Virus record (IMG/VR): IMGVR_UViG_3300046543_000437 | Location: 1 to 64,000 of that record | Strand: one strand, 5' to 3' | DNA length: 64,000 nucleotides | DNA from: a virus | In this document: positions 1 through 64,000 of the stretch, one piece after another | How the letters are laid out: the number at the start of each line of letters is the position of its first letter | Numbering within the stretch: position 1 is the stretch's first letter | Position numbers and translations under genes: made by a program | The notes under the pieces: model-generated | Database searches by the model: none | What the model was told of the DNA's origin: nothing | The model's input: the letters and a program-made list of their open reading frames with translations, nothing else

Positions 1-591
1 GTGACCGCCATGACAAAATCAATTACTCTCCACCACACAACCGTCCTAGCCTCGACCGCCAAATCAGCCCCCGCCGCAACTCGACCGTCCAGACCACAAG
101 CCGACCGTTGCCGCCGCATCCATCCCGATCGCACCAACCCGAACGCCACCGGACAGAACCGAAACCGCCGTACCCAACCGCGCCCCGCCTCACCTAATGC
201 GTACCGTGCCTCGTCGGACCCAGCCGTGACCGCCCCGCCCAGCCACGACCGAACGCATCATGGCTCACCAGACATAACCCGAACTGAACCGCCATCTCAT
301 GCCCCTACCGCTTTCGTGCCTAACCGCCCACAAGCATCCCCGCCGTGACCGCCGTACCGTACCCAATCGCACCGTTCAAAAACCCGACACACCCCACAGA
401 CCATAACCGCCGTACCCAGTGCAGTCTTACCGATCCATTTCGCGCATCGACCCACCTGACCCTGACCGCCAAATGGCACCACAACAATTCGTGCGACACC
501 CAATCTTGACCTGACCGCCGCTCCGTGCCGCTGCCACCGGGCGCAGCGGGCACCCGGTGGTCAGCCATTAGTCGCACCAAATTGGTGACTT
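1..591. repeat. C/A-rich non-coding stretch with phased RACCGCC motifs
   Basis: No convincing gene is seen. The plus strand is strongly C and A rich. The heptamer RACCGCC starts at 3, 54, 163, 228, 287, 322, 347, 405, 464 and 513, with a variant GACCGTT at 103. The run 228, 287, 347, 405, 464 has a spacing of 58-60 bases, and several copies are followed by GTACC or GTACCC. The stretch lies after the end of the leftward early operon. An open frame on the plus strand over the first 348 bases is proline, arginine and threonine rich and follows base composition, so I do not call it a gene. Function is unknown. It could be a regulatory or antitermination-type array, or a decayed region. Confidence 0.5.
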
Positions 592-1509
592 TTAGCCGTG
601 GAAATCCTCCACCCCGTTCTTCCCCACCGGCAACGGCTTTGTCACCTCATGTGGAGCAAGAAGCGTGGTGTCTTCACCGGCACGGAACTGAATCTCGCCG
701 GGGGTATCATCCTCGTCCGTGATGTCTTCCGGCTTCTCTTTGTCCGGATCGATGCCCCGGCTCTTCAACTCTTCCAGATACCAGACCATCAACTCCTCGC
801 TTTCGGCGTTGGCGCACACCGGAACCCGCAGCGCCTCAACCTGGGCCTGGTAGCTTCCCTCGGCCATGATGTCGGCCAACTCCTTGTCGTCTTCCTCGAC
901 GAGATGGAAGGCGCCGTATTCACCGCCCTTTTCCACCCGCCAATCACCGAGGCCGCAGATGAACCCGGCGCTTATCAAAAGCTGCGTCACCTTCATGGCG
1001 TTGAGCATCGGCTCGGCCCACAACAGCTCGACCCGCATTGCCCAGCGGTCGAGCTTCGCCCGCGTCCTCACATCGGGCGTCCGCGAAATGCCCGCCATGC
1101 GAACGATGGACATGTCGAGCTTGGGGATGCCCCAGAGCGGAATCTTCTCGGCCGGCGAGCGGACGAGTTGCTTCATCTCCGTCTTGCTGGCGCTGGTGGG
1201 CATCCGCAGAGCCGCCGAGGCGATCGACATTTTGGGCGCGCTGCCCATCATCTCGAAATAGGTTTCGCCCTCTCTGGACCGCAGATAGGGTGAATCGCGG
1301 TACTCGGCATACGGCGCATGCTTGAGCTTGGTTGCCTTCTGCGTCTTGGTCATCGGGCCGTGCGGGAGGAGCAACTCGCGCTTGCCCTTGGCCGCCATCC
1401 TGTTGCAGAAGAACGGCGTATCGCCGACCAGCCAATAAACGTGAGAGGACTGCTTCAAGTCCATAACGTCGATTTCGACTTGCGGCGTAGCTTTGATTGT
1501 GCGTGCCAT
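592..1509 (-). CDS. early-operon protein of unknown function, 305 aa, with a glycine-rich GxGxWR...GGxxGxF motif
   Basis: This is the most distal gene of the leftward early operon. The start at 1509 has a good Shine-Dalgarno sequence (AGGAAGG) in front. Residues 182-201 hold a glycine-rich segment, GFICGLGDWRVEKGGEYGAF, preceded by a hydrophobic helix (residues 160-181). The last 40 residues are acidic and look disordered. Glycine-rich loops of this kind occur in ferredoxin-like or RAMP-like folds, but I cannot assign it to such a family. Its place beside recombination and nuclease genes suggests a role in DNA metabolism or in host takeover; this is inference. Confidence 0.75.
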   Translation of the reverse strand: MARTIKATPQVEIDVMDLKQSSHVYWLVGDTPFFCNRMAAKGKRELLLPHGPMTKTQKATKLKHAPYAEYRDSPYLRSREGETYFEMMGSAPKMSIASAALRMPTSASKTEMKQLVRSPAEKIPLWGIPKLDMSIVRMAGISRTPDVRTRAKLDRWAMRVELLWAEPMLNAMKVTQLLISAGFICGLGDWRVEKGGEYGAFHLVEEDDKELADIMAEGSYQAQVEALRVPVCANAESEELMVWYLEELKSRGIDPDKEKPEDITDEDDTPGEIQFRAGEDTTLLAPHEVTKPLPVGKNGVEDFHG

Positions 1510-1593
1510 AATCGTGGTTCCTTCCTGGGAACTGAGGTTGGTGGAGTACCTTTGAGGCGGGCCGGTGCAAACGGCCCGTCCTCTCCAGCTTGA

Positions 1594-1845
1594 TCAAGGT
1601 GCTTTGCTTGCCTCTAGAGCCTTTGGCAGATCGTCTATCACGCGGACGACCTCTGCCATTTCTGGCAGATGCCGAACCTTGTCGGCAAAACACCGGCATC
1701 GGGAAACCGCATCATCGAGAGAAGCCAGCGGTTTCCCATCGGGAAAAAGCGTACCCAACAATTCGGCTTTGACCTCCTTGCTGAAGTTGCCTGTAATGCG
1801 AAACGGCTGATCGCCAAGCACATAGATGTTTTTTCGTGTCGGCAT
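1594..1845 (-). CDS. hypothetical protein, 83 aa
   Basis: A short early-operon gene with a very strong ribosome binding site (AGGAGGGG) seven bases before the ATG at 1845, which supports it as real. The protein begins with a charged beta-like segment and is otherwise alpha-helical in composition. It has no recognised motif, no cysteine pair and no membrane segment. It lies between the 305-residue protein and a 165-residue protein, with 84 bases to the former. I do not recognise it. Confidence 0.7.
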   Translation of the reverse strand: MPTRKNIYVLGDQPFRITGNFSKEVKAELLGTLFPDGKPLASLDDAVSRCRCFADKVRHLPEMAEVVRVIDDLPKALEASKAP

Positions 1846-1859
1846 CAGACCCCTCCTTC

Positions 1860-2357
1860 TTATGCGCTTCCACCCGGCGGCTGGTCTGGACCCAGCGGGT
1901 CGTCCGGGTTGATCCGCTTCTCGACGATCGAGGCGAGGCGAATGATCTCGTCAACGTGGTCTGCCGTGCCGAGAACCGCGGCGATGTTGCGGGCGCGCTT
2001 TGCCGCCTTCTTCACGCGATCCATCTCGTCGAGGATGGTGTCGCGCGACCGCTCCTCGTTCTTTTGTACCCGCAGGATGTTGGTGTACTGATCCTTGGTC
2101 GTCGTATCGCGGACGAAGCGGGTGACATCGAGCGACACCTCGCGGACGATGACTTCCATCTTGATCCTCCGGATCAGCAGCGCGGCGGTATTGAGCCAAT
2201 CGTTTTCTGCCGCCTTCTGGAGATCCCAGCGGAAGAAACCGTGCATGGCCGACAGCGGGTCGCGCGCCCGCTCGACCACAGCCAGCTTGGCGACATTGCC
2301 GTTCTCGTCCTCCAACTCGATGATCTCTCTCGCGACATCTTGCATATTAATCGGCAT
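1860..2357 (-). CDS. hypothetical helical protein, 165 aa
   Basis: The frame is open further upstream, but the ATG at 2357 is preferred because AGGAGAG stands directly before it and the extension would run deep into the preceding gene. It still overlaps that gene's end by 11 bases. The protein is highly charged and helical (a lysine/arginine-rich centre at about residues 105-130) and has a proline- and glycine-rich tail. No known domain is recognised. It is part of the leftward early operon. Confidence 0.7.
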   Translation of the reverse strand: MPINMQDVAREIIELEDENGNVAKLAVVERARDPLSAMHGFFRWDLQKAAENDWLNTAALLIRRIKMEVIVREVSLDVTRFVRDTTTKDQYTNILRVQKNEERSRDTILDEMDRVKKAAKRARNIAAVLGTADHVDEIIRLASIVEKRINPDDPLGPDQPPGGSA

Positions 2358-2688
2358 AGCTTCTCTCCTCTTCACCCCCGCCAATCGGGAGCGTCATAAA
2401 GTCTGCCCGCGACACGCGATTGCGAAAGAACCCGGCGTGATCCGGATGCACGGCGTGGAATTTCCGCGCGTAGTACGGACTCCAGTTGTTGTTGACCTTG
2501 AATTGGGTTTCGTCTTCCAGCGGGGTCGCGGTCTCCCAGCGGACCCGGTGCAGAACAGCCCTTGCGCTGTAATGAGCAAAGCCGCGCTTGATCATCGAGT
2601 AGGTGAACAGCTCGAAAAGCCGCCAGACCTCTGGGTTGTTGGCGTCCACCTCGGCAAACCGGGCCGCCATCATGGGGTCATATCGCAT
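2347..2688 (-). CDS. conserved-looking phage hypothetical, 113 aa
   Basis: ATG at 2688 with GGAGAG eight bases upstream. The C-terminal half has the aromatic and histidine-rich segment WSPYYARKFHAVHPDHAGFF, a style common in small phage proteins without an assigned function. The acidic end runs into the next gene by 11 bases, so the pair is probably translationally coupled. There is no membrane segment and no cysteine cluster. No function can be given. Confidence 0.7.
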   Translation of the reverse strand: MRYDPMMAARFAEVDANNPEVWRLFELFTYSMIKRGFAHYSARAVLHRVRWETATPLEDETQFKVNNNWSPYYARKFHAVHPDHAGFFRNRVSRADFMTLPIGGGEEERSYAD

Positions 2689-2689
2689 A

Positions 2690-3013
2690 TCAATCTCTCC
2701 AGCCGGGGCTGTGATCGATGTCCCATTCGGAAACGTCTTCCCCCGGCGAAAACCCCCACTCCATGTTCATCTGCACCGGATCGACCCAGTACTCGCCCAG
2801 CGGATCGAGGTGCGAAGCGTGGTGACAGTCGCGGCATAGCGCGTAGAGGTCTTCAGGCCGTTCCCTGCCCTGGCTGTTGTAGTGCCGGTGATGCAGTTCC
2901 AGGCGTCGGCGACGACCGCACCGCTCGCAGCGATTCCCGGCACGACCGAGAACCGCGACTCGCGTTTCCGCCGGGATCGGCAGACGCGGGTCATAGGGGC
3001 GGCCCGGTGTCAT
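2690..3013 (-). CDS. HNH endonuclease, 107 aa
   Basis: A compact HNH (beta-beta-alpha metal) nuclease. The zinc-type cysteine pairs are C29xxC32 and C60xxC63. The catalytic histidine pair is H41-H42 in LELHHRHY, and the closing HHASH follows the second cysteine pair. The length fits a free-standing HNH protein. The family cuts or nicks DNA; in early phage operons it may serve recombination, repair or homing, and the exact role is unknown here. The stop is one base short of the next gene. The ribosome site is weak, so it may depend on coupling to the gene before it. Confidence 0.88.
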   Translation of the reverse strand: MTPGRPYDPRLPIPAETRVAVLGRAGNRCERCGRRRRLELHHRHYNSQGRERPEDLYALCRDCHHASHLDPLGEYWVDPVQMNMEWGFSPGEDVSEWDIDHSPGWRD

Positions 3014-3016
3014 CGA

Positions 3017-3517
3017 TCAATCCACGCTGTTCTTGATCGAAGTGATCAGGTGCGGCTCGGCGTACTTTCCTTCCAACGCCGCCGCGACCTTCTGGATGTT
3101 TCGCAGCGCCGTTAGAAAGCCCCAACGCAGATCGATCTCAAAGGCGTTCTTGGGAGTGGTAAATGCGCGTTCACAATCCGGCGGCATCTTGGTAAACATC
3201 TCGCTGCAATATTCGACAATCGTGTCGAACATCGAGCACGTTTCTCTAAGCTGCTTGGATGTAACCGGCAAATTTAGTTGTTTATATTTATTGTAACCCT
3301 TTTTCGGATTTTCCCTGCCGACATCCACGATATAACCGGCCCGTACCAAGTTTCTTCGTTCTCGCTGCACGATCCTAGAAGATGAGTTTACCTCTTCCTC
3401 TATTTTTAAATTTGGTAGGTACGGATTCTTGATAAGGGCGCGACGAATCTTGTCGATATGCTCTTCCCATCCCGGCGCCGCTTTAGGTAGAGGCACCAAC
3501 TCCACTGCGGTGGTCAT
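3017..3517 (-). CDS. hypothetical protein with winged-helix-like N-terminus, 166 aa
   Basis: Residues 20-75 have the pattern of a winged helix: a helix with PNLKIEEEVNSSSRIVQRER as the likely recognition region, then a basic hairpin around GRENPKKGYNKYKQL. This is a composition-based reading, not a family match. The C-terminal half is helical with two cysteines. The gene's codon use is noticeably more AT-rich than its neighbours (for example around 3240-3310), which hints at a separate origin. GGAG lies about ten bases before the ATG at 3517. It may be a DNA-binding early regulator. Confidence 0.65.
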   Translation of the reverse strand: MTTAVELVPLPKAAPGWEEHIDKIRRALIKNPYLPNLKIEEEVNSSSRIVQRERRNLVRAGYIVDVGRENPKKGYNKYKQLNLPVTSKQLRETCSMFDTIVEYCSEMFTKMPPDCERAFTTPKNAFEIDLRWGFLTALRNIQKVAAALEGKYAEPHLITSIKNSVD

Positions 3518-3521
3518 GGCT

Positions 3522-4322
3522 CTACACTCCGATCCCTTGAAACCGGCTCAGTCCCTCATTGTCGTTTTCGAGTCTGCGTACTGCGACCAGCATCTTTTTG
3601 GCGGCAGACTGTTGTATTGCTCTTTTTGCCGCTCCCAGCGCACCGGCCCGCGCCCGCGCATTTTTTTCCCGGTCGATTACCGGAGCCCGACTCCGCTTTT
3701 TCTTCGGCTGGATTTGGTAGATGTTCGGACGGTGAACCCTGAACTCCAGCGATACGACTTCTTCCGGGTGCCCCTTATCGATCAAAATCGGGATGCACGC
3801 GGCGCTCCTTGGGATTTTGTACTCCCAGTATTCTGTCTCGAACCAGATCTCCATCTGGCCGCTGCGGATGACGATGTCTTTTGCCTCCGGGAATGTACGC
3901 CATGCAGCAAGAACCAGCGTGCAACGCCTTGGGTCACCCGGCACGCCATTATCGATATCGGGCTGCATGACCGTGATATGCCGTACCGTTCTTCTTATTA
4001 TCTTTTTTGCTTTCACGGGTTTCATGGCTGGCGGGGGTTTGATCTTCTGAGCGTCGAAATCAAACGGCGCCGGCGGATCGAGAACATCACTCAAAGGATC
4101 GTAGGTGGATTTGGCATGAATGAATTCATGGCAACCTTCACAGACGCCCTGCAAATCGGTTAATGCCTCGTTGCCTTTGCGTTCATACGTCAAGTGATGC
4201 ACCGCATGCATCTCGTTGGCACCGCAACGCTCGCACGTTCCGTTACACCGGACGCGAACCGCTTCGCGTTTAAGCGACCACTCGCGTGAGGCGAGGTATT
4301 CATTGTATTCAGCCTTATTCAT
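3522..4322 (-). CDS. HNH endonuclease with long C-terminal extension, 266 aa
   Basis: The N-terminal 70 residues are a full HNH nuclease: C30xxC33, H42-H43 (AVHHLTYERKGNE), C61xxC64 and H65/H69. After a proline-rich linker (about 80-110) comes a C-terminal domain of about 150 residues that I do not recognise. It has a beta-rich part around IWFETEYWEYKI and a very basic end. The ATG at 4322 follows GGGAGACGAACC and overlaps the nuclease gene before it by eight bases. A second HNH gene so near the first suggests either different partners or a homing origin. Confidence 0.85.
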   Translation of the reverse strand: MNKAEYNEYLASREWSLKREAVRVRCNGTCERCGANEMHAVHHLTYERKGNEALTDLQGVCEGCHEFIHAKSTYDPLSDVLDPPAPFDFDAQKIKPPPAMKPVKAKKIIRRTVRHITVMQPDIDNGVPGDPRRCTLVLAAWRTFPEAKDIVIRSGQMEIWFETEYWEYKIPRSAACIPILIDKGHPEEVVSLEFRVHRPNIYQIQPKKKRSRAPVIDREKNARARAGALGAAKRAIQQSAAKKMLVAVRRLENDNEGLSRFQGIGV

Positions 4323-5298
4323 GGTTCGTCTCCCTGCCTATCCCGTCCCGCCAGATTTCCCCCGTACCCCGCATCGCGTACTCGACCCACACCCCGTCAT
4401 CGGCGGCATCGATCTGTTCGCCGTTGATCAGCGACGGCAGGAAGAGGTGCGACTTGCAGCCTTTTTCCTGTTCCTCGCGGCTGAGCGGCTTGTTCCAGCG
4501 GTCGCAGCGCCAGCCGCCGTCGACCGGCGTCGAGGCGAGGCAGGTGCGACAGTTACGCGGCGGCATCTCGCCCTGATGGCAAACTGCGTGATGGTCGCAC
4601 CAGCGGCATTCGTGCCACGCCGGGTCTTCGCTGATCCGCATCGGCGCGCGGGTCGCGTAGATGACCCGTTGAGCGCGCTCAGTCAGTTGACCGGCGTAGT
4701 GCTTCTCGTAATCGGTTCTGACCGAGACCGTGTGCCGCCCGCCCGGTGTCGCCACCGTCATGTAGTGCCGGGTCAATTCGGTGTAGTGCATGTAAAGCTG
4801 GGCGGTCGACCAGTACATCGGCTTCCAGGCGAACAGCGCGTGTTTCTCGCCGCGATCCATCTTCAGCGCCTCAAGCTTGCGCTGCGACTTTTCCTCGACC
4901 TGCTTGTGTTCCCAGACGTGCGGCGTCTTGGGCGACTGAATCAGTCCGGTGATCACGCCGTCGATGCGGCCCTGGAAGTGACCGCCGCAGTCGGAAAACG
5001 CCCACTGCTTCTGACCGCGATTAGGGTCGCGGTCCCACAGGATGATCCCTTTGACCAACCGCAGCCGCGCGGCCTGCACGGTCTCGCCGTGATTACCGTC
5101 CGCAAACCGCTTCAGCGCATCGGCGGGAAACGCCACGGCTGACCCGGCCCAGCGGAAGCTGTAGAACAGCGCCCGGTCGCAGGGGCTGCCGATCGACCCC
5201 ATGCTCAGCGACAGGCCGCGCCACTTGTCCTGCTTGGCCTCGATCGCGCGGTCGACCGCGGCGAGTGTCGGGTCTTGCGGGGAGGGGATCGCCGCCAT
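4315..5298 (-). CDS. Cas4-like PD-(D/E)XK exonuclease with cysteine cluster, 327 aa
   Basis: The catalytic signature is visible as GRIDGVI (D113) followed by WEHK (E130-x-K132). An early cysteine, C40 in GSPCDRALFY, and a late cluster, C231/C234/C240 with C250/C253, match the iron-sulfur arrangement of Cas4/AddB-type nucleases of the RecB family. It would resect DNA ends to give single strands for annealing, fitting the DUF669 protein and Sak4-like ATPase two and three genes upstream. The ATG at 5298 overlaps the preceding stop (TGATG). C-terminal residues after 255 look disordered apart from one further CxxxxC region. Confidence 0.82.
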   Translation of the reverse strand: MAAIPSPQDPTLAAVDRAIEAKQDKWRGLSLSMGSIGSPCDRALFYSFRWAGSAVAFPADALKRFADGNHGETVQAARLRLVKGIILWDRDPNRGQKQWAFSDCGGHFQGRIDGVITGLIQSPKTPHVWEHKQVEEKSQRKLEALKMDRGEKHALFAWKPMYWSTAQLYMHYTELTRHYMTVATPGGRHTVSVRTDYEKHYAGQLTERAQRVIYATRAPMRISEDPAWHECRWCDHHAVCHQGEMPPRNCRTCLASTPVDGGWRCDRWNKPLSREEQEKGCKSHLFLPSLINGEQIDAADDGVWVEYAMRGTGEIWRDGIGRETNHE

Positions 5299-6005
5299 CA
5301 GCCGGTCGCCGTCAGCTTGGCGGCGCGTTCATGTTCCCGGCTCGCGCGCTCCAGCGCCCGTCTGCGGATTTCCTCCTGCACGGCGGGCGGCTGAGCTTCA
5401 AACCGGGCGACAAGCTCAGTCGCCCTCGCCAGCGTGTCCTTCTGGCCGACAAACGCCGCGACCAGAACCGTATTGGCGTTCCACTGCGGATGACCGGCGA
5501 TGTAGTTTTCCGCCGCCAGCCGCAGCGCCAGTTCCATGACGCGCTCGTCAGCGGTTCGAGTATCGAACACCCATGCCGGACTGTTGCGCCCACCGTTGAA
5601 GCTGTCGACGAGGCCGATAATCGAGAACGCCCGACAATCGTAAAGGCGGCATGCCTGCGGGCGATGCTGATAGACCGTACACTCGCCGCCGGAGCCAAGA
5701 TGGACACAGGCGCCGTCATCGCGCTTCGCCAGAACAAAGCCGTTGCCGTCCGCGTGTGGAACGACATCGAGCTGTGCGAGGTCTTCGGGCCGCTCCTTGT
5801 CGGGATAGACATCGACGCGAGCGTGATAGCAGCACTGGTTGCAGCCCTGGCACGGGACCGCGGCCTCGCGGTCAAAACTGAGCTTGCCGAGAAACGGCCC
5901 TAACCCCCCGCCGTAGCGGGTCTGGTAGGTCTTCCCGTTGGTCGCGTCGGTCGTGGTTCCGATGACCTTACCGACTGCCCCCCGGCGGCGCTTGGCCTCG
6001 CCCAT
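5298..6005 (-). CDS. YkgJ-type cysteine-cluster protein, 235 aa
   Basis: The sequence has the family pattern CQGCNQCC near residue 52 and, about 60 residues later, CTVYQHRPQACRLYDCR. These are the cysteines of the zinc/iron-chelating YkgJ-like domain. The N-terminus is basic (MGEAKRRR) and the C-terminal 60 residues form charged helices. The biochemical role of the family is not settled. Its place between a nuclease that probably carries an Fe-S cluster and an SSB-like protein suggests a metal-related or DNA-related role, which is inference. AGGATG precedes the ATG at 6005. Confidence 0.82.
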   Translation of the reverse strand: MGEAKRRRGAVGKVIGTTTDATNGKTYQTRYGGGLGPFLGKLSFDREAAVPCQGCNQCCYHARVDVYPDKERPEDLAQLDVVPHADGNGFVLAKRDDGACVHLGSGGECTVYQHRPQACRLYDCRAFSIIGLVDSFNGGRNSPAWVFDTRTADERVMELALRLAAENYIAGHPQWNANTVLVAAFVGQKDTLARATELVARFEAQPPAVQEEIRRRALERASREHERAAKLTATG

Positions 6006-6017
6006 CGCAACCCATCC

Positions 6018-6542
6018 TTATGCGGAGGGCCGCGCCCGCCACGGCGGCGCTGACGGGCGTCCCTGCGACTGCGGCTGCGGCTGCTGGGACTGCGGCTGGA
6101 ACTGTTGCTGCTGCGACCCGAACCCCGCGACGGGCGCGGCGCCGTCCACGGGATAGTAGTTATGGACCCGGTTCTGATCGGCGTAGTTGCCCTTGCCTTT
6201 CTCGACCCGGAGTTCGATCACCATGCGGCGGGCATGAAGCAATTCGCTGTCATCGACCGATAGCTGCCCCGTCGCGTGACAGATCGCGCTCAGCGTGCGC
6301 TGGGCGATATCGACGGTCTGTTGGCTTTGATTGAACAGGTTCAGCCGGTCGAACACCTTCTTGCCGGTTTGCGGCCCTTCAAGGATCTCCATCTGAAGTT
6401 CGAGGTAGCGCCCGCTGCGATCCTTGGTGTCCTTCATGTCGCTGGAGATGATGTGGGCGACGTATTTCCCCTCCGGGAGAAGTGGGTAACCGCGATTGGG
6501 ATCGACCTGCGTAGCGTCGAACTGGTATCCGAGTTGGGCCAT
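6018..6542 (-). CDS. DUF669-family protein, probable single-strand DNA-binding partner, 174 aa
   Basis: The first 130 residues match the DUF669 pattern of phage recombination modules: LLPEGKYVAHI, a strand with LELQMEILEGPQTGKKVFDR, then a helix QQTVDIAQRTLSAICHATG. DUF669 proteins sit beside single-strand annealing systems and are thought to bind ssDNA. The last 45 residues are a glutamine/proline-rich tail (QQQQFQPQSQQPQPQSQ) ending in arginines, as in the flexible tails of SSB proteins. The Shine-Dalgarno sequence CCAGGAGCC is good. The Sak4-like ATPase lies directly upstream. Confidence 0.87.
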   Translation of the reverse strand: MAQLGYQFDATQVDPNRGYPLLPEGKYVAHIISSDMKDTKDRSGRYLELQMEILEGPQTGKKVFDRLNLFNQSQQTVDIAQRTLSAICHATGQLSVDDSELLHARRMVIELRVEKGKGNYADQNRVHNYYPVDGAAPVAGFGSQQQQFQPQSQQPQPQSQGRPSAPPWRARPSA

Positions 6543-6579
6543 GATTCAAGGCTCCTGGCGCTGGGGGAAAAGTGAGAGT

Positions 6580-7410
6580 TCAAGCGGCTGCTTCAGCGGT
6601 GGCGGGTGGCGCTTTTTTCGATTGCTGGATCTGCGGCTGGGGTTTCGGCTGATAGGCGGCGGTCAGTGCGGTTTCCAAGACCTGCCAGCCGTTCTCCTTG
6701 GGGAAGGCGATGGTGGGCGGCAGCCCATAGCGGTTCTTGGCGACAAACCCGGCCCGCTCTTCAAGGTGAAGCAGACGCTCGCCGCTGCTGGTGGCGCGTG
6801 TCGCTTTGCGGTTAAACCCGGCATCTGTGGTCTTGGTGGCGACAGAGTGCGTGGCAAAGCCGATGATGTCGCACCACTCGGTCAGCAACGCTGCCGCAGA
6901 ATCGTGCAGATCGAGGAGGTAGCGGTCATAGGCGTCCGCAGTCGGATCCTCGAATTTCTTGATTTTGACGTGGGCAAGGATGATGACGATCATCCCCTTG
7001 TCGTTTCGCAATACGTCAAATCCGGCGAGCATGTCGCGCCAGATTTCCATCGCCGCCTTGTAGCCTTTGCCGTAGGGAATGAGGTCGATGGTCGCGACCT
7101 TATGGTCGTCGGCGACCTTTTTATGGATCAGCGTTTCGGTCCAATCGGCGGTGTCGAGGACAACCGATTTGAACTGATGCTCTTCATACGCCAACTCCCA
7201 CAGAGCCTGTCTGACATCCGCATAGGATGTCGCCAGGTCGAAGCTGGCGTTGACATCGAGCGCGTCGAGGCCGTCCTCGGTCTGGATGAAGACCGGGTTG
7301 GGCGCGGAATTGCCCCAGGTCGATTTGCCGACGCCTTCAGTACCCATGAGGACGACGCGCGGCGGTCGCGCCAGCGGTCCACGCCGCAGCGACGAGAGTG
7401 AGATTGCCAT
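6580..7410 (-). CDS. Sak4/RecA-like AAA ATPase, single-strand annealing type, 276 aa
   Basis: The Walker A loop GTEGVGKST is at residues 23-31 and a Walker B-like strand, SVVLDTADW, lies near residue 75. A basic patch and a serine/threonine-rich loop (KATRATSSG) follow near residue 205. This is the form of phage Sak4-type RecA-like ATPases, which act with an SSB-like partner in recombination; the DUF669 gene next to it supports this. The frame is open upstream, but the start at 7410 is chosen because it overlaps the preceding stop (TGATG). The C-terminus is a proline/glutamine/alanine tail, like that of its partner. Confidence 0.85.
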   Translation of the reverse strand: MAISLSSLRRGPLARPPRVVLMGTEGVGKSTWGNSAPNPVFIQTEDGLDALDVNASFDLATSYADVRQALWELAYEEHQFKSVVLDTADWTETLIHKKVADDHKVATIDLIPYGKGYKAAMEIWRDMLAGFDVLRNDKGMIVIILAHVKIKKFEDPTADAYDRYLLDLHDSAAALLTEWCDIIGFATHSVATKTTDAGFNRKATRATSSGERLLHLEERAGFVAKNRYGLPPTIAFPKENGWQVLETALTAAYQPKPQPQIQQSKKAPPATAEAAA

Positions 7411-7886
7411 CAGGCTGCTTCCTCTTTCTTTGATTCGAGCCGGTAGCTGTGACTGCCGGTGGACACGGTGCGGGCCGGTTCCAGCGCCGCCTTGATCTTT
7501 GCGGGCGCATCGGCGAACAGGCGTTCCTCTACCGTCAGCGTCCACTTGGCGTAGCGGTCGGCGATCTCCGGATCCAACTTGCGAAAGGCGTCAGTCAGCT
7601 TGTCGCGGTCCCACGCCACCTTCTTCGCCGTGTCGGCGACGACCACGATGTCGCCGTCATTGAAGCGGACGACGCCGCTCGGCTTAACGAGTTGGGCGCG
7701 GGTGTAACGCTCGCGCTCCGCGTAGCGCCGGGTCAAGATGTTGACGAGCGCCTTGCTGTGGGCCTTGGCGAGTTCCATCTCGCGCTCGACCACTTTCTGA
7801 AGGTCGATCAGAACGGCGGCGGGAAGTTCAGCCGCCTCGTCAGCCGACATGCTTTCGAGAACCTGGACGCTGATGTTGCTGATCAC
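7410..7886 (-). CDS. hypothetical phage protein, 158 aa
   Basis: The GTG start at 7886 overlaps the stop of the RusA gene (GTGA), so translation is probably coupled. The N-terminal half is a long helix with heptad-like leucines and acidic residues (about 12-55). A beta-like stretch, VVRFNDGDIVVVADTAKKVAWD, follows, and then a helical end. Proteins of this shape often stand between RusA and annealing genes in phage early operons, but I know of no activity for it. Confidence 0.7.
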   Translation of the reverse strand: MISNISVQVLESMSADEAAELPAAVLIDLQKVVEREMELAKAHSKALVNILTRRYAERERYTRAQLVKPSGVVRFNDGDIVVVADTAKKVAWDRDKLTDAFRKLDPEIADRYAKWTLTVEERLFADAPAKIKAALEPARTVSTGSHSYRLESKKEEAA

Positions 7887-8314
7887 GGCGGGTTCACTCC
7901 GACAGGGGCGACAGTGACGATCAGGCTGGGAATCTCCCCGTAGACCTTGCTGGCGAAGACCTCGCAGATCAGCGCGTCATCGCGGTAGACCACGGTGTTG
8001 AAGGCGTCGGTCGCCAGCTTTGTGAGATTGTCGAGGTCGGGCTTCTTACCCGGCCAGACCTCGCCTCTAAGCGCCGCCGCCTGTTTCTTCTTCGACCAAC
8101 TGGCGGGGATGGGCATCTCGGCCCGGAGGTAGAAGCTGAGCGGCTCGTCGAACATCGTCTTGCCGTGCATCACGTCGCTGGCAGCGTTCCGCAGCGCGGC
8201 CGCGGCGTTGCGCTGCCGGGACGGCACGAAGTGGTTGCCGTTGCCTGTCCGCATGCGGGCAAACGGCACGGGCTCACCCAACAGAGTAACGGTGATCGGG
8301 TCACGCGCAGTCAT
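7883..8314 (-). CDS. RusA-family crossover-junction endodeoxyribonuclease, 143 aa
   Basis: The RusA signature is clear: KPDLDNLTK at residues 91-99 (D93, D95, K99) and RDDALI with D112/D113, giving the metal-binding acidic residues. The length is near the 120-140 usual for the family. The start at 8314 is chosen because the ATG overlaps the preceding stop (ATGA); an in-frame ATG farther upstream would lie inside the other gene. It resolves Holliday junctions or branched DNA produced by the annealing and resection proteins encoded downstream in the same operon. Confidence 0.92.
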   Translation of the reverse strand: MTARDPITVTLLGEPVPFARMRTGNGNHFVPSRQRNAAAALRNAASDVMHGKTMFDEPLSFYLRAEMPIPASWSKKKQAAALRGEVWPGKKPDLDNLTKLATDAFNTVVYRDDALICEVFASKVYGEIPSLIVTVAPVGVNPP

Positions 8315-8685
8315 GGCGCACCGACTACCTGGCGCGGCACCGCGCGATAGATAAGGCTGCGCCATATCTGCATCGGGCGGCGGTGATTGCAGACCTGCGC
8401 GGACTGCCGGACGCGGTCGGTCTTGGCGCAGACCCCGGCACGGGCGGCGTTCTTCATCAGCGGCCCCATCGCGCGCGGCTCCGGGGTCGATGGCCCGCCG
8501 CGCATGACGCGCAGCCGCTCGATCTCGTCAGTGGTGAATTCGGCGTGGCTGCGGGCGACCTCGACAATCAGCGCGCTGACAAAGGCATGCCACTCCGGGT
8601 CCGCTCCCTCTTCGACACAATCCATCGCCTCGTCGCGGGCGTCGTCCGCAGCGTCGGGATCAAAGAGGTCGCGCAGCGGCTTCAT
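8311..8685 (-). CDS. hypothetical early protein, 124 aa
   Basis: This gene lies between the sliding clamp and RusA, with two bases to the clamp and a four-base overlap with RusA. The first half is acidic (FDPDAADDARDEAMDCVEEG). The second half is basic, with the segment CNHRRPMQIWRSLIYRAVPR and two cysteines. The acidic-basic layout may be a DNA-binding C-terminus with a mimic-like N-terminus, but this is only a reading of charge. No family is recognised. Confidence 0.7.
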   Translation of the reverse strand: MKPLRDLFDPDAADDARDEAMDCVEEGADPEWHAFVSALIVEVARSHAEFTTDEIERLRVMRGGPSTPEPRAMGPLMKNAARAGVCAKTDRVRQSAQVCNHRRPMQIWRSLIYRAVPRQVVGAP

Positions 8686-8687
8686 GG

Positions 8688-9821
8688 TCAGTTGATCGAG
8701 TACGCCATCGTCACGAAGGCATCCTCGGTCGCTCCGGCGGCGCAGATGCGGATCGGCGAATAGCGGTCGACAAAGTGCAGTTCGACCTGTTCAGCCGCGA
8801 TCACCGAGAGGGCTTCCCCGATATGCAGGGCGTTGACCCCGATCTGTGCATCGCGCTCGCAGACCGCGCTCATCACGTCTTCAAAGGAGTGGCTGCCGTC
8901 GCGCAGCCGCAGCATCTGGTCGGCGCAGTTCAGTACCGCGCCATGCTGCCGCAGCTTCGGGTTGTCCATATCGGTGGAGATCTGCAGGCGGGCGAGGATC
9001 GACGCCAACTCGGCGCTATCGAGGGTCACCGGCTGAGCGACCAGCGGCGGCATCCACTGCTTGTAGGGCGGCGGGATCGCATCGACGAGGCTGGACATGA
9101 TCGTCCATGCAGCGGTCTTGAGGCGGATCGCGCGCCCGGTGATCGCGATCTCGATCTCGCTGGTGTCGCCTTTCAGGAAGCTGTGCAGCTTCTGGCACAG
9201 CGGCCGCGGCAGGATCACCGCCGGGAACTCGGTCGCTTCGGCATGGATGTAGCAGACCGCGCCGACCCGCCCGTCGCTGGCGGCGCCGACAGCGCGCCCG
9301 CCTTCTTCGGTCGCCTCGTAGCTGAGCGACATGCCCCACAGCGCGGGCCGGGTCGAGGCGACTTCCATCGCCGGCATGGTGAAGGTGAGGATGCGGTCGA
9401 GTTCGCTGGCGATGACGCGGATCTGCGTTTCAGGGAATTCGTGGGTGAAGACCGGCAGCGCCAGCGGGTCGAGCCCCTGCAACGCGACGTTGGTGCGGCC
9501 CGACTTGATCCGCAGCCGGTTGTCCTCCGCGCTGGCGGTCTGGTCGAAGCTGATCTCGACCGCCGCGTTGGGGCGCAGCGAGGCGATGAGGGCGGCGATC
9601 CGCGCGGCGGGGGTCGACACCGAACCCGGCTCCGCAGCGAGGAGCGGCAACCCGGCAGTCGTCAGATTGAAAAGTTGATTGCCCGCCGAGATGGTCAGCG
9701 CGCTGGCGGTCGCATCGAGCCGGACGCAGTGGAAAGCGGTGGCGGGCGACCGCTCGTCAGCGACGGCGGCAGCGCGTTGCAGCCACTCGGCGAGCGGCTG
9801 CTGGTCGGTCGTCAGCTTCAT
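8688..9821 (-). CDS. dnaN-like: DNA polymerase III beta subunit-like sliding clamp, 377 aa
   Basis: The length (377) and three-part build fit a bacterial-type beta clamp: three repeated domains of about 120 residues. Recognisable stretches include FHCVRLDATASALTISAGNQ in domain 1, GGRAVGAASDGRVGAVCY in domain 2 and the end FVTMAYSIN, which stands where host clamps have the YVVMPMRL-type end. The clamp would tether polymerase to DNA at phage forks. As no phage polymerase or helicase is seen, it probably recruits host polymerase III or redirects host clamp-binding proteins. Its start overlaps the gene before it (ATGA). Confidence 0.88.
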   Translation of the reverse strand: MKLTTDQQPLAEWLQRAAAVADERSPATAFHCVRLDATASALTISAGNQLFNLTTAGLPLLAAEPGSVSTPAARIAALIASLRPNAAVEISFDQTASAEDNRLRIKSGRTNVALQGLDPLALPVFTHEFPETQIRVIASELDRILTFTMPAMEVASTRPALWGMSLSYEATEEGGRAVGAASDGRVGAVCYIHAEATEFPAVILPRPLCQKLHSFLKGDTSEIEIAITGRAIRLKTAAWTIMSSLVDAIPPPYKQWMPPLVAQPVTLDSAELASILARLQISTDMDNPKLRQHGAVLNCADQMLRLRDGSHSFEDVMSAVCERDAQIGVNALHIGEALSVIAAEQVELHFVDRYSPIRICAAGATEDAFVTMAYSIN

Positions 9822-10138
9822 GTTGGGATGACCCTATTCAAGGCGTAGGTGATGAGCCGCGCGAAGGCTTGCGACGTGCGGCAGACGAGTTGTCGCCCCG
9901 GCATCGCGTGACGATCGAGAACCTCGAAATCGAGTTTGTTGTAGGCGGTCCCGGCGCTGCCGCTGCCGCGCTCCATCACATAGCGCACACGCGGGCCGGG
10001 GTTTTCCAGCCGTTCCCCCGATCGAACGTCTTGAGGAGAAGAAGGGGTCAACCCCGGCCCACGCTCCCCCGCCTCGAACGGGCGGAAGCTGGTATCGGTA
10101 TCAGAGGCGGGCGCAACGGTTCTGGCGGCGCTGTTCAT
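9818..10138 (-). CDS. hypothetical protein, 106 aa
   Basis: The frame is open upstream into the regulator gene; the ATG at 10138 is chosen because it lies just after that gene's end. The ribosome site is weak, so the start is uncertain. The first 50 residues are proline/serine/glycine rich and probably unfolded. The last 50 form a compact segment (YNKLDFEVLDRHAMPGRQLV, then CRTSQAFARLITYALN). It is coupled to the clamp gene by a four-base overlap, so a role with the clamp or in replication start is possible but unproved. Confidence 0.55.
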   Translation of the reverse strand: MNSAARTVAPASDTDTSFRPFEAGERGPGLTPSSPQDVRSGERLENPGPRVRYVMERGSGSAGTAYNKLDFEVLDRHAMPGRQLVCRTSQAFARLITYALNRVIPT

Positions 10139-10181
10139 GGCGAATGGTTCTCGGCGCAAAGAGGGTTCGCGATGGGCTGGT

Positions 10182-10493
10182 TCAGACCTCGCTGGTGCAG
10201 GTGCTGTGGTAGCCGCTCGAACGGCGGCGCCGGCGAATGATGAGAGGATCGATTTCGCGTGGGGTCGGGGTCTGCTTGACAAGATCCTCGGCGGTGACCG
10301 CGCCTGCGGTGGCGGCGACGATCTTGCGGATCAGCGCGACTTTCGGGTCTTGGAGCCGGGATTCAATGCGCGAGATGGTTGCCTTGGTCGAGCCGACTAT
10401 TTCGGCAAGCTCAGCTTGGCTAAGTGGCGGTTTTTGCGTTAAACGCCACGCGCGCAACGGATGGGTGCGAAGATGGGCGGTTAGCTGCGACAT
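10182..10493 (-). CDS. Cro-like XRE-family regulator, 103 aa
   Basis: A helix-turn-helix of the XRE type fills residues 20-60, with PLSQAELAEIVGSTKATISR as helices 2 and 3 and IES closing, as in Cro/CI proteins. It is the first gene of the leftward early operon and diverges from the 202-residue XRE repressor across a 200-base control region with GTAACTC operators, which is the usual place for cro. The start at 10493 is preferred to an in-frame ATG 15 bases upstream because it gives the usual N-terminus. The basic arginine run at the C-terminus is unusual. Confidence 0.82.
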   Translation of the reverse strand: MSQLTAHLRTHPLRAWRLTQKPPLSQAELAEIVGSTKATISRIESRLQDPKVALIRKIVAATAGAVTAEDLVKQTPTPREIDPLIIRRRRRSSGYHSTCTSEV

Positions 10494-10508
10494 GCCGCCA
10501 CGTTGCAC

Positions 10509-10693
10509 TGTGCGGAATTAGGCCGTCAAGGCGGAATTCCACTGGACGCAATGCCCACAGCTTGTGGAAATGTGGATAAAAATATCCGATCTGTGAGTAA
10601 CTCGCGGAAATCGATTGCATCTGAGTTACGCTGGATGTAACTCAACTGCCAGAAACTTTTTTAACTAACAACAAACCTTCTCTGGCAGGGTAC
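10509..10693. promoter_or_regulatory. divergent control region with GTAACTC operators
   Basis: This AT-richer stretch lies between the Cro-like gene (leftward) and the XRE repressor (rightward). It carries an inverted repeat TGAGTTAC (10622-10629) and GTAACTCA (10637-10644) with seven bases between, and a further half-site GTAACTC at 10597-10603 inside the palindrome GAGTAACTC (10595-10603). Centres are about 34 bases apart. Such repeated dyads are what two competing repressors would bind. A TTGCAT box at 10615-10620 could be a rightward -35, but no strong -10 is seen, so the promoters are not placed. Confidence 0.72.
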
Positions 10694-11302
10694 ATGGCAA
10701 CCCGATACACCGCCGCAGACAATGAGGATTCACAGCGCAAACAGACGCTGCGAACCAACTACTTCAAGGAATGGCGCGAACATAAAGGGGTAAGCCAGAA
10801 GAAACTGGCGAAGCTGATGCGGATTTCACCCTCCAGCGTCTGCCGGGTCGAGAACGGCGTTACCCCTTTCACTCAGGATTTTCTTGAAGGCTACGCCGCA
10901 GCTCTCGGCATTACCGCGCTGGCCTTGCAGATGAGCAAGCCAAAAGAGGCCGAAAGATATTCCCGTCTTGCCGACATGTGGGCAACGCTCCGCGCTGACC
11001 AGCAGCTTGGCGTCCTCAAGCTGATCGGCGACATCAGTGGACCGCGCAATGAAACAGCCCAGCTTAACCGTCTGTTGAAGACGTGGAAAAAGCTGCGCGC
11101 GGATCAGCGCGACGTTCTTGGCTGGATCGCCATCGAGGTCAAATTCTGTCAGCCCGATGTCACGGCGCAGATCCGGCAAATATGGCGCTATTGGGGTTCG
11201 CTCGATCCCGATCAGCGCGAGCGCGGGATGACGATCCTCCAGACCGTGTTCCCGGACACCGTGAAGGAACAACAGCAGTCACCCGTTCGCGTTGAGGCTT
11301 GA
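10694..11302 (+). CDS. XRE-family transcriptional repressor (CI-like candidate), 202 aa
   Basis: An N-terminal XRE helix-turn-helix lies at residues 27-82 (HKGVSQKKLAKLMRISPSSV, then CRVENG). The C-terminal 110 residues are helical with repeated LRADQ/LDPDQ segments; there is no LexA-type serine peptidase motif. Prophage induction would therefore need another route, such as an antirepressor. It is divergent from the Cro-like gene and shares the operator region with it. GGCAGGG precedes the ATG at 10694. Confidence 0.8.
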   Translation: MATRYTAADNEDSQRKQTLRTNYFKEWREHKGVSQKKLAKLMRISPSSVCRVENGVTPFTQDFLEGYAAALGITALALQMSKPKEAERYSRLADMWATLRADQQLGVLKLIGDISGPRNETAQLNRLLKTWKKLRADQRDVLGWIAIEVKFCQPDVTAQIRQIWRYWGSLDPDQRERGMTILQTVFPDTVKEQQQSPVRVEA

Positions 11303-11305
11303 TCA

Positions 11306-11494
11306 ATGGCAAGAAACTATCGCATCCGGTTCATTGCGGAATTCAGCCAGACCATCACCGCCGATGACGACGCCCAAGCCAGACAGATCGCCGACGATCT
11401 GATCATGGCGGAAAAGCTGTTGCAGACCGCACACGCCGACAACCAGGCCCGCTGCCGGTGGAACATCATCAAGTTGATCAAGACAGATGACTAA
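11306..11494 (+). CDS. small hypothetical protein, 62 aa
   Basis: It starts three bases after the repressor stop and is probably co-transcribed with it. The protein has a beta strand (NYRIRFIAEFSQTITA) followed by a helix (DAQARQIADDLIMAEKLLQ) and one cysteine, the pattern of many small phage proteins that accompany repressors. No family is recognised. The 235 bases after it, to 11729, are AT-rich (around 11560-11620) and show no gene. Confidence 0.65.
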   Translation: MARNYRIRFIAEFSQTITADDDAQARQIADDLIMAEKLLQTAHADNQARCRWNIIKLIKTDD

Positions 11495-11729
11495 ATCTAC
11501 CACGATAACGTGTCGGCATGGCCGGATACGGTTCTTTCGGCATTATCTCAAACGCATGATTAACCAAAATCAATAATATAAAACAAACTGTTATAAGTTT
11601 TTTGTTACATCACGCGGAATTTGATTGTGATATCGCAGGAGGTTCCCCTAGTCTTACGTCAGAATGACGCCTGCGGCAAAAAGTCCGATAGGTGGGACGA
11701 TGAAAATGTGAACGGGAGGGCTATCCCCC

Positions 11730-11990
11730 ATGCTCGCCACCCACATCCAGACTGTCATCACCACGGTGAAGAAGACGGCGCGAGTCGGTGATTTAGCCCA
11801 ACTATCACGCGAGATTCCAAAGTCCTTGGTAATGCCGATGCTCCTGCCGCTCTTCGTCGCGGCGCTGACGATGCTGCGTGACGGCAAAAAGCGTCGCGTC
11901 CTGCGCTGCCTCTATTTCATCTGGCTGCTGGTCGGCGTGGCGCTCTTCGACATCGCTGAACTGAGCGAACATCCCGACTGCGAAATCTAG
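11730..11990 (+). CDS. small membrane protein, 86 aa
   Basis: The ATG follows GGGAGG by about ten bases. Two hydrophobic segments are visible (about residues 33-48 and 62-78) with basic residues (DGKKRR) between, giving a two-pass membrane protein with a short cytoplasmic loop. It lies between the repressor cluster and the excisionase, the position of lysogeny-expressed genes, so superinfection exclusion or a similar membrane role is possible; this is inference. An opposite-strand frame over 11654-11887 is less likely. Confidence 0.55.
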   Translation: MLATHIQTVITTVKKTARVGDLAQLSREIPKSLVMPMLLPLFVAALTMLRDGKKRRVLRCLYFIWLLVGVALFDIAELSEHPDCEI

Positions 11991-12024
11991 GCAAGCGTTG
12001 CACAGGGCGGAATTATCCGCTTGC
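11991..12024. repeat. inverted repeat before excisionase
   Basis: GCAAGCG at 11991-11997 and CGCTTGC at 12018-12024 form a perfect seven-base inverted repeat 20 bases apart, directly after the membrane protein stop and 58 bases before the excisionase. It could be a weak terminator stem or an operator controlling xis. There is no T tract. Confidence 0.4.
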
Positions 12025-12081
12025 CACGCGATTACGCTAGGCGCAATCATTCGCTGACCCACGGCGAAAGATTCCTCCATC

Positions 12082-12474
12082 ATGGATCGCGAACAGGTCT
12101 GGACCCTGGCGGAAACCGCTGAAAGGTTTCGCTTCACCGAAAGGCAGTTAAAAGGCCTTGTGAAGCGGCGCAGTATCCCGGTGTTGTCGACCGGCAAGCA
12201 CATCCGGTTCGACGCGCTGGCAATCAACGAACTAGAAAAGGCTCTGAGAAAACCATGTCCTATAAATACCGCAAGCGCCGCGACACCGGACGCTACGAAA
12301 TCTTCGGCCCCGACCCGCGCCCGTGGAAAACCTACGGGCCAAACGGCTTTCGACAGACTACGCGCGCAACAAGCGCAAAGCTCGTCAGGGAAGAAGCCGC
12401 CACGCTCTACAAGCAGCATGCTCAGGAAGCGTTCCACGGGCCAGGTCGTCCCGATCGGAAGTTTGCCGAAATAG
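12082..12474 (+). CDS. xis-like: MerR-like excisionase/helix-turn-helix protein overlapping the integrase, up to 130 aa
   Basis: The first 57 residues are a typical excisionase DNA-binding domain: WTLAETAERFRFTERQLKGL, then IPVLSTGKHIRFDALAINEL. After residue 57 the frame runs on for 73 residues over the start of the integrase gene in another frame. That part is serine-, proline- and arginine-rich and low in complexity, so it may be a by-product of the overlap. The integrase frame is the -1 frame relative to this one. The domain would direct the integrase toward excision. The ribosome site is weak. Confidence 0.7.
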   Translation: MDREQVWTLAETAERFRFTERQLKGLVKRRSIPVLSTGKHIRFDALAINELEKALRKPCPINTASAATPDATKSSAPTRARGKPTGQTAFDRLRAQQAQSSSGKKPPRSTSSMLRKRSTGQVVPIGSLPK

Positions 12475-13448
12475 CCGAAGCCTATTTCGACCACGAACAG
12501 CGTTCCCCGGCGCAAAAAGAGCGGGTGATCGCGCTGAGCATGGCGTTGGGTGATGTCGTCGCCTCGACGATCGACAATGAGACAGTCGCCGCCTTGAAGC
12601 GCAAGCTGATCAAGAAGAGCGAGCCGTCACCGGCAACAGTACGGGCGATGATCATCGGGCCGCTCAAGGCGGTGCTCAATTTTGGCTATCCCAAGATGTG
12701 CGGCAAGCCGGTGTTCAAGCCGCAGACCCAGCGCAAGTCGCCGACCCTCATCGTTTATCCCGACAAGGCGCAGCGCATCATCGACGCAGCGGCGCCGCAT
12801 CTGCGCGGCATCCTCACCTTTATCGGCGGTGTCGGCTCGCGCGCCACCGAGACCCTGGCGCTGACGTGGGACTACAACCACCCCGATGGCGGGATCGATC
12901 TGGTCGCCGGGATCGCGCGGATCATGCAGAAGCCCAAGCGCAAGATCCAAGGCCCGCGCGAGCGCATCGCCAAGCTGCCGCCCGCCGTGATCGCGATGCT
13001 GGCGAACCTGCCGCCAACCGGCCCGTTGGGCGAGCGCACGGGTCAGGTGTTCCGCTGGGAAAGCAATGTCGGGCGCAAAGGGCGCGGCACCCGCAGCGCC
13101 GGGTACGCGAAGAAGAAGGCGGCGACCGGCGGCGGGCAGTTCAAGACCGCGCTCAACGGCGCGCTGCGCCGCGCGGGCTGCGCGGGCGAAGGGATCAGCG
13201 CGCACACCTTCCGCCATGCGTGGGCATCGTGGCACTACGCGATCCACAAGGATCTGCTCCTCCTCCAGAAGGACGGCGGCTGGGAGAGCCTGTCGATGGT
13301 GGCGCGCTACGCCCACCAGATGCCGGCGGGCCATGAGGCAGACATACTGACCTTCTGGGGCTACCCCGCCTCGGTCGCGGACGAGCTGTCTTCTGCGATT
13401 CACACGAAAATCACACTGGCTCTCGAACAGCACCGCTTAAAGGCTTGA
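12255..13448 (+). CDS. int: tyrosine recombinase, phage integrase, 397 aa
   Basis: The catalytic residues are in place: R196 (GGVGSRATETLALTW), H317-x-x-R320 (AHTFRHAW), W343 in the position usually held by His or Trp, and the nucleophile Y352 (MVARYAHQ). The arm-binding and core-binding regions fill residues 1-165. It inserts and excises the phage at the attP core that begins 32 bases after its stop. The 3' end of the gene also contains the left arm-type site. The start at 12255 overlaps the excisionase frame by 220 bases; ribosome binding is weak, so translation may be coupled to xis. Confidence 0.93.
   Translation: MSYKYRKRRDTGRYEIFGPDPRPWKTYGPNGFRQTTRATSAKLVREEAATLYKQHAQEAFHGPGRPDRKFAEIAEAYFDHEQRSPAQKERVIALSMALGDVVASTIDNETVAALKRKLIKKSEPSPATVRAMIIGPLKAVLNFGYPKMCGKPVFKPQTQRKSPTLIVYPDKAQRIIDAAAPHLRGILTFIGGVGSRATETLALTWDYNHPDGGIDLVAGIARIMQKPKRKIQGPRERIAKLPPAVIAMLANLPPTGPLGERTGQVFRWESNVGRKGRGTRSAGYAKKKAATGGGQFKTALNGALRRAGCAGEGISAHTFRHAWASWHYAIHKDLLLLQKDGGWESLSMVARYAHQMPAGHEADILTFWGYPASVADELSSAIHTKITLALEQHRLKA
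13398..13416 (+). other. putative left arm-type integrase site
   Basis: ATTCACACGAAAATCACAC, inside the 3' end of int. It differs by one base from the site at 13621-13639. Each copy carries WTCACAC twice, ten to eleven bases apart, about one helical turn. Together the two flank the attP core at 63 and 94 bases distance, as expected for P and P' arms. Confidence 0.72.
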
Positions 13449-13479
13449 TCTTAAATGACAATTCCGGCATCGAGCATTA

Positions 13480-13526
13480 GCCTTCTAAGCAGGCTGTCGC
13501 GAGTTCGAGTCTCGCCGGGGTCGCCA
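13480..13526 (+). other. attP: attP core: 3' half of a tRNA gene, probably tRNA-Arg(TCT)
   Basis: The 47 bases reproduce a tRNA from the anticodon arm to the CCA end. There is a CTTCTAA anticodon loop (anticodon TCT), a five-base variable region, a perfect T stem GCGAG/CTCGC (13499-13503 and 13511-13515) around the T loop TTCGAGT (13504-13510), acceptor strand CGGGGTC, discriminator G and CCA (13524-13526). The 5' acceptor strand, D arm and the matching anticodon stem are absent, so this is not a working tRNA. On insertion it would restore the host tRNA 3' end. The anticodon is read from spacing and is probable, not certain. Confidence 0.82.
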
Positions 13527-13531
13527 CGCTT

Positions 13532-13554
13532 TAGCCCATTTTCCCAATGGGTTA
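13532..13554. terminator. hairpin beside attP
   Basis: TAGCCCATT (13532-13540) and AATGGGTTA (13546-13554) form a nine-pair stem with one G-T pair around the loop TTCCC. There is no T tract, so it may be a weak terminator after int, or an attP structural element. Confidence 0.45.
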
Positions 13555-13620
13555 GAGCCGACGAATGGGAACGAATCGAAACCAATAAATACCCATCGAT
13601 ACGGAACGAAACGCGACAGG

Positions 13621-13639
13621 ATTCACACGAGAATCACAC
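13621..13639 (+). other. putative right arm-type integrase site
   Basis: ATTCACACGAGAATCACAC, matching 18 of 19 bases of the site at 13398-13416 and in the same orientation. It lies on the other side of the attP core. Between core and site the sequence also has the related words GAACGAATCG and GAACGAAACG, possibly accessory-protein sites. Confidence 0.72.
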
Positions 13640-13708
13640 GGGATGTCGGGGCGGGATTTTCTGTTCCTGCGCTGTTCTCGTTCCTGCGCTGTTCACGCTG
13701 AGCGGCCC

Positions 13709-13909
13709 ATGAGCAACCTCGTCACCTATGGCGAGGACGGCCCGGTCTTCGACCGGGGCTGCCCCAAATGCCGCCTCTATCTGAAGTTCCCCCGCGAGAT
13801 GCGCTGGCGCGAGGACATCACCGGGCGCTGCAAGTTCGACGTGATCGACTGTCCGCGTTGCGGGCCGGTCGACCCGGAGCATGTCGGCTGGATGGGAGAC
13901 TTCCGATGA
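13709..13909 (+). CDS. small zinc-ribbon-like protein, 66 aa
   Basis: First gene of the rightward accessory run. Cysteine pairs CPKC (near residue 18) and CPRC (near residue 51), with one further cysteine, look like a zinc knuckle. The start at 13709 is chosen because it removes a low-complexity leader; the ribosome site is weak. It is coupled to the next gene by an ATGA overlap. No family is known to me. Confidence 0.65.
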   Translation: MSNLVTYGEDGPVFDRGCPKCRLYLKFPREMRWREDITGRCKFDVIDCPRCGPVDPEHVGWMGDFR

Positions 13910-14163
13910 GCGAAAGCAAAGCGCATCTCAAGACGATAACGACCAACGTCGCGGACGATGAGGAGATGTTGAAATTCCTCGCGGACATGATGCGCCGCTG
14001 GCACGAAATGTATGTCATCGGCCGCCGCGAGGACGAGCATCGCGCCCGTCTGAAAATTGCGCTCAGCAAGCAGGAAGGCGCACTGGCGGCATCATTCCAA
14101 TGCATCGGTCCCGGCGGGATACGCCTTGGCAATCGGGTACTCGTTCGCCAGGTCATGCCATGA
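13906..14163 (+). CDS. hypothetical protein, 85 aa
   Basis: Four-base ATGA overlaps join it to both neighbours, and this decides the start at 13906. The protein has a helical, charged N-terminal half (LKFLADMMRRWHEMYVIGRR) and a glycine-rich end. There is no cysteine pair except a single C near residue 67. Not recognised. Confidence 0.65.
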   Translation: MSESKAHLKTITTNVADDEEMLKFLADMMRRWHEMYVIGRREDEHRARLKIALSKQEGALAASFQCIGPGGIRLGNRVLVRQVMP

Positions 14164-14492
14164 CCGATCATGTCGCCGCAGCGATCCGCGCAGGATGCAA
14201 TAACGAAATTCCCGAGCCATTACCACGCTGCCGATATCCCGAGTGTGCCGACGCTTGCGATGTCGCGGCCACGTCTCTTGCCACTGTTCGCGCCCTCCTG
14301 CCGTACCCGACAGGCCCGCTGCTCTTGGATTTGGAGCGCATCCAGGCGGTGATGCTTGAACTTTATCCGGAAGCCTTATCCATGAGCGATGGCAGAGGGG
14401 AACTTTATTGTCAGATCAGCCGCAAACATCCATCGGCTGTACGAGGATTTTGCAGTTGCGGTCCATGTCGAGCGTGGAGAAAGGAGAAATAA
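14160..14492 (+). CDS. cysteine-rich hypothetical protein, 110 aa
   Basis: The start at 14160 overlaps the stop before it. Cysteines lie in two groups: CRYPECADAC near residues 24-33 and CSCGPC near the C-terminus, which could bind metal. The middle is hydrophobic and helical (LLLDLERIQAVMLELYPEAL). This fits the general character of this region, where many short proteins carry cysteine pairs. No family is recognised. Confidence 0.62.
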   Translation: MTDHVAAAIRAGCNNEIPEPLPRCRYPECADACDVAATSLATVRALLPYPTGPLLLDLERIQAVMLELYPEALSMSDGRGELYCQISRKHPSAVRGFCSCGPCRAWRKEK

Positions 14493-14496
14493 AGAA

Positions 14497-14841
14497 ATGG
14501 CTTTCGTTCTAGAAATCCAGTTGGACAACATGAAGCATCATTTGATGATGTCTTCGCTTGAAGAGGCCAAGGAGTGGCTTGAACGACTCACGCCCTATGT
14601 TGGCATTCCGCGCTTTTCTCGTAATGACGACGACCCGAAGAACATCCGAGTATCTTCTCTGGAAGGTGAGGTCGTTGTCGCGCTGGAACACATCATCAGT
14701 GTTCGCGCGCTCGACAACAAGATTTACCATGACACCAACGCGGAAGAGCGGATCGCCGATCGCCAGGAGTTCGCCGAGATTTTCCGCAAGGTCGATTCGG
14801 TGATCTGGGAGAAGCTCTTAGAGCGACTCGGTCCAAAATAA
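14497..14841 (+). CDS. hypothetical protein, 114 aa
   Basis: The ATG at 14497 follows a clear AGGAG about nine bases upstream, which rules out earlier in-frame ATGs. The protein alternates strands and helices and is acidic (LEGEVVVALEHIISVRALDN). It lacks cysteines and membrane segments. It ends in a TAATG junction with the next gene. Not recognised. Confidence 0.68.
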   Translation: MAFVLEIQLDNMKHHLMMSSLEEAKEWLERLTPYVGIPRFSRNDDDPKNIRVSSLEGEVVVALEHIISVRALDNKIYHDTNAEERIADRQEFAEIFRKVDSVIWEKLLERLGPK

Positions 14842-15140
14842 TGGCGATGACGATCGAAGAACGGCAGCAAAGGTTAACGGAGCGCAGGCTTACCCGCGAG
14901 ATTGTCGGCTACTGCTATGGGGCCATCGCTGTACTTAATCACCGCGCGGAAATCTTGGAGAAGAACGCGGCGCGTAATGCACGATCCGGTCGCTTATACG
15001 GCGAGCGAGCGAAACTGGGAAAGGCTAGCCAGTTGCGCCGTGTGGCAATGCTGCTGGCAAGCATACGCAACGCGGACGACTTCAGGCGGGGAAACTTGCT
15101 GGAGAGATGGGCCAGACTGCCTGCGGTGACCAGGCGATGA
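14841..15140 (+). CDS. basic helical hypothetical protein, 99 aa
   Basis: It starts on the last base of the preceding stop (TAATG). It is very basic and almost entirely helical, with arginine-rich stretches at residues 8-20 and 45-68. It might bind nucleic acid, but only charge suggests this. Coupled to the next gene by ATGA. Confidence 0.65.
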   Translation: MAMTIEERQQRLTERRLTREIVGYCYGAIAVLNHRAEILEKNAARNARSGRLYGERAKLGKASQLRRVAMLLASIRNADDFRRGNLLERWARLPAVTRR

Positions 15141-15292
15141 TCAAAGCCGGCCTCTTCTGCCTCTTTTGCGGGTTTGTCGCCGGTTACATCCTGCACGGGT
15201 GGGAGTTCAACGAGAAGCTGCGCGAGGTCGAGCAAAAATACGACGCCCTCGAAAGGCGGCTTCTGGGGATCAGGAGGATGCCCGATGAGTAA
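15137..15292 (+). CDS. small membrane-anchored coiled-coil protein, 51 aa
   Basis: An N-terminal membrane helix (residues 4-20, LFCLFCGFVAGYILHG) is followed by a charged heptad stretch (EKLREVEQKYDALERRLLGI). Single-pass proteins of this form resemble small phage membrane modulators or spanin-like proteins, but nothing more specific can be said. The start at 15137 is fixed by the ATGA overlap. Confidence 0.62.
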   Translation: MIKAGLFCLFCGFVAGYILHGWEFNEKLREVEQKYDALERRLLGIRRMPDE

Positions 15293-15488
15293 CCTGGCCG
15301 GTGAACTCCCCTTCCGCGAAATCTGGCTGGACCCGTTCTGCGCGGATTGCTGGACCCCCGGCACCGAGATCACTTGGTGCCAGCATGATGTCTACGATCC
15401 CTGCCCGACATGCGGCCGGAAGGCGATCCGCTACGCGATCGACCGGCGGCAGACTCGATTTCGGATGCCAAAGGGAGCGACGCCATGA
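15285..15488 (+). CDS. small zinc-ribbon-like protein, 67 aa
   Basis: A strong AGGAGG eight bases before the ATG at 15285 fixes the start, although it overlaps the gene before by eight bases. Cysteine pairs CADC and CPTC, with a further C and H between (WCQHDVYDPCPTCG), make a likely zinc site. No family is recognised. Confidence 0.66.
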   Translation: MSNLAGELPFREIWLDPFCADCWTPGTEITWCQHDVYDPCPTCGRKAIRYAIDRRQTRFRMPKGATP

Positions 15489-15688
15489 TCGACACCCACC
15501 CCTTCTTCGCCCAAGCGGCTCGCCATGACACTTGGGCCATCGCCGACAAGTTCCGGGTCATCATGGATTGCATCCCCACGATGGTGGCGGCCGAAACGAT
15601 AGCGGGCGAAATGAACATGGCGTGGCATCGCGGCTACGAGGCGGCGCGAGCGGACATGCGCGCGGCGCTGGGGATCGCGCCGTCGTGA
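15485..15688 (+). CDS. hypothetical protein, 67 aa
   Basis: The start at 15485 overlaps the preceding stop (ATGA). It is helical with two methionine/alanine-rich segments and repeated histidines near the N-terminus (THPFFAQAARHDTW). No known domain is recognised. It ends in a GTGA junction with the next gene. Confidence 0.63.
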   Translation: MIDTHPFFAQAARHDTWAIADKFRVIMDCIPTMVAAETIAGEMNMAWHRGYEAARADMRAALGIAPS

Positions 15689-15936
15689 CCCAAGTCACCG
15701 AGACACCTATGACCAGCAACATGACGATGGGGTTCAACGAGAACCCGTGGTTCCCGGTCATCGTTACCATCAAACCAGCCAACATCGTCATCACCCTCAA
15801 TGCCGATGGCTCATGGGCTGGCGATATCGACGAGGTGCGCGCGGCCTTGGCGGAAGGCAAGGGCTGGCAAAACGGCAATGACCGCGTCCTGCTCTGGCTG
15901 TTGCTGCGCGAAATGCAGCGGGGGGAAGCGCCGTGA
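15685..15936 (+). CDS. hypothetical protein, 83 aa
   Basis: I take the GTG at 15685, which overlaps the stop before it (GTGA). An ATG at 15709 is the alternative and would give 75 residues. It contains a beta hairpin-like region (WFPVIVTIKPANIVITLNAD) and a helical end, and is acidic. Not recognised. Confidence 0.6.
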   Translation: MTQVTETPMTSNMTMGFNENPWFPVIVTIKPANIVITLNADGSWAGDIDEVRAALAEGKGWQNGNDRVLLWLLLREMQRGEAP

Positions 15937-16403
15937 TCCTCGGCTTCACCGGCACCCGCCAAGGTCTGACCGGCGCACAGCTCGCCGGTTTGCCGTTGGC
16001 TCTCCCCATCCCGCCGGATCATCTCCTGCACGGCGGCGCACAGGGTGCCGACACCCAGTTCGATAGATGGTTCCGCGCGAATTGGGGAGCGATGACCTTG
16101 CACATTGAGGTCTACCCGTCCTATGGGCGACATTGGAACGGCGACGATTCGTCATGTTTACTGACGGTCCACCCGCCGATGCAGCCGCTGGCGCGCAACG
16201 TCATCATCGCGAAACGCTGCGACCGGCTTCTAGCCTGCCCCGCCGAGATGAACGAGGTGGTCCGCAGCGGCACCTGGGCGACCGTCCGCTATGCCCGAAA
16301 TTGGGAGAAGCCGATCACCCTGTTGATGCCGGACGGCACCATCCGCCGGGAGCCGGCGCCGGCAGGTTCAGTTCGAGGTGTAGCCGGGAGACCAAGGGAA
16401 TGA
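15933..16403 (+). CDS. SLOG/DprA-like nucleotide-binding fold protein, 156 aa
   Basis: The N-terminus MILGFTGTRQGLT is a Rossmann-type first strand and loop. LHGGAQGADTQFD at about 32-44 is the GGAxGxD motif of DprA/YpsA/SLOG proteins. Later, NVIIAKRCDRLLACPAE and GTWATVRYARNWEKPITLL give the remaining strands, with the sGTw turn expected for the fold. SLOG proteins bind nucleotides or NAD-related ligands and appear both in anti-phage signalling and in phages. A role against host signalling is possible but inferred. The last 20 residues are an arginine/proline tail. Confidence 0.78.
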   Translation: MILGFTGTRQGLTGAQLAGLPLALPIPPDHLLHGGAQGADTQFDRWFRANWGAMTLHIEVYPSYGRHWNGDDSSCLLTVHPPMQPLARNVIIAKRCDRLLACPAEMNEVVRSGTWATVRYARNWEKPITLLMPDGTIRREPAPAGSVRGVAGRPRE

Positions 16404-16798
16404 CTGATAAAATTACCAATTCAATCGAGCTCGTTCGCGATCTGGTTCGCAGGGCTCTGCACGGAATCGCGCACCATAGCGAGCAGATCACCATCAGCTA
16501 CGCCAACCTTGCCTTTGCAAAGGAAGTCCTAAAACGCGCAGGGTTCGATCCGGATCGAGACGACGATCCCGATTACGATGTCGACCAAGAACAATTTGAA
16601 ACCATCGAGCAATTTGCTTATGGCAGCATCCTCGGGCATTGGCGCTGGTCTGTGGAATATCACGAAGAAGAACTAAAGAAGGAACACGATACGCTGGCGT
16701 CTCTTACAGTGCTGCTGGCGCGCGGCAATTATGTCGAGATCGAGATCGCTGAAATTGAAAAGAAACGTCTGGAAGATCTAAGATTGAACGGCGGGTGA
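16400..16798 (+). CDS. acidic helical hypothetical protein, 132 aa
   Basis: The start at 16400 is set by an ATGA overlap. The protein has a central acidic block (residues 48-66, with DDDPDYDVDQEQFE) and an amphipathic C-terminal helix rich in E and K. Such strong acidity can mimic DNA, but no family is recognised and this is only a composition argument. There are no cysteines. Confidence 0.65.
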   Translation: MTDKITNSIELVRDLVRRALHGIAHHSEQITISYANLAFAKEVLKRAGFDPDRDDDPDYDVDQEQFETIEQFAYGSILGHWRWSVEYHEEELKKEHDTLASLTVLLARGNYVEIEIAEIEKKRLEDLRLNGG

Positions 16799-16802
16799 AC
16801 CG

Positions 16803-17315
16803 ATGATCTGCCACCGCGCCTTGGGCGAATCGATCCGCAACTGCATGACGTGCCGTGTACTGCCGTGGGACCGCGAGAACGGCGGCGGCTGGCTACCCTG
16901 CCCAGACTTGCAAATACCCCTGCCAGCGCCCCGCGCTGCGCCCCGTGAGGCAAATGGCGACCGGGTATGCGATCACGGCACCTGTCCCGGCGACCGCGCG
17001 ATATGCGATCAGCACGGCCAGTGCCAGATCGGCTTTAAGGATGACGGCACCCCCGACATCGAGGAAAACGAGTCCTACGGAACGCACTACCTGACCCTGC
17101 GTGAGCAGGCGATCATGCACAAAGCCCTGCGCCGCTCGACGCGCCTAATCACCACGGGGGGAGAAACCCCCCATTTATTCCCCCCGCTAGTGCCAGCCTT
17201 CCATTCGCAGTTTTCGGGCGATATCTGCGCCGACTGCGGATCCGCGGCAATGATCCGCACCGGAACCTGTCAGACGTGCCAAGCCTGCGGCTCGACCAGC
17301 GGAGGATGTTCGTGA
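16803..17315 (+). CDS. cysteine-rich protein ending in a class II ribonucleotide reductase-like zinc ribbon, 170 aa
   Basis: The last 35 residues read FSGDICADCGSAAMIRTGTC and then QTCQACGSTSGGCS. This matches the C-terminal zinc-ribbon tail of B12-dependent (class II) ribonucleotide reductases, which end in a CxxCG...GTC..C..CG..GGCS pattern. The first 130 residues are not a reductase. They hold further cysteines (C3, C14, C17, C33, C56, C61, C68, C74) spaced like additional knuckles. It may be a domain captured from a reductase and used as a redox or zinc module. No catalytic subunit is in the window. Confidence 0.75.
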   Translation: MICHRALGESIRNCMTCRVLPWDRENGGGWLPCPDLQIPLPAPRAAPREANGDRVCDHGTCPGDRAICDQHGQCQIGFKDDGTPDIEENESYGTHYLTLREQAIMHKALRRSTRLITTGGETPHLFPPLVPAFHSQFSGDICADCGSAAMIRTGTCQTCQACGSTSGGCS

Positions 17316-17494
17316 AACCAATCCGCGTCTTCTACTCGACGCTGACCCGGCGGTTTTACGCCAGCCGGCATTATCGCGAGGAAGGCGGCGGGCTGGTGAC
17401 GACGACCGGCGAGAAATTCGACGTTACCGACGATATCGCCCGCCTGGTTGTGAAATACGGGATCACCTTCGCGGAGCGGAAAGATGACCGATAA
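17312..17494 (+). CDS. small hypothetical protein, 60 aa
   Basis: The GTG at 17312 is preferred. It overlaps the preceding stop as GTGA and has GGAGG six bases in front, whereas the ATG at 17306 would touch the GGAGG itself. The protein is basic at the start (RVFYSTLTRRFYASRHYREE) and beta-like. No family is recognised. It overlaps the next gene by 11 bases. Confidence 0.62.
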   Translation: MKPIRVFYSTLTRRFYASRHYREEGGGLVTTTGEKFDVTDDIARLVVKYGITFAERKDDR

Positions 17495-18365
17495 GCTGCT
17501 CTGCATCTGGCACGGTAATTGTCAGGACGGTTTCGGCGCAGCCTGGGCGGTGCGTCACGCGCTCGGCGAGGACAATGTCGAGTTCCATGCCGGCGTCTAT
17601 CAAGAGCCGCCGCCGGATGTCGCTGACCGGCATGTTCTGCTGGTCGACTTCAGCTACAAGCGCCCGGTCCTCTTAGACATGGCGATGCGAGCGAAGACGA
17701 TCCTCATCCTCGATCACCACAAAAGCGCAGCGGAAGACCTCGCGGGCTTCCGAGGGCCAACTTACCAGCAATGGCAGGACAAAGGCCGAGGGCCTGATCC
17801 AGCCGATCCGCCGATCGCGGTGGTCTTCGACATGGAGCGATCCGGTGCCGGGCTAACCTGGGACCATCTGCTTCCCGGCAGACCGCGGCCGCGGCTGATC
17901 AACCACATCGAGGACCGCGATCTATGGCGCTTCAAGCTGCCCAAGACGCGGGAGATCAGCGCGGCGCTGTTCTCCTACCCCTACGACTTCGCCCTATGGG
18001 ACTCGCTGATGAATGAGGACGTACTGCCCAACCTTATCGTCGAAGGCGCCGCGATCGATCGCATGCACCTCCGCGAGATCGCCAACCTTCTGCCGGTAGT
18101 ACGGCGCTCGATGATGATCGGCGACATCAAGATGCCGGTCGCAAATCTGCCGCTGACCATGACCAGCGATGCCGGGAACCAGATGGCGTCTGAAGCTCAA
18201 GGTATCGCCGCTTGTTATTGGGACACGCCCGAAGGTCGGGTCTTTTCGCTGCGCTCGACCGATGACGGCCCCGACTGCCAAGCCATCGCCGTCAAATACG
18301 GCGGCGGCGGCCACGCTCACGCCGCCGGGTTCCGCATGCCGCTTAACTGGGAAGGAGACGAATGA
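17484..18365 (+). CDS. DHH-family phosphoesterase, 293 aa
   Basis: The motifs appear in order: HGNCQDGFGAAW (residues 10-21), VDFSY (D55), LDHHKSA with D77-H78-H79, an acidic helix with NHIEDRDLW, and the DHHA1 end GGGGHAHAAGF near 274-285. The layout and length fit single-domain DHH/DHHA1 phosphoesterases. These include nano-RNases, RecJ-like exonucleases and cyclic dinucleotide hydrolases. In a phage it could recycle nucleotides, trim ssDNA or degrade a host signalling nucleotide; the sequence does not decide. Confidence 0.88.
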   Translation: MTDKLLCIWHGNCQDGFGAAWAVRHALGEDNVEFHAGVYQEPPPDVADRHVLLVDFSYKRPVLLDMAMRAKTILILDHHKSAAEDLAGFRGPTYQQWQDKGRGPDPADPPIAVVFDMERSGAGLTWDHLLPGRPRPRLINHIEDRDLWRFKLPKTREISAALFSYPYDFALWDSLMNEDVLPNLIVEGAAIDRMHLREIANLLPVVRRSMMIGDIKMPVANLPLTMTSDAGNQMASEAQGIAACYWDTPEGRVFSLRSTDDGPDCQAIAVKYGGGGHAHAAGFRMPLNWEGDE

Positions 18366-18721
18366 CCCGCCGCCCGTGGCTATGCGAAGTCTGCCGCGGC
18401 CTCTTCGCCTATCCTGCGGATAGTACGCCAAATTTTTGCCCGTACTGCCGCGCCGCGATCTCACCCTGTATGGAGAGTGAAATGTCCTCGTTCAAATTTC
18501 ATCTCGGTGTCCACGTCACCACCAAGATCGAGCAGTTCAAGGGCTGCATCGTGTCCAGAATGGACAGCATCACCGGCTGCAACCGCTATTGCCTTCAGCC
18601 GGAGGTCGGGGCCGACGGCAAGTTCATCGACAGCGTCTGGACCGATGAACACAACCTCGAAATCGATTCCAGCAAACAGCAAATCAAGCTGTACCGCGAT
18701 GCGGACCAACCGCCGGGATAA
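18362..18721 (+). CDS. zinc-ribbon protein with basic/acidic C-terminal domain, 119 aa
   Basis: The start at 18362 overlaps the DHH gene (ATGA). The N-terminal 37 residues are a zinc ribbon: CEVC and, 16 residues later, CPYC. After it comes a domain beginning MSSFKFHLGVHVTTKIEQF, with its own ATG at 18482 and a GGAGAG in front. The frame may therefore give two products, a fused one and a shorter one of about 79 residues. The second part has a beta-rich pattern like small modifier-type phage proteins. Not recognised. Confidence 0.65.
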   Translation: MTRRPWLCEVCRGLFAYPADSTPNFCPYCRAAISPCMESEMSSFKFHLGVHVTTKIEQFKGCIVSRMDSITGCNRYCLQPEVGADGKFIDSVWTDEHNLEIDSSKQQIKLYRDADQPPG

Positions 18722-18743
18722 TCGCTGCGAGGGAGAATGTTTG

Positions 18744-18911
18744 GTGTTCCGCCGCCGTAAATCACCGCTGGTACGGCATCTGGTCGCCGGCGGCTCAGTC
18801 GCCGGTAGACCGCAGCATACCGTCGACCGGGCGCCGGTATCATGGCTGATGCTCGCCGCCAGCCTCATCAGCCTGATCACCGTTGCCGCCATTGCGATCT
18901 TCGTCCTATGA
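18744..18911 (+). CDS. small single-pass membrane protein, 55 aa
   Basis: GTG start at 18744 (TTG at 18741 is the alternative) with GAGGGAG about eight to ten bases in front. It is basic at the N-terminus (VFRRRKSPLVRHLV) and ends in a 20-residue membrane helix (WLMLAASLISLITVAAIAIF) at the C-terminus. This tail-anchored form occurs in small phage membrane proteins. An ATGA overlap with the next gene supports it. Confidence 0.58.
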   Translation: MFRRRKSPLVRHLVAGGSVAGRPQHTVDRAPVSWLMLAASLISLITVAAIAIFVL

Positions 18912-19180
18912 CCCCCGCCCAGTGGGACACGCTGCCGTGGCTGCACGTCTACGCGCAGAGCCATGAACATGCGCCAGCCGAGATACGCGGCACCCGCGAG
19001 GCGCTGGTGGCGCTGCGCGACACCATCGACCGGGCGCTTGCCCATCCCAACGGCGAGGCCGAGTTCAGCGCCTTTGTCAGCGACGGCGAAGGCTACGCGA
19101 TCGAAGTTCGCCGGGTTCCGCGCAACAACCTTCAACGCTCACGTCTGCCTTACTACTACCGACAAGCGAGCTATCGATGA
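18908..19180 (+). CDS. hypothetical protein, 90 aa
   Basis: ATGA overlaps at both ends fix its limits. A tryptophan-rich start (TPAQWDTLPWLHVYAQSHEH) is followed by helix and strand pieces and an aromatic, basic end (LPYYYRQASYR). It has no cysteine and no membrane segment. Not recognised. Confidence 0.63.
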   Translation: MTPAQWDTLPWLHVYAQSHEHAPAEIRGTREALVALRDTIDRALAHPNGEAEFSAFVSDGEGYAIEVRRVPRNNLQRSRLPYYYRQASYR

Positions 19181-19254
19181 GCAAGAGCTTCCTCCCCCCG
19201 GCCAACCTCGATTTGCCGATGCCGTCAAGCGCCGCTTACCGAGGAGCTAGATGA
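19177..19254 (+). pseudogene. 25-codon remnant duplicating the start of the 108-residue gene downstream
   Basis: The peptide contains LPPANLDLPMPS, also found at the beginning of the protein encoded at 19535. At DNA level 19191-19235 and 19543-19587 match at 43 of 45 bases. The short frame begins with ATGA coupling and ends right where the next gene (19251) starts. I read it as the left-over 5' end of the downstream gene after insertion or duplication around the 95-residue gene. Confidence 0.7.
19191..19235 (+). repeat. 45-base direct repeat, copy 1
   Basis: Begins CCTCCCCCCGGCCAACCTCG. The partner copy lies at 19543-19587 with two mismatches. The repeats bracket the gene at 19251-19538. Confidence 0.9.
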
Positions 19255-19538
19255 TGGGAACAAAAAACAATCCCGGCGCTTTCGATTGTTACGAGAATGC
19301 GGAGCCAGATGAACCGATGTTCATTCTGCTGGGGCGCGACCCTCTCGCACCGTTTCTGGTCTCCATATGGTCAAAGCTACGCATGGGTGACCTCGAAGCG
19401 GCGGGCGTCGTCTTCACGAAGATGGCTTACGAAATTGCGCTGCGCTACCACGCAGAACCAGACGTTGATAAGGCGAGCGAGGCGATGGACTGTTCGTTTG
19501 CGATGTTCGCATGGCGCAAGGAGCATCGCTCGCCATGA
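19251..19538 (+). CDS. hypothetical protein, 95 aa, inserted between repeat copies
   Basis: ATG at 19251 with GAGGAG five bases upstream. It has an acidic N-terminus (CYENAEPDEPMFILLGRDPL), an amphipathic middle and an aromatic C-terminus (SFAMFAWRKEH). The direct repeats on both sides suggest it is a late arrival in this operon. Not recognised. Confidence 0.66.
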   Translation: MMGTKNNPGAFDCYENAEPDEPMFILLGRDPLAPFLVSIWSKLRMGDLEAAGVVFTKMAYEIALRYHAEPDVDKASEAMDCSFAMFAWRKEHRSP

Positions 19539-19861
19539 CCACCCTCCCCCCGGCGAACCTCGATTTGCCGATGCCGTCAGGCGCCGCCGTTCCGCCGCCG
19601 AGCCGCGCCGCCTATCTCGTTGTCAGCCGCCGCCTCGGACGCCAGCATGCCGCGATCTACTGGGACGAGTTGCCGCGCGCCCCGGTTTACAAGCTCGAAT
19701 ACGTCACGCGGCTCGATACCTTGCCGGAGGACAGCCTGTTGCGGCTGGAGGTGCCGTTGACGCGGATCATAGGAATCTACGCGACGCTCAAGGCAGCGGG
19801 AACGCTGCCGCCGCGCTGGGAGCCGCCGCCGAAGGCGAAACCGGCCCCGGTGGAAGGATGA
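19535..19861 (+). CDS. hypothetical protein, 108 aa
   Basis: The ATG at 19535 overlaps the stop before it. A proline-rich start carries the duplicated LPPANLDLPMPS peptide. The centre is a mixed alpha-beta domain (YLVVSRRLGRQHAAIYWDEL) and the tail is proline/lysine rich. No family is recognised. Confidence 0.66.
   Translation: MTTLPPANLDLPMPSGAAVPPPSRAAYLVVSRRLGRQHAAIYWDELPRAPVYKLEYVTRLDTLPEDSLLRLEVPLTRIIGIYATLKAAGTLPPRWEPPPKAKPAPVEG
19543..19587 (+). repeat. 45-base direct repeat, copy 2
   Basis: The intact counterpart of 19191-19235, coding for the first residues of the 108-residue protein. Confidence 0.9.
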
Positions 19862-19864
19862 GCC

Positions 19865-20041
19865 ATGACCAACGATCAAGCCGTCGATATCGGGGTACGT
19901 CTCGAAACCGCGATCATGGGGCTGAAAGCCGCCCTGTTGCTTGCCCGCGAAAGCGAACACGGCCCTGAGCTGACGATCGAGATAGCGTTGGAATACGCTG
20001 GCGATGCGTTGGAAATGTGCAAGAAAGAGGCTCGCCCATGA
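19865..20041 (+). CDS. small helical protein, 58 aa
   Basis: It starts three bases after the preceding stop and ends in an ATGA overlap with the next gene, so it fills the gap exactly. The product is helical and acidic: VRLETAIMGLKAALLLARES, then an EIALEYAGDALEMCKKE end. Not recognised. It is short, but its position and coupling support it. Confidence 0.62.
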   Translation: MTNDQAVDIGVRLETAIMGLKAALLLARESEHGPELTIEIALEYAGDALEMCKKEARP

Positions 20042-20460
20042 ACAGCGACGATTGGGTCAAGCTGCTTGAGGAGGAAGTCACAACCGCCGCCAGGTTCGGG
20101 CTGACCCGCGATGAAATGGACGAGGTGGTCAGCCGCGCCGGACAGGATCTGATCCAGCGGCTGTTCAAGCATGCCAACGGCAACACCTCAGTCGGACTCT
20201 CGATTGTGATGAGTTTATGCCAAGTCATCATCCAGCAAGGCTCGGCCAAGCAACAGCGTGACCTCCGCATGATGCTGCTGATGTATGTCCGCGACATGCT
20301 GTTCGACGATGCGGCTGTCGAACTGATCAGCGAGGCGCTGGTCGAGAAAGCTGACCGGATCGACGGCATCTGGCGGCGCGGCGCCAACGCCGAATCCGCC
20401 AAGATGCTGCGGATCCTGGCGATGACGCTCTCCAAGCCCCCAACAGGAGAAGTACCTTGA
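20038..20460 (+). CDS. helical hypothetical protein, 140 aa
   Basis: The start at 20038 is fixed by ATGA. The protein is all-helical with hydrophobic stretches that do not look like membrane segments (VGLSIVMSLCQVIIQQG and MMLLMYVRDMLFDD). It precedes the methyltransferase directly and may be functionally tied to it, but no family is recognised. Confidence 0.65.
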   Translation: MNSDDWVKLLEEEVTTAARFGLTRDEMDEVVSRAGQDLIQRLFKHANGNTSVGLSIVMSLCQVIIQQGSAKQQRDLRMMLLMYVRDMLFDDAAVELISEALVEKADRIDGIWRRGANAESAKMLRILAMTLSKPPTGEVP

Positions 20461-21041
20461 CCACTTACCGTGTGATCTACGCTGACCCGCCGTGGCGCTT
20501 CGCCAACTACAGCGCGAAGGGCGAGGGCCGCAACGCGACCGCGTACTACGACTGCATGACCCTCACCGAGATCGCCGCCTTCCCGGTACAGCCCCTCGCC
20601 GCCAAGGATTGCGTCCTGTTGATGTGGGTAACCGACCCGTTCCTCAAGTTCGGGCTGGACATCATCGAGCGGTGGGGCTTCACCTACAAGACGGTGGGGT
20701 TCTACTGGGTCAAGCTCAACAAGGATTATTTCGGTCGCCCGATCGGCACCGGATACTGGACGCGGGCCAACCCCGAACAGTGTCTGCTTGCCACGCGCGG
20801 CAAGCCCAAGCGGCTCAACGCCGATGTCCACAAGCTGATCGAAGCGCCGCGCGGCGCGCACAGCGAAAAACCCGACATCGTCTACGAGCGGATCGAGCGG
20901 CTGACGGCCGGCCCCTACGTCGAGCTGTTCGCGCGGCAGCGTCGACCGGGATGGGACGCCATCGGGCTGGAAGCCGATACCGGGCCAGCCCAGCGCCGCT
21001 GGCATGCCGACATGCGCGAGATGCGGGAAGAAAGACCATAA
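20457..21041 (+). CDS. MT-A70 family adenine-N6 methyltransferase, 194 aa
   Basis: The catalytic motif DPPW stands at residues 10-13 (VIYADPPWRF), with FKFGLDIIERWGFTYKTVGF and the SAM-site end GPYVELFARQRRPGWDAIG, as in MT-A70-like phage enzymes. It methylates adenine in DNA (or RNA), most likely to hide phage DNA from restriction or to alter gene control. The TTG at 20457 is taken as the start: it overlaps the previous stop (TTGA) and has AGGAG at the right distance. The family is common in temperate phages. Confidence 0.9.
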   Translation: MTTYRVIYADPPWRFANYSAKGEGRNATAYYDCMTLTEIAAFPVQPLAAKDCVLLMWVTDPFLKFGLDIIERWGFTYKTVGFYWVKLNKDYFGRPIGTGYWTRANPEQCLLATRGKPKRLNADVHKLIEAPRGAHSEKPDIVYERIERLTAGPYVELFARQRRPGWDAIGLEADTGPAQRRWHADMREMREERP

Positions 21042-21063
21042 TGGGAGACTGTAGGAGGGCGAA

Positions 21064-21354
21064 ATGGTTGGCCTTTTTACCCACGAAATCCTGAACGACG
21101 GCTCAGAAGACGACGCGGACCCGCTACCGGCGGGCGTTCGGAAGCTGACCGGGTTTGAGCTGCTCGCCCAACGGCAGAAAGTCCGGCCTCTAGTTTGTCG
21201 AGCTTGTGGCGAGCCGATAGCTCCCGGCAAGCATCCGCGCGGCTTTATCTGCGGCCCGTGCATCACAAAGCAAAAGAAACAATCACCGGAAAAGCAGCGC
21301 GCCAGAAACGCGCGCTATAGGGCCAATCTTCTTCGTCGGCAAACGGAGGTGTAG
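21064..21354 (+). CDS. zinc-finger-like protein, 96 aa
   Basis: A strong AGGAGG six bases before the ATG. The centre has CRACGEPI and CGPC (a C4 zinc ribbon) and the C-terminus is highly basic (KQKKQSPEKQRARNARYRAN), as in HNH-like or DNA-binding small proteins, though no catalytic His is seen. It may bind nucleic acid. Not assigned to a family. Confidence 0.68.
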   Translation: MVGLFTHEILNDGSEDDADPLPAGVRKLTGFELLAQRQKVRPLVCRACGEPIAPGKHPRGFICGPCITKQKKQSPEKQRARNARYRANLLRRQTEV

Positions 21355-21357
21355 AGA

Positions 21358-21723
21358 ATGCACACGACCTACACCGTCTACCATGCCGATGGCACGATCC
21401 AGCGCGGCGAGGTCGAGTGGCCCGACGCGCCAAGCGCGCAGGAGATCAGGGCACTGGTCGAACCCATCGTCGGCAGTCCGATGGAGCATGTCACGGTCCT
21501 GGACCCGGTGATGGCCCAAGCTGAAGAGATCAGCCGTGCCGATTACCGCGACATGTTTGTCGATGAGTTGGGTCATGTCCGCGTCGGCGGCCCCAAGCAA
21601 CGCAATCACGCCGCGACCGCGATCTACCGCGCCAACTGGCTGCGCGCCAAGGGCGGCAATCCAGAAGAGCTTCACTGGATCGCCGGGACAGCGGTCATGT
21701 TTGATCGCATCGTCTGGAAATGA
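21358..21723 (+). CDS. hypothetical protein, 121 aa, perhaps DUF3846-like
   Basis: It begins three bases after the previous gene. A beta start (TYTVYHADGTIQRGEVEW) leads to a domain with EHVTVLDP and FVDELGHVRVGGPKQRNHAA, followed by TAIYRANWL. This recalls phage DUF3846-type proteins, where an acidic VDE.G segment precedes N.xAt..Y. The match is from memory and weak. Confidence 0.62.
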   Translation: MHTTYTVYHADGTIQRGEVEWPDAPSAQEIRALVEPIVGSPMEHVTVLDPVMAQAEEISRADYRDMFVDELGHVRVGGPKQRNHAATAIYRANWLRAKGGNPEELHWIAGTAVMFDRIVWK

Positions 21724-21727
21724 ACCC

Positions 21728-22210
21728 ATGCCGCTTGCTGACCTTACCGATGCCGTCGATCACAATGACGGCCGCTGGCTGACCGTGCAGAGGCTTCCCA
21801 GCGGTCCTGGGTTGGCGAATCCCGCAGGCTGGTATGTGGTGCGAACATGCCGCTGTCACCGCGGCGAGCGGGCCACGCTGCCCCTCCCCGACAAGGCGCG
21901 GGCCGAGCGTGTACGCCAGATACTCTTGGGAAAGATCAAGACGCCATCAGTGCCGAAGCTGACCTGGCCCGCAGAGGAGGTTCTTCCGCCGCCGCTTGCC
22001 GTGGGCCAGATTTGGCGTGACCGGCACCGTCGCGACGGCAAGGATCGCTATGTGCGAATCGAGTCGATGGAAACCTCGACGGCGCTGGTCGAAACCGTCG
22101 ACCCCGACAACGGCTTCGCCATTCTGCCGAGAACGACCAAAAGCAGGATTCCCGTCTCCCGGTTTAGAACCGAACGGCTGTTCGTGTATATCGAGGAATC
22201 CGTCCCATGA
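21728..22210 (+). CDS. hypothetical protein, 160 aa
   Basis: Start at 21728, five bases after the previous stop. The first part carries WYVVRTCRCHRGERATLPLP with two cysteines. The second part, VGQIWRDRHRRDGKDRYVRI and on, is a small beta domain of the kind seen in phage SH3-like 'DUF' proteins (VGqvW.d...r....r.v.v). Function unknown. Confidence 0.65.
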   Translation: MPLADLTDAVDHNDGRWLTVQRLPSGPGLANPAGWYVVRTCRCHRGERATLPLPDKARAERVRQILLGKIKTPSVPKLTWPAEEVLPPPLAVGQIWRDRHRRDGKDRYVRIESMETSTALVETVDPDNGFAILPRTTKSRIPVSRFRTERLFVYIEESVP

Positions 22211-22557
22211 TCGAGGATTGGATCGACCCCAGCCGCGAGTTCGATTGTCCCGGTTGTGGCCGTCACATCACCGCGCTAGGCATGCTGAAATTGCAGACGC
22301 CGCTCTGCGGCGCCTGTCTGTCGATCCCCGGCTGGTATCAACATTGGCAGCTTGTCGAACAGCTCGACCCCGAAAATCATCGTAATCGTGCGGCGGTCGT
22401 CCTAACCGTGGTCGAGATCGAATGCCGCTCAGTGTGGATCAGAAGAATGATGAGTTGGCTTCTGGCCGATGTCAGCTTCAAGGAAGAGGTCATCAGCCTC
22501 ATCAAGAGTACCGTGAACATCGATCGCGGCCCGCCTGATCAGGGCTGGATCCACTGA
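22207..22557 (+). CDS. zinc-ribbon-containing hypothetical protein, 116 aa
   Basis: ATGA overlap at the start. Cysteine pairs CPGC and CGAC (CGRHITALGMLKLQTPLCGA) make a zinc ribbon in the first 40 residues. The rest is helical with paired tryptophans. Not recognised. It is followed by a 300-base stretch without a clear gene. Confidence 0.65.
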   Translation: MIEDWIDPSREFDCPGCGRHITALGMLKLQTPLCGACLSIPGWYQHWQLVEQLDPENHRNRAAVVLTVVEIECRSVWIRRMMSWLLADVSFKEEVISLIKSTVNIDRGPPDQGWIH

Positions 22558-22859
22558 AAATGCCTACTGCATCGAAACCGCGCCGCTTCGCATGCTGCAT
22601 GGGCGGGATCGCCATTACGACGCCAACGGCGACGGCATCTAGTTGTCGTTGCTGCCGTGCGGGCGCATCACTAGCCAAACCCACCAAAAACGCGATTGGA
22701 TCATTCGTGTGCAGCGCCAACTCGATATTAAAGGCGGGCCAGCCAAGGCGACAAGTAAACTCAAGGGGCCAGGATGTTTCATCTTCGTCCACTGCGGGGC
22801 GTTGTGGTCATCGACTCTCGATCACGTTTCCACTCCCAGCCAACCCGGATGACCAAGCT
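22558..22859. other. stretch without a convincing gene
   Basis: Several frames are open on both strands, but none has a good start and none looks like a protein throughout. A short frame on the plus strand ends in LHGRDRHYDANGDGI at 22639, which looks like the end of a real protein and suggests a decayed gene. The minus-strand frame 22502-22792 and the plus frame 22643-22852 are the other candidates. I leave it unassigned. Confidence 0.45.
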
Positions 22860-23120
22860 ATGACTGATGAAAACGCTCTTATCCGCGCAAGAATTTTGCT
22901 TGCCGATGATCCTGATGAAATGGATGAGGAGTGGCTTGCACAGATAATTTCTCAGGAATGGGCTGAAGCTGTCATGCTTGAGCGTCACCGTATAGCGCGG
23001 CGGGTTAGCAAGAGAACGATACTTAGGCTGGGCATTGGCCGTGATCCGCTTGTGGAAGTAAATGAGATCATTCAAGATCTTGCGGCTGATATTGAGAATA
23101 ACTGGGAAAATGAAGAATGA
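22860..23120 (+). CDS. hypothetical protein, 86 aa
   Basis: Start at 22860 (MTDENALIRARILLADDPDE). Codon use is lower in GC than the surroundings. The protein is acidic and helical, with a basic central helix (ERHRIARRVSKRTILRLGIG). The in-frame upstream extension is low-complexity and was left out. It ends in an ATGA overlap. Not recognised. Confidence 0.64.
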   Translation: MTDENALIRARILLADDPDEMDEEWLAQIISQEWAEAVMLERHRIARRVSKRTILRLGIGRDPLVEVNEIIQDLAADIENNWENEE

Positions 23121-23347
23121 CCAACGAGGAAGTGCGCGCGATGCTGCGCGAGGTCTGCCAGCGTCTGGCAACCCCCTACCCGTTCCCCGAGGGTAGCGAT
23201 GTCGATAGCCGGTTGGCGATGACCATCGGTCTTGCCATCGGGACCATTGTCGAAGGTCTGAGCGCCGAAGCCGAGAACCGTCCGATGCGGATCAACTGGA
23301 CCGCATCCGAGGAGAAGAACGATGCGACTAAAGTTGGTTTCTCCTAG
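23117..23347 (+). CDS. hypothetical protein, 76 aa
   Basis: Start fixed by the ATGA overlap. Helical, with the hydrophobic segment LAMTIGLAIGTIVEGLSAEA, which is too polar at the ends for a clear membrane helix. It overlaps the next gene by 26 bases, so its last residues share DNA with that gene. Not recognised. Confidence 0.62.
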   Translation: MTNEEVRAMLREVCQRLATPYPFPEGSDVDSRLAMTIGLAIGTIVEGLSAEAENRPMRINWTASEEKNDATKVGFS

Positions 23348-23639
23348 CCACGATACGCTTCTCGGTCACATCGATGTGCCGGACCACTGGCAAAACTGGC
23401 TTGAGCGCAACGGCGCGGCAAGTACGCTTGTGTCGCCCCGGCTACCGCGTTTCATCGAGGATGCCGAGATCGCCTACCCGGTCATGGTGAACCAGATCAC
23501 CATCGCGCGGGCATATCACTCCGAGTATCGCGATGCGGTGTGCCTTATCAGAGGATCGATCGAGGAGCTTGAAAAGCTGCCGGGATGCAGCTTCAGCCCA
23601 AGCATGGCGTATCTGCGATCGCAAGCCCGCCATGAATAA
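23322..23639 (+). CDS. hypothetical protein, 105 aa
   Basis: GAGGAGAAG about six bases before the ATG fixes the start inside the previous gene. A mixed alpha-beta protein with one CxxxC-free half; residues 58-80 carry VCLIRGSIEELEKLPGCSFS. Not recognised. Confidence 0.63.
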   Translation: MRLKLVSPSHDTLLGHIDVPDHWQNWLERNGAASTLVSPRLPRFIEDAEIAYPVMVNQITIARAYHSEYRDAVCLIRGSIEELEKLPGCSFSPSMAYLRSQARHE

Positions 23640-23721
23640 GCCTGCGCCGCCGCTGATGCAGATCATCGTGCGGGGTTGTGACCTGCCTTTCTCATCCTTG
23701 GCCTGCGGGACCGTGGAATGA
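23632..23721 (+). CDS. possible short peptide gene, 29 aa
   Basis: An ATG at 23632 overlapping the previous gene by eight bases gives a 29-residue peptide with two cysteines. There is no distinct ribosome site. It may be real by coupling, but support is weak. Confidence 0.3.
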   Translation: MNKPAPPLMQIIVRGCDLPFSSLACGTVE

Positions 23722-23764
23722 CGACCAGCAACTTGGTGAAGCGCCGCGGTAGGTGGTAAAAGCG

Positions 23765-23797
23765 AAATGCCGGTCAGGGCGGTCCTGGCCGGCATTT
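23765..23797. promoter_or_regulatory. 14-base-pair hairpin before a leader peptide
   Basis: AAATGCCGGTCAGG (23765-23778) pairs with CCTGGCCGGCATTT (23784-23797) across the loop GCGGT, with only a G-T pair imperfect. No T run follows. It ends about five bases before the ribosome site GGAAGGAGG of the 22-residue frame, so it may control that frame or act as a terminator or processing site. Confidence 0.7.
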
Positions 23798-23815
23798 CTG
23801 GGAAGGAGGACTACG

Positions 23816-23884
23816 ATGTTCACGCATCGCAAGCTCCTGATACGGATCATCGTTCTCTTACGAATCGTCGTCAAGAGGAAATAG
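23816..23884 (+). CDS. 22-residue cationic amphipathic leader peptide or small toxin-like peptide
   Basis: ATG at 23816 with one of the best ribosome sites in the window (GGAAGGAGG, six to seven bases upstream) and a TAG stop at 23882. The peptide begins MFTHRKLLIRIIVLLR and ends in KRK. Nearly every residue is Ile, Leu, Val, Arg or Lys, a pattern of membrane-active peptides and of leader peptides. It lies between two hairpins in an otherwise empty 238-base interval. It might be a leader/attenuator for the genes after it or a small toxin. The assignment is open. Confidence 0.5.
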   Translation: MFTHRKLLIRIIVLLRIVVKRK

Positions 23885-23894
23885 GTCCGCGTTA

Positions 23895-23936
23895 GGGGGG
23901 AGTCAACCGGGTCCAAACCGGCTGGCTCCTCCCCCC
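23895..23936. promoter_or_regulatory. second hairpin after the leader peptide
   Basis: GGGGGGAG (23895-23902) pairs with CTCCCCCC (23929-23936). The enclosed 26 bases contain CCGG twice and can fold further. It lies 24 bases before the next gene's start, near that gene's ribosome site. Confidence 0.55.
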
Positions 23937-23959
23937 ATCACGCAAGAAGGACGCCCGAC

Positions 23960-24184
23960 ATGATCGAGTTCGACGGCTGTCCGCATTGCCGCGGCGTTCG
24001 CTTCCTGGCCGGGCCGCGCGGCGGTTCGTCTCAGAATGTCGTCTGCATGGGTTGCTCAGCGCGATTGAATCTAATGATCCCGCCGCTTCCCGGCCCGCTT
24101 CTCTTGCTCGACGTAGGGAGTCCAAGCGACAGCCCGCCCGACATGCCGAGCGCGGGCTACATCATCGAACTGACCCGCGAATAG
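23960..24184 (+). CDS. zinc-ribbon-like hypothetical protein, 74 aa
   Basis: AGAAGGA precedes the ATG at 23960. Cysteine pairs CPHC and CMGC (about 22 residues apart) form a zinc ribbon. A proline/leucine-rich segment (LMIPPLPGPLLLLDVG) follows. It is the last but one gene of the rightward accessory run. Not recognised. Confidence 0.66.
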   Translation: MIEFDGCPHCRGVRFLAGPRGGSSQNVVCMGCSARLNLMIPPLPGPLLLLDVGSPSDSPPDMPSAGYIIELTRE

Positions 24185-24196
24185 CTCGCGTAAGGC

Positions 24197-24406
24197 ATGA
24201 TGGTCATACTCTGGTGCTTCCTGGCAAGCTACTGCGCCTCTAGCCTCGCCTTCATCATGCGCCAGCGTTACGGCCAAAAAGCCGAGATCGCCACCCTAAC
24301 GGCGTGTTGCATCGCTATTGCACTGAGCGGCATACCAGCCGCGCTTTACGGCGCGCTGGGCGTGCTGACCAGCTACATGCTGATCCGCTGGCTGGTGTTT
24401 CGATGA
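24197..24406 (+). CDS. small two- or three-pass membrane protein, 69 aa
   Basis: Starts with MMVILWCFLASYCASSLAF as a membrane helix, a short basic loop (RQRYGQKAE), then two hydrophobic stretches to the C-terminus. Such a protein at the end of the accessory run and facing the lysis genes could be a holin or an exclusion protein. Its 3' end overlaps the opposite-strand cysteine gene by 92 bases. No family is recognised. Confidence 0.6.
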   Translation: MMVILWCFLASYCASSLAFIMRQRYGQKAEIATLTACCIAIALSGIPAALYGALGVLTSYMLIRWLVFR

Positions 24407-24518
24407 TGCTGTTCCCTGCTTGCTCGCACATGCCCTCGCAGCAATGCGCGATGCCGGTGCCGCCACAGTCTAAGCAGATGACCGGCGGCGGGCGCTGATA
24501 GCGACAGGGGCAGATCAT
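24315..24518 (-). CDS. cysteine-rich small protein, 67 aa, last gene of the late operon
   Basis: The ATG at 24518 shares its A with the stop of the DUF3309-type gene (TAATG), so the two are coupled. The N-terminal 35 residues have CPC, CLDCGGTG and CCEGMC, a zinc-ribbon style resembling DnaJ-type CxxCxG repeats. The C-terminal half runs antisense to the membrane gene of the other strand and looks like random coding, so the functional part may be only the first 40 residues. Confidence 0.55.
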   Translation of the reverse strand: MICPCRYQRPPPVICLDCGGTGIAHCCEGMCEQAGNSIIETPASGSACSWSARPARRKARLVCRSVQ

Positions 24519-24673
24519 TAGATTGCGCCGACCAGCAAGAGAACCAACAGGATGATCAGCACCAGCCCAAGAACGCCGCTGGGGTAGTAGCCCCAGCCGT
24601 AGCGAGCATTGTACGGCGCTGGGAACGCGCCGATCAGCATGAGGATGAGGATGACGATGAGAATCGTAACCAT
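24518..24673 (-). CDS. DUF3309-like small membrane protein, 51 aa
   Basis: The product has two hydrophobic helices (VTILIVILILMLIGAFPA and GVLGLVLIILLVLLLVG) joined by an aromatic, glycine-rich hinge (YNARYGWGYYPS). This is the layout of DUF3309 proteins found widely in Alphaproteobacteria. It lies between the endolysin and a cysteine-rich gene at the end of the late operon, where a holin is expected, so it is a holin candidate; this is inference. It starts 12 bases after the endolysin stop. Confidence 0.7.
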   Translation of the reverse strand: MVTILIVILILMLIGAFPAPYNARYGWGYYPSGVLGLVLIILLVLLLVGAI

Positions 24674-24685
24674 GTGACTGCCCGC

Positions 24686-25282
24686 CTACGCTTCGTTGGT
24701 CGATACCGCGCCGGACGCCGTGACGTAGAATGGCTTGCAGCTTGGCGGCGATATCTGGACGGCCCGCCGCACCGCGATACAGCGCGCCTTCGCCACCCGA
24801 GTGATCGTCACGCTGTCGCTTTGATTGCCGCCCAGCGTGTGATAATGCGCCTCGTCCTCGGCGATATAGAAGCCGACATGCCCGCCGCCCTGCCGGACGT
24901 AGACCAGCACGTCGCCCAGGCTCGCGGCGCGGCCCTCGGCAAAGCGCAGCCTTGGGCTGTCCTCCGACCCGGTATTCTCCCCTACCGTCCCGCCGAACTT
25001 GGCCCAGTTGCGCGCCCAGAGCGGATTGACGACCAGCTTCTCGCCCGCCCGATGCACAACGATCGCGGCGAAGAGGCCGCACCACGGCACCGAATCGTCG
25101 CTGAAGCCCTGGACCGTGCGCGGGTGCGCTTCGTTGATCTCGTCGGCCCACGCATCGATCACCGCGTTGGATGCGCTACCGGGTAGCTCGTTCGTTCCCA
25201 GCAGCGCGAGCGCGTGCAGGATCGTCGGCGGGTGAACGCCCACCGTATTAAGAAAGGCATATTTGGCTGGTATGCCCGCCAT
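24686..25282 (-). CDS. NlpC/P60-CHAP type endolysin (TIGR02594-like), 198 aa
   Basis: C68 in DDSVPWCGLF, H135 in GGGHVGFY and N153 in LGGNQSD give the Cys-His-Asn triad of the TIGR02594 cell-wall peptidase group. A very good AGGAGGG precedes the ATG at 25282; an earlier in-frame start would overlap the previous gene. There is no signal peptide, so a holin is needed to release it. It cleaves peptidoglycan stem peptides at the end of infection. Confidence 0.88.
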   Translation of the reverse strand: MAGIPAKYAFLNTVGVHPPTILHALALLGTNELPGSASNAVIDAWADEINEAHPRTVQGFSDDSVPWCGLFAAIVVHRAGEKLVVNPLWARNWAKFGGTVGENTGSEDSPRLRFAEGRAASLGDVLVYVRQGGGHVGFYIAEDEAHYHTLGGNQSDSVTITRVAKARCIAVRRAVQISPPSCKPFYVTASGAVSTNEA

Positions 25283-25292
25283 CGTGACCCTC

Positions 25293-25934
25293 CTACTGAT
25301 CGAGCTTCGCCGCGATCTCGCGTGCCGCCTGAACCGCGACATCCTCGACGCTGGGTTCGGTCGGCTTTACCCAAGCCAAGTAGATGATCCCGACAAAAGC
25401 CTCGGGTCCAGGCGGGATCGGCACGGCGCAGCCTCTTTTAAATCCGCGCTCCGCAAGCCGCGCGACAACCGGAGAATGTGTCGCGGACGATAGGTCGGCG
25501 CAGGCCGGATGGCCCGCGAGGATGTCCACTACAGCCTGCACATCGGATCGCGCGGTGATCACCGGCAACCGTCTCGGTTCTGGGATCACCGGACGATCGC
25601 CATCATGCCGACGAGCACCGATGAATCTCTGCACGTTCGCGCCGAGGTCGACCTCCCAAATCTGCACCAGATCGGCCCCGGTCAACTCGACCAGTTTTTC
25701 CAGCGCAGCCGGAACCTCGCTGGTTTTCAACGACACGGCTGAAGGCGTCAGCCACGATTCCAGCAACTGCTCGCGCTTCTCGTAGACGATCCAGCCCGCG
25801 CCACCAACGACGAACAAGATGACGACCGCGGCGACTTTCCACGGCTTATCGATAAACGAAAGCACCTGGCCGAGCAGACCGGACGTACCAGCCTGCTCAT
25901 GCGCTGGCGGGCGCGATGGCGGCTGCTCGGACAT
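25293..25934 (-). CDS. membrane-anchored GAF-like protein, 213 aa
   Basis: After 30 disordered proline-rich residues comes one membrane helix (about 33-51, VAAVVILFVVGGAGWIVY). The outer or inner domain (about 75-205) has GAF-like features: LTGADLVQIWEVDLGANVQR, and later RGCAVPIPPGPEAFVGIIYL as the closing strands. Placed directly upstream of the endolysin, it may modulate lysis or host signalling, but GAF-like domains are unusual in lysis cassettes. Assignment to GAF is by pattern only. Confidence 0.62.
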   Translation of the reverse strand: MSEQPPSRPPAHEQAGTSGLLGQVLSFIDKPWKVAAVVILFVVGGAGWIVYEKREQLLESWLTPSAVSLKTSEVPAALEKLVELTGADLVQIWEVDLGANVQRFIGARRHDGDRPVIPEPRRLPVITARSDVQAVVDILAGHPACADLSSATHSPVVARLAERGFKRGCAVPIPPGPEAFVGIIYLAWVKPTEPSVEDVAVQAAREIAAKLDQ

Positions 25935-25946
25935 GATCCTACCTCA

Positions 25947-26534
25947 TCAAGCTGGAGCGACGACGACGACCCCGTTCGACGGCGGGCTGGCGCTCGTCCC
26001 GATCGCATTGGTTGCCGAGACGACGCAAGTGATCGTGGTGCCGACATCGGCAAAGGCGATGGGATAGGTCGGCAGAGTGGGGCCGACGATCACTGTCCCG
26101 TCCTTGCTCCACTGGTAGGAGTAGCTCGACGGGCTGTTGTCCCAGGTGCCGGTATCGCAAACCAAGTTCGGATCGACCTGAGTGACGACGGGCGCGACCG
26201 TGTTGGCTGGCGGGTCGGTGATCGGCGGCGGCTGCGGCCCGACCCCAAGATCGGTCAGGTTCTGAGTGATCTCCCCGTCGCGCTCGACCAATTGCGCCCG
26301 CAGCGCCGCCATCGTCGCGGGTGTCACGGTGCCGATGTTGGTGATGCGGACCTCCATCTGCATCGTCGGCGGCATCGACGCCGGGTTCGCCGGGTCGTAG
26401 GGCGGCGGCGCTGGTGGGGCGATCGTGAAAGCAGTCAGCGTCCCGCCATCATCGATGTGCGAGATCGCCGTCTGCACCTGCTGCTGCTCTTGATAGAGCG
26501 CGTTGACCTGTGGAACATCAGTGTAGTTGGTCAC
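25947..26534 (-). CDS. Ig-like domain protein, 195 aa
   Basis: The C-terminal 90 residues form an Ig-like fold: CDTGTWDNSPSSYSYQWSKD, then a strand with TCVVSATNAIGTS ending in SNGVVVVAP. The N-terminal half has a conserved-looking helix region (TMAALRAQLVERDGEITQNL). A related domain is encoded in the head region at 56032. Such domains decorate phage tails or heads and bind weakly to cell-surface sugars. It follows the spike gene and probably belongs to the tail tip. Confidence 0.78.
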   Translation of the reverse strand: MTNYTDVPQVNALYQEQQQVQTAISHIDDGGTLTAFTIAPPAPPPYDPANPASMPPTMQMEVRITNIGTVTPATMAALRAQLVERDGEITQNLTDLGVGPQPPPITDPPANTVAPVVTQVDPNLVCDTGTWDNSPSSYSYQWSKDGTVIVGPTLPTYPIAFADVGTTITCVVSATNAIGTSASPPSNGVVVVAPA

Positions 26535-26547
26535 TGGAACTCTCCCC

Positions 26548-26796
26548 TTAGTTCACCGGGCGCTCGAATTGACCGGGAGGACGAATGTCGACGCCATTGC
26601 CGTTGGATTGCTGGGTCGCGATCTGACCGGCTGCCGCCTGAAGCTGCTCCATCATTAGCGGGATCAGGGTCGACGAAATCCGGTAAGGCGTCGGCGTGTC
26701 GTTCAGCATCTGCATGATGAAATTCCAATACTGAACCTCAAGCGTCAGGGTCAGTTTGGTTTCAGGCGTAACGGGTGTAGGCTGTTGCGTGTTCAT
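26548..26796 (-). CDS. hypothetical tail-region protein, 82 aa
   Basis: The ATG at 26796 overlaps the spike's stop (ATGA). A polar threonine/proline-rich start leads to a helix (LEVQYWNFIMQMLNDTPTPY) and a glutamine/asparagine tail. It has the form of small chaperone or assembly proteins that follow fibre genes, but no family is recognised. Confidence 0.6.
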   Translation of the reverse strand: MNTQQPTPVTPETKLTLTLEVQYWNFIMQMLNDTPTPYRISSTLIPLMMEQLQAAAGQIATQQSNGNGVDIRPPGQFERPVN

Positions 26797-29700
26797 GCCA
26801 AATTCCTTTCTGGCGGGTTAAGAACAAGATTTTCCAGTTCCTCGATGCGCGCGGTCAACTGTTGAAACGCGCGGATGTAGTAGGCGTCGAGCTGCTCGTG
26901 AATAATGCAGCGCATCGGGTCACCAGCAAGGTCGCCAATAACCGGAACGAGAGTCACCGCATCAGGTATCAGTTCTTCAAGTTCCTGCGCGACAAGGCCG
27001 CAAGACACGGAAGACACGTCACGGGGCATCAGCTCGCGCCCCTTTTCAGTCCAATCAAACGCCCTCACGGGTATCGCGCCGATCACCGCCAGGGCATCGA
27101 TCTCGCTGGCTCGGATGTTGAGCTTCAGTCGCGCGTCGGACCAACTGGCGTTGGGAGTGTAATTGAAGCCCGACGCTCCTTGGTCTGGACTGACCCCAAG
27201 ATAGCCACCGCTGATTATGGCGAACGCCATCCAATCCCAGCCGCTGCCCTGCCAGTTCCCGATGCGCGCGCCTCCGTTCCCGGTGCCCCGAAACACACTG
27301 TTCGCAGTTATGTCGTTCCCCGCATAGACATTGCCGCCGCTGGTGACATAGCCACCGTGAACCTCGTTCGGGCAGTAGATGCCGCCGTTCGGTGCTTCGA
27401 TGCACCAGCCGCCACCGTTCGCCTGAAGATGGTTTCCAGAGGTCATGCTGCCCGCGCACCAGATGTCGCCCCGCGAGTAATGACCAGCGGCGTGAGTTGT
27501 CTGGTCGAAGTAGGCATACCCGCCGCTGTTGTAGATGCGGCAACCGCCGAAATTGAGGGCACTGCACGTCATTTCGCTGTCGGTATGGATCGGCGAGCCG
27601 GTCCACCACCAGCCGGTGTAGTTCTGGAACAGCAGGCCGTTGCAAAAGAGGCCACTGGTGGCATGAACATCCCAAGCGGTGAAGGTGCCGCCCGTGTTGA
27701 TGTTGCCGCCTCGGTCGATTGTCACCCGGTCGCCATCGACGCTCGACCACAGGCGGGCGACACTGCCGGATGAATACCACTGCCAGTCGAAGTTAGCGTT
27801 CCCAGAGTCTCGGTTCTGGAACATAAATCCGCCAGTACTGCCGCTGGTGCGAACTTCGTTAGTGCATTCGATGTGAGCGGAACTGCGGATGTAGATCAGC
27901 CGAGAACTGTCACCTATGTAGATGTTGTTGTCGCCAGTATACAAGAGAAGCATATTTTGAGGATTGTTCGCGGAGTCTCTTCCTTGCACCCAGTTGTTTT
28001 GGGCCAAGATAAGATTGAGGCAATTCACATTGGCACAATAGATAGAGCCGTTATGCTGCGCGTCGCCGTTGGCGCGGAGCTGATGCATCGACGAGGCAGA
28101 AGAGTTGTAGACCATGAAACCAAGATTGCCCGTACCGGGCATAGCCACGATCCAGTTGCCGTCGCCGTAAATTATCGGACCATTGCCGGAACCAAGACCC
28201 GTGCGGAAGCCCCCAAAAGAAAGAGTAGAACCGCTACAGCCGATGTTCCCGGTGGTGTTAAGATTGCCGCGTGAAACGAGGTCAGAACAGGTGATCGGTT
28301 GGACAAAATAGGCCCACCCGCCGCTGTTGTAGAGCTGGCAACCGCCAAACCACAGACTGCCGCCGGCCTGGATGTCACTGTCGCTGTGTATCGGTGAGGC
28401 AGTCCACCACCAGCCGCCGTTATTGCCCCACCAAATGCCGTTGACACCTGTACTGCCGTTGGCTTGGACGTTGCCGCCACATGTCAGACTTTGCTGGATC
28501 GTTGCATTGCCATTGGTGTCGATCTGAAACCTCATCTGACCAACACTCTCGTCGGCGACATACCACCAGCCATTGTTGATGCAACCGCAACTCCAGACGC
28601 GAAGGCCGCCCACTTCATACCAAAGCCGAGCGTGGTTCCCGCTGGCCGCTACAATTCTGACATTATCGTTATTATTGAAGCGGATTGACGAGGCATCAAT
28701 AGCAACGCCCACACCGCGTAATCTCGTACTCCAACCCGCGCCGCCGTCACCGATGTAGAAGTTGCCGTCGCTCGACATGAGGATGGCCGCGCGCCCGCCC
28801 TGCCACAGCCAGTTGTCTAGCGGCATGAAGATTTGTTGATTTGCGTAGAGGCTGTTGGTGACTGTTAAGTTGCCGTTGAAAGTCGAGCCACCGTTAGAAG
28901 TAAACCCGCCAGTGACCGCGATTCCGGCATTGGCATAAAGACCGCCGCCTACATCTACTCGATGCCCCAGCGTCACGTTGCCAGAGGCGAGGTCCACCGT
29001 AAAGGGACGCAACCCGTTCCAAGTACCCCAAGCGTCATTGTTCGCGGTCAGCAACAGGTACATGGTGGACGGATCGGTGTACCACATCGATCCAATGCCG
29101 GTGCTGCCTGCGTTGGGCGACATGCGGTAGCTCGGCCCGCCACCTCTTTTTAGAAACTGCCCAGCGGTAGTCACCCCGCCGTTGAGATTGAGGTTGCCAC
29201 CGGGGATAAGTTGACCAACGGCCGCGCCGTTCACGACAAACTGAATTTCGCCAGCGCCGCCAGTGGCGGTTCCCCAGAATTGGATGCCCGGCCCGTTTGC
29301 ATTCAGAAAACCGACCGTTCCGGCGTCGGTCGTTGCGTTGCCGCCAATCAGGAAATTGGGGCCACTGATATTACCTCCTGCGGTGATCGCGCCGCCCGCG
29401 TTGACTGCTCCAGGGATGTAGACGTGACCGTCAGCGTAGAAGCTGAAGAAGGAGACAGCGCCTGTCGCGGGACCGACGCGGATGTTCAGGTTGGTGCCGT
29501 CCGCGTTGTAGACGTACATCTGGGTGCCGCTAATGGCGAACCCGGTCCCTGCCGCGTAAACCGTGGAACCAGCATAGAGGTTACCGCTGGCGTCGATGCT
29601 CAGCCTGTCGGCACCGTTGTAAAGGCGAGTGATCCCGCCGACCGCGTACCAAAGCCAACTGAGAGAGGTGTTTGCTCGATCTTGCCAGAGAATTTGAGCT

Positions 29701-30923
29701 GTGGTGCCGACCGCGTTGAGGCCCGTAGTGTTGATCCCGGCGTTCGCGGTGAGCATCCCGTTGATCGTGAGCGGCCCGGTCAGCGTCGTCGCACCGCTAA
29801 TGTTGAGACTACCCCCGTTTATGTTGCCGGGAACCGCCAGGTTGCCGACGCCATCGAGAGACAGCAATTGCGTCAGCGGACCACTTACATTCGGGAAATC
29901 GTAGATCAACAGCCCGCCGCCGCCGCCACCGTTTCGGTTGATAAACCAATCAGTCTCGCCTGCACCATTGGAGAAGTTCCAACCAATCGCCGAGCCGCCG
30001 GTGTTGCCGATGCCGAACAGCGCATTGAGCTGCGCCCAAGTGTTGCCGCCGACGTTGACTGAACCGATGCGTAACCCTGCCCCGGTGGAAACCTGGCCGG
30101 CAGCGATCAACTTTCCCCCGGCAGAGAGCGACATCGCTTGCCCGCCGGGATTGTTGTACCAGATGAATGAGCCGTTGCCGGTGCCGAGCTGCGTCGTCAT
30201 GTTGGTGCTGTCGGCATAGACGTAAGGCCCGCCAGCCGTCACACCGGAAAAATACAGCGTCGCCCCACCCATGAGGATATTCGACCCGGTGCGGATGAAC
30301 CCCGGCGTGCTGATGCTCCCGCCACTGTCGAAGGTGACCCGGTCGCCTGATTGATCGTTCCACAACCGTGCGATGCCACCCTGCGCGTACCAGCCCCAGT
30401 TCGTCGTGCCAGCGCGATCTTGAAACGTGAGGATGGCAGTAGAGCCGGTCGAGCTAATCGCGCCGGCAATCGTCAGCGAGCCGGCCGAATTGATCGCGCC
30501 TGTATTGGTGATGCCGTCCAGAACGCTTGTGCCGACGACCGTTAGATTTCCGGTTACGTTGACATTATCGAACAAGTTGATCTTGCGATTACCCGATGCC
30601 GTTCCTGCACCGACGATATTCAGAGCATCGCTGGCATAGCCCCGGTAATCGATCGACCCGGCGGCGAAGTCGTCACCAGGGCTGATCCCGAACCGCCAGC
30701 GATGCGCCCCAAACCCTGCCCATGCGCTGTACCCAGGATCGCCGACGGTCTTGTTGTAGAGGAACCCGTACATGGGATATTGCGTGCCGCCGAACACCGG
30801 CTCGTAGACGCCGCCCGATGGCACGCTCGCCATCCATTTGACGCCGTCCCACATCCATGTCGACCAGCCGCTGGTGAACAGTTGACCTACGGTCAGGCCG
30901 GGTCCGCTCGGAAAATCGGCCAT
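26793..30923 (-). CDS. tail spike/fibre with C-terminal peptidase S74 intramolecular chaperone, 1376 aa
   Basis: The last 115 residues are the S74/endosialidase-type autoprocessing chaperone: SDARLKLNI near residue 1263, then IGAIPVRAFDW, VSCGLVAQELEELIPDAV and a terminal coiled coil (YYIRAFQQLTARIEELENLV). The 1200 residues before it are glycine-, asparagine- and aromatic-rich repeats (two copies of a WWWT.SPIH.DS...FGGC..YNSG unit), as in long trimeric beta fibres. The chaperone trims itself off after folding. It probably contacts the host. Confidence 0.9.
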   Translation of the reverse strand: MADFPSGPGLTVGQLFTSGWSTWMWDGVKWMASVPSGGVYEPVFGGTQYPMYGFLYNKTVGDPGYSAWAGFGAHRWRFGISPGDDFAAGSIDYRGYASDALNIVGAGTASGNRKINLFDNVNVTGNLTVVGTSVLDGITNTGAINSAGSLTIAGAISSTGSTAILTFQDRAGTTNWGWYAQGGIARLWNDQSGDRVTFDSGGSISTPGFIRTGSNILMGGATLYFSGVTAGGPYVYADSTNMTTQLGTGNGSFIWYNNPGGQAMSLSAGGKLIAAGQVSTGAGLRIGSVNVGGNTWAQLNALFGIGNTGGSAIGWNFSNGAGETDWFINRNGGGGGGLLIYDFPNVSGPLTQLLSLDGVGNLAVPGNINGGSLNISGATTLTGPLTINGMLTANAGINTTGLNAVGTTAQILWQDRANTSLSWLWYAVGGITRLYNGADRLSIDASGNLYAGSTVYAAGTGFAISGTQMYVYNADGTNLNIRVGPATGAVSFFSFYADGHVYIPGAVNAGGAITAGGNISGPNFLIGGNATTDAGTVGFLNANGPGIQFWGTATGGAGEIQFVVNGAAVGQLIPGGNLNLNGGVTTAGQFLKRGGGPSYRMSPNAGSTGIGSMWYTDPSTMYLLLTANNDAWGTWNGLRPFTVDLASGNVTLGHRVDVGGGLYANAGIAVTGGFTSNGGSTFNGNLTVTNSLYANQQIFMPLDNWLWQGGRAAILMSSDGNFYIGDGGAGWSTRLRGVGVAIDASSIRFNNNDNVRIVAASGNHARLWYEVGGLRVWSCGCINNGWWYVADESVGQMRFQIDTNGNATIQQSLTCGGNVQANGSTGVNGIWWGNNGGWWWTASPIHSDSDIQAGGSLWFGGCQLYNSGGWAYFVQPITCSDLVSRGNLNTTGNIGCSGSTLSFGGFRTGLGSGNGPIIYGDGNWIVAMPGTGNLGFMVYNSSASSMHQLRANGDAQHNGSIYCANVNCLNLILAQNNWVQGRDSANNPQNMLLLYTGDNNIYIGDSSRLIYIRSSAHIECTNEVRTSGSTGGFMFQNRDSGNANFDWQWYSSGSVARLWSSVDGDRVTIDRGGNINTGGTFTAWDVHATSGLFCNGLLFQNYTGWWWTGSPIHTDSEMTCSALNFGGCRIYNSGGYAYFDQTTHAAGHYSRGDIWCAGSMTSGNHLQANGGGWCIEAPNGGIYCPNEVHGGYVTSGGNVYAGNDITANSVFRGTGNGGARIGNWQGSGWDWMAFAIISGGYLGVSPDQGASGFNYTPNASWSDARLKLNIRASEIDALAVIGAIPVRAFDWTEKGRELMPRDVSSVSCGLVAQELEELIPDAVTLVPVIGDLAGDPMRCIIHEQLDAYYIRAFQQLTARIEELENLVLNPPERNLA

Positions 30924-30939
30924 CCTTTAGGCTTCCCCT

Positions 30940-33432
30940 CTACGCCATAACAATAATCTGTACAGCGCCAAAAGTAATTGGCGACAACGATACATTGCCG
31001 GTTGCAGCAAGCGCATCGTTCGCCTCAGTGACCGCCAGCGTACCTAAAATCGGCGGGAAGGCAGATACCACACCACTCGCGGAAATCGCGTCAGCAGCCT
31101 CTAGAACCGATAGCGTGCCGGTGCGTGGCGGCAGAGGCACGTTGCCGGTGGCGGCGAGCGTGTCGTTCGCTTCGGTGATCGCCAGCGCGCCACCGACAAC
31201 CAGCCCACCCGCCGCCGCGAGCGCATCGTTCGCCTCGGTTACCGTCAGCGTGCCGTTGACCCTTGGCCCGCCCGCACCGGACAGCGTATCGTTCGCCTCG
31301 GTAACCGCCAGCGTACCGACTGTTTGATCGGCCCTGAATGCAGCAATCTTGGCGACGGCGATGGTGCCGCCAGGGATCGTCCACACCGGGTTGACTGCGG
31401 CGACTTGGCCTTGGCTTAGGTAAGCCATCGCCCCGCCTTCATTCGACCCCGACGTGAAGTTGATCGCGTTGGCGATCGTAAAGCCGCTATCGACAGCGCC
31501 GAAGCTTGACCCAGCCACGCCAGAACCCGCCGCCAGGATCAGTAGTTCCTTGTCGATCGCTGGCGTGATCGAGCCGGGGCTGCATGATGTCGTCCCGGCG
31601 GCACCGTTCCTAAACTGATCCAGCGAGTAGTTGTAGTTTTTCGGCCCAGCGAAAGCACCAACCGCAAGAACCGAGTTCGTATCGTTGGTTCCAGCCTGCG
31701 TGTAAGTAAAGATATGTCCCGTGCCGACAACCGGATTAGGACAAAAATAAATCTGGGTCAGCAGCTCGTTGCTGAGAACCTGATCGTAAGCCCCGGCAGG
31801 AAGAAAAATGTTTCCTTTGTTGTCTGTGATATTTGCTGGGGCGGTATAGTTTCCCCCATACATCGTAAAAGTTAGGGCGATGAAGTTCGTCCCGGTCGTA
31901 TCGATCGCCGCCGTTATGTTGGTTACCCCAGAAGGACTCGCGTGAGCGGTCCTTGCCATCAAGACCCAATCTGACCCACCGACAGCGGCGATCGTGTCGT
32001 TCGCCTCGGTGACCGCCAGATTTCCGGTGGCTGGCGCGACGACGCTGGAGAGAGCCTTAAACGAGGCGATCTTGGCAACCGACCGGGTTGCTGCGGGCGT
32101 CGACCAGACCGGGTTTGCCGCCGCCGCAGCACCCACCTGTATCAGGTAAGCAAGCCCGCCGCCCTCGTTGACCCCCGCAGCAAAACTGATAGCGTCGGTG
32201 ATCGTGAAGCCGCCCGTGATGGCGGTGATGCTCGAACCGGCGACCCCCGCGCCGACGCCGGTAACCAGCAACTCGTCAGGGGCAGTCGGCGTGATCGAGC
32301 CGGTGCTAGCCGTCGTCGTCCCGGCAGGGCCGTTGCTGCCCTGATCGAAGGCGTAATCGCCCAACCCGGCAAAGGCAGCAACCGTCAGAACCGAATTGGT
32401 ATCGTTGCCGTTTGGGTTATTGACCGAAAAAATATGTCCTGGCCCAACATTCGGAGCTAGGCAGTAATAAAGATGCGTAAATATTTCAGCGGTGTTTGTC
32501 GCCTGCGTTCCGGCTGGAACGTAGTTGTTTCCTAGATTGTCTGTAACACTCAACGGGACAGTGTAATTCCCGTTGTACATCGTAAAACCCAAGGCTATTA
32601 AATTAGCCCCGGTCGTATCGATCGCCGTCGCCGTCGTGTTCGTCGGTCCACTGACCGCTTGGGCGGTATGGGCGATCAGCCCCCATTTAGCTCCGTAGGG
32701 TATTCGGGCGAGGCTATCGTTTGCCTCGGTAACCGCCACCGTGCCACTGACCGGGCCGACGTAAGGGCGAAGGGCGATGACCATCGCCACCCATGACCGG
32801 CTGGTGCCGAGCGTCGGGGCATAGGTCAATCGCGCGCTGGTTACCAGACTGCCGCCAGCACCCGTCTCGTTGTTGGTTGCCGTGCCGCCCGTGGTGCCGA
32901 TGCGCGTCGGCGGGACGGCCCAGCCGCCGGTCGCCTGCGTGAATGCATCGCCCTGCGGGCCGTTGGTCGCAACCCAGCCGATTGCCAGCGAATTGGCGAG
33001 CGCCGGGGCGACAGCCATCTGGACCGATGGCGCTGTACTCGACCCAGTGGCAAAGGCCGTGACCGTCGTATCGACCGGCGTCGTCGCATCGACGCCCATC
33101 GCATAGAACGCCGACACGGCACCGGCAGTGGCGGCAGAGTAGGTAACGGTGAGCGTCGTGCCTGCCGCGATCTGCGCGCCGGCATTCAGCCCGGTAAAGA
33201 TCGCCCCGTAAGACGTGGTCCCGGCTTGCGAAACCTGTCGGGTAAAAGTGATGCCGCCAAACGAAACCGCGTTGGCGAGCGCGCTAACCGGAAAGCCGGC
33301 CGCGCAGACGACTACCAGGCCGTTGGTCGGAACCGCCGCCGTCGAGGCAAACGAAACCGTCGTTCCGGTCTTGACGGTCCCGGTGCCGAGGGCGTTAGGA
33401 ACGCCTACTAGGGCGACGACCTCATCGGCCAC
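30940..33432 (-). CDS. repetitive tail/appendage protein, 830 aa
   Basis: The protein is made of an N-terminal beta domain (1-235), then two related domains of about 240 residues (each with FTMYxGNY, NDTNSVL and a GSITP pattern), and then short spacers. The linker word TEAND (one copy degraded to LEAAD) occurs seven times, usually as GTLAVTEANDxLAAxG; four or five lie in a tandem block at the C-terminus. Threonine-, alanine- and glycine-rich beta composition suggests a surface appendage. The repeats look able to expand or shrink. Confidence 0.75.
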   Translation of the reverse strand: MADEVVALVGVPNALGTGTVKTGTTVSFASTAAVPTNGLVVVCAAGFPVSALANAVSFGGITFTRQVSQAGTTSYGAIFTGLNAGAQIAAGTTLTVTYSAATAGAVSAFYAMGVDATTPVDTTVTAFATGSSTAPSVQMAVAPALANSLAIGWVATNGPQGDAFTQATGGWAVPPTRIGTTGGTATNNETGAGGSLVTSARLTYAPTLGTSRSWVAMVIALRPYVGPVSGTVAVTEANDSLARIPYGAKWGLIAHTAQAVSGPTNTTATAIDTTGANLIALGFTMYNGNYTVPLSVTDNLGNNYVPAGTQATNTAEIFTHLYYCLAPNVGPGHIFSVNNPNGNDTNSVLTVAAFAGLGDYAFDQGSNGPAGTTTASTGSITPTAPDELLVTGVGAGVAGSSITAITGGFTITDAISFAAGVNEGGGLAYLIQVGAAAAANPVWSTPAATRSVAKIASFKALSSVVAPATGNLAVTEANDTIAAVGGSDWVLMARTAHASPSGVTNITAAIDTTGTNFIALTFTMYGGNYTAPANITDNKGNIFLPAGAYDQVLSNELLTQIYFCPNPVVGTGHIFTYTQAGTNDTNSVLAVGAFAGPKNYNYSLDQFRNGAAGTTSCSPGSITPAIDKELLILAAGSGVAGSSFGAVDSGFTIANAINFTSGSNEGGAMAYLSQGQVAAVNPVWTIPGGTIAVAKIAAFRADQTVGTLAVTEANDTLSGAGGPRVNGTLTVTEANDALAAAGGLVVGGALAITEANDTLAATGNVPLPPRTGTLSVLEAADAISASGVVSAFPPILGTLAVTEANDALAATGNVSLSPITFGAVQIIVMA

Positions 33433-33452
33433 GGCTCACCCCTCTTGGGGCA

Positions 33453-33836
33453 TTAAGCGTTTCCGCTGGTGACCGTGAACGAAGTGACGCTGACCGTCTG
33501 CCCGCTGGTGATCGACGTATTGTTGAGGACGAGGTCGGTCGTGCAGTTACCCTGAACATGACAAACGGACGAGCCGTCATACATGCGAAAGCTCGCCGCC
33601 GTGCCAGTGGCAGAAGCATTGACGCTCCAAGTGCCAGCAATGGTCGTCTGACCGCTGGCGCTGGTCAGGAAGCTGGCGGGCAGCGTAATCGTTGCGAGCA
33701 GCCCAGCAGGATCGGCGGCGGCGCAGTTGGCGGGTTCGGCACCGCTGAAGATTTTGAGCGTGCCGCTGGCCCCGATCGACGCTTGAATCTGTGCCGCCTG
33801 ATTGGTCCGCAAAGCCACGCCGTACTGAAAAGCCAT
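33453..33836 (-). CDS. small tail structural protein, 127 aa
   Basis: A beta-rich protein with the pattern LKIFSGAEPANCAAADPAGL, then FRMYDGSSVCHVQGN and a repeated threonine/serine end. Proteins of this form stand next to tail fibre genes in many siphophages and are likely virion components. Two cysteines may pair. It lies between the beta-propeller fibre and the repetitive appendage. Confidence 0.7.
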   Translation of the reverse strand: MAFQYGVALRTNQAAQIQASIGASGTLKIFSGAEPANCAAADPAGLLATITLPASFLTSASGQTTIAGTWSVNASATGTAASFRMYDGSSVCHVQGNCTTDLVLNNTSITSGQTVSVTSFTVTSGNA

Positions 33837-33847
33837 GACTGATCCCC

Positions 33848-36800
33848 TTAAGGCCGTTGCGCGATCACGGTGATGCCGATGTCGGCCAAGGTCGCGTCTT
33901 GCGATGCCGGCGCGACGAGCTGCACCACATCGCCCGCCACCAGAGAGGCTCCAGCGCCCGACAGGGTGCAGGAGGTTGCCGACGTGGTTGTGATCACGAT
34001 GCTGCCGATTGCGGTCGTCGTGCCGCCCGAAATCTTGTTCACGGTGAAGGTCGCGTTGGCGGTGCTTCTCACGCTGTCATAGACCACTGATCCCGCCAAG
34101 GCGGCAGGGATGGACAACGCCATCCCGATGACCACGTTGAAGACCGCGCTGGCCGCAGGCTTACCCGGCAGGATGAAGGAGAGCGGCACGCTGCGGACAT
34201 ATCGGCGGGTTGCTGGCTGGAGGTTCGCGGTTGGGTCGGCGGCCAAGGTGAGCGCGCCGGTCATCGTTCCGCCGCCCGTGGGCAAAAATGAGGTCGAGGT
34301 CGAGATCGTCGGTGGCGACGTTCCGGTATCGATGCTGATGCCGGAACCGGCCACATAGCCGCTGCCATCAGCGCCTTGCGGACCTTGGAGATTTCCCTTC
34401 AACGCCCAAATGTTCGCGCCCGTCCCGGCGAGACGCAGTAGCGTTTCATGCCCATCGAGTGTCGAGATCAGAAACTCGACATTACCGTCGCCATCGAGGT
34501 CCGCGATCAATGGCGTTCCTTCGATCCCTGCCGGCATGCGGAACTGCCCGACCATCGCGCCCGCTTCACTATACGCGCCGACCGTCCCGCTCATGTCGCA
34601 GCTTACCGCGACGACGCCGCCATGCGATCCGAAGTCGACGATGCTTGGGCTGGAGTTGATCCCGATTCCACCGGGGGCAAGCTGGGCCTGCCAGTGCAAA
34701 GTGCCATCTGTATTGAAGCACCAGACGATGCCGAGATCGTTACCGACGACAAAGCGGCCATCGGCGAAAATCGCGGGCCGGTCGTCCACGTCCGCGCCCA
34801 TATCGATGGTTGCGTGCTTCACTGCGCCCGTTTGACCATTCAAGACGTAGACATTGTTCGACCGGCTCGATGCGAGGATTTCGATCACACCATCGCCGTC
34901 GATGTCGGCGGCCGAGACGAACGCATCCATCCCATCATCGCCGGTCGAGGACGGCTTTGTTCGCCACTTCAGAGCGCCGGTCGCTGAGTTCAGGCAGTAA
35001 AAATAACCATCCACGCTGCCCACGCAGACTTCGGCCTGCCCGTCGCCATCTACGTCCATAACGAGCGGAAACGGCTCGATGCTCTCCCCCGTCTGATAGC
35101 GCCAGACCATCGCGCCGGTCGTTGCGTTCAGCCGGACGATCTGCCCGTCGAAGCAACAGACGTACAGCGCCGTACCGACGAGCGTCCCGGCATGCTGGTA
35201 GTAACCGTCGCTGTCGTAAGCAGGAATGACCTTGTAATGGCTAGTGGCGTCGGGGATCGGCGAGAAGGCATCGTATGTCCAGATTTTGTTTGCATCGGTC
35301 TGAGAGATTTCGCGGGTTTGACCCGCGCCGGTCCCAGAGGTGATCTGAATGGAAGCGTTCTCGCCCTGAACCCCGCGAAAGTTAAAGCAGTTTGGCACCC
35401 AGTTCTTCGTCGTATCGGTGATGTTGAATTGAGTTGCCGAGGTCACCGTGCCGGTGCCTTCACGATCGTAGACGCTATGCCACTGCCAAATCCACCCGCC
35501 GGTCGAATTCAGGCACCGGACGGTGCCGTCGTGACTAGCGCCGAAGAACTCAGGCTCGCCGTCGCCGTTGACATCGCCCGCTTGGCAGCGACCGTAGCAG
35601 GAGTCCGCGAACGCATAGCGCCAGCGAACTGCACCGTTGGCATAGTCCAAGACGTACAGGAACCAATCCCAAGTCTGAAAGACAACCCATTGGTTGACGC
35701 CCGCCGCTCGCGCATTGGCGAAGCCAGCCTTCGGGACAAGGATTGGCGAACTGTAGTTGGGTTCGCCGCCGGGAGTGTTCCAATTCCAGACCGTCGTCAT
35801 CAGCAGACCGTTATTCGACTTCTGATAGAAGTCACCAGTGTCTGCGTCGATATAGAAGTCACCAATATTGCCGAGCGCGAGGGCAGGTATTCCAGAGCCT
35901 TCATACCATATCGAGCCGGGGGTTCCGGCTGAGCCGGCGGGTCCGGTCGGGCCACTCGGCCCCGGCGGTCCCGGCACTGTGCTGGCGGGTCCAGCAGGGC
36001 CGGTCGGGCCACTCGGCCCAGGTGGTCCCGGCACCGTGCTAGCGGGTCCAGCAGGGCCTGGAGGACCGGCTGGGCCAGTACCCGCAGTGATCGGAACGCC
36101 GTTGATATAATAGCCGCCCGTCACATTGACGGTCCCGGCACCCAAATCGCCGCCGGTCGGCATCCCCCCAGCAGCGGTGGTCAGCGCCAGCCCCCGGCTG
36201 AGCGACATCCGCAGGACTGAGTTGATCGTTCCCGGCGTGTTGGTGACGAACTCGATCGCCGCCCCGGCTGCGCTGTCCGTCCAATTCTCGGTGGCGCGTA
36301 TCTGCACGCCCGCCACGGCTTGACTGTAGCCGGTCGCCAGCCGCCCGTTCGACCCGAAGAACCCGACGAGGTCGCCCACCTGTACAGCCGCTGGAGCCGC
36401 CGCGTTCCCGCGGGAGAAGCGGCAGAGGTAGAATGGGTTGCCGCTCGCGGTATTGGCATAGGCATCGAGCATATGCCCGACACCTTCCGGTCCATCGTTC
36501 GACGCGAGAAAGAGTACCGGATAACCAACCGGCGCATGCGGTCTGCCAGGATTGATCGCGAGCGCGCCGGTAAGGGTGCCGCCTGCGAGTGGAAGCCCGC
36601 CCAAGGCTGCGAGCGCGGCGACCGGCGTCGTCGAATTGGTCCCGCCATTGGCAATCGAAACCGGCACCGCCAGACTGATAAAAACCTGACCGCTCGTTCC
36701 GCCGCCGGTCAGCCCGACGCCAGGAATGACGGCAGTGATCGAACCGCCGCCGCTGCCGTCACCCGTTCCCGGCGGGCCTTGCGGCCCCGGCTGATTTACA

Positions 36801-37099
36801 ACCGCAACCCACTGTGCGCTGTTACCGTCGTCAAAATAAATGTAGAGTTGAGCGCCAAAGGAATCAAACCATAACGTCCCTGGATACGGGTTAGCTGGAG
36901 GTTGCGTACCAATAATAGCACGACCGATATAAGACCTACCCGGTATAGGCTCGAATATCCACTTTCCACCGACAGCCATACCGTCACCAACGACGATATC
37001 TCCGTTGGAAACATTGATAACCACCTCGCCTTGCAGCGGCGTATAACTAGCAAGGCTGGTGTCTGTTCCTCTCGTTTGCTGAAGCTGTTTGTGCGACAT
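33848..37099 (-). CDS. tail fibre with collagen-like stalk and calcium-site beta-propeller, 1083 aa
   Basis: The layout is an N-terminal attachment region (1-330), a Gly-X-Y stalk of about 55 residues with a tandem repeated 18-residue unit (336-391), a beta-propeller (about 405-895), a short second PQG segment, and a C-terminal beta knob. The propeller has four calcium loops of the DxDGDG type (VNGDGEPEF, DVDGDGQAEV, DIDGDGVIEI, DLDGDGNVEF, near 508, 683, 733 and 869), as in FG-GAP/integrin-type blades. It also has PQQ-like words (GAVRWRY, GAMVWRY, GALKWRT). A propeller head is a good candidate for receptor binding. Confidence 0.85.
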   Translation of the reverse strand: MSHKQLQQTRGTDTSLASYTPLQGEVVINVSNGDIVVGDGMAVGGKWIFEPIPGRSYIGRAIIGTQPPANPYPGTLWFDSFGAQLYIYFDDGNSAQWVAVVNQPGPQGPPGTGDGSGGGSITAVIPGVGLTGGGTSGQVFISLAVPVSIANGGTNSTTPVAALAALGGLPLAGGTLTGALAINPGRPHAPVGYPVLFLASNDGPEGVGHMLDAYANTASGNPFYLCRFSRGNAAAPAAVQVGDLVGFFGSNGRLATGYSQAVAGVQIRATENWTDSAAGAAIEFVTNTPGTINSVLRMSLSRGLALTTAAGGMPTGGDLGAGTVNVTGGYYINGVPITAGTGPAGPPGPAGPASTVPGPPGPSGPTGPAGPASTVPGPPGPSGPTGPAGSAGTPGSIWYEGSGIPALALGNIGDFYIDADTGDFYQKSNNGLLMTTVWNWNTPGGEPNYSSPILVPKAGFANARAAGVNQWVVFQTWDWFLYVLDYANGAVRWRYAFADSCYGRCQAGDVNGDGEPEFFGASHDGTVRCLNSTGGWIWQWHSVYDREGTGTVTSATQFNITDTTKNWVPNCFNFRGVQGENASIQITSGTGAGQTREISQTDANKIWTYDAFSPIPDATSHYKVIPAYDSDGYYQHAGTLVGTALYVCCFDGQIVRLNATTGAMVWRYQTGESIEPFPLVMDVDGDGQAEVCVGSVDGYFYCLNSATGALKWRTKPSSTGDDGMDAFVSAADIDGDGVIEILASSRSNNVYVLNGQTGAVKHATIDMGADVDDRPAIFADGRFVVGNDLGIVWCFNTDGTLHWQAQLAPGGIGINSSPSIVDFGSHGGVVAVSCDMSGTVGAYSEAGAMVGQFRMPAGIEGTPLIADLDGDGNVEFLISTLDGHETLLRLAGTGANIWALKGNLQGPQGADGSGYVAGSGISIDTGTSPPTISTSTSFLPTGGGTMTGALTLAADPTANLQPATRRYVRSVPLSFILPGKPAASAVFNVVIGMALSIPAALAGSVVYDSVRSTANATFTVNKISGGTTTAIGSIVITTTSATSCTLSGAGASLVAGDVVQLVAPASQDATLADIGITVIAQRP

Positions 37100-37102
37100 C
37101 GC

Positions 37103-37894
37103 CTACAGCACCTGTTCAAATTCAAGGCTGATCTGGCTACGAGTGAAATCGACCCAGTTTGCCAACGGGCCTTGCGTCGTGAAGCGGGCCAGCATGGCGC
37201 TCTGGTTCCAGCGCAAGGTATCGTCAGGCTCTGGGATCACGATAAACGGGACGTAGAGATCGTAAACCCGCAAAATCTCCAAGTAGAAGTCCGACGCCTC
37301 GGCATCGCTCGCGTCAAAGGTGGCTTTTAAAACACGGGGAGACGGGTAGGGGCTGAAGAACTTCATCCCGCTGGGTGTCTGGCTGAACCCGGTTCGCAGG
37401 GTGCGCCCGCGTTGAGCACCTTGCGCCATACCAAACCCAGCCTCGTAGGCGAAGGCGATCTCCAGCCGGCCGACATCGAGATAACCTGCCAGATTGGTGG
37501 CGTCGGATAGGTCGATACGAAAGGCGCGGATGTTGTAGTTGGTGCCGTTCCAAAAGAACCAGTGCGGGTCCGATAGGCGGGCGCCGGGAAACACCGGCAC
37601 GTTGCCGGTATCGAGCAACGGGGTCGTCGCCATCGCGGCATCGCTCCAGTAGCGCAACCTGATGTGGGCGCTTGGGGTAAGATTGATCCCGAACAACCCG
37701 ATCACGCCAACCTGAACTGCGATCGTCGAGGTGCCGAAGAAATAAGTCGAGGTCGCCTGGAGGTCGGGTGTACGCGCGACTTGGGCAAGATCATCGGTTT
37801 GCAGATTGGAGCGTGGGTATTCAGCGACGTAGTTGCCGCCGCCCAGCGTGAAAGCGTTCGTCGCAGTCGGGTAGCCAAAAATGGGGTTGGTCAT
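37103..37894 (-). CDS. tail tip protein, 263 aa
   Basis: The start at 37894 is fixed by the ATGA overlap with the hub-like gene. It is mostly beta, with WFFWNGTNYNIRAFRIDLSD and a central glycine/arginine patch, and no recognised catalytic site. The place between the hub-like protein and the fibre gene, plus strict coupling, suggests a baseplate or fibre-attachment role; this is inference. Confidence 0.7.
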   Translation of the reverse strand: MTNPIFGYPTATNAFTLGGGNYVAEYPRSNLQTDDLAQVARTPDLQATSTYFFGTSTIAVQVGVIGLFGINLTPSAHIRLRYWSDAAMATTPLLDTGNVPVFPGARLSDPHWFFWNGTNYNIRAFRIDLSDATNLAGYLDVGRLEIAFAYEAGFGMAQGAQRGRTLRTGFSQTPSGMKFFSPYPSPRVLKATFDASDAEASDFYLEILRVYDLYVPFIVIPEPDDTLRWNQSAMLARFTTQGPLANWVDFTRSQISLEFEQVL

Positions 37895-39738
37895 GTGATG
37901 AACTGCCTCACGATGTCCAATGTCCCGAAATCGAACGGCAGCGCCCGGTCGATACCCAGCGACAAGACCGTGCCGATCCCCGTCCAACCGACCAGAGTGG
38001 CCCCGACCACACCCCAATCCTCGACCGTGCTGGTGTCATCGATTGTGTCGGCCAGGTCGATGACAATGCTCTCCTTGCCACCCCACGCCTCGATTGTCAG
38101 GACGTTCCGCGAAGTGTTGTAGATCATTCCGGTCAAGAGCATCGGCTGACCGGCGTCGTAACCGTAGGCGGGGATGTACAGCATGACGACATCGCCGATG
38201 TCGATCGCGGCGATCACATCAAAATTCAGCGATACCTCAAGCTCAATAAAGTCGCGCCGCCCCGAATAGAGCGTAAGTTGCCGCTCGCATTCTTCATCCG
38301 CCGCCAGCGATTCGGTCAGCAGGCTATCCATGCTCTTCTTGATCGCCAGCGGATTGCCGACCTTGACCCACGCGGCGTCTCGGACGGTGGTACGAAACTC
38401 GCTGCCGACGAAATTCACAAACGTCTGATCGTCAAGCGCCTGACTCGCAAGACCGTTACCCGCCTGAACAGTATAGTTCTTTCTGTAGTTGATAGTCTGC
38501 TCGTAGGTCGGAACACCTTTATCGGGGTCGTTGGTCGGGATGAACCGCACCGAGATCACGCGGATTTCATCAACGGCAAGCTTGCTGCTGGTTATCGGCG
38601 CCCGCAGAACGGCAGTCGCGTTTTCAATAAGCGGCAAATTGATTCGCCGCATGCGGAACACATCGAGCCGATCGAACCCGCCAGCCGCGCCAATCGATGA
38701 CAAGATCGCATCAATCGGGGTCTGAATGTTCGACTCGTCGCCGACGTAAATGCCCACCGAGTTCTGGTTGAGCGCATCAAGGACGGTAAGATCCTCCATG
38801 CTGATCTCGGAGGGATTGAGGCCGCCTTTGCTCGTGAGGATGCGGAAAGCAACCTGACCAGCCGACCAATCAGCAGCGGTCGCGCCCTCGATCGCATCGA
38901 AGGTGATGGTCCCTTTCGGCGTAGCTCCAAGCCGAAAATAGCTGCCTTCGCTGCCGATATATGAGCGGAAATAACCCGGCGTCGGGATTTGCGCGTCATC
39001 CTGCAAAGCAGCGAGCGAGCTATATGACGGACCCGGCGTCAGCAACTCGCCCGCATCGTAAACTTGCACCAGCGTCGAGATTTGGTTTTCCGCGACCTGA
39101 TAGATGTCCTTGTAGGCGTTTACGTTGGTCGCGGTGACGTTATAGACCTTGCCCCACATCAAAGGGACCGGCTTAGATTTCAAATCGTCGCCGCCTTCGA
39201 CGCCGTCAGGGGCAACATTGTTGCCCAGATAACGATGGTTCTGAATCGGTAACGAGAAATCCAGCAGCCGATCGCGGAAGCGCAGCGTGACCGTGTCGGT
39301 CGTGGTGTTCTGACCGACGACGAGATCGAACAGAACCTGTTCGACGCGGCCCGAAGCCAGCGGAATAAACCCTGTGTAATTGTCGGTTGTGTGGCCGATT
39401 AGAATCCTGATCGATTGGCCGCCGATCCCATAGTCGCGCAACCCATCAAGTGCCCGGTCGTTATTCGCCAGGACAACATCTCCCGGCGTCACCGTGTTTG
39501 TGCCAGAAGTCGCGCCTGGAGCCAGCAAGAAGCGGCCAAAGTCTGGCGGGGTCATCACCCGGCCCTGGTAATATCCCGGTGCGTCAGGAGCGTTAAAGCC
39601 CTGTGTGGCGTATCGTAAACGCTCGATCGCCTGGGTCGTGAAATTATACGCATCGACCTCGATCAAATAAACAATCTGACCGCGCGAGCCGGTGATCGAC
39701 CTCGCTTCTCGAAATGCCCGATCGGAGACAGTTTGCAT
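37891..39738 (-). CDS. tail hub/tail-associated structural protein, 615 aa
   Basis: It starts on the tape measure's stop (TAATG), the usual place of distal tail/hub proteins. Beta-rich segments such as QIVYLIEVDAYNFTTQAIER and repeated domains resemble tail-hub proteins of lambda-like phages. No peptidase motif is seen. Asparagine- and glycine-rich loops suggest a virion component. The exact equivalent of gpM, gpL or gpJ is not decided. Confidence 0.72.
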   Translation of the reverse strand: MQTVSDRAFREARSITGSRGQIVYLIEVDAYNFTTQAIERLRYATQGFNAPDAPGYYQGRVMTPPDFGRFLLAPGATSGTNTVTPGDVVLANNDRALDGLRDYGIGGQSIRILIGHTTDNYTGFIPLASGRVEQVLFDLVVGQNTTTDTVTLRFRDRLLDFSLPIQNHRYLGNNVAPDGVEGGDDLKSKPVPLMWGKVYNVTATNVNAYKDIYQVAENQISTLVQVYDAGELLTPGPSYSSLAALQDDAQIPTPGYFRSYIGSEGSYFRLGATPKGTITFDAIEGATAADWSAGQVAFRILTSKGGLNPSEISMEDLTVLDALNQNSVGIYVGDESNIQTPIDAILSSIGAAGGFDRLDVFRMRRINLPLIENATAVLRAPITSSKLAVDEIRVISVRFIPTNDPDKGVPTYEQTINYRKNYTVQAGNGLASQALDDQTFVNFVGSEFRTTVRDAAWVKVGNPLAIKKSMDSLLTESLAADEECERQLTLYSGRRDFIELEVSLNFDVIAAIDIGDVVMLYIPAYGYDAGQPMLLTGMIYNTSRNVLTIEAWGGKESIVIDLADTIDDTSTVEDWGVVGATLVGWTGIGTVLSLGIDRALPFDFGTLDIVRQFIT

Positions 39739-42700
39739 TATCCAAATGCCTGACGACGAAGCGTGTTTTGGATGTTGTTCATCGCGTCCAACTGCGCGCC
39801 AGAAGCTCCAGCCATCCACTCATCGAACTGGATCGTCACCTCCGTCAGAAGATTGATGTATTCACGAGTAAGATGAAGCTCACCATAAAGATTATTCATC
39901 CACCCGATCATGTTATTTAGGATTTCTTGCAGCTTGTTATAAAGGTTCTGGTTCCACGATACGTCGTTGTTGTTGGCTCCATTAACAGCGTTATAGACAT
40001 TATTTAACCATCCCGCGAGATTCTGATTAGTCGAATCAACCGAGGCTCTGGTGGCGTTTTCGTAAGCCGTCACCGACCCGATAACACTACTCGCCGACCC
40101 ATAGACCGCGCCGACGATGACATTCGCATCGCTCGCCGCGCTGCCGATGATCGAATTCGCCGACGCCCAAATTGTCGCCACCTCCCAATTGGCGTTGTTC
40201 CAGGCCGACCCGTTGATCGAATCCGCCGAAGCAAAGACCGCCTGAACGATCCCATTGGAGCTGCCCGCCGAAACGCCATACAAGCCGCTGAGCCAAGTGC
40301 TCAGCGTGCCGTTGATCGCGTTGTCCCACGCCACCTGGCTCTGGATGATCGCGTTCGACCAGTTCGCTATCGTGGCGATCTGGTTGTTGTTCTGATCGTT
40401 CAGGAAGCCGCCCAGCCAGTTGACCGCGGCATTGATCGTGTTGATCTCGGCCTGGGTCCACGCCGCGATCTGATTGTAAATATTAGCCGCCCACGCTGCG
40501 TTGGTCGGCACCAGCCAGTTGAAGCCGCTATTGATCGTGCCCACGATCCAGCTTGCGGCCGCTGCGACCGTATCTGAGGTCGTCTGCGCCGCCGACAGTT
40601 GCTGGTCCGCTTTCGCGGCCAAATTGGCGGTGTTCGCGTTTGCTGTCGCCTGCGCGGCATTGCCGGTAGCGACTGTCTGGTTCAGCAAGGCATCCGACTT
40701 CGCCGCCGTCGTATTGACGATCCCCGCCGCCGCAGCGTTGTAGGTCGCGATGCTCTGCTGCGTGCCAAGATCAGCCTGTGCGACGATCGCTTGAGTATTG
40801 GAGGTCGCCGAGGCGACAGCGTGATCGCTCGTCGACTGAGCCGTGGCGGTCAGAATCGCCGTGTGGTTCTCATTGGCCGCCATCAACGAGTTGGTCGTGT
40901 CGGTCGTGCGCTGGGTAATGGTCGCCGCGTCGGCCGTGTTGCCGTCCATGATCGCCTTCGCGTTCGCCGCGCTGGCGGTTTGCAGCGCCGCCGCGTTCGC
41001 CACGTTATTGTTGATCGTGGCGATCGCATTGTTGCTGTTCGCGGAGATAAGGCTCGCCGAATTGGCAACGTTGTTGTCGAGGACCGCCTGCGTCCCGGCG
41101 GCAAGGTCCGAGCCGGTGCTGATCACCGCCGCCGTGGTGACGCCCGTCGCATCGACGATCGTGCCGGTGCCGGTCATCAAGGTCGCCGTCTGGGCGACGA
41201 ACTGCGTGGCCGTGCCACCGACGATCGTTGCCGCGCCGTTCAGCGTGGCATTGGTCATGTCGACGCTGGTCGATATCGTCGTCGCCACGATGTTGTCGTT
41301 GGCCGACTTGGCGGCGCTGATCACGCCCTGCGTCGTCGAGATCGCGTTGTCGGTGATCTGCTTGGCCGCGTCGATCCCGGCATTGATCAGCGACAGCGAA
41401 TTGGCATTGCTGACATTGGTCGTCGTCGCCGTGTCATCGGTGATCGCGTTGACCACATCGGTCGTGGTCTTGTCCTGCGTCTGCGTGAGGCCCGTCCCGA
41501 GCAGCGCGGTCAACTGATCCTGCACCTGTTTAAAGATCGCCTGCCCCGGCGCGCTCGATGCGTAATAGTCGCTGACGTTTGTCAGCAAGGTCTGCGCTGC
41601 CGTGGTGATCTGAGACAAAGCAGTTTCGTCGCCGCCCTGTGCCGCAGCCAGCGTCGTATTGTACTGCGACTGCGCCGCATCAAGTCGGCTCTTGCCCGAG
41701 GTGAACACGCTCGATTGGGTCTGAAGCTGGTTGAGGTACGCTTGGATATTCGCCTGATCCTGCAACACCTTCGCTGCGCGCGCCGAGGCGTCCGCACCGT
41801 CATTCGTCGCCTTGACAGCCGCCTCGGCCTCGTCGACCCACGCCGCGAAAGCCGGGTTCAGTTGGGCTAGGACAGCACGGGCCGATTCCATCTGATCGTT
41901 AGTCAGCGCCATCAAAATATTCAGCGCCGCGCGATGCTCGGTTTCCTGCACCTGAGCATCCTGATCGGGGCCAAGACCAAGCGACTTGTTGGTCGCTTGG
42001 GTGGCGATCCGCGCCTTGTCCAGATCGCGAAGCTGCGCCAGAAATCCTTGGTTGGCCGCCGTGTAAGAGTCCTGTTGATTTTGATAAATCTGGGCTTGCT
42101 GGTTCTGGGCAGCGATCAATGCCTCGGACGCCAGAGCCGCATCCCGCGCCGAAGCGGCCAGCGCCGGAAGGTCATTACCAAGATCACCAAACGCAGCAAT
42201 GACCGCATTAAGCTGCGTGCTGTTTAGTTGAGCAAACATCGTCTTCAAAGAAGCGTCAAATGTCTGACCCAATTTGTCGAAAACAGTAGTGCTGGCACCG
42301 ATCGCCGACGCTTCGCGAGCCATCGATGCATAGTTATCGACGAGAGACTGAACACCGTTCAGGAAGTCATTTCCGGTCGCGGTGTTGTACGCCGCGTCAA
42401 CCGCCTTGGCGAAATCGACATTGATCCGCTTCGTCGCCTCCGCCAACGCCGCGTTGATCGGGTCGATCGACAGCCCGTATTGCTGGGCCTGCGTGGTCAA
42501 CTGAGCGAACGTATCGGTGATCTGCGACATCGCTTGTTCAAACGGCCCCGCCTGCTGGGCTCCACTCTCGATGCTTTGGAAGGCAGAGTCGGCAGCGGTT
42601 ACGATGGTGTCGTAAATCTTCGAGAAATTTACAGCGGTCGTCAGTTGGGTCGTGTCTTGGATTTGGTTGATGTCGAGCGACCCGACAGCTTTTTGCAACG

Positions 42701-45700
42701 TCGGGCTCAAGGCGGATAGGTCACGATGCTCGAAAAGGAACTGAGCGACTTCTTGAACGACCGCACCCGCGTCCGAGCCGGTGAAACTTTTGACCCCTTC
42801 GCCCGACGCGATGTTCACCTTGATGCCATCCCGCGACCCGGCCTGCGCGATCAACGTCGCCTGGGGCAGGACCGACGCACCAAGAATCTGGGTGATGTTA
42901 GCCAACGTCGTCGAAATCGGCTGAAGGATGCCCTGCGCCGCCTGATCGTTGGCGGCCACACCGCCGCTGGTGAACGCGCCCAATTGGCCGGTCGCCAGAT
43001 TGAGCGAGCCGCTCCCGGCGTTGTTGGCGGGCTTGGGGCCAAAAAAGCCACCGAGTAAGCCGCCCGCCGAGCCGCCGATAAGACCGCCGAGAAAAGGCAT
43101 GCCGATAAGCGAGCCCAAGAGTGTGCCGGCGATAGCGCCGCCGGTCGAGCCGATCATGCCGCCGGTCGATTTTCCACCACCGATCATCGGCCCGATGAAC
43201 ATGTTGGCGAGCGACCCCACGGTCGCGCCGGCACCGATACCACCAAGCGCACTTGTCAGCGTGGTGCCGCCAAACAGACCAGACGCAACACCCCCGCCAG
43301 CAACATCCGACGTGACGCCCGCCGCGTTTGAAAAGATACCGGCACCGGCACCAGTGCCTTGGGTCAAACCAGTGGGCGCAAAGCCAAGCGAAGTGCCGAC
43401 ATTATTATTCAGGAAATTGCCCAGCCCGCCGAATATCCCGCCGCTGCCGCCGCCGCCAAAAAGGCCCGACCCGGTATTTGCCAGCGAGCCGACGCTCGAA
43501 ACGGTACTGAGCGTACCAGTGAGATTGCCCTCTTTGTCTCTTTGCTCCAGGGTTATCGGAGCGCCAGTGGCACCGCTAGTACCTTGGCCCCCACCACCAA
43601 GGCTACCTCCGAAGATACCGCTCAACAAACTCGCGCCGCCGCCACCGCCAAACGTCCCGAAATTCGACGCCGCGCCGCCAAAGTTCAGCATCCCCAGTAG
43701 CGACCCGATGGCGGGCTTGATGACCGACATCGAAATAAGCTGCGACTCAAGCTGCACCAAGGCATCCTTGAAGATCGTGTGCCACGCAGTGATCTTCTTT
43801 CCGCTGAGTGCGTTCGAGACGTTCTGGGTTATCGCTTGGTCGATGGTCTGACCAACACCCACCAATACGTCGTTGAGCCGTTGCGCGCTGCGCTGTTGTT
43901 CGGCAAGAGCAATGTTCGCCTCTTGCAACGAATCGACGTTCTTAAGTAAAGCTTGGGACTCCGCGCTGTTTAAATCCTTGCCCTTGCTCAAGAGGAACTG
44001 CTTCGTCTGCAACAAGGCGACTTGGCGCTGGATTTCTTCAGTGGTCTGGAAAGCGTACTGAGCCTCGACCTTGTCGATATCAATCTGATCCTTGTTCGCG
44101 TTGATCTGTTTTGCTATTTCCACTGAAGTCTGCGCCGCGTCATTCTTCTTGATGAGCGCCAGCGTCACCGCCTCAAGGTTCTTTGCTTCCGCGATATACG
44201 CCGCATTGCCGGTCGCTTCAGCCTTGGCGACCACATCGTGCGTAGCACTCGTCGCCTGGTTCTGAAGCTCCATGTCATGCTGAGCCGCTGCGCCACCTTT
44301 TGTGGCTTCAGCCAGACGCTCAGTTTCCTTGGTTTGTAGCTGAAGACCTGGGATCGCCTTGGCGCTGGCGGTCAGCGCCTCGGTAGCTTGCTGGTTCAGA
44401 ATCCGTTGGGTCTGTTGCGCGACATCGCCGCCGTGTTCCATAACATCGACACGGGCCTGTTCCGCCGCCGCCGCTTTAATGCCAGCCTGCTCACTATCTA
44501 GATAAGCATTTGCAACACCTTCCGCCCCCTTGATAGCAAGGTCAGCCTTCTGGTTGGCAGTATCTTGTGCGACCCCCTGCTCTTTTAGCGAATTATTGTA
44601 ACGATTAACTCCAGCAATTTCTGCCAACTTCTCATTTTTACTGGTGGCGAGTTCTTGATTATATGCAGCGTAAGCCTCAGTTCTCGCCCTGGCGATTGGG
44701 CCGCTCAGTGTTTCATTGACCGTAACACTCTGGCCGAGCAATCTATTCTGCTCAGCCAAAGCAGCGTCAAGAGCCGCGACGGCTTTCGGATCTTGGCTAA
44801 CAAACGGCCCACCACCCCCACCAGCGACACTGCCACTTAGATTGGCAGCAAGGCCAGTAACTGTCGGTGCGCCCCTAAACCCGATATGACCAATATCGGG
44901 TGGCGAGGTCGCGCTGATCGGCCCACCGTTTGCCCCGAACAGCGCGCCGTTTTCCATGAACGGCAGCAATGCCGGATATTTCTGCCCAATGAACGCTGCG
45001 GCGTTTTGAAACGTCTGCCCGTAAAGACCGCCAGGTGTCGTATCGGGTCCGACATTCGGGTATTCCTGCCCGGTCGTCGTATTGATGATTTTGTAGTCGA
45101 ACGCCCCGCCAGCAGCCGGGTTGTGTGCCGTATTCGCGCCGACCGAAGAATTTGATTTAGTACGACCGATGCTGGTGATGACGATCCCGTAACCGGGGGG
45201 AAGCTGAGTGACCACATTCTGCATCGTGTCGATATAAGCCGGGGCATTAGGTGTCATAACCACACCCGGCCTGACCGTAGCTCTGTTCCCGCTGAGCAGC
45301 GTCCCGTAATCACCGCCGTAGGTTGGCGTCGTCGTTCCGAAGCCGGGTGCCGGGGCACCACTGCTAGCTACATTGCCTGTGGCTAAGGGCGCACCTTCTA
45401 TCGATAGCCCATGCTTTTCCATAAACTTAGCACTGAAAATCGCACCCTTCTCTATCAGGTTGGTCAGATCAACCGCCAACTGCGTCAGATTTTCTTGCGC
45501 CAGTTTAAAGGCACTACCTTTGGAAAGAGCGTCCAGAAGTCCGTTCCACGCACTGCGAAACTTCTCGGCTGCCTTAGTCGAATCGTCAGTATTGCCGGCA
45601 AGAGCTTTGGCCTGATCTCTGATGTCCCTAAAGGCGCGATTCATCGCTTCAGCGCCCTTGCCCTCCTGGGCCATAGTTATCAAGTTTCCCGCTTCCGCCT

Positions 45701-47714
45701 TGTCGATCGCGTGAATGCTGAAGGCAAAATCAACCATCGTCTGGATGCTGCCATCCATAGCAGCTTGAAAATCTTTGATGCCTTGCGTCACATCGACGTT
45801 GCGAATCCTGGCAGTGGCAATCGCGACCTCAGTGATCTCTTTGGCATAATCGGGATTAATCTTTGTATTGCGAGCAAGATCGGAGACAAACTTATTGGCA
45901 TCCGCCGCCGCTACACCGACGTTTCGCAGCGCCAACGCGGCGTCTTCCATCCCTTTGATGGTCGTGCTTGAATTGTCACCGACCGTGCCGAGCGCGTTAT
46001 TGAACTCCTTGATCGCTGCCGTATTGGAAATGGCCCGCGCAAGAATGACCGCGAACCCGACCGCAAGCGCCGCCAGCGCCGTCACCGCGAGGGTGGTCGG
46101 CGTGATCATCCCCACGATGGCGTCCTTCACGCCCCTTAAGACCGGCCCGACACCGCCGCCTTGGGCGAAGGCTTGGATGACCTGCCCACCTTGCTGAACA
46201 AGGATCGTGAACGGGCTTTGACCACTTAGCAAACCAGAGGCGATATCGTTAAGCTGAAACCCCATGTTGGTGACTGCGGCATTAAGCTGCCCAGTTGTCT
46301 GGGTCGCCTTACCCGTTTGATTGCTAGAGTGATCTAGGTTGCTGCTGAGACTTTTAAGTGCAGAATCGTATCGCTGGGTCTCTGTTGTCAGCGCCCCTTG
46401 AAGCTCTGCTTGAGTTTTAATTGCCCCTACATTGTAAGCTTTGTTTATCGCCGCTACTTCCTTCTCATGCTCCTTTTCCATTGCGACCAGCGGCACATAT
46501 TTGAGCCGCAGCCGATCAACCTCATCGGCAAAGGCTTTGATCTGAGCGTCCTGGTCTTGCGGCATCGCCAGGCCGCGCTGGGCTTCCTTGGCCGCATTGA
46601 TCGACTCGATGGCGCGAGCGAACGAAGCCTGTATCTTGTCGACTTCTGCGCGCCACTGATCCGCGCTGACGGCGTTCAGCATGAACGCTGAACCGATCTC
46701 CTTCAGCGCCGCGAGTTGCTGTTGCTCGGCGGCGTAGACCGGGTCGAACTTGGTCTTCAGCCGGTCAACCTCATCATTAAACGCCTTGATGTGATTGACG
46801 GCTTCCTGCGGGAAAATCTTGTCTGCCGTCGTGGTTGGGGTAGCCTGACCAGACGCCTTGTCTCGCGCCGCGGCCGCTTCCTGTAACGCCTTGTTGGCTT
46901 GCTCCTGGTCAAGCCGTCCAGCCGAAACCAGCATATTGACTTCAGACTGAACCTTGGCGAACCGCGCCGCGGCCGTTCCCACCTTGTCGTAAAGCGGAAC
47001 AAGCTCCTCGATCTTCTTGTTGTAGGCAAGAACCTGGGCGTCCATGCCGGTGGTGAACGCCGCCTTGGCATCGTTCGCCGCGCTCTGCAAGGCGACGACC
47101 TGTTTCTCGTAGGCAAGGGTCGTCTGCGCGACTGCGGTCGCGTGTTCAGTCTGGCTTATCGCCCCTAGGCGAAGCGCGCTATCGACCTCCTTCATCGTGG
47201 TGGCGAATTCAGCCGCTGCCACAGTCAACGGAGAATATTTCGCCCTCAGTCGATCGATCTCTGCCGCATAAGCCGTGATGTGGCCGACCGCCGCCTCGAC
47301 AGCTCCACTGTATTCCTGGGTGGCTGTGGTAGTTTTATCGAGTGCAGCGATAGTCTGCTGCATCTTCGCCGTCACCAGTTCCAGCGCCTTCGCCCTCGCC
47401 TCTTCAGTCCCGGTCCCCTCCTCGGACATTCTGGAAAGTTGCTGAACGCGATTTGCATAGGCGAAGGCAGCAGCGGACGCCTTGTCATGTGCCGTGATGA
47501 CTTTCGTCAATTCAGTAGTCGTAGTCCGCGTAGCCTTGGTTATCTTCTCGTTGCTGACGCTTACGCCTTCAGCGGCATCCGCCACCTTTTTTGAAGACTT
47601 GGCGACCTTCTCCTGGGTCGCATCAAGCAGACGCAGCGCGATATCGGTGTCAGAGAGCTTATCAGCCCCCTCCACCAACAGCTTGACGATAAGGGTATCG
47701 ACAAGACTAGCCAC
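39738..47714 (-). CDS. tape measure protein with embedded M15-like peptidase, 2658 aa
   Basis: The longest gene of the window. It has helical, alanine/glutamine-rich N- and C-terminal rods and a conserved tape-measure core (MGFQLNDIASGLLSGQSPFT near 483) followed by a hydrophobic helix (530-560). A peptidase-like domain at about 820-945 carries TAHNPAAGGAFDYK (H and D) and DIGHIGF (H). A glycine-rich membrane-like region (about 1480-1560) follows, and then a long low-complexity end. At 0.15 nm per residue the tail would be near 400 nm. The embedded peptidase would open the wall during DNA entry. Confidence 0.92.
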   Translation of the reverse strand: MASLVDTLIVKLLVEGADKLSDTDIALRLLDATQEKVAKSSKKVADAAEGVSVSNEKITKATRTTTTELTKVITAHDKASAAAFAYANRVQQLSRMSEEGTGTEEARAKALELVTAKMQQTIAALDKTTTATQEYSGAVEAAVGHITAYAAEIDRLRAKYSPLTVAAAEFATTMKEVDSALRLGAISQTEHATAVAQTTLAYEKQVVALQSAANDAKAAFTTGMDAQVLAYNKKIEELVPLYDKVGTAAARFAKVQSEVNMLVSAGRLDQEQANKALQEAAAARDKASGQATPTTTADKIFPQEAVNHIKAFNDEVDRLKTKFDPVYAAEQQQLAALKEIGSAFMLNAVSADQWRAEVDKIQASFARAIESINAAKEAQRGLAMPQDQDAQIKAFADEVDRLRLKYVPLVAMEKEHEKEVAAINKAYNVGAIKTQAELQGALTTETQRYDSALKSLSSNLDHSSNQTGKATQTTGQLNAAVTNMGFQLNDIASGLLSGQSPFTILVQQGGQVIQAFAQGGGVGPVLRGVKDAIVGMITPTTLAVTALAALAVGFAVILARAISNTAAIKEFNNALGTVGDNSSTTIKGMEDAALALRNVGVAAADANKFVSDLARNTKINPDYAKEITEVAIATARIRNVDVTQGIKDFQAAMDGSIQTMVDFAFSIHAIDKAEAGNLITMAQEGKGAEAMNRAFRDIRDQAKALAGNTDDSTKAAEKFRSAWNGLLDALSKGSAFKLAQENLTQLAVDLTNLIEKGAIFSAKFMEKHGLSIEGAPLATGNVASSGAPAPGFGTTTPTYGGDYGTLLSGNRATVRPGVVMTPNAPAYIDTMQNVVTQLPPGYGIVITSIGRTKSNSSVGANTAHNPAAGGAFDYKIINTTTGQEYPNVGPDTTPGGLYGQTFQNAAAFIGQKYPALLPFMENGALFGANGGPISATSPPDIGHIGFRGAPTVTGLAANLSGSVAGGGGGPFVSQDPKAVAALDAALAEQNRLLGQSVTVNETLSGPIARARTEAYAAYNQELATSKNEKLAEIAGVNRYNNSLKEQGVAQDTANQKADLAIKGAEGVANAYLDSEQAGIKAAAAEQARVDVMEHGGDVAQQTQRILNQQATEALTASAKAIPGLQLQTKETERLAEATKGGAAAQHDMELQNQATSATHDVVAKAEATGNAAYIAEAKNLEAVTLALIKKNDAAQTSVEIAKQINANKDQIDIDKVEAQYAFQTTEEIQRQVALLQTKQFLLSKGKDLNSAESQALLKNVDSLQEANIALAEQQRSAQRLNDVLVGVGQTIDQAITQNVSNALSGKKITAWHTIFKDALVQLESQLISMSVIKPAIGSLLGMLNFGGAASNFGTFGGGGGASLLSGIFGGSLGGGGQGTSGATGAPITLEQRDKEGNLTGTLSTVSSVGSLANTGSGLFGGGGSGGIFGGLGNFLNNNVGTSLGFAPTGLTQGTGAGAGIFSNAAGVTSDVAGGGVASGLFGGTTLTSALGGIGAGATVGSLANMFIGPMIGGGKSTGGMIGSTGGAIAGTLLGSLIGMPFLGGLIGGSAGGLLGGFFGPKPANNAGSGSLNLATGQLGAFTSGGVAANDQAAQGILQPISTTLANITQILGASVLPQATLIAQAGSRDGIKVNIASGEGVKSFTGSDAGAVVQEVAQFLFEHRDLSALSPTLQKAVGSLDINQIQDTTQLTTAVNFSKIYDTIVTAADSAFQSIESGAQQAGPFEQAMSQITDTFAQLTTQAQQYGLSIDPINAALAEATKRINVDFAKAVDAAYNTATGNDFLNGVQSLVDNYASMAREASAIGASTTVFDKLGQTFDASLKTMFAQLNSTQLNAVIAAFGDLGNDLPALAASARDAALASEALIAAQNQQAQIYQNQQDSYTAANQGFLAQLRDLDKARIATQATNKSLGLGPDQDAQVQETEHRAALNILMALTNDQMESARAVLAQLNPAFAAWVDEAEAAVKATNDGADASARAAKVLQDQANIQAYLNQLQTQSSVFTSGKSRLDAAQSQYNTTLAAAQGGDETALSQITTAAQTLLTNVSDYYASSAPGQAIFKQVQDQLTALLGTGLTQTQDKTTTDVVNAITDDTATTTNVSNANSLSLINAGIDAAKQITDNAISTTQGVISAAKSANDNIVATTISTSVDMTNATLNGAATIVGGTATQFVAQTATLMTGTGTIVDATGVTTAAVISTGSDLAAGTQAVLDNNVANSASLISANSNNAIATINNNVANAAALQTASAANAKAIMDGNTADAATITQRTTDTTNSLMAANENHTAILTATAQSTSDHAVASATSNTQAIVAQADLGTQQSIATYNAAAAGIVNTTAAKSDALLNQTVATGNAAQATANANTANLAAKADQQLSAAQTTSDTVAAAASWIVGTINSGFNWLVPTNAAWAANIYNQIAAWTQAEINTINAAVNWLGGFLNDQNNNQIATIANWSNAIIQSQVAWDNAINGTLSTWLSGLYGVSAGSSNGIVQAVFASADSINGSAWNNANWEVATIWASANSIIGSAASDANVIVGAVYGSASSVIGSVTAYENATRASVDSTNQNLAGWLNNVYNAVNGANNNDVSWNQNLYNKLQEILNNMIGWMNNLYGELHLTREYINLLTEVTIQFDEWMAGASGAQLDAMNNIQNTLRRQAFG

Positions 47715-47737
47715 GGTTCACTTCCACCTCGTTTTGA

Positions 47738-48651
47738 TCACCTCGGTAGCGACAACCCGCGCCTCGGTCCCGACCCGGCACTGCCCATCCGGGCTTGCGC
47801 TACCGCGTCCGGTGATTGACGGTTGCTACGGTTCTCGGCTTCGCTCTTCTCAGCCGAAATGCTCGCCCGCAGCATCCCAAGCTGCACCAGCGTCTTCGCT
47901 TCCCACGGCTCCAATTGACCGACATCAGCCAACGCCTGCCACGCTCGCAAAGCTTCCCAGGTGATAACCGGCGGGGCGAACCCGTTGGGCGCGAGGCCAA
48001 ACGAGATCTCCTCAAACCAACCCCAGAGATAATCCAAGACGCTGGGAAACTGCGGACCATCATCGATGACCGGCAGCTTGACCGGCTGATCACGGCGGCT
48101 GGCAGGGCGCAGCGCGGCAGGTATCTTGGCCCACTGCGCCGCGCCAGATTCCAGATGCTCGCGCTCAGTCGAACCGTCTACCGTTTTGCGGTTGGCTCTG
48201 AACTCGACTTCAGCCCATTCGATAAGGTCGAAGACGAGGCTGGCGTAAAATTTCCCCGATCAGCCGCGAATTCATCGACCTGCTCGCGGATCCAAGTGAC
48301 CTTGTCATAGACCTTGCGAGCGTTCTCTGCCGTGAACGGCAGCCCCAGCGGCTCGCCATCTGGCGTCAACAGGAACCAGCCGGTCGTCAGCGCCACCAGA
48401 AGGTCTGTCGCCTCCGCTTCCAGTTCCTCCGGCGACAAGCGGCCGCGGCCTCGCATGTTGAGGCGGCGGCGCTGGGTTTCACGGTTATGCTTGCGAGCGA
48501 TGTCGGAGTCGGAGGAATAGATCTCGATGTAGGCTTCGTGTCCTTCCGCGTCACGAAGCGGCTGGCGGCTCTGATAGTGCAGCAACGGCATGCGTTGTGC
48601 CTTGTCGACAGCGAGAGACAACGCGCTGAGCGCGGCATCGATATCAGACAT
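47738..48651 (-). CDS. G-T tail assembly chaperone, frameshift product, about 304 aa
   Basis: Reading the 157-residue G frame to the slippery site and then shifting -1 gives a continuous protein. It continues as FYASLVFDLIEWAEVEFRAN and ends at 47738, 23 bases before the tape measure start. The extra part (169 residues) has coherent aromatic-rich sequence (DYLWGWFEEISFGLAPNGF) and its own later ATG at 48037. This is the lambda G/GT arrangement, in which the long form binds the tape measure and recruits tube protein. Confidence 0.85.
48178..48651 (-). CDS. G-type tail assembly chaperone, 157 aa
   Basis: Located between tail tube and tape measure. Helical with a charged middle (ARKHNRETQRRRLNMRGRGR) and an FLLTPDGEPLGLPFTAENAR segment. 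The unshifted product ends at 48178. It has the conserved leader hairpin and a ribosome site (AGAAGGA) in front, and follows a terminator. The known role of the family is to bind the tape measure and keep it soluble until the tube is built. Confidence 0.85.
   Translation of the reverse strand: MSDIDAALSALSLAVDKAQRMPLLHYQSRQPLRDAEGHEAYIEIYSSDSDIARKHNRETQRRRLNMRGRGRLSPEELEAEATDLLVALTTGWFLLTPDGEPLGLPFTAENARKVYDKVTWIREQVDEFAADRGNFTPASSSTLSNGLKSSSEPTAKR
48247..48256 (-). promoter_or_regulatory. -1 ribosomal frameshift site (double slippery heptamer)
   Basis: On the coding strand the bases read GGGAAATTTT, preceded by CG in frame as CGG-GGA-AAT-TTT. Two heptamers overlap: G-GGA-AAT (close to lambda's G-GGA-AAG) and A-AAT-TTT. 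Both allow -1 slippage into the T frame. Confidence 0.86.
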
Positions 48652-48658
48652 TGGCGGT

Positions 48659-48692
48659 CCTTCTGAGGGAAAGGCGCGTCATCGCGACGGGC
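48659..48692 (-). promoter_or_regulatory. leader hairpin element before the chaperone gene
   Basis: Coding-strand stem GCCCGTC, loop GCGAT, stem GACGCGC, ending 22 bases before the start codon at 48651. It is a variant of the elements before the tail tube and capsid genes. Confidence 0.68.
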
Positions 48693-48701
48693 CAGTGGCG
48701 G

Positions 48702-48738
48702 AAAAAGGAGACGCGCCACCCGCCAGCAGCGCGTCTCC
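48702..48738 (-). terminator. intrinsic terminator after tail tube gene
   Basis: The coding strand has a ten-pair perfect stem GGAGACGCGC / GCGCGTCTCC (48729-48738 and 48707-48716) around a 12-base loop, followed by TTTTT (48702-48706). It stands between the tail tube stop and the chaperone gene, so it probably lowers transcription past the abundant tube gene. Confidence 0.85.
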
Positions 48739-48807
48739 CGGTAGCGCACTACCATCCGCTTGCGCGGACGGCTGTCCTGTGGCGGCAGGAATGAATGACG
48801 AGAACGG

Positions 48808-50073
48808 TTAGACCGCCTCGGTGTCGGTCATCATAAAAGTGGTCTGCGGTACGCCGGCGGCGGAACCGACATATTTCAAGGCGGTGAAGGGCATGGTGAG
48901 GGTCTGCGCGCCCATCCCGGTCACCGCGACATCGGCGTCCGAAAATTTGACCCGCGGGAGGTAGATGGCGGTTGCCGGAGCGCCGGGGTCTTGGGTAGTC
49001 GTCAGATACGCCAGGATGTCGATCTCGTCCTCGTCCAGGAAATTGCGGACGAGTTCGAGGTCTTCCAGCATCGCGGTCACCTGCCCGGTGACCGCCGCGG
49101 ATCCAAGGAAGACTTCAGGCACGAAATCCTGACCGACGACCGCATCGGAACTCGGCGACAGCTCCATCGAGATATCGAGGCCGGTAACCACGCCGACCAC
49201 TGAACCGTTGAGCCGCAGCATCCCGTTGACGGCGGCAAAAATGCCGGTCGTCGTTTCGGGATCGGGCGTCGTGAAGAACGGTGCCGGGGTCGTTGTGGCG
49301 GCATCGAACACCTCCATATCACGGCCCATCATCGTGAATTCGATGGTCGACAGCCCAGAAGCCGGAAGGCCCAGCTTGAAGCCGCCGACGCGAACCTCGG
49401 TGAACAGGCGTGAGACGTTGATGTCTTCGTGGAAGGATTCGATGGCGAACTTCCGCGAAACGAACCCGGTCGACGGGATGATCAGGTTCGACCCGACCGT
49501 ATCGAGCGTAAAGGTCGTCACGGGAGTAACCATCGTGAACGGCGCCGGGAAGACCTTGGCGACCTCGTTGGTAGGGCCGCTAAAGCCGACAACGATGAAG
49601 TTCGTTCCGTTGTTGGCCGTACCGCCGCCGGTCAGACCGCCAAGCCGGAAGATGCTGCCGACATGCAGTCCGAGCGCCACCGGATCACCTCCACCGAAAG
49701 TGATCGTCGATGCCCCCGCATCAGACGCGATGCTGGTCAACTGGGTTGCCGTGAGAGCCAACGGCGGCGTGGCGGTGCCGCGCGTTGCTGCCTCAAAGAA
49801 GTCGAAGTAGGTCGCGGGCGAGAACTCGCCCGTGATCCCCCCGGTGACCCGGCGGGTGCCGTGGCGGAAGTCCACGATCTGCCGGTCAGAGCGGATTTCG
49901 GTCGCCTGGTAAGTATCCTTGGCGAGCTTGAGGGTGGTCGCGACCCGGCGCAGCGTCTGTGCGCCGATCTGGCCGGGATCGGTCGATGACACCGGCTGAC
50001 TGTTGGAATCAATCAAACCAGTGACATAGGGCTTGTAAGAGATTCTGGCTGATACGCCTTCTGCCAAGGACAT
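48808..50073 (-). CDS. major tail tube protein, 421 aa
   Basis: It begins MSLAEGVSARISYKPY and is beta-rich with repeated threonine/glycine strands, as tube proteins are. The tube-forming core is followed by long extra beta domains, so it is larger than typical (150-250). It lies directly before the G/GT chaperone, as in lambda (gene V, then G-T, then H). The start at 50073 has GGAG nine bases ahead and the conserved leader hairpin. The upstream open extension is in the leader and was left out. Confidence 0.82.
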   Translation of the reverse strand: MSLAEGVSARISYKPYVTGLIDSNSQPVSSTDPGQIGAQTLRRVATTLKLAKDTYQATEIRSDRQIVDFRHGTRRVTGGITGEFSPATYFDFFEAATRGTATPPLALTATQLTSIASDAGASTITFGGGDPVALGLHVGSIFRLGGLTGGGTANNGTNFIVVGFSGPTNEVAKVFPAPFTMVTPVTTFTLDTVGSNLIIPSTGFVSRKFAIESFHEDINVSRLFTEVRVGGFKLGLPASGLSTIEFTMMGRDMEVFDAATTTPAPFFTTPDPETTTGIFAAVNGMLRLNGSVVGVVTGLDISMELSPSSDAVVGQDFVPEVFLGSAAVTGQVTAMLEDLELVRNFLDEDEIDILAYLTTTQDPGAPATAIYLPRVKFSDADVAVTGMGAQTLTMPFTALKYVGSAAGVPQTTFMMTDTEAV

Positions 50074-50081
50074 AGTGGGCA

Positions 50082-50116
50082 CTCCATCAAAGGGAGGGGC
50101 GCGTCTCACGACGGGC
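50082..50116 (-). promoter_or_regulatory. leader hairpin element before the tail tube gene
   Basis: The 18 bases 50099-50116 (plus strand GCGCGTCTCACGACGGGC) are identical to 59777-59794 before the capsid gene. The coding strand folds as GCCCGTC, GTGA tetraloop, GACGCGC. The block includes the ribosome site and ends about 25 bases before the start codon. Confidence 0.78.
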
Positions 50117-50290
50117 CGGATCGCCTTGCCCAAGGGCGGTTTGGCTAGTCCCGCGCGGGCGTCACGCGAGAATTCGATGGCGGTATTGGCGGAATGAGTT
50201 CGCTGCCTGGAAACAGGCAGGATTATCCAAAAACGAATCGGGAACAGGCGTTACCCGGCATTACGCCGCATAAAGGTGCGGCCGCTGTCG

Positions 50291-50752
50291 TCAGCCAATC
50301 AGGTCGAAGAACAACTCGATTTCAGTGGTCGCCCAGAAGTAGTTCGTGACCTCTGACGGCATGCCTATCGGCTTGAGCATCGCGCCATCGCCGCCGGGGT
50401 AGACGTTGGCGGTAGAACACGAAACATCATCATCACGGTAGGAGCGAAACAGCGAAGCCGCCGTTTCGGCGTAATCCGTTGCCGGGACCAATCCCCAGCC
50501 TCTCGGCACAAAGACGTAAATGTCGAGCCGCGCCGGATGACGATACCGATTGCGGTAGCGACCGCCGCCGAACGAAACCAAATCACCCGGCTCTGTGATG
50601 AACTCAGTGTAGAGAAACGGCGCCGGGATATCGGGCAACGCCGCATTGCCGAGACTGTCCTCGTCCTCGCCTTGCCACCGCAAGGGCGGCAGCGAATTCG
50701 CGGCTTCCAGGCGTCCTCGCAGGATTTTGTAGGCTTGGCTGGTCGTGGTCAT
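50291..50752 (-). CDS. tail terminator-like protein, 153 aa
   Basis: Placed directly before the tube gene with the pattern of minor tail terminators: LDIYVFVPRGWGLVPATDYAETAASLFRSY, then a beta end ATTEIELFFDL. The length fits gpU/HK97 gp11-type terminators. It is coupled by ATGA to the gene before. It caps the tail tube when the tape measure length is reached. The 217 bases after it to the tube start hold no gene but contain the leader element. Confidence 0.82.
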   Translation of the reverse strand: MTTTSQAYKILRGRLEAANSLPPLRWQGEDEDSLGNAALPDIPAPFLYTEFITEPGDLVSFGGGRYRNRYRHPARLDIYVFVPRGWGLVPATDYAETAASLFRSYRDDDVSCSTANVYPGGDGAMLKPIGMPSEVTNYFWATTEIELFFDLIG

Positions 50753-51414
50753 AGCAGATCGATAAAGATTGCCGGTGAGCGGACGGGAGCGCCGACTTGC
50801 TGACGCCGAGTGCGGAGGACGCCGCCCTTGGCGATGTATTTCTTGGGCAACAGACCTTTGATCTCGTAGGCGTCCGGCATGGTGACGTAGCCCATCTTGA
50901 TCTTTGCCGCGTTGGCATAGCGCGATGCCAGCTTGCTGGCGGTGCGCTCATAGATGCGGTTTTCGGGACTGACCAGAAAATCGCGACCGCTCTCGGTCTT
51001 GCCGACTTCCAGCCGTCTGGCATAGACCACCGGGTTGGCGATCCAGACTTCCTCGCCTTCTCTGATTTGCGTGTCATCCGGCACATGAACGCCGTTGATG
51101 TAGAGGCCGTGCGAATCCTTGTAACGGCCCGACTGAACCGGCGATGCATCGCGCAGCGCCTTGAGAAACACCTGAATGATCTCCTGCAAGTAGATGTACT
51201 TGAAGACCACCATCTCTTGGGCTTGCTCGACCGGCTTTCCCGGCACATCGCCGAACCCCGTCCATTTCGGCTCGACCCCGAAACGCTGCTTTTGCTCGGC
51301 GAGAACCTTAAGGTTCTGCGCCTTCGCCACCTCGACCAAACGAGCCTGGGACGTTTGTTTTAACCCGGCAGGGATCGTTACCGTGACCGCCCGCCGCAGC
51401 GCGCTCAGAGCCAC
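50749..51414 (-). CDS. HK97 gp10-like neck/tail completion protein, 221 aa
   Basis: The GTG start at 51414 is chosen because it follows the previous gene's end with AGGGG in front. The central segment ASPVQSGRYKDSHGLYINGV and VWIANPVVYARRLEVGKTES is the SG.yr.s...Ng.......np..ya..le.G form of the gp10-like family. The N-terminal helix is basic. It is thought to link head and tail. Confidence 0.78.
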   Translation of the reverse strand: MALSALRRAVTVTIPAGLKQTSQARLVEVAKAQNLKVLAEQKQRFGVEPKWTGFGDVPGKPVEQAQEMVVFKYIYLQEIIQVFLKALRDASPVQSGRYKDSHGLYINGVHVPDDTQIREGEEVWIANPVVYARRLEVGKTESGRDFLVSPENRIYERTASKLASRYANAAKIKMGYVTMPDAYEIKGLLPKKYIAKGGVLRTRRQQVGAPVRSPAIFIDLL

Positions 51415-51418
51415 TGCG

Positions 51419-51772
51419 CTATCCCCTGACCCTGATGTTGTAGGCAACCAGCGTGTCGCCCACCGTTCGGGTCGCATTGTCAGGAAACGAGACCGCCATC
51501 TCCTTGCCCTTGAACAAGACCTTGTCCGCAGTGGTAAGCGGCACCGGAAACCCGGCGTTCTCCAGATCCTCGGCCAGGACGATGCAACGAAAAACGAACT
51601 CGGTCACATCGCTGACCATCTGTTGCGGGCGCAGAGGATCAGCGCGAACCCAGGCACGGCACTCGACATCGATCGACGTGCGGTTGGGCCCGGCAGGTCC
51701 GTTGTACCGGCGCACCGTAACCTTGTTGGTGAGGAACCGCCGATAGGTCGATCGAGCCAGGTCGATATTCAT
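51419..51772 (-). CDS. head-tail stopper-like protein, 117 aa
   Basis: The start at 51772 overlaps the connector stop (ATGA). The composition is beta, with TVRRYNGPAGPNRTSIDVEC and a GDTLVAYNIRVRG end, as in small SPP1 gp16/lambda FII-like stoppers. Coupled position between connector and gp10-like protein is the best evidence. Confidence 0.68.
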   Translation of the reverse strand: MNIDLARSTYRRFLTNKVTVRRYNGPAGPNRTSIDVECRAWVRADPLRPQQMVSDVTEFVFRCIVLAEDLENAGFPVPLTTADKVLFKGKEMAVSFPDNATRTVGDTLVAYNIRVRG

Positions 51773-52401
51773 GCGAACATCATCCGATAAGGCAGAAGCA
51801 GGTTGCATGCCTGATCCGGTGGACCCGCATCCATCGTATTGGCTGATGACTGATCGTTGTAGACGACCGTCAATACGTCGAAGACGGCTTCCGACTTGAT
51901 CGCCGGGTCGCGATTCCGCGCCATCCAATCGCCGACCAGCCAGATCGAAGCTGCCGACTGAACATCGGGCGGAATGGGATCGAAACCGGCGCTGTAGTCC
52001 ACCACCACGCTGGTTCCTGCCAAACCAGATGCAATGAGGTAAACCCGCCCGAAATCGATATCGAGGTCATACGAGCTTGGGTCGAGAACCACCCCATCGA
52101 CCGTAACCGTAAGCTTCGCTTCGCCCGAATCATCGGTAACGATGGGAAACTGCCGCGTCCGCAGCGGATCGCCGTAGCCGAAACATGGGTTACGAAGCTG
52201 ATCCCGATAGGTCTGCACCGCAAAGAAGCGGTCGCAGTAGTTGCAGATCCCCGTCGATATGCCGTCGATGGTGCCCTGGATTGCGGCGTCATGCGACGTG
52301 TCGGTCAGCGGGATATCAAGCAGGTTCTTGGCGTCATCAAGCGAGATCAGGCTTGAATCATCCGCCTTGGTGATGGTCCGCGAGATCATGTAGAGAGGCA
52401 T
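51769..52401 (-). CDS. head-tail connector, gp6-like, 210 aa
   Basis: The N-terminal helix pair ISLDDAKNLLDIPLTDTSHD followed by AAIQGTIDGISTGICNYCDRFF is the mark of gp6-like head-tail connector proteins (DUF3168/phage_connect_1 type), and VYLIASGLAGTSVVVDYSAG fits the middle. The C-terminal part has a helix with tryptophans (SIWLVGDWMARNRDPA). It is the ring between portal and stopper. It starts one base before the end of the collagen-like gene. Confidence 0.83.
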   Translation of the reverse strand: MPLYMISRTITKADDSSLISLDDAKNLLDIPLTDTSHDAAIQGTIDGISTGICNYCDRFFAVQTYRDQLRNPCFGYGDPLRTRQFPIVTDDSGEAKLTVTVDGVVLDPSSYDLDIDFGRVYLIASGLAGTSVVVDYSAGFDPIPPDVQSAASIWLVGDWMARNRDPAIKSEAVFDVLTVVYNDQSSANTMDAGPPDQACNLLLPYRMMFA

Positions 52402-54015
52402 TTACCGCACCTGAGACAGTACGGGGTAAAAGTCACAGGTCGAACTCGACCCGTCCTCGGCGGTCAGTGTGAGAAGCCCTTCGTTATCGATCGTCGCGCT
52501 GACGATCCGCCCCGGCGGGCCGCGTTCCCCACGCGGACCCGCTTCACCCTTCTCCCCACGCTGACCTTGCTTGGCGATCAGTTGCCAATTCTCGCCGGGG
52601 CAAACCCCAGGCTGGTCAGACCGCGCAATAAACGACGCGCCGCCGAGCGCCACGATGTCCAAAGCGCGATAATCTGTCCCGGCTTTCCAAGTACCGCGAA
52701 CGGTCAACGAGCGGCCATCGACCCCCGGCGCCGCCAAACAGATCCAATCGTCATGCGGCGGCGGATGCCCGGTGTCCCGCTGGGCCTGCCAGGTGGCTCC
52801 CTCACGAACGACGACCTCCCCCTCGTAATGGACGCCGTCCTGCCACAGCTTGACCGGCGGCAGCTTGCCGATCAGCCCTTCTGCCCCACGTTCGCCGCGC
52901 TCACCGGCCTCACCACGCGGTCCCAGATCGCCGTCACGCCCCGGCATTCCCGGCTCACCGCGCTCACCGATCTCGCCGCGCTCGCCCTGTGGCCCCGCTT
53001 CGCCGCGTTCGCCGGGTAGACCGGCTTCGCCGCGCTCGCCCGGTAGACCGGCTTCGCCGCGCTCGCCCACCGCCCCTGCTTCGCCACGCTCACCGGGCAA
53101 TCCCGGCTCGCCACGCAGCCCCGGTTCGCCATCACGGCCCGCCGTGCCAGCCGGACCCATCGGCCCCGGCTCGCCGTCCTCGCCATCGGCACCGTTGACA
53201 CCATCATCGCCGTCTTCACCGGGTTCGCCTTGCGGCCCCGGCGGTCCCGGCTGGCCCGCTGGTCCCGGCGGCCCCGGCTCGCCCTGCGCGCCGGCTGGTC
53301 CCGCTTCTCCAGGCTCGCCATCTGCGCCGTCTTTACCGTCCGCTCCGGCTGGTCCCGGCGGTCCCGGATCGCCCTTGGCTCCAGGCGGTCCCGGTTCGCC
53401 TTGCGGCCCCGGCTGACCATCCATACCGGCGACGCCGTCATCGCCGTCATCGCCCGGTGGACCCATCGGCCCGATGTCGCCCTTCGGCCCCATCGGCCCC
53501 GGCGGGCCGACTTCAGGCGCGGGCAACCGCGTCAAGGCAGTCTCGACGATCAGCCGCGCCATCACGGCCTCGTCTGGCGGCGGCCCCATCGGCCCCAGCA
53601 ACCCCGGCTCACCGCGCGCCCCGCGCTCGCCTTGTGGCCCAGGAAGCCCCTGTTCGCCAGATGGGCCTGTGACAGCCTCACCGGGCAATCCACGCTCCCC
53701 AGCCTCACCACGCTCGCCCTGCGGGCCGATCTCGCCGCGGTCCCCCTTCTCGCCTTGCGGACCCGGTGGGCCGACAATGGTTTCCCCCGGCTGACCACGC
53801 TCGCCTTGCGGGCCTTGCTCGCCGTTCCGCAGCGTCATCAGCCGGGTCACGATTTGCAGTTCGAGCTCAGCCTTGAACGCGCGCAGAGACTCGATTTCCT
53901 GTCGAAGCTCTGCCAGACCGGCTGTCAGGGATAGCTTGACCTCTCGCTCAATCCGAGCGGCGACAGCCCCCATGACCTCGCCAAGAACATCAGGCAGCGA
54001 GTCGATGGCGGTCAT
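52402..54015 (-). CDS. collagen-like protein with carbohydrate-binding-like C-terminus, about 537 aa
   Basis: A 60-residue helical head with heptads (about 8-60) leads into about 320 residues of Gly-X-Y repeats with many GERGE, GPPG and GEDGDDG units. The C-terminal 150 residues have [20 protein letters not shown] and [20 protein letters not shown], a W-Y-G-W spacing like CBM5/12 modules, then a second short collagen run. The ATG at 54015 is taken; 54075 is in frame but lies deeper in the portal gene. It may be a head fibre. Repetitive DNA (27-base units near 53015-53067) makes length variable. Confidence 0.8.
53014..53067 (-). repeat. tandem 27-base repeat in the collagen-like gene
   Basis: Two adjacent copies of a 27-base unit beginning GGTAGACCGGCTTCGCCGCG, with degenerate copies on both sides, encode GLPGERGEA-type triplets. 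This kind of repeat can change copy number by slippage. Confidence 0.7.
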
Positions 54016-55396
54016 ATGAAGCGCGGAAGGCGGCACGGAAGGCAGCGTTTTGTTGCTGCTGTTGCTCTGGTGCATTTGTGTCGCCCCCGTCAGTCGGTGC
54101 CGGCGGCGGTGTCGGCGGGGTCGCGGATGGCGGTGATGGAGGTTCCATCTTTGCGCCGTAGCTCAACGGCACAACTTGCTGTTGCACCCGTGGCATGTCG
54201 CCGTAGCCGCCCTTGACCTTCGGCAGGTCTTCGCTCGCCCGCGCCTCGTCCGGCGAGTAGATGCCACTGATGACACCGCGCGCCAACGCCTCGATCCGCT
54301 CGCGATAAGCCGAGCGAAGAAGCGCCTTGGTGTCGAATTCGAGGTACTCGTCAGGATAGCCCGCCAAACCGAACATCTGGCCGAAAGCTTCCTCGATGTG
54401 GTTCAGCGCAAAGCCGAGGCCGCTCGCGATCCACGACTGCATCAGCAATTCGGTCGAGTTGTAGGTCGTGCCGCCGAGGCCGAAAATCTGAAGCGGAATC
54501 CGCAGCGCCAGAGCGATGTTCTGGTCGCTCATCTTAAGGATTTCGGCAAGCTGGGAATCGACCGCATTGATCACGGCGGGCTTCGCTTTGAGGCCGTGAG
54601 TGAGGATCGGGCTGTTCCCGGCATTCTCGCCTTGCGTCTGATCGTCCCACCTCGAACGCGCATCCTCGACCTGTTGCCGGGTCAGCGGCTGGTCAGTCTC
54701 CAGCATGTAGGAGGGGCGAGCCATGTTGAGGTAGAAGGCGAGTTGCTGCGACAGCGCCGCGGTCGACATCGCCAGTTCGAGCGCCGCCGCAAGGATCGGG
54801 CTGACGCCTTTCAGCGGATGAACCGGAGTATGCAGCCGGACGTGCAGAACATCGCGCGCCGGAGCCGGGATCGTCAGATCGAACCGCCGTTGGGCGATCT
54901 CGTTGCCCCACAGGCTGTAGAAGACGCTGCCGTCCTCGCCGATCATGGCGATGCCGCTCCGCATCAGATGCAACTCGGTGATCTCGCTGCGGGCGTTGCG
55001 CTGAGCCACCGCGAACACCTCGCCCTTGTCGTAAAGGCGACGTGTCAGGTTCATCATAAAATCGGAGATGCTCTCATAATCGTTGGGGGTCTTGATGATC
55101 CGTTGCAGGGCGCTGGTGGTGACGCGCTCGCGCCCGCCGTCACGGGTGCGGCGCCAGTGGTCGCCAGGACACATGGCAACGGTCTGGCTGTACGCCGAGA
55201 CGCACGCCTCGACCATCGCGCTGCGCTGACCGTAGGGCTGCGGCTTGTATCCGGTCTGCCACCAGTTCCAATAGCGACCGGCGCTGGCAGTGATCAAGCC
55301 GCCGCCGGGATCGTCGACCCAATACGGGCCGGGACGGTACTGCCCCTCGACAGCCCGCTTGCCCCACGGCAGCAGGTTGGTCAGCCAGTTTGCCAT
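53990..55396 (-). CDS. HK97-type portal protein, 468 aa
   Basis: The phage portal family pattern is clear: [60 protein letters not shown], then [20 protein letters not shown] and the clip and barrel region. The C-terminal 70 residues are a proline/glutamine tail. It forms the dodecameric gate for DNA. In HK97-type phages portal usually comes directly after TerL; here it follows the capsid genes, which is unusual. Confidence 0.93.
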
Positions 55397-55693
55397 TTAT
55401 CGGGTCTGGTAGCCGGGTTCTTTGGTGGCGGGGCGCAACTCGCGAGAGGCCCGATTCCACTTCCTGCGCGGATCGACCTCCTCAGACTTTTTCTCGGTCT
55501 CCGCCGGTTGCTCCTTTGGCTTTGCAGCTTCCTGTTCCGGCTCGTTGGACGCCGGGTCACCAGCGGGTTTTTCGCTCTCGCCTTCACCGCCTTCGTCTTC
55601 GGGATCAGGCTTCGGATCAGACATCATCATCGGCTTGAACCTCTCAAAGAAGAACTGGGGCGAACGGCTCGCCCAGGTCTCGGAAATGCTCAT
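55397..55693 (-). CDS. acidic disordered head-region protein, 98 aa
   Basis: Starts with a short aromatic helix (SISETWASRSPQFFFERF) and is then almost wholly proline/glutamate/lysine (PDPEDEGGEGESEKPAGDPA). It overlaps the start of the portal gene's operon neighbours by coupling (ATGA with the small membrane gene). It might be a scaffold-like or portal-associated protein; not recognised. Confidence 0.6.
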   Translation of the reverse strand: MSISETWASRSPQFFFERFKPMMMSDPKPDPEDEGGEGESEKPAGDPASNEPEQEAAKPKEQPAETEKKSEEVDPRRKWNRASRELRPATKEPGYQTR

Positions 55694-55851
55694 CCTCGCA
55701 GTCCAGGCAGGAAGATAAACAAGCCGAGAAGCAGCACCGCGGTGAACGCAAAGAATATTTGAGAAGTAGCAAACGGGGCCAACGGCGGAAACGGCAAGAT
55801 GGTGAGCAGCCAGAGAAACATTACTACTACAAATAATATTTCAATTATCAT
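55690..55851 (-). CDS. small two-pass membrane protein, 53 aa
   Basis: Two hydrophobic helices (MIIEILFVVVMFLWLLTILP and IFFAFTAVLLLGLFIFLPGL) around a proline-rich turn (FPPLAPFATS), with GGAGGA seven bases before the ATG and an ATGA overlap with the next gene. Its layout resembles the DUF3309-type protein at 24518. A membrane protein inside the head module is odd; a holin or host-membrane role is possible. Confidence 0.66.
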   Translation of the reverse strand: MIIEILFVVVMFLWLLTILPFPPLAPFATSQIFFAFTAVLLLGLFIFLPGLRG

Positions 55852-55877
55852 GGCTGCGTCCTCCGTCTCCGGTTAAA

Positions 55878-56021
55878 TTAGTTCCCGTATTGCACCGTGG
55901 TGACCCACACACCCGGCTGCGTCTGGGTCTGGGTGTAGCCGGTGACGCAACGGTTCCCGCCGACACCGCAGGCGCAGCCGCCGAGAGCCACCGCGATCAG
56001 CGCGAGGCAGATGAACCTCAT
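55878..56021 (-). CDS. small lipoprotein, 47 aa
   Basis: The start at 56021 is fixed by AGGAGGG six bases upstream. The N-terminus MRFICLALIAVALGGC is a lipoprotein signal with cleavage before C16 (lipobox ALGGC). The mature chain is 32 residues with two more cysteines and ends VWVTTVQYGN. Such small lipoproteins in phages serve superinfection exclusion or lysis (o-spanin). Its head-module position is unusual. Confidence 0.7.
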   Translation of the reverse strand: MRFICLALIAVALGGCACGVGGNRCVTGYTQTQTQPGVWVTTVQYGN

Positions 56022-56031
56022 GGCTGCCCTC

Positions 56032-56622
56032 CTACTTTTTGGTGGGCGCAGGATGAGGATGAGGTGGCTCGGGAGCATGATGCTCGCGGGTCGAAGCAGC
56101 CGGTCCAGCCCCAGCCGCCGGTTCGGCACGCCGCGAAGCCGGAATCGCCACCGCGTTCGACGGCGGCGCAGTAGTCGAGCCGATCGCATTGCTGGCGGTC
56201 ACCACACAGGTAATCGAATGACCGGCGTCGGCCTCGCTGACCACATAGCTCGCACCGGATCCGATAACCTCGGTACCGTCGCGGAACCACTCGCCGGCAT
56301 ACTGGCTCGGCTGCATGTCCCAGTTGCCCATCGTGATCGTCAGGGTATCCCCGACAACAGCCGATCCAGGCTGAAGATGCGGCACATCGACATTGACCGG
56401 AGCGGTGATATCCATCCCGCCGAGCGCGCTCTGCACCTTGGCCTCGTTCGCCTCGGCCTGAGACGGCGCCGGCGGATCGTGAACGACCGGCGGCGGAAGC
56501 TCGTCATCCTCGGCCTTGGCATCCTTGCCCAGGATGACCTGCGCCTTGATCTCGTTTGCCTCTTCCTGCGATGGCGTCGGCGGCTCTACCGGAAGAACCT
56601 CAGTCCTCTTTGCTTCTGGCAT
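56032..56622 (-). CDS. Ig-like domain head protein with PxPSQxEAN repeats, 196 aa
   Basis: Two copies of a short unit (PPTPSQEEANEIKAQVILG and PPAPSQAEANEAKVQSALGG) precede an Ig-like domain (about 72-165: GDTLTITMGNWDMQPSQYAG, then TCVVTASNAIGSTTAPPSNA). The tail is proline/histidine-rich. The Ig part resembles that of the protein at 25947; the repeat resembles the one in the protein at 57212. It is probably a head decoration protein. Confidence 0.75.
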   Translation of the reverse strand: MPEAKRTEVLPVEPPTPSQEEANEIKAQVILGKDAKAEDDELPPPVVHDPPAPSQAEANEAKVQSALGGMDITAPVNVDVPHLQPGSAVVGDTLTITMGNWDMQPSQYAGEWFRDGTEVIGSGASYVVSEADAGHSITCVVTASNAIGSTTAPPSNAVAIPASRRAEPAAGAGPAASTREHHAPEPPHPHPAPTKK

Positions 56623-56648
56623 GGCTCAATCCTCACTTTGGTGTTTGG

Positions 56649-57215
56649 TTACCGAACCCGGCGAGCCGAGACGTAGCCTTTGACCGTGCAATTCCCCAAG
56701 CCGATCTGCGCTACGAGGTACAGGTCAACCGGGTCGGTGGAGTTGGAGCGGCACTGCCCGGTGATCAGCACTTGTCGCTGACCAGCGGCGAGCGGGGAGT
56801 AGATCAACTGCATTACCCCGGTGCCCAGGATCAGTTCGTCGTCAGTGGGCAAACTGTCCGGCGTGACGCTGATCGCCGAACCCAATTGATTGGGCTGGAT
56901 CGGTGTGGCCTGCACATCGGCACCGAGAGAAGCCACCGTGAAATCACACGCGCCCCACACCTCCCAGCAACCCGGCGGCAAAGACATCGTACAAATCGCC
57001 ACCGCTGTGTTCGCCACCAGGGAAACGCCGTCGATATTTTCAGTCGTGAGATATTGGCCGATCTCGCCTAGCCCCGCGTCGGACCCGTCAGTCACGCCCA
57101 TGCGCGGAGCTTGCAACGCAGAAATTTCATCAGCGGCAATCGCGAAATTCGCGCGCACGTCGGCAGTGTAGGCGAGTACCGCAGCGGGTTTGGTGATGTC
57201 GATCTGCGAACTCAT
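56649..57215 (-). CDS. head structural protein, 188 aa
   Basis: The start at 57215 is set by ATGA overlap with the repeat protein. It begins SSQIDITKPAAVLAYTADVR then ANFAIAADEISALQ, a form found in phage head proteins. The middle and end are beta-rich (LILGTGVMQLIYSPLAAGQR). It is probably a decoration or head-completion protein; not certain. Confidence 0.66.
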   Translation of the reverse strand: MSSQIDITKPAAVLAYTADVRANFAIAADEISALQAPRMGVTDGSDAGLGEIGQYLTTENIDGVSLVANTAVAICTMSLPPGCWEVWGACDFTVASLGADVQATPIQPNQLGSAISVTPDSLPTDDELILGTGVMQLIYSPLAAGQRQVLITGQCRSNSTDPVDLYLVAQIGLGNCTVKGYVSARRVR

Positions 57216-57724
57216 GCCTGTCTGTCCCAGACGGTGGTTTTGTGATCCCAGGTGGTCGCCCCGTTGTCCCAAGCCGTAATGAACTCAAGCACGCCAGCGG
57301 ACATCAGCTTGTAAACATCGGCCTCGGGCTGCGTCGGGTCTTGCAGAGCATCCGATGGCGCGGTTGGCTCCACGTCCTGCGGTTCCGGCAAACCAAACCG
57401 CCGAGCGATATCAGCGTCAGCCTGAGTCGGTGTCGGCGGCTCCACCTCAAGTGATCGAGGAGCAGTCTCGACAACCTCCAGCGAGCCGCCTACCAAATCG
57501 TCGGCATCCGCCTGCGTCGGCCACGGCACCTCATGCTCGACCGGCAAAATCGGTCTGTGAAGCAGCATGCCGCGCGCCTTGAGGAAGTCGGCTTCGTCTT
57601 GCGTTGGCGTCATCGTGCTGAAAGGCAAAGGCGCGGCAGGCTTGGCGGCCTCAACAAGAGCGACACCGTGATGCTTGAGGAAGTCGGCCTCGTCCTGCGT
57701 CGGCTCTGGCCCACCTTGCATCAC
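57212..57724 (-). CDS. PTQxEAD-repeat protein downstream of capsid gene, 170 aa
   Basis: Five copies of the unit PTQ-[DAP]-[ED/AD]-AD stand at regular intervals: EPTQDEADFLKHHG, TPTQDEADFLKARG, WPTQADADDL, TPTQADADIARRFG and DPTQPEADVYKLMSAG. Spacers are proline/valine-rich, and the end is ITAWDNGATTWDHKTTVWDR. The repeats look like short linear binding motifs. It is directly after the capsid gene and a stem-loop, so it may bind capsid or scaffold. No family is recognised. Confidence 0.72.
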   Translation of the reverse strand: MMQGGPEPTQDEADFLKHHGVALVEAAKPAAPLPFSTMTPTQDEADFLKARGMLLHRPILPVEHEVPWPTQADADDLVGGSLEVVETAPRSLEVEPPTPTQADADIARRFGLPEPQDVEPTAPSDALQDPTQPEADVYKLMSAGVLEFITAWDNGATTWDHKTTVWDRQA

Positions 57725-57785
57725 TCAATCTCCTGCGGCGGGTACTCAGAAGTACTTGGAGGTACATTTTCGTTTTAAGTCGCTG

Positions 57786-57811
57786 AAAAGACGGCAGGGG
57801 CCGAAGCCCCC
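57786..57811 (-). terminator. probable terminator after capsid gene
   Basis: The coding strand has GGGGC-TTCG-GCCCC (57797-57810) with a stable TTCG loop, followed by TGCCGTC and TTTT (57786-57789). It is weaker than the terminator at 48702 because the T run is short and offset. Confidence 0.58.
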
Positions 57812-57830
57812 ACCATCCCCCAAGCAAGGC

Positions 57831-59753
57831 TTACGATGGCGACCAGTTGACGCCTGTCATAAATTGCACCATCTGCGGTCGCCGCATGGCCCAGGTGACA
57901 TTCGCCAGCATGCGAATGGCGATCTGCGCGGTCTGGAACATCGACTGCACCGGGGCGGCCACGACCGGCGGCGTACCGGCAACGCCGATATTCGCCGGGG
58001 CGGTGTCCTCCATATGGAGGGTTGCCACCTCGCTGACCTCGAATTCCGGCGCACCGCTGACGCTCACAAAGTCCACCGCGTCAATCATGTACACCGAACC
58101 CGCCGGGACACTGGTCGATTCGATGACATCGAAGCGCCCGGTGAACTGGCTCGACCATCCGAACGGCACGCCGGTCGGACCCGGAGCGAACATGAGCTGT
58201 TGGCCCTGTTGCGGGTTGAGCAACATGCTCAGCCTGCGACCGGCGTTCAACGCATAGAACGGCCCGGTGAGCGCCTGGATGTCGGCCAGGATCGCCAGAT
58301 AGCCCTTCGCCGTCGAAGCGACGACCGGGGTCACGCCGTTGGTCAGGCCCGCAGGGCGGGTCGTCGACACCGGATTGCTGTCAAGGAGGAGCGCGTCGAT
58401 ATTGATCGACGTGTCGTCCGTGATCGCTTGCCGGATGATCCCCTCGATCGCGGGATTCGAGTACATCGCGATCTCTCGCGAGAACACCGAAAGCCCACCG
58501 ACTTTGTGGGGATACAACGTGATGCTGGTCGTGCCGAGCCTGCGGACAGGAATAGGCGCACCCTCACCGACAAACGATCCGCCAATGCTCGGCGTGATCG
58601 TCCGCGACGGGATCTTGATCGCTCCGGCGTTGGCGCTGAACGTCAGTGCCGTACCGGCCGCGGCCAACCTCGGGAAGACGCTGACCGGGGTCAGAACCTG
58701 GAGGAAGTCGGCTTGTGCGAGAACGATCAGTTCCGCCGCCCAACCCGGCGTGAGGGTCGTGGCCCCGGCAACCGCGGCGCGGGTGACGATGGCAGTCGCC
58801 TCATGGTCTGGGTAGCGTTCAGCCAGAACCTCATCGAGGCTCCGATGCGTCACCTGGCTGACGAACTTGCAGACCATCGCCCTGGCGAGGAGATCACCGG
58901 GCGAAATGTCCTTCATCGGGATGCCGAGCGGTCGCCGGTTGCCGTTGACCGGCACCGGAAGCGCGACCTGTTGCTGGCCGCCCTGCTGTTCCGCCGTGCG
59001 GATCGCCAGCGCCTTTTCACTACGCTGTAGCGAGGCGAGCCGCTTTTCGTGTTCCTCGACCTCCTGTTGCAGGGTGTCCGCTTCCTCGGTGTCATGTTCG
59101 GGGTCGCGGACAAGTTCGATAAGCGCGTCACGGGCAGCCGTAAGCATCGACTGCCGGTCTTCAACCTGTTGTGAAATCGTGGTCACAGGAATCGTCCTTC
59201 TGTTGGACGATTGACGTTCGGCGTGCTTGCCGGTGAGCATGTCCCGTCGGCCCGTGTCGGCTTGCTTGCCAAAGACGAGGGACATGGTTTCTTGCGAAAG
59301 CTTCAGTGACTTTGCGACTTGCAGCGCCGCCGGGTTGGCCGGGATGCTGACGATGCTGGTTTCCAACAGCTCCTGTTTGAGGTAGCGCAGCCCGCCGTAA
59401 GGATCCTTGGGATCGAGCGGCTCGGTCTCGATGGATTGAAAGCCGACACTGGTCGCGCGCAGGATGTCCTGCTCGATCAGGTTGACGATTTCATCGATGC
59501 GTTGAGAGGTGCCGCGCGCCGCCGGGACGAACTCGCCAAGCAGCTTGCCATTCTCGACCCGGACGTTGGCCCAGGTGCCGATCGGGAACGAGCCTTGATG
59601 GCCGAACAGCGCGATCGGATTGCGTTGGAAGTTCGCGAGTTGCCAGCCTGTCGGCTCGATGATGTCGCCGTAGCGATCAACCGTGGCGTCACTGAGGACA
59701 TAGGTCATCGACCCGGCGACTTTGCCGGTCGCGATCTTGCGGATCATATCCAC
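57831..59753 (-). CDS. prohead protease-major capsid protein fusion, 640 aa
   Basis: The first 180 residues are an S78-type prohead protease: ALFGHQ (H52) and RATSVGFQ (S102) with VDRYGDIIEPTGWQ before them. Residues about 195-262 form a coiled coil (a delta/scaffold region) and the rest is an HK97-fold capsid (FLQVLTPVSVFPRLAAAGTA and the KIPSRTITPSIGG E-loop region). Fused protease-capsid genes occur in some phages. The protein would assemble, then cut itself. The conserved leader hairpin precedes it. Confidence 0.93.
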   Translation of the reverse strand: MDMIRKIATGKVAGSMTYVLSDATVDRYGDIIEPTGWQLANFQRNPIALFGHQGSFPIGTWANVRVENGKLLGEFVPAARGTSQRIDEIVNLIEQDILRATSVGFQSIETEPLDPKDPYGGLRYLKQELLETSIVSIPANPAALQVAKSLKLSQETMSLVFGKQADTGRRDMLTGKHAERQSSNRRTIPVTTISQQVEDRQSMLTAARDALIELVRDPEHDTEEADTLQQEVEEHEKRLASLQRSEKALAIRTAEQQGGQQQVALPVPVNGNRRPLGIPMKDISPGDLLARAMVCKFVSQVTHRSLDEVLAERYPDHEATAIVTRAAVAGATTLTPGWAAELIVLAQADFLQVLTPVSVFPRLAAAGTALTFSANAGAIKIPSRTITPSIGGSFVGEGAPIPVRRLGTTSITLYPHKVGGLSVFSREIAMYSNPAIEGIIRQAITDDTSINIDALLLDSNPVSTTRPAGLTNGVTPVVASTAKGYLAILADIQALTGPFYALNAGRRLSMLLNPQQGQQLMFAPGPTGVPFGWSSQFTGRFDVIESTSVPAGSVYMIDAVDFVSVSGAPEFEVSEVATLHMEDTAPANIGVAGTPPVVAAPVQSMFQTAQIAIRMLANVTWAMRRPQMVQFMTGVNWSPS

Positions 59754-60030
59754 CGCAAAGCTCCATCTAAGGGAATGCGCGTCTCACGACGGGCTGGTCG
59801 AAATTAGAAAAGGCGGGTCGCGCTGCCCCATGAGACCGTGGAGAGGGAAGGACGCGGACCCTCTCCCCGGACAGCATTTCAGCGCGACCCTTTTCGGCGC
59901 GAAGCCAAATTCAGTGGTCGTTAGCCCCGCGACTAAATTTAGAGGTTCCCGTAGCCCTAGGCCCGCCAAGAACGGGGTGGCGGGTCGTCCGTCGTCTCGT
60001 CGCCGGTTCTCTCAGGGGGGGATGAAAGCT
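59754..60030. promoter_or_regulatory. 277-base control interval before the capsid gene
   Basis: No gene is seen. It holds the leader element at 59761-59794 (including GATGGAG), a perfect eight-base inverted repeat GGAGAGGG/CCCTCTCC (59840-59847, 59859-59866), and a GGCCCGCC/GGCGGGTC stem near 59961-59988 that could terminate the PEP-CTERM transcript. A late promoter for the capsid gene is likely here but is not located. Confidence 0.6.
59761..59794 (-). promoter_or_regulatory. leader hairpin element before the capsid gene
   Basis: The same 18-base core as at 50099 stands at 59777-59794, with the same flank CTCCATCNAAGGGA. The core ends 23 bases before the capsid start codon. Confidence 0.8.
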
Positions 60031-60792
60031 TCAGGCTACGGGAAAACTCAGTCGGTCATTCGCCGCGAAATCCTTGCGCCGACGCCAGCCCAAAATACCA
60101 CCGAGGGCAACGAGGCTGCCGCCCATCAGGGCCAAGCTGCCGGGTTCCGGCACGGCGATCTGGCTGGCGATCGGCACGATGTAGAAGCTCTCCGCGCCAT
60201 CCGAGGCACCATCCCATGCAGCATGGAACAGGAGGTTGTCACCCGGCTGCACCCCGGCATCGAGAAGGTCGAAGCCCGAGATGAGGTAGTCGCCCATGCC
60301 GTTGCCGTTGCGGATGTCCGGCAGCGCCAGACTGCCGGTGAAATCGAAAATCACCCGCTGCCCCGCCGGGAGCGACAGGTCGATAAGTTGAAAAGCCGTC
60401 AATGTCTCGCCGTTGTGCGCGGTGTTGATGTCGATCGCGACCCCAAAATCAAACCGGGGATCGGTGCCCCCGGCATTGAGGAACGCCTCCAACAGCGTGC
60501 CGGGATACGCGAGCGCCCCAGCCTCGCCACCGACCAGCGGACCGCCGCCAAGGATGTTGGTCGAGAAGGTATCGAAGCTGGTATCGCTGCCGGTATTGGA
60601 GAAATTGTTGTAGCCGAAATTCGCAGGCTGACCCGGTGCAGTCGTGCCGCAAATGATGCACGGGTTGCTGAGCGACTGAGGCACCGGACTGTTCAGCACG
60701 CCGATCGTCAGGTTGTTGAGCGCATCGGCTTGGGCCGGTCCGGTGAGAGCGGCACTGACGAGCAGTGCGGCAGCGAGAAAAACAGCTTTCAT
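60031..60792 (-). CDS. PEP-CTERM sorting-signal protein, 253 aa
   Basis: A cleavable signal peptide (1-22, MKAVFLAAALLVSAALTGPA and QA) is followed by a beta-rich secreted domain, and at residues 214-239 by the full PEP-CTERM signal: VPEPGSLALMGGSLVALGGI plus LGWRRRK. Host exosortase-type enzymes cut at PEP and anchor such proteins outside the cell. The ATG at 60792 has AGGAG eight bases before it. Proteins with this signal are normally host extracellular matrix components. Finding one between TerL and capsid genes is striking. Confidence 0.88.
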   Translation of the reverse strand: MKAVFLAAALLVSAALTGPAQADALNNLTIGVLNSPVPQSLSNPCIICGTTAPGQPANFGYNNFSNTGSDTSFDTFSTNILGGGPLVGGEAGALAYPGTLLEAFLNAGGTDPRFDFGVAIDINTAHNGETLTAFQLIDLSLPAGQRVIFDFTGSLALPDIRNGNGMGDYLISGFDLLDAGVQPGDNLLFHAAWDGASDGAESFYIVPIASQIAVPEPGSLALMGGSLVALGGILGWRRRKDFAANDRLSFPVA

Positions 60793-60809
60793 AGGGGATT
60801 CTCCTAACG

Positions 60810-61004
60810 TCAATTGGCCTTAATAACCCCAGCAAGGACACGTTTACGCACCGTTCCGCGCTTTGCCACCCCGCGTGCGGCCTGTCTAGTCGGCGCTCTG
60901 TAAAGCGTGACCTGAACCGCCGGATCTTTACGGCGCTCAGCCTTGGCATGCCTCATCTGGGATCGCTTCAACTGCTTTCCCGATTGCACCAGCGCCTTCT
61001 TCAT
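60810..61004 (-). CDS. small basic protein, 64 aa
   Basis: Very basic (about one third Lys and Arg) and short, starting right after TerL with a weak ribosome site: KKALVQSGKQLKRSQMRHAK and a long arginine-rich end. It may bind DNA, the terminase or nucleic acid during packaging. Not recognised. Confidence 0.6.
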   Translation of the reverse strand: MKKALVQSGKQLKRSQMRHAKAERRKDPAVQVTLYRAPTRQAARGVAKRGTVRKRVLAGVIKAN

Positions 61005-61007
61005 AAT

Positions 61008-62525
61008 TCAGCCAATCAATGCGAAAGCGTCGAACGCCGGTTCGCTCAAAGGTGCGACACCAACCGCCATGAGGAGGGCGACCATGCCGTCGATCCGCCC
61101 CGTCGATTTGTCCTTCGCCAGCTTGCGATTGCCCGCCGGGTCGGACTGCACCACCGCGTTCGCCGCGCACATCTTCAGGATCGGATGACCGCCGTGGGCG
61201 ATCCGCCCGTTGAGGATCTCGGCCTCAAGGTCGCGCATCGCCGGACTCATGCTCTGAAAGCCCTGCCCGAATTCCACAAACGTATTGTCGATGAAGAGCT
61301 CGTCGAACCCGGCCCGCACCAGCCACGGCTTCAGGTGTTTGAAGCCCCAGCGGTCAAAGGCGATCTTCTGGATATCGTACAGGCTGAACTGCTCGCGCAG
61401 ATAATGCGCGACGAACTCGTAATCGACCGATCTTCCCGGCGCCGCCTGGAGGTAGCCGTCGCGGTGCCAGAGGTCATACGGCACACGATCCTTGTGCGCC
61501 TTCTCGGCCAGACCGTCGCGCGGCAGCCAGAAAGTCGGATGAACGTGCCAGACCTCATCGATCCGCCCGATCAAGACCAGCGCGGTCAGGTCGTTGACCG
61601 CCGACAAGTCCAGACCGCCGTAGACCGGCCCCTCCTCGATCGGCTGCGGCTCCGCAGAACAGGTCGCCCAGACCCCCTGCGAGATGAACGGCGATGACGC
61701 CTCGACCCGCTGGTTCAGAACATAGTTGCGAAACTCGGCCTCTCGGCTCGGCATCCGGCGGGCATCCTCGGCCATCGCCAGAACCTCGACCGAATTCTGG
61801 AACTCCCCATAGGCCGGGTTCGCCAGCTTGATCGTGTCCTCGTCGAACGGATCGTCATCGAGCGGCGCGCTGTAGAGGCTCACCACGACCCGGTCATCGT
61901 GACCGGCGATCGCATCATCGATCAGAACCGACAGCAAGTCGGCATCGTGCGGAGCCTGGGTCGAGATGATGATGGTCAGCGGATCCGACTGACCCGCCGT
62001 CGCGGTCTCCATCGCCTCGTAAAGCTGCGACCTCGGCCCACGCACCTGGCCCAGTTCGTCATGGACGCAGAAGACCGGGCTCAAGCCAAACGCGGTGGTC
62101 GCTTCCGCCGACAGCGCGCGATACACGGTGCCCAACTCAGGGCAAGTCAACTCCTTGCGGGTTTCGTGCATCGTGATGTTGTCGTAGAGGTCCGGCGACT
62201 GCCGCACGATCTTGACCGCCAGGTCGAACAGGATCGCGGCCTGCTGCCGCGACTGCGCCGTACTGAAGAGTTGTGAATTCGGGCGAGCCTCTGGGCCGCA
62301 CAGATGCAGGAGCAACAGGCAGGCGGCCAAGGCGGTCTTGCCGTTCTTGCGCCCGAAACTGAGGATCGCGCGCCGCGTTCCCGCCGGATTGTCGTAAATC
62401 CGCCGGATGTTGTCCCTCTGCCAAGGCAGCAAGACGATCGATCGACCGCCGAACTGCCCCTCCGGAACGACGCAGAACTTCTGAATCCAGATGATGTTCT
62501 TTTCGGCCCGCGTCAGCTTTCCCAC
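61008..62525 (-). CDS. terL: terminase large subunit, about 505 aa
   Basis: The ATPase loop GRKNGKT is at residues 58-64, FCVHDELGQV gives Walker B, and GGLDLSAVNDLTALVLIG with IAFDRWGFKHLKPWLVRAGF gives the nuclease metal residues, as in HK97-type TerL (Terminase_1). I choose the GTG at 62525, which overlaps TerS by 13 bases. The frame is open to an ATG at 62696, but that would add 57 glycine- and arginine-rich residues inside the TerS gene. It packages DNA into heads and cuts it. Confidence 0.9.
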   Translation of the reverse strand: MGKLTRAEKNIIWIQKFCVVPEGQFGGRSIVLLPWQRDNIRRIYDNPAGTRRAILSFGRKNGKTALAACLLLLHLCGPEARPNSQLFSTAQSRQQAAILFDLAVKIVRQSPDLYDNITMHETRKELTCPELGTVYRALSAEATTAFGLSPVFCVHDELGQVRGPRSQLYEAMETATAGQSDPLTIIISTQAPHDADLLSVLIDDAIAGHDDRVVVSLYSAPLDDDPFDEDTIKLANPAYGEFQNSVEVLAMAEDARRMPSREAEFRNYVLNQRVEASSPFISQGVWATCSAEPQPIEEGPVYGGLDLSAVNDLTALVLIGRIDEVWHVHPTFWLPRDGLAEKAHKDRVPYDLWHRDGYLQAAPGRSVDYEFVAHYLREQFSLYDIQKIAFDRWGFKHLKPWLVRAGFDELFIDNTFVEFGQGFQSMSPAMRDLEAEILNGRIAHGGHPILKMCAANAVVQSDPAGNRKLAKDKSTGRIDGMVALLMAVGVAPLSEPAFDAFALIG

Positions 62526-62938
62526 GGTTTCGTCTTCGGCACCTTCGCCGCCGCCCGTCCCGCCGCTTGAGGAACGTACCGGGCCTGATTGGTCAGCCGC
62601 AGCTTTGTCGCCAGCGTTGTTGCGCCGCGCACCTCGCGCTCCCGCATTACCAGGAGGACGCGATACCGGGCCAGCTTTGCCGCCTGTTTTAGCCATGCCG
62701 GTTTAAACTGCATGATTTCGACATTGAGGATTTCCGATGCCTCGCGGAAGCGACAGTAATCCGCCAACAATGCCCGCAACGCACCCGAATTGAAGAACTT
62801 GGCGTCTTCGCTGGCAACCACTTCGCGCCAGATATCGGCCTGCCTCGGCGTCAGTCCCGGCGGCGGATCAGGCCGCTTGCCAAAGTCGCCCACGACGATC
62901 TGTGTCGTAGACGGCGAAACGATGCCTCGCGTCTTCAT
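62513..62938 (-). CDS. terS: P27-like terminase small subunit, 141 aa
   Basis: The pattern PPGLTPRQADIWREVVASED and AKFFNSGALRALLADYC, then a basic helix region and ALVRGATTLATKLRLT, matches the P27 (phiE125 gp) small terminase family. The ATG at 62938 overlaps the HNH gene (ATGA). It recognises the packaging site. Confidence 0.88.
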   Translation of the reverse strand: MKTRGIVSPSTTQIVVGDFGKRPDPPPGLTPRQADIWREVVASEDAKFFNSGALRALLADYCRFREASEILNVEIMQFKPAWLKQAAKLARYRVLLVMREREVRGATTLATKLRLTNQARYVPQAAGRAAAKVPKTKPWES

Positions 62939-63309
62939 CGGCGGTTCCAGTGATGCTGCGGATCGAGCGGAGTACCGTCAGCCGTAAACCCAGAGAACCG
63001 CTCTTCGCGTGGGCTAGACCTGTCGAGCCGCCCCTTCTCGCGGTGAGCCTGGTTGTCGCACCGGGCGCAAAGCGTCCGCAGGTTCGCCAGAACGAGCGCC
63101 ATGTGAGGATGGGTCTTGCGCGACAGGAGGTGATCGACCCGCGATTGGCCGGGACGGCTGACACTTTCACCGCACTTCACGCAGCGGAAGTGATCCCGCT
63201 GTAGCGCCTTGAGGCGCAGCTTCCGCCACGCCTGCGTTTTAAGAAACGGCACCGAGTGCGATGCGAACATTTGGATAGCGTCCGCAGGAATGGGGCAAAT
63301 CGCCACCAT
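62935..63309 (-). CDS. terminase-linked HNH endonuclease, 124 aa
   Basis: HNH motif: FRCVKCGESV, VDHLLSRKTHPH and LCARCDNQAH provide the cysteine pairs and the D-H catalytic pair. HNH proteins beside terminase genes work with the terminase to nick DNA at cos/pac ends in many phages. Its start at 63309 has a weak ribosome site; a later ATG at 63270 is possible. Confidence 0.9.
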   Translation of the reverse strand: MVAICPIPADAIQMFASHSVPFLKTQAWRKLRLKALQRDHFRCVKCGESVSRPGQSRVDHLLSRKTHPHMALVLANLRTLCARCDNQAHREKGRLDRSSPREERFSGFTADGTPLDPQHHWNRR

Positions 63310-63354
63310 CCCAAATATGGTACGAAATCCTCCTGCTCAACAATAGTCAGAGTG

Positions 63355-63921
63355 TCAAGCGAAAACGCCTGCCAGGGTCTCCAACCCCAGTTCCGCCGGA
63401 ACCTGGCGATTGAACATCGTCAACAGTGTCTGCGCCCTGCCCCGGTCATCAATATCCTGCAATGTCGCCATGAAACTGGCAAACGGTCCTTCCGCCACCC
63501 GCATCGCATCACCCGGCTTCACCATCGCCTTACCGGCACGAAACACCGCCCGCGACACGCCCCGGCTCAACGGGCGGTCATCGAACAGACCTGCCTCTGA
63601 TTCCGCGCGGACCTCCTCGATCAGCCCCGGCTCGACAATAGCGGGCATATCGTGATCCCCCGCCTGACGAACCACATCGCACACTCCCGGCGTGTACAGG
63701 ATGTCGATCCACGCCTGACCCGGATGCAGCTCGACAAACAGATAGCCGCGAAACAGCGGACGCATCACCATCTCGCCGTAGCTGTCCCGCTTGCCGCGCA
63801 GCAGCTTGCGATACACCGGCAAGCAAACCCGGTAACCCCGGCGCCGTAACGCACCCTGCGCCGCGAACTCAGCCATCGGCTTAGACACCACGACAGCCCA
63901 ACCTTCGCCCGTTATGTCCAT
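63355..63921 (-). CDS. nusG-like: NusG-like transcription elongation factor, likely late antiterminator, 188 aa
   Basis: An NGN domain fills residues 7-105 (WAVVVSKPMAEFAAQGALRR, PLFRGYLFVELHPGQ, GVCDVVRQAG) and a KOW region is at about 134-165 (MVKPGDAMRVAEGPFASFMA). This is the length and layout of NusG/RfaH. Being first in the late operon it probably lets polymerase read through terminators of the 40 kb late transcript; this is inference. GGGGGCGAGG precedes the ATG. Confidence 0.87.
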   Translation of the reverse strand: MDITGEGWAVVVSKPMAEFAAQGALRRRGYRVCLPVYRKLLRGKRDSYGEMVMRPLFRGYLFVELHPGQAWIDILYTPGVCDVVRQAGDHDMPAIVEPGLIEEVRAESEAGLFDDRPLSRGVSRAVFRAGKAMVKPGDAMRVAEGPFASFMATLQDIDDRGRAQTLLTMFNRQVPAELGLETLAGVFA

Positions 63922-64000
63922 CCTCGCCCCCTCGACAAGTGGATCCGCGGTAATCGGAGATAATCAGCGATCATACGCCGTTCCGCTGAAGTTATCCGGA
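63922..64000. promoter_or_regulatory. upstream of the NusG-like gene
   Basis: 79 bases at the right edge without a gene, including the words GATAATC and GATCAT. It should contain part of the late promoter region. If the genome is circular and the window ends meet, the phased RACCGCC array of positions 1-591 would lie just beyond. Confidence 0.4.

Follow-up and report, generated by a model that had tools for sequence, protein, structure and literature searches.

A modular phage tail fibre gene encoding a predicted eight-bladed PQQ/FG-GAP beta-propeller behind a collagen-like stalk

The fibre gene lies on the minus strand of the window (the whole 64,000-nucleotide stretch of viral DNA that was analysed), in the tail block and after the tape measure gene, with a second fibre carrying Peptidase_S74 nearby (26793-30923). 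Pfam, PHROG and the alignment with a close relative, L004, give the protein the domain order shaft, propeller and C-terminal domains (Table 1). The Mtd_N model (PF18454) scores 22.0 bits against the whole protein and 25.2 bits against residues 1-112, under its cut-off of 26.3.

Table 1. Parts of the tail fibre gene, with their positions in the window and the basis for each
Feature	Residues	Positions	Strand	Basis
Whole tail-fibre gene	1-1083	33848..37099	-	1083 aa, ATG start, frame unbroken, family matches
N-terminal virion anchor and shaft	1-335	36095..37099	-	Mtd_N-like at 10-40 (below cut-off); 89% identity with L004 and L005
Cassette	336-938	34286..36094	-	Missing in L004, where AFNP sits in its place
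Interrupted collagen-like Gly-X-Y stalk	342-397	35909..36076	-	Triplet runs; PF01391 sub-cut-off; tail PHROGs 819 and 6320
Stalk-propeller connector	398-433	35801..35908	-	Sequence; mostly within phrog_819 (341-414) and phrog_26654 (307-448) matches
Predicted eight-bladed PQQ/FG-GAP beta-propeller	434-905	34385..35800	-	Pfam, phmmer, AF2 model, blade repeats
Calcium-type loop 1, DVNGDGEPE, blade 2	509-517	35549..35575	-	Flanking model strands 71-77 and 83-88, pLDDT 48-59
Insert of 89 aa, blades 2/3	544-632	35204..35470	-	Low pLDDT; no above-cut-off family match
Calcium-type loop 2, DVDGDGQAE, blade 4	682-690	35030..35056	-	Model strands 246-248 and 257-262, pLDDT 70-79
Calcium-type loop 3, DIDGDGVIE, blade 5	732-740	34880..34906	-	Model strands 293-300 and 306-312, pLDDT 60-65
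Calcium-type loop 4, DLDGDGNVE, blade 8	867-875	34475..34501	-	Model strand 431-435 before, only two strand residues after; pLDDT ~45
GGTMTGALTL-type stem before knob	939-966	34202..34285	-	Common to L004
C-terminal knob, recurrent fibre cap	967-1083	33851..34201	-	phrog_11585, 22757, 7049; phmmer, 36 ORFs

The Gly-X-Y stalk that an earlier note had described is present ahead of the propeller, but it is short and interrupted, with runs of 4, 5 and 7 triplets, and the Pfam Collagen model (PF01391) reaches only 19.7 bits on it against a cut-off of 27.2.

The region behind the stalk belongs, by its sequence, to the PQQ/FG-GAP propeller family. Both PQQ_2 (PF13360; 51.6 bits, gathering cut-off 27.6) and FG-GAP_3 (PF13517; 50.9 bits over three stretches, cut-off 26.9) pass, and the FG-GAP model PF01839 stays below its cut-off (18.8 versus 22.1). 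A phmmer search with the sequence alone returned the designed propeller Cake10 (1.9e-30) and 3hxj (2.1e-16). Eight blade segments could be delimited by reading residues 434-905, with blades 2, 4, 5 and 8 mutually similar (z of 6.8 to 16.1 across the six pairs); several other pairs show no similarity, and 5-6 and 6-8 score below zero. Between blades 2 and 3 lies a non-blade insert, absent from the earlier note, whose family matches were all sub-cut-off or at chance level. We rejected a BamB orthologue, for which TIGR03300 gave 35.1 bits against a cut-off of 285.2. BamB is a periplasmic protein, and for this reason, together with the score far below cut-off, a BamB mimic acting on BAM was rejected as well.

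An AlphaFold2 model of residues 434-905 was of middling confidence (pTM 0.67, mean pLDDT 59), with 164 of 472 residues below pLDDT 50 and blades 1-2, blade 8 and the insert as its weak parts; the full-length model built without relatives was unusable (pLDDT 35.6). The alignment behind the propeller model was composed of distant PQQ propellers (19-27% identity), which biases it toward the fold that was found. At E<=0.001 Foldseek gave 1765 PDB matches, with Cake proteins and BamB at the top. In the VIA-align comparison the model aligned with the eight-bladed Cake8 at a Z of 39.8 and 1.7 Å over 317 of its 320 residues. No integrin chain appeared there or in the best 50 of the Foldseek matches, which does not speak against a likeness to integrins. 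We predict from this model that residues 434-905 form a closed, eight-bladed beta-propeller of the PQQ/FG-GAP type. The FG-GAP/PQQ propeller proposed earlier for this fibre thus reappears in the structure prediction, and the PQQ-like tryptophan words said to stand among its loops were located at W493, W540, W666, W712, W803 and W898. Elsewhere the PQQ-like fold also serves as a scaffold or an enzyme.

Residues 509, 682, 732 and 867 each begin a D-x-[DN]-G-D-G motif, every one with a glutamate at position 9 and with the ligand-type residues complete. Shuffled versions of the protein held a mean of 0.0075 such motifs, none of 2000 shuffles contained four, and the six-frame translation of the whole window has one further instance, at 22619 on the plus strand. 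The four DxDGDG loops had previously been placed at 508, 683, 733 and 869, within two residues of where they lie. Their supposed position between blades did not hold, since the model puts them inside four of the eight predicted blades (2, 4, 5 and 8), at the turn between strands A and B, as in FG-GAP. Most likely the four loops bind calcium in a structural role. Calcium sits in the A-B hairpins of integrin FG-GAP propellers, and by analogy it would here stiffen one face of the propeller and not bridge to a receptor.

The surroundings of the propeller are best understood from L004, in which an N-terminal part 89% identical to ours is fused directly to the stem and knob (65%) and residues 336-938 are missing. 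The two genes preceding the fibre are 84.6% and 86.5% identical between L004 and the window, the gene order around it is the same except for two extra genes, and neither L004 nor L005 has a propeller match anywhere in its contig. The collagen-propeller segment is therefore a cassette present in one relative and absent from another, which points to a dispensable, swappable module for host recognition. Of the three PHROGs that the knob matches, one is a tail-fibre family and two have no known function. By phmmer the knob recurs at the C-terminal end of 36 ORFs, which lie on 34 viral contigs; four of these ORFs are cut at a locus edge, and not one of the 36 has a propeller match or a DxDG[DN]G motif.

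We searched for homologues and a possible donor of the propeller. No close homologue was found in the viral contigs, and the 50,697 phage records contained none at E<=1e-3; there, at E<=10, the best match was an unannotated faecal scaffold (9e-3) for the propeller and 8e-3 for the whole fibre. The genome contigs yielded two remote FG-GAP proteins, with E-values that relate to candidate stretches only; a search of the genome from which one of them came, L003, gave nothing at E<=0.001. Among 398 Pseudomonadota genomes, five had a match at E<=1e-6, in ORFs that read as BamB-like. With no close match, these searches name no donor. A strict DNA pattern for a hybrid PQQ/FG-GAP blade recovered the window itself as a positive control and nothing in the viral contigs (from which the window's own record was possibly excluded), although such scans register exact patterns and not homology, and do not prove absence. 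A relaxed version picked out three stretches; by reading, two belong to FG-GAP proteins that are not related, and the third lies in a phage protein where the motif occurs once. PQQ-blade patterns matched 26 and 12 stretches.

Our guess for the host is an alphaproteobacterium, resting on five records from three kinds of phage and on matches of the knob to phages of Caulobacter, Loktanella and Mesorhizobium. A phage of Achromobacter, a betaproteobacterium, is also among the knob matches. The capsid protein matched 910 records, mostly from enteric bacteria and Vibrio, with a Rhizobium phage as the best at 27%, and so does not decide the host.

Taken together, we think it probable that this is the gene for a modular fibre of a long-tailed phage, in which a cassette of about 600 residues, collagen and propeller, forms a trimeric mid-fibre adhesin platform with calcium-stabilised loops. 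The N-terminal third would fix the fibre to the tail, and the knob would cap it and probably aid trimerisation. The cassette, which we infer to be either a gain in this phage or a loss from its relative, would supply a short triple helix of the collagen kind and, in each chain, a single eight-bladed propeller. Monomers were modelled; in the presumed trimer the three propellers would together make a mid-fibre platform like that of the phi11 receptor-binding protein, and would serve as a non-enzymatic adhesin for a glycan or protein of the host surface, the A-B hairpins in blades 2, 4, 5 and 8 being made more rigid by calcium. By this analogy with phi11, a mid-fibre platform for host recognition is the most likely role of the cassette. 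A more speculative extension, to which we give perhaps one chance in a few, is that the phage acquired an FG-GAP/PQQ hybrid propeller, stabilised by calcium and mounted on a collagen-like stalk, as a plug-in adhesin between constant anchor and knob; its in-frame gain or loss would then switch host recognition and make adsorption calcium-dependent.

The propeller might instead be a spacer or rigid platform only, with the receptor bound by the knob or by the separate S74 fibre, a reading that we hold rather unlikely. L004 keeps the knob without the cassette, which marks the knob as the conserved distal part; relatives of knob or stem occur at 60 viral loci, and the Peptidase_S74 fibre is close by. 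Against this, a 472-residue toroidal domain with divergent blades would be a costly spacer, and in phi11 the binding cavity is believed to lie in the mid-fibre propellers (PMC4901313). An enzyme such as a polysaccharide depolymerase is improbable. The lambda-carrageenase beta-propeller model PF25292 does reach 66.4 bits here (cut-off 26.8), and for Klebsiella phages depolymerase domains with six-bladed propellers have been predicted (PMC11448410), but PF25292 also passes on two other proteins, the ENFP1 phage propeller (45.9) and the L023 protein (32.4), indicating that the model reads the repeat and not an activity. A PQQ enzyme was rejected as well: the PQQ dehydrogenase model PF01011 reaches 13.9 bits against a cut-off of 26.7, and the adjacent Cys-648 and Cys-649 fall within a blade 3 strand, a position that differs from the site of the dehydrogenase pair. 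It is very improbable that the cassette arose as a chimera of the assembly or is an insertion in decay that no longer works: within the searches made it is carried by the window's record only, but all 1083 codons are open, the junctions are in frame at module borders, the neighbouring gene order is that of L004 save the two extra genes, the ligands are kept in four of four loops, and the GC content (0.600, against 0.617 in the N-terminal part and 0.608 in the window) shows no clear shift of the kind that would indicate recent import.

With this fibre an eight-bladed propeller with calcium loops would join the known set of phage adhesin heads, and if the more speculative plug-in reading is correct, no fibre that joins collagen and propeller would, within the searches made, have been described in a phage before it. 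L004, with the same anchor and knob and no cassette, would be a natural control, and comparing the pair could show how far a whole inserted domain contributes to recognition of the host, and whether a single plug-in domain can make adsorption depend on calcium. In the openly licensed literature, judged mostly by title and including PMC10607447, no phage fibre with a propeller of the PQQ or FG-GAP kind turned up, and we found no precedent there for an eight-bladed one behind a collagen-like stalk.

The propeller shares its PQQ-type blade sequence and, by the model, its eight-bladed fold with BamB, Cake8 and 3hxj, whereas the Cake and PQQ-type sequences listed lack DxDGDG at the aligned turns, and BamB and the designed propellers differ in role. 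With FG-GAP propellers of the integrin alpha type it shares the DxDGDGxxE loop at the turn from strand A to strand B; the integrin ones have seven blades, in contrast to the eight modelled here, which also carry PQQ-type tryptophan words. In BFVD, the top match of the model is a PQQ protein of the Haloarcula tailed virus HCTV-2 (E 7.8e-12, 417 residues). This protein, gp60, is annotated as a beta-propeller repeat protein with a PQQ-like domain and is encoded by the second gene past the one annotated as baseplate protein; it stands alone, whereas the propeller here is a domain of a fibre. The earlier note regarded a propeller as an unusual head for a phage fibre. Adhesin propellers are already known, however, from phi11, PRD1 P2 and phiKZ gp131C, as one study records (PMC4901313), and the present one is not at the tip, the knob coming after it. 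In that study, Gp45 of the Staphylococcus phage phi11 has a stem, a beta-propeller platform and a C-terminal tower, and so resembles our fibre in its mid-chain propeller with a shaft ahead and C-terminal domains behind; it differs in having five blades and a coiled-coil stem, where model and reading give eight PQQ/FG-GAP blades with calcium-type loops and a collagen-like stalk (PMC4901313). The combination of a beta-propeller with a collagen-like shaft recurs in the eBAP3 fibres that extracellular contractile injection systems carry (PMC12923769). Those fibres are parts of toxin-delivery particles and connect to a TNFR-like domain, and the fibre described here, whose C terminus matches phage PHROGs, would be their phage counterpart.

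Sequence comparison indicates that residues 336–938 of the fibre, carrying stalk and propeller, form a cassette that is present in one phage and missing from a relative. Five relatives, two of them close, were recovered when viral contigs were scanned with residues 1–398 of the fibre. In one (L004, a 34.4-kb contig), the corresponding fibre has 484 residues, in which the equivalent of residues 1–335 (89% identity) is followed by AFNP and then by the counterpart of 939–1082 (65%). The other (L005) joins the N-part (89%) to a different fibre of 823 residues with repeats, collagen and a stem-like match to 906–970; this gene has no knob match, and a separate ORF on the same contig (L047) does have the knob. 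At E ≤ 0.001 no propeller was matched in either contig, both possibly fragments, and it is this, together with the direct joining of N-part to stem and knob in L004, that suggests a cassette; whether it was gained or lost, three phages cannot tell. Before the L004 fibre lie genes for proteins 84.6% (297 residues) and 86.5% (642 residues) identical to those of the window, and downstream the order is the same, with a diverged S74 fibre (63% over the first 341 residues, 52% over the last 303). Neither L004 nor L005 has a match to the window's 127- and 830-residue genes, and variation extends to the fibre region flanking the cassette. The L005 fibre also holds a second copy of the module at about residues 60–127 of the window's fibre (51% identity, 68 residues), a further sign of module shuffling.

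From the sequence alone, the PQQ_2, FG-GAP_3 and carrageenase-propeller models of Pfam all pass their cut-offs on the fibre, and phmmer matched the designed propellers Cake, Bagel and Scone (best 1.9e-30) and the archaeal PQQ protein 3hxj (2.1e-16). Eight blades were drawn by reading the repeats, adjacent segments sharing a few residues. The loop-bearing blades are the most alike (z 6.8 to 16.1 over six pairs); for several other pairs no similarity was detected, pairs 5–6 and 6–8 falling under zero. A full-length prediction without relatives gave no usable model. Residues 434–905, modelled with an alignment of eight distant viral-contig propellers (19–27% identity), gave a pTM of 0.67 and a mean pLDDT of 59.2 (below 50 at 164 of 472 residues). 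Foldseek returned 1765 PDB matches to this model at E ≤ 0.001, headed by Cake9, Cake10, Cake8 and BamB, and VIA-align matched it to 317 of the 320 residues of eight-bladed Cake8 (Z 39.8, 1.7 Å), the rows that followed scoring 36.6 or lower. Because its alignment rows were PQQ propellers already, the model is support for the fold rather than independent proof; the Pfam and phmmer matches do not depend on it. The PQQ/FG-GAP propeller proposed in the earlier note stands as a predicted fold. Between blades 2 and 3, an insert (544–632) is poorly modelled (pLDDT about 30–45), passes no family cut-off and has chance-level matches only among phage proteins (best E 0.08).

The four calcium-type loops claimed in the same note are a real feature of the sequence: all four fit D-x-[DN]-G-D-G with Glu at position 9, whereas shuffled proteins held 0.0075 motifs each on average and none of 2000 shuffles held four. 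In the model, the preceding blade's strand D (664–669) leads into blade 4, which has strand A (679–681), the loop (682–690), B (690–695), C (700–704) and D (710–714); 433 has been added to the model's own numbering to give fibre residues. For loops 1 and 3, too, the flanking strands belong to one blade; loop 4 has a strand before it and only two modelled strand residues after, so its placement rests on sequence. Locally the model is fairly confident at loops 2 and 3 (pLDDT 60–79) and poor at loops 1 and 4 (45–59). Because strands flank them inside one blade, the loops are predicted to occupy the A–B hairpin, where PQQ relatives have a short turn, and they are present in only four of eight blades. 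A loop in this hairpin is the FG-GAP arrangement of integrins. The loops had been expected between blades and the model puts them inside, yet this does not count against the FG-GAP reading; the first reading is right in fold, as far as prediction goes, and partly wrong in geometry, while its calcium dependence is still a hypothesis. The Gly-X-Y part (342–397) consists of broken runs of 4, 5 and 7 triplets, and scores under the Pfam Collagen cut-off; tail PHROGs 819 and 6320 match the region that contains it.

Coordinates of the fibre, its blades and other genes described (window nucleotides, fibre residues or contig nucleotides)
Feature	Source	Position	Remark
Fibre ORF	window	33848-37099 (-)	1083 aa, no interruption
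Blade 1	fibre	434-497	
Blade 2	fibre	493-542	loop 1 at 509
Blade 3	fibre	628-669	
Blade 4	fibre	666-715	loop 2 at 682
Blade 5	fibre	712-766	loop 3 at 732
Blade 6	fibre	765-808	
Blade 7	fibre	803-855	
Blade 8	fibre	853-903	loop 4 at 867
830-aa protein	window	30940-33432 (-)	C-terminal repeats of AVTEANDTLAATG type
Repeats in 830-aa gene	window	31004-31317	five 41-nt copies, spacing 63-75 nt
Collagen-like gene	window	52402-54075 (-)	many collagen-like and tail-fibre PHROG matches; overlaps portal gene end
DHH phosphoesterase gene	window	17484-18365 (+)	phrog_4771, 4.1e-98
Fibre with second module copy	L005	6001-8472	
PQQ propeller gene	L039	3574-5079	in structural block of other phage
PQQ propeller gene	L034		in structural block of other phage
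~530-aa protein	L014	720-2321	
~530-aa protein	L030	9064-10665	
~530-aa protein	L021	1122-2714	
~530-aa protein	L023	5192-6784	
~530-aa protein	L026	9905-11497	
~530-aa protein	L027	2203-3807	
~530-aa protein	L028	2594-4207	
1404-aa protein	L036	7102-11313	86.8-kb viral contig

A viral scan with residues 918–1083 yielded 60 loci, many matching the stem alone; among the loci collected, phmmer found the knob proper in 36 ORFs on 34 contigs (L004 and L009 being one contig and L097 holding two knob ORFs). None of the 36 has a propeller match or a DxDG[DN]G motif, the preceding part lying outside view for four that start at a locus edge (L049, L050, L051, L091). The knob is a recurrent cap, joined to a propeller, among the knob ORFs found, only in the window's fibre.

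The window covers 64,000 of the 64,257 bases of its record, and the terminase, portal, capsid, tape measure protein (2658 residues) and integrase that it encodes argue for a long-tailed, probably temperate phage. After the tape measure gene come two genes (642 and 297 residues; phrog_8917 and phrog_8610, PHROGs without assigned function), the fibre gene, a virion-protein gene (phrog_3758), the 830-residue protein and a 1376-residue fibre with Peptidase_S74. A search of 50,697 phage records with the 642-residue protein gave five matches at 1e-5, which belong to Caulobacter phage Sansa, Azospirillum phage Cd and EBPR siphovirus 2. That the host is an alphaproteobacterium is a guess, and matches of the capsid protein do not settle it.

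We consider the cassette most likely to be a host-recognition platform. Three propellers would surround the axis of the fibre, a short collagen helix would keep them at a distance from the anchor, the knob would close the trimer, and calcium would most likely stabilise the hairpins; receptor, trimer and calcium binding are all things that we infer. Less probably, the cassette is a spacer or an enzyme. The presence/absence pair makes its role testable.

Searched at E ≤ 1e-3, the phage records gave no relative of the propeller. Used as query, L037, which is an ordinary PQQ propeller, matched 10 of 50,697 at 1e-5: two 'outer membrane beta-barrel assembly protein', two yfgL, four unannotated faecal scaffolds, Salicola phage SCTP-2 and Levilactobacillus phage ENFP1. 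The protein of ENFP1 has 688 residues, and the gene before it matches tail-fibre PHROGs. In BFVD, the best match to the 434–905 model was the HCTV-2 PQQ protein; gp60 of HCTV-2, annotated as a PQQ-like propeller, is encoded second after the baseplate gene. Viral contigs L039 and L034 also carry a PQQ propeller gene, which in L039 adjoins a protein that matches both pectin lyase and virion proteins, with tail genes close by. These examples show that PQQ-like propellers do occur in the neighbourhood of phage tail genes.

Propellers were also seen in other viral proteins. Seven contigs encode a protein of about 530 residues whose C-terminal part contains a PQQ/BamB-type propeller; of the two scanned with Pfam, that of L014 has an N-terminal phosphoribosyltransferase (29.1 against a cut-off of 26.3), a match not listed for L023. 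The L036 protein combines a PQQ propeller with Ig-like stretches and a match to Peptidase_C1 (24.3 against 20.7), and can be read as a papain-like peptidase into which a propeller has been inserted.

A propeller as a domain within a fibre, with calcium-type loops and stalk, was seen in these searches only in the window. A five-bladed propeller platform is described for phi11 Gp45; the two other putative propeller RBPs known to the authors were PRD1 P2 and phiKZ gp131C (PMC4901313). With eight predicted blades in contrast to the five of Gp45, the fibre is a variation on already known phage propeller adhesins.

Follow-up and report, generated by a model that had tools for sequence, protein, structure and literature searches.

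A phage-restricted family of PEP-CTERM proteins with C-terminal anchors exchanged among unrelated phages

The stretch of DNA analysed here, termed the window, comprises the first 64,000 nucleotides of the virus record IMGVR_UViG_3300046543_000437 (64,257 bases). Encoded on it are a terminase of the HK97 type, a fused protease/capsid protein, portal and tape measure proteins and, in addition, a tyrosine integrase as well as an HTH protein, possibly the repressor (Table 1). Due to the integrase, the possible repressor, and the tRNA 3' half situated after the integrase gene, the phage is probably temperate. A DNA polymerase III beta clamp gene, with all three domains above the cut-off, occurs at 8688-9821 (minus), and a 1083-aa tail-region protein with beta-propeller/FG-GAP repeats is encoded at 33848-37099 (minus); the N-terminus of the latter gives a weak major-tropism-determinant match below the cut-off.

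As described in an earlier note on this DNA, a gene encoding a PEP-CTERM protein is located between the terminase and capsid genes and in the same direction, all of these neighbours being on the minus strand. Its ORF runs from an ATG at 60792 to a stop at 60031 on the minus strand, and the plus-strand frame at 60031-60792 is unrelated to it. The order of this gene, the capsid, portal, and tail genes is repeated with 100% identity in L014, an independently assembled contig of another metagenome. This argues against a misassembly, which the earlier note had considered.

Table 1. Location of features in the window and in related loci
Feature	Location	Strand	Evidence
PEP-CTERM protein gene, 253 aa	60031..60792	minus	ORF; PF07589 and TIGR02595 above cut-off; conserved family
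AGGAG ribosome-binding site, 8 nt 5' of ATG	60801..60805	minus	sequence
Signal peptide, residues 1-22, small residues and A-x-A ahead of Asp23	60727..60792	minus	sequence
Ectodomain, residues 23-212, predicted beta-sandwich	60157..60726	minus	A3 alignment, AlphaFold2 model, dN/dS
Invariant C-x-x-C, residues 45-48, within VPQSxSxPCIIC	60649..60660	minus	A3 alignment
C-terminal sorting signal: PEP (60142-60150), hydrophobic stretch, RRRK (60073-60084)	60073..60156	minus	PF07589, hydropathy
64-aa basic ORF between terminase and PEP-CTERM gene	60810..61004	minus	ORF; no Pfam match
Terminase large subunit	61008..62696	minus	PF20441, PF03354; phrog_9
Terminase small subunit	62513..62938	minus	phrog_12559
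Prohead protease/major head protein fusion	57831..59753	minus	phrog_617, PF04586
Portal protein	53990..55396	minus	PF04860, phrog_12
Tyrosine integrase	12255..13448	plus	PF00589
tRNA 3' half, reads Arg-UCU, ends CCA, adjoins integrase, probable attP	13470..13526	plus	inspection; too short for ARAGORN/Rfam
Canonical PEP anchor	window, L080-L082, L084		
PxPxxWxF anchor	L002-L013, L069, L073, L077, L078, L101		
VPLPA-like anchor	L070-L072, L074-L076 and others		
PExxW anchor	L079		
PIVGAGLPG anchor	L085, L095-L098, L102; variant PAVGAGLPG in L089		
Second PEP-CTERM genes	L079:11036-11608, L080:6097-6783, L081:9291-9989, L082:9258-10004		

By inspection and hydropathy, the N-terminus of the window protein (MKAVFLAAALLVSAALTGPAQA, followed by D) is a Sec signal peptide, of which A20 and A22 are nearly invariant in the alignment of the family. 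Residues 213-240 (AVPEPGSLALMGGSLVALGGILGWRRRK) constitute the PEP-CTERM signal and are followed by 13 more residues up to the C-terminus; this extension beyond RRRK is longer than usual and counts against a sorting function. The C-terminal signal described in the earlier note was confirmed by the model search proposed there: PF07589 scores 26.6 bits over residues 213-239 (cut-off 20.7, E 5.8e-6) and TIGR02595 gives 23.3 bits (cut-off 16). When the whole 64 kb record was searched in six frames, the PEP-CTERM match proved unique to this gene. Furthermore, a simple rule combining signal peptide, proline motif, transmembrane stretch, and basic tail in ORFs of at least 90 aa selects 1 of 201 such ORFs in the window. 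Applied to all loci, it selects 49 of 4,561 ORFs, namely 44 family members, four adjacent second PEP-CTERM genes, and one false positive. The LPXTG cell wall anchor model TIGR01167 also scored 16.7 versus 15.9, but the match covers only positions 12-34 of the 34 model positions and the sequence contains no LPXTG; this candidate was rejected. The product is with high probability a phage-encoded exosortase-type surface protein, irrespective of its exact role.

Three search rounds in viral contigs identified relatives on 47 other contigs, with 41-76% identity over the best segment. In 84,980 species genomes, no cellular relative was observed in two scans with patterns similar to those that find the viral loci, whereby the scans depend on short exact motifs and distant cellular relatives could escape them. 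Likewise, no relative was found among the 50,697 phage records of INPHARED (queries: window and L079 proteins) or in the plasmid set (query: L077 protein). The carriers are unrelated, with at least three terminase types (phrog_9, phrog_38, and phrog_2) and portals belonging to phrog_12, phrog_156, and phrog_146. That the PEP-CTERM protein is indeed phage-encoded, as the earlier note had it, is strengthened by the existence of this family, which is conserved, mobile, and phage-restricted and has unrelated carriers. Among cultured phages, those of Rhizobium and Bradyrhizobium come closest to the terminase of one carrier (56-58%), and several carriers possess early recombination genes with a match of approximately 40% to a Bradyrhizobium phage, which at most hints at the host. 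A search of the integrase against plasmids, likewise aimed at the host, gave an uninformative best match of 27%.

None of the 53 loci with a terminase related to that of the window carries the PEP-CTERM gene within the DNA available for each locus. The closest structural relative is L018 (64% in the terminase, 62% in the capsid); there, the site is empty and the capsid gene directly follows the terminase gene. Among the carriers, the gene is situated in head, lysis, recombination, and integrase regions: it adjoins the terminase gene in L083, L084, and L095, endolysin or small membrane genes in L070, L075, L085, L086, L089, L096, and L097, and the integrase gene in L073 and L101. Thus the earlier assignment to the head operon is correct for the window phage but not for the family, and the position of the window gene is incidental. 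A role in the virion, which had also been suggested, is unlikely, since neither the signal peptide nor the sorting anchor is missing from any complete member and since the gene is tied to no single capsid type or genome position and absent at the site in L018. The window protein has no match to a PHROG head or tail family, or to any other PHROG, and a fixed structural position of the gene was not observed among the carriers.

The family gene is best regarded as accessory cargo that circulates in tailed phages, temperate ones included, whose hosts would be exosortase-bearing bacteria. Similar to phage morons, it is absent from close relatives, variable in position, and transferred between unrelated phages; it differs from morons in that a promoter or terminator of its own could not be recognised in the window, where the scan performed no better than chance. 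Near the family gene of several different carriers (L005:3300-3677, L012:41-382), a small protein (IxxGPxIxxGxSLSxGxDCSAG...) is encoded, which also occurs within L070:8202-8870 (minus). Its L005 copy has no Pfam or PHROG match.

The ectodomain of approximately 190 residues is under strong purifying selection, with dN/dS values of 0.02-0.18 in all computable pairs and more than 40 invariant positions. Even for L012 and L013, which are unrelated phages, a dN/dS of 0.04 was observed at a synonymous divergence of 0.64. The motifs VPQSxSxPCxIC, FGVxID, DxxxGNGxxDY, and SFY are kept across 31 aligned members, in which the Cys-x-x-Cys is invariant. PEP-CTERM proteins are common in bacterial hosts, and a host gene acquired by chance and carried along without use might be considered. 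Such a passenger is contradicted by the purifying selection, the spread through unrelated phages, and the failure of the above scans to find a cellular relative, and we regard it as the least probable of all explanations discussed here.

The ectodomain was matched by no entry of Pfam, NCBIfam, PHROG, or the PDB, and with the tail removed nothing relevant remained in Pfam or NCBIfam; by these comparisons it is a new family. A sequence relative among superinfection exclusion proteins was not found either. AlphaFold2 gave a poor model with 8 sequences (pLDDT 47) and a usable one with 31 sequences (pLDDT 67, pTM 0.66), in which a beta-sandwich is predicted with pLDDT values mostly of 75-90 in the second half. 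The best Foldseek hits in the PDB (E 0.009, TM 0.24) and among viral structures (E 5e-4, TM 0.15) were rejected as homology. Hence neither sequence (Pfam, NCBIfam, PHROG) nor structure (PDB, viral) provided a relative from which a function could be derived.

All 44 complete members share the arrangement of signal peptide, proline motif, transmembrane stretch, and basic tail, and five anchor types, i.e., canonical PEP, VPLPA-like, PxPxxWxF, PExxW, and PIVGAGLPG, occur on a single ectodomain tree. The tails of L080 and L082 exceed the cut-off of TIGR02595. Scores below the cut-off were obtained with the VPLPA-CTERM model TIGR03370 on L072 and others (best 23.0 versus 25.35 bits) and with the PEPxxWA-CTERM model NF035944 on the family protein of L079 (29.6 versus 35). 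The PIVGAGLPG-type tail, consisting of VP[AG]PIVGAG[LI]PG, a hydrophobic stretch, and basic residues (VPIPAVGAGLPG in L089), matches none of the sorting-signal models, and a plasmid search with it, in which the query may be masked as low complexity, found nothing. This tail is a candidate for an undescribed exosortase signal. The two scores below the cut-off and the missing model match of this tail count against the sorting reading.

On the ectodomain tree, the anchor type changes at least 8 times, compared to a possible minimum of 4. In the pairs L075/L086, L070/L086, and L072/L091, the upstream DNA, the signal peptide, and mostly the anchor are shared, but the ectodomain is different: DNA identity mostly amounts to 80-100% at the ends and to 45-67% in the ectodomain. 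The opposite was observed by DNA comparison for L098/L102, L091/L089, and L004/L012, which have the ectodomain in common but not the anchors and flanks. Ectodomains and anchors are thus swapped in both directions; in our reading, the anchor is adapted to the host, whereas the ectodomain has a conserved task of its own.

A signal peptide combined with a C-terminal transmembrane stretch and a basic tail would by default give a protein anchored in the inner membrane, and known exclusion proteins act at the inner membrane or in the periplasm. The family could accordingly comprise periplasmic exclusion proteins with an uncut tail serving as membrane anchor only and an ectodomain that blocks DNA entry. 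A plain anchor, however, needs no proline motif, yet all complete members have one, and for the anchor types there are matches to distinct curated sorting signals, in two cases only weak ones; this alternative is therefore improbable. Lysis proteins of the unimolecular spanin kind, with an N-terminal outer-membrane and a C-terminal inner-membrane anchor, were considered as well. The beta-rich exported domain and the endolysin or small membrane genes adjoining in several carriers would agree with a spanin. Since every aligned member lacks a lipobox, and even a cysteine, where the signal peptide is predicted to end, and since the window gene adjoins terminase and capsid genes and no lysis genes, a spanin is nevertheless extremely improbable.

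Exosortase is encoded on none of the 47 carrier records searched (window phage and 46 others), so that sorting must depend on that of the host. An exosortase-free carrier with varying tail types is also what would be expected of a decoy, i.e., an abundant phage substrate that occupies the host enzyme, whereupon host PEP-CTERM proteins no longer arrive at the surface and the matrix releases the cell. But a decoy needs no ectodomain of 190 residues with the conservation described above, and we consider it very unlikely, though a little less so than a spanin.

In four carriers (L079-L082), a second, unrelated gene for an exported PEP-CTERM protein is located directly beside the family gene. That of L079 is a true member of the FxDxF family (NF038126; 76.4 versus 50 bits), and its tail passes the PEPxxWA-CTERM model (37.6 versus 35). 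That of L080 gives a longer-range match to floc-associated PepA (NF033554) of 36.5 bits, which is below the cut-off. Both families carry the same kind of tail as the phage proteins, but neither is matched by the phage ectodomain without its tail.

From the signals, conservation, horizontal spread, and modular swapping, which were observed directly, we infer Sec export, exosortase processing, surface display, and a biological role as follows. The product would leave the cytoplasm through Sec and lose its signal peptide, and the C-terminal helix would hold it until a host exosortase cuts at the proline motif. The infected cell would then receive the beta-sandwich ectodomain on its outer surface or in its matrix. 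For cellular PEP-CTERM proteins, these last steps are supported by the literature, according to which exosortase substrates reach the cell exterior (PMC12188702, PMC11980579). The anchor would thereby be the part fitted to the exosortase type of the host, and the ectodomain the active, conserved part. An effect on the host surface thus appears to be the best explanation for a PEP-CTERM protein in a phage.

By blocking receptors or matrix, the ectodomain might keep related phages or the phage's own progeny from adsorbing to infected cells or debris. Receptor-jamming phage proteins, e.g., Llp of T5, prevent superinfection and adsorption to debris (PMC9586334). Llp and similar exclusion proteins are likewise small, exported accessory phage proteins at the envelope, which is a functional analogy only: the lipoprotein Llp resides at the outer membrane, on its periplasmic side, whereas the phage family has an exosortase-type anchor, a larger beta-sandwich, and no lipobox. 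On this analogy, adsorption blocking, against superinfection or readsorption, is tentatively favoured, perhaps with somewhat less than an even chance of being correct.

With the same sorting model, the protein might instead alter the EPS, flocculation, or attachment of a lysogen, without excluding phages. Exosortase substrates stabilise EPS (PMC12188702, PMC11980579), as do PEP-CTERM proteins in floc formers according to work cited in PMC12188702, and the weak PepA match next to the L080 family gene points in this direction as well. A search of 40 carrier records, many of them fragments, however, detected integrases in only 6, and several copies are surrounded by late genes, a setting in which a permanently altered phenotype would be of little use. 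A matrix change is therefore rather unlikely, albeit ranking close behind adsorption blocking.

The known substrates of the PEP-CTERM/exosortase system (PF07589, TIGR02595) agree with the phage proteins in the signal peptide, in the C-terminal succession of PEP motif, hydrophobic stretch, and basic cluster, and in having divergent, unannotated ectodomains. In contrast to these, the proteins described here are phage-encoded on records without an exosortase, and one ectodomain family occurs with several anchor types. In the literature searched, to which most subscription journals do not belong, no report of a phage-encoded PEP-CTERM protein or exosortase substrate was found; the tail and the pathway are already known, but a phage-restricted family with swapped anchors in unrelated phages is not reported there. 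It is tempting to speculate, with about equal grounds for and against, that the family represents a dedicated surface-display cassette common to unrelated phages of exosortase-bearing bacteria, with a conserved ectodomain, a tail exchanged per host exosortase type, and sometimes a second PEP-CTERM protein. Exosortase sorting would then be a pathway exploited by phages, and PIVGAGLPG followed by hydrophobic and basic residues an undescribed sorting signal. A conserved phage family of this kind, with its exchangeable anchors, would show the use of the host exosortase pathway by phages and help to assign sorting signals to the exosortases that recognise them. It would also add to the known surface changes brought about by phages one that matters for biofilms and flocs.

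Two further genes of the window phage have counterparts in other carriers. A 557-aa collagen-repeat protein is encoded at 52402-54075 (minus) between the portal and head-tail adaptor genes, and a collagen-like gene occurs at the matching place in L003, L006, L007, L009, L011, and L012. An RfaH/NusG-like antiterminator gene (phrog_6386) is situated upstream of the terminase genes at 63355-63921 (minus), and in L083 such a gene (10871-11452) lies between the PEP-CTERM and terminase genes.
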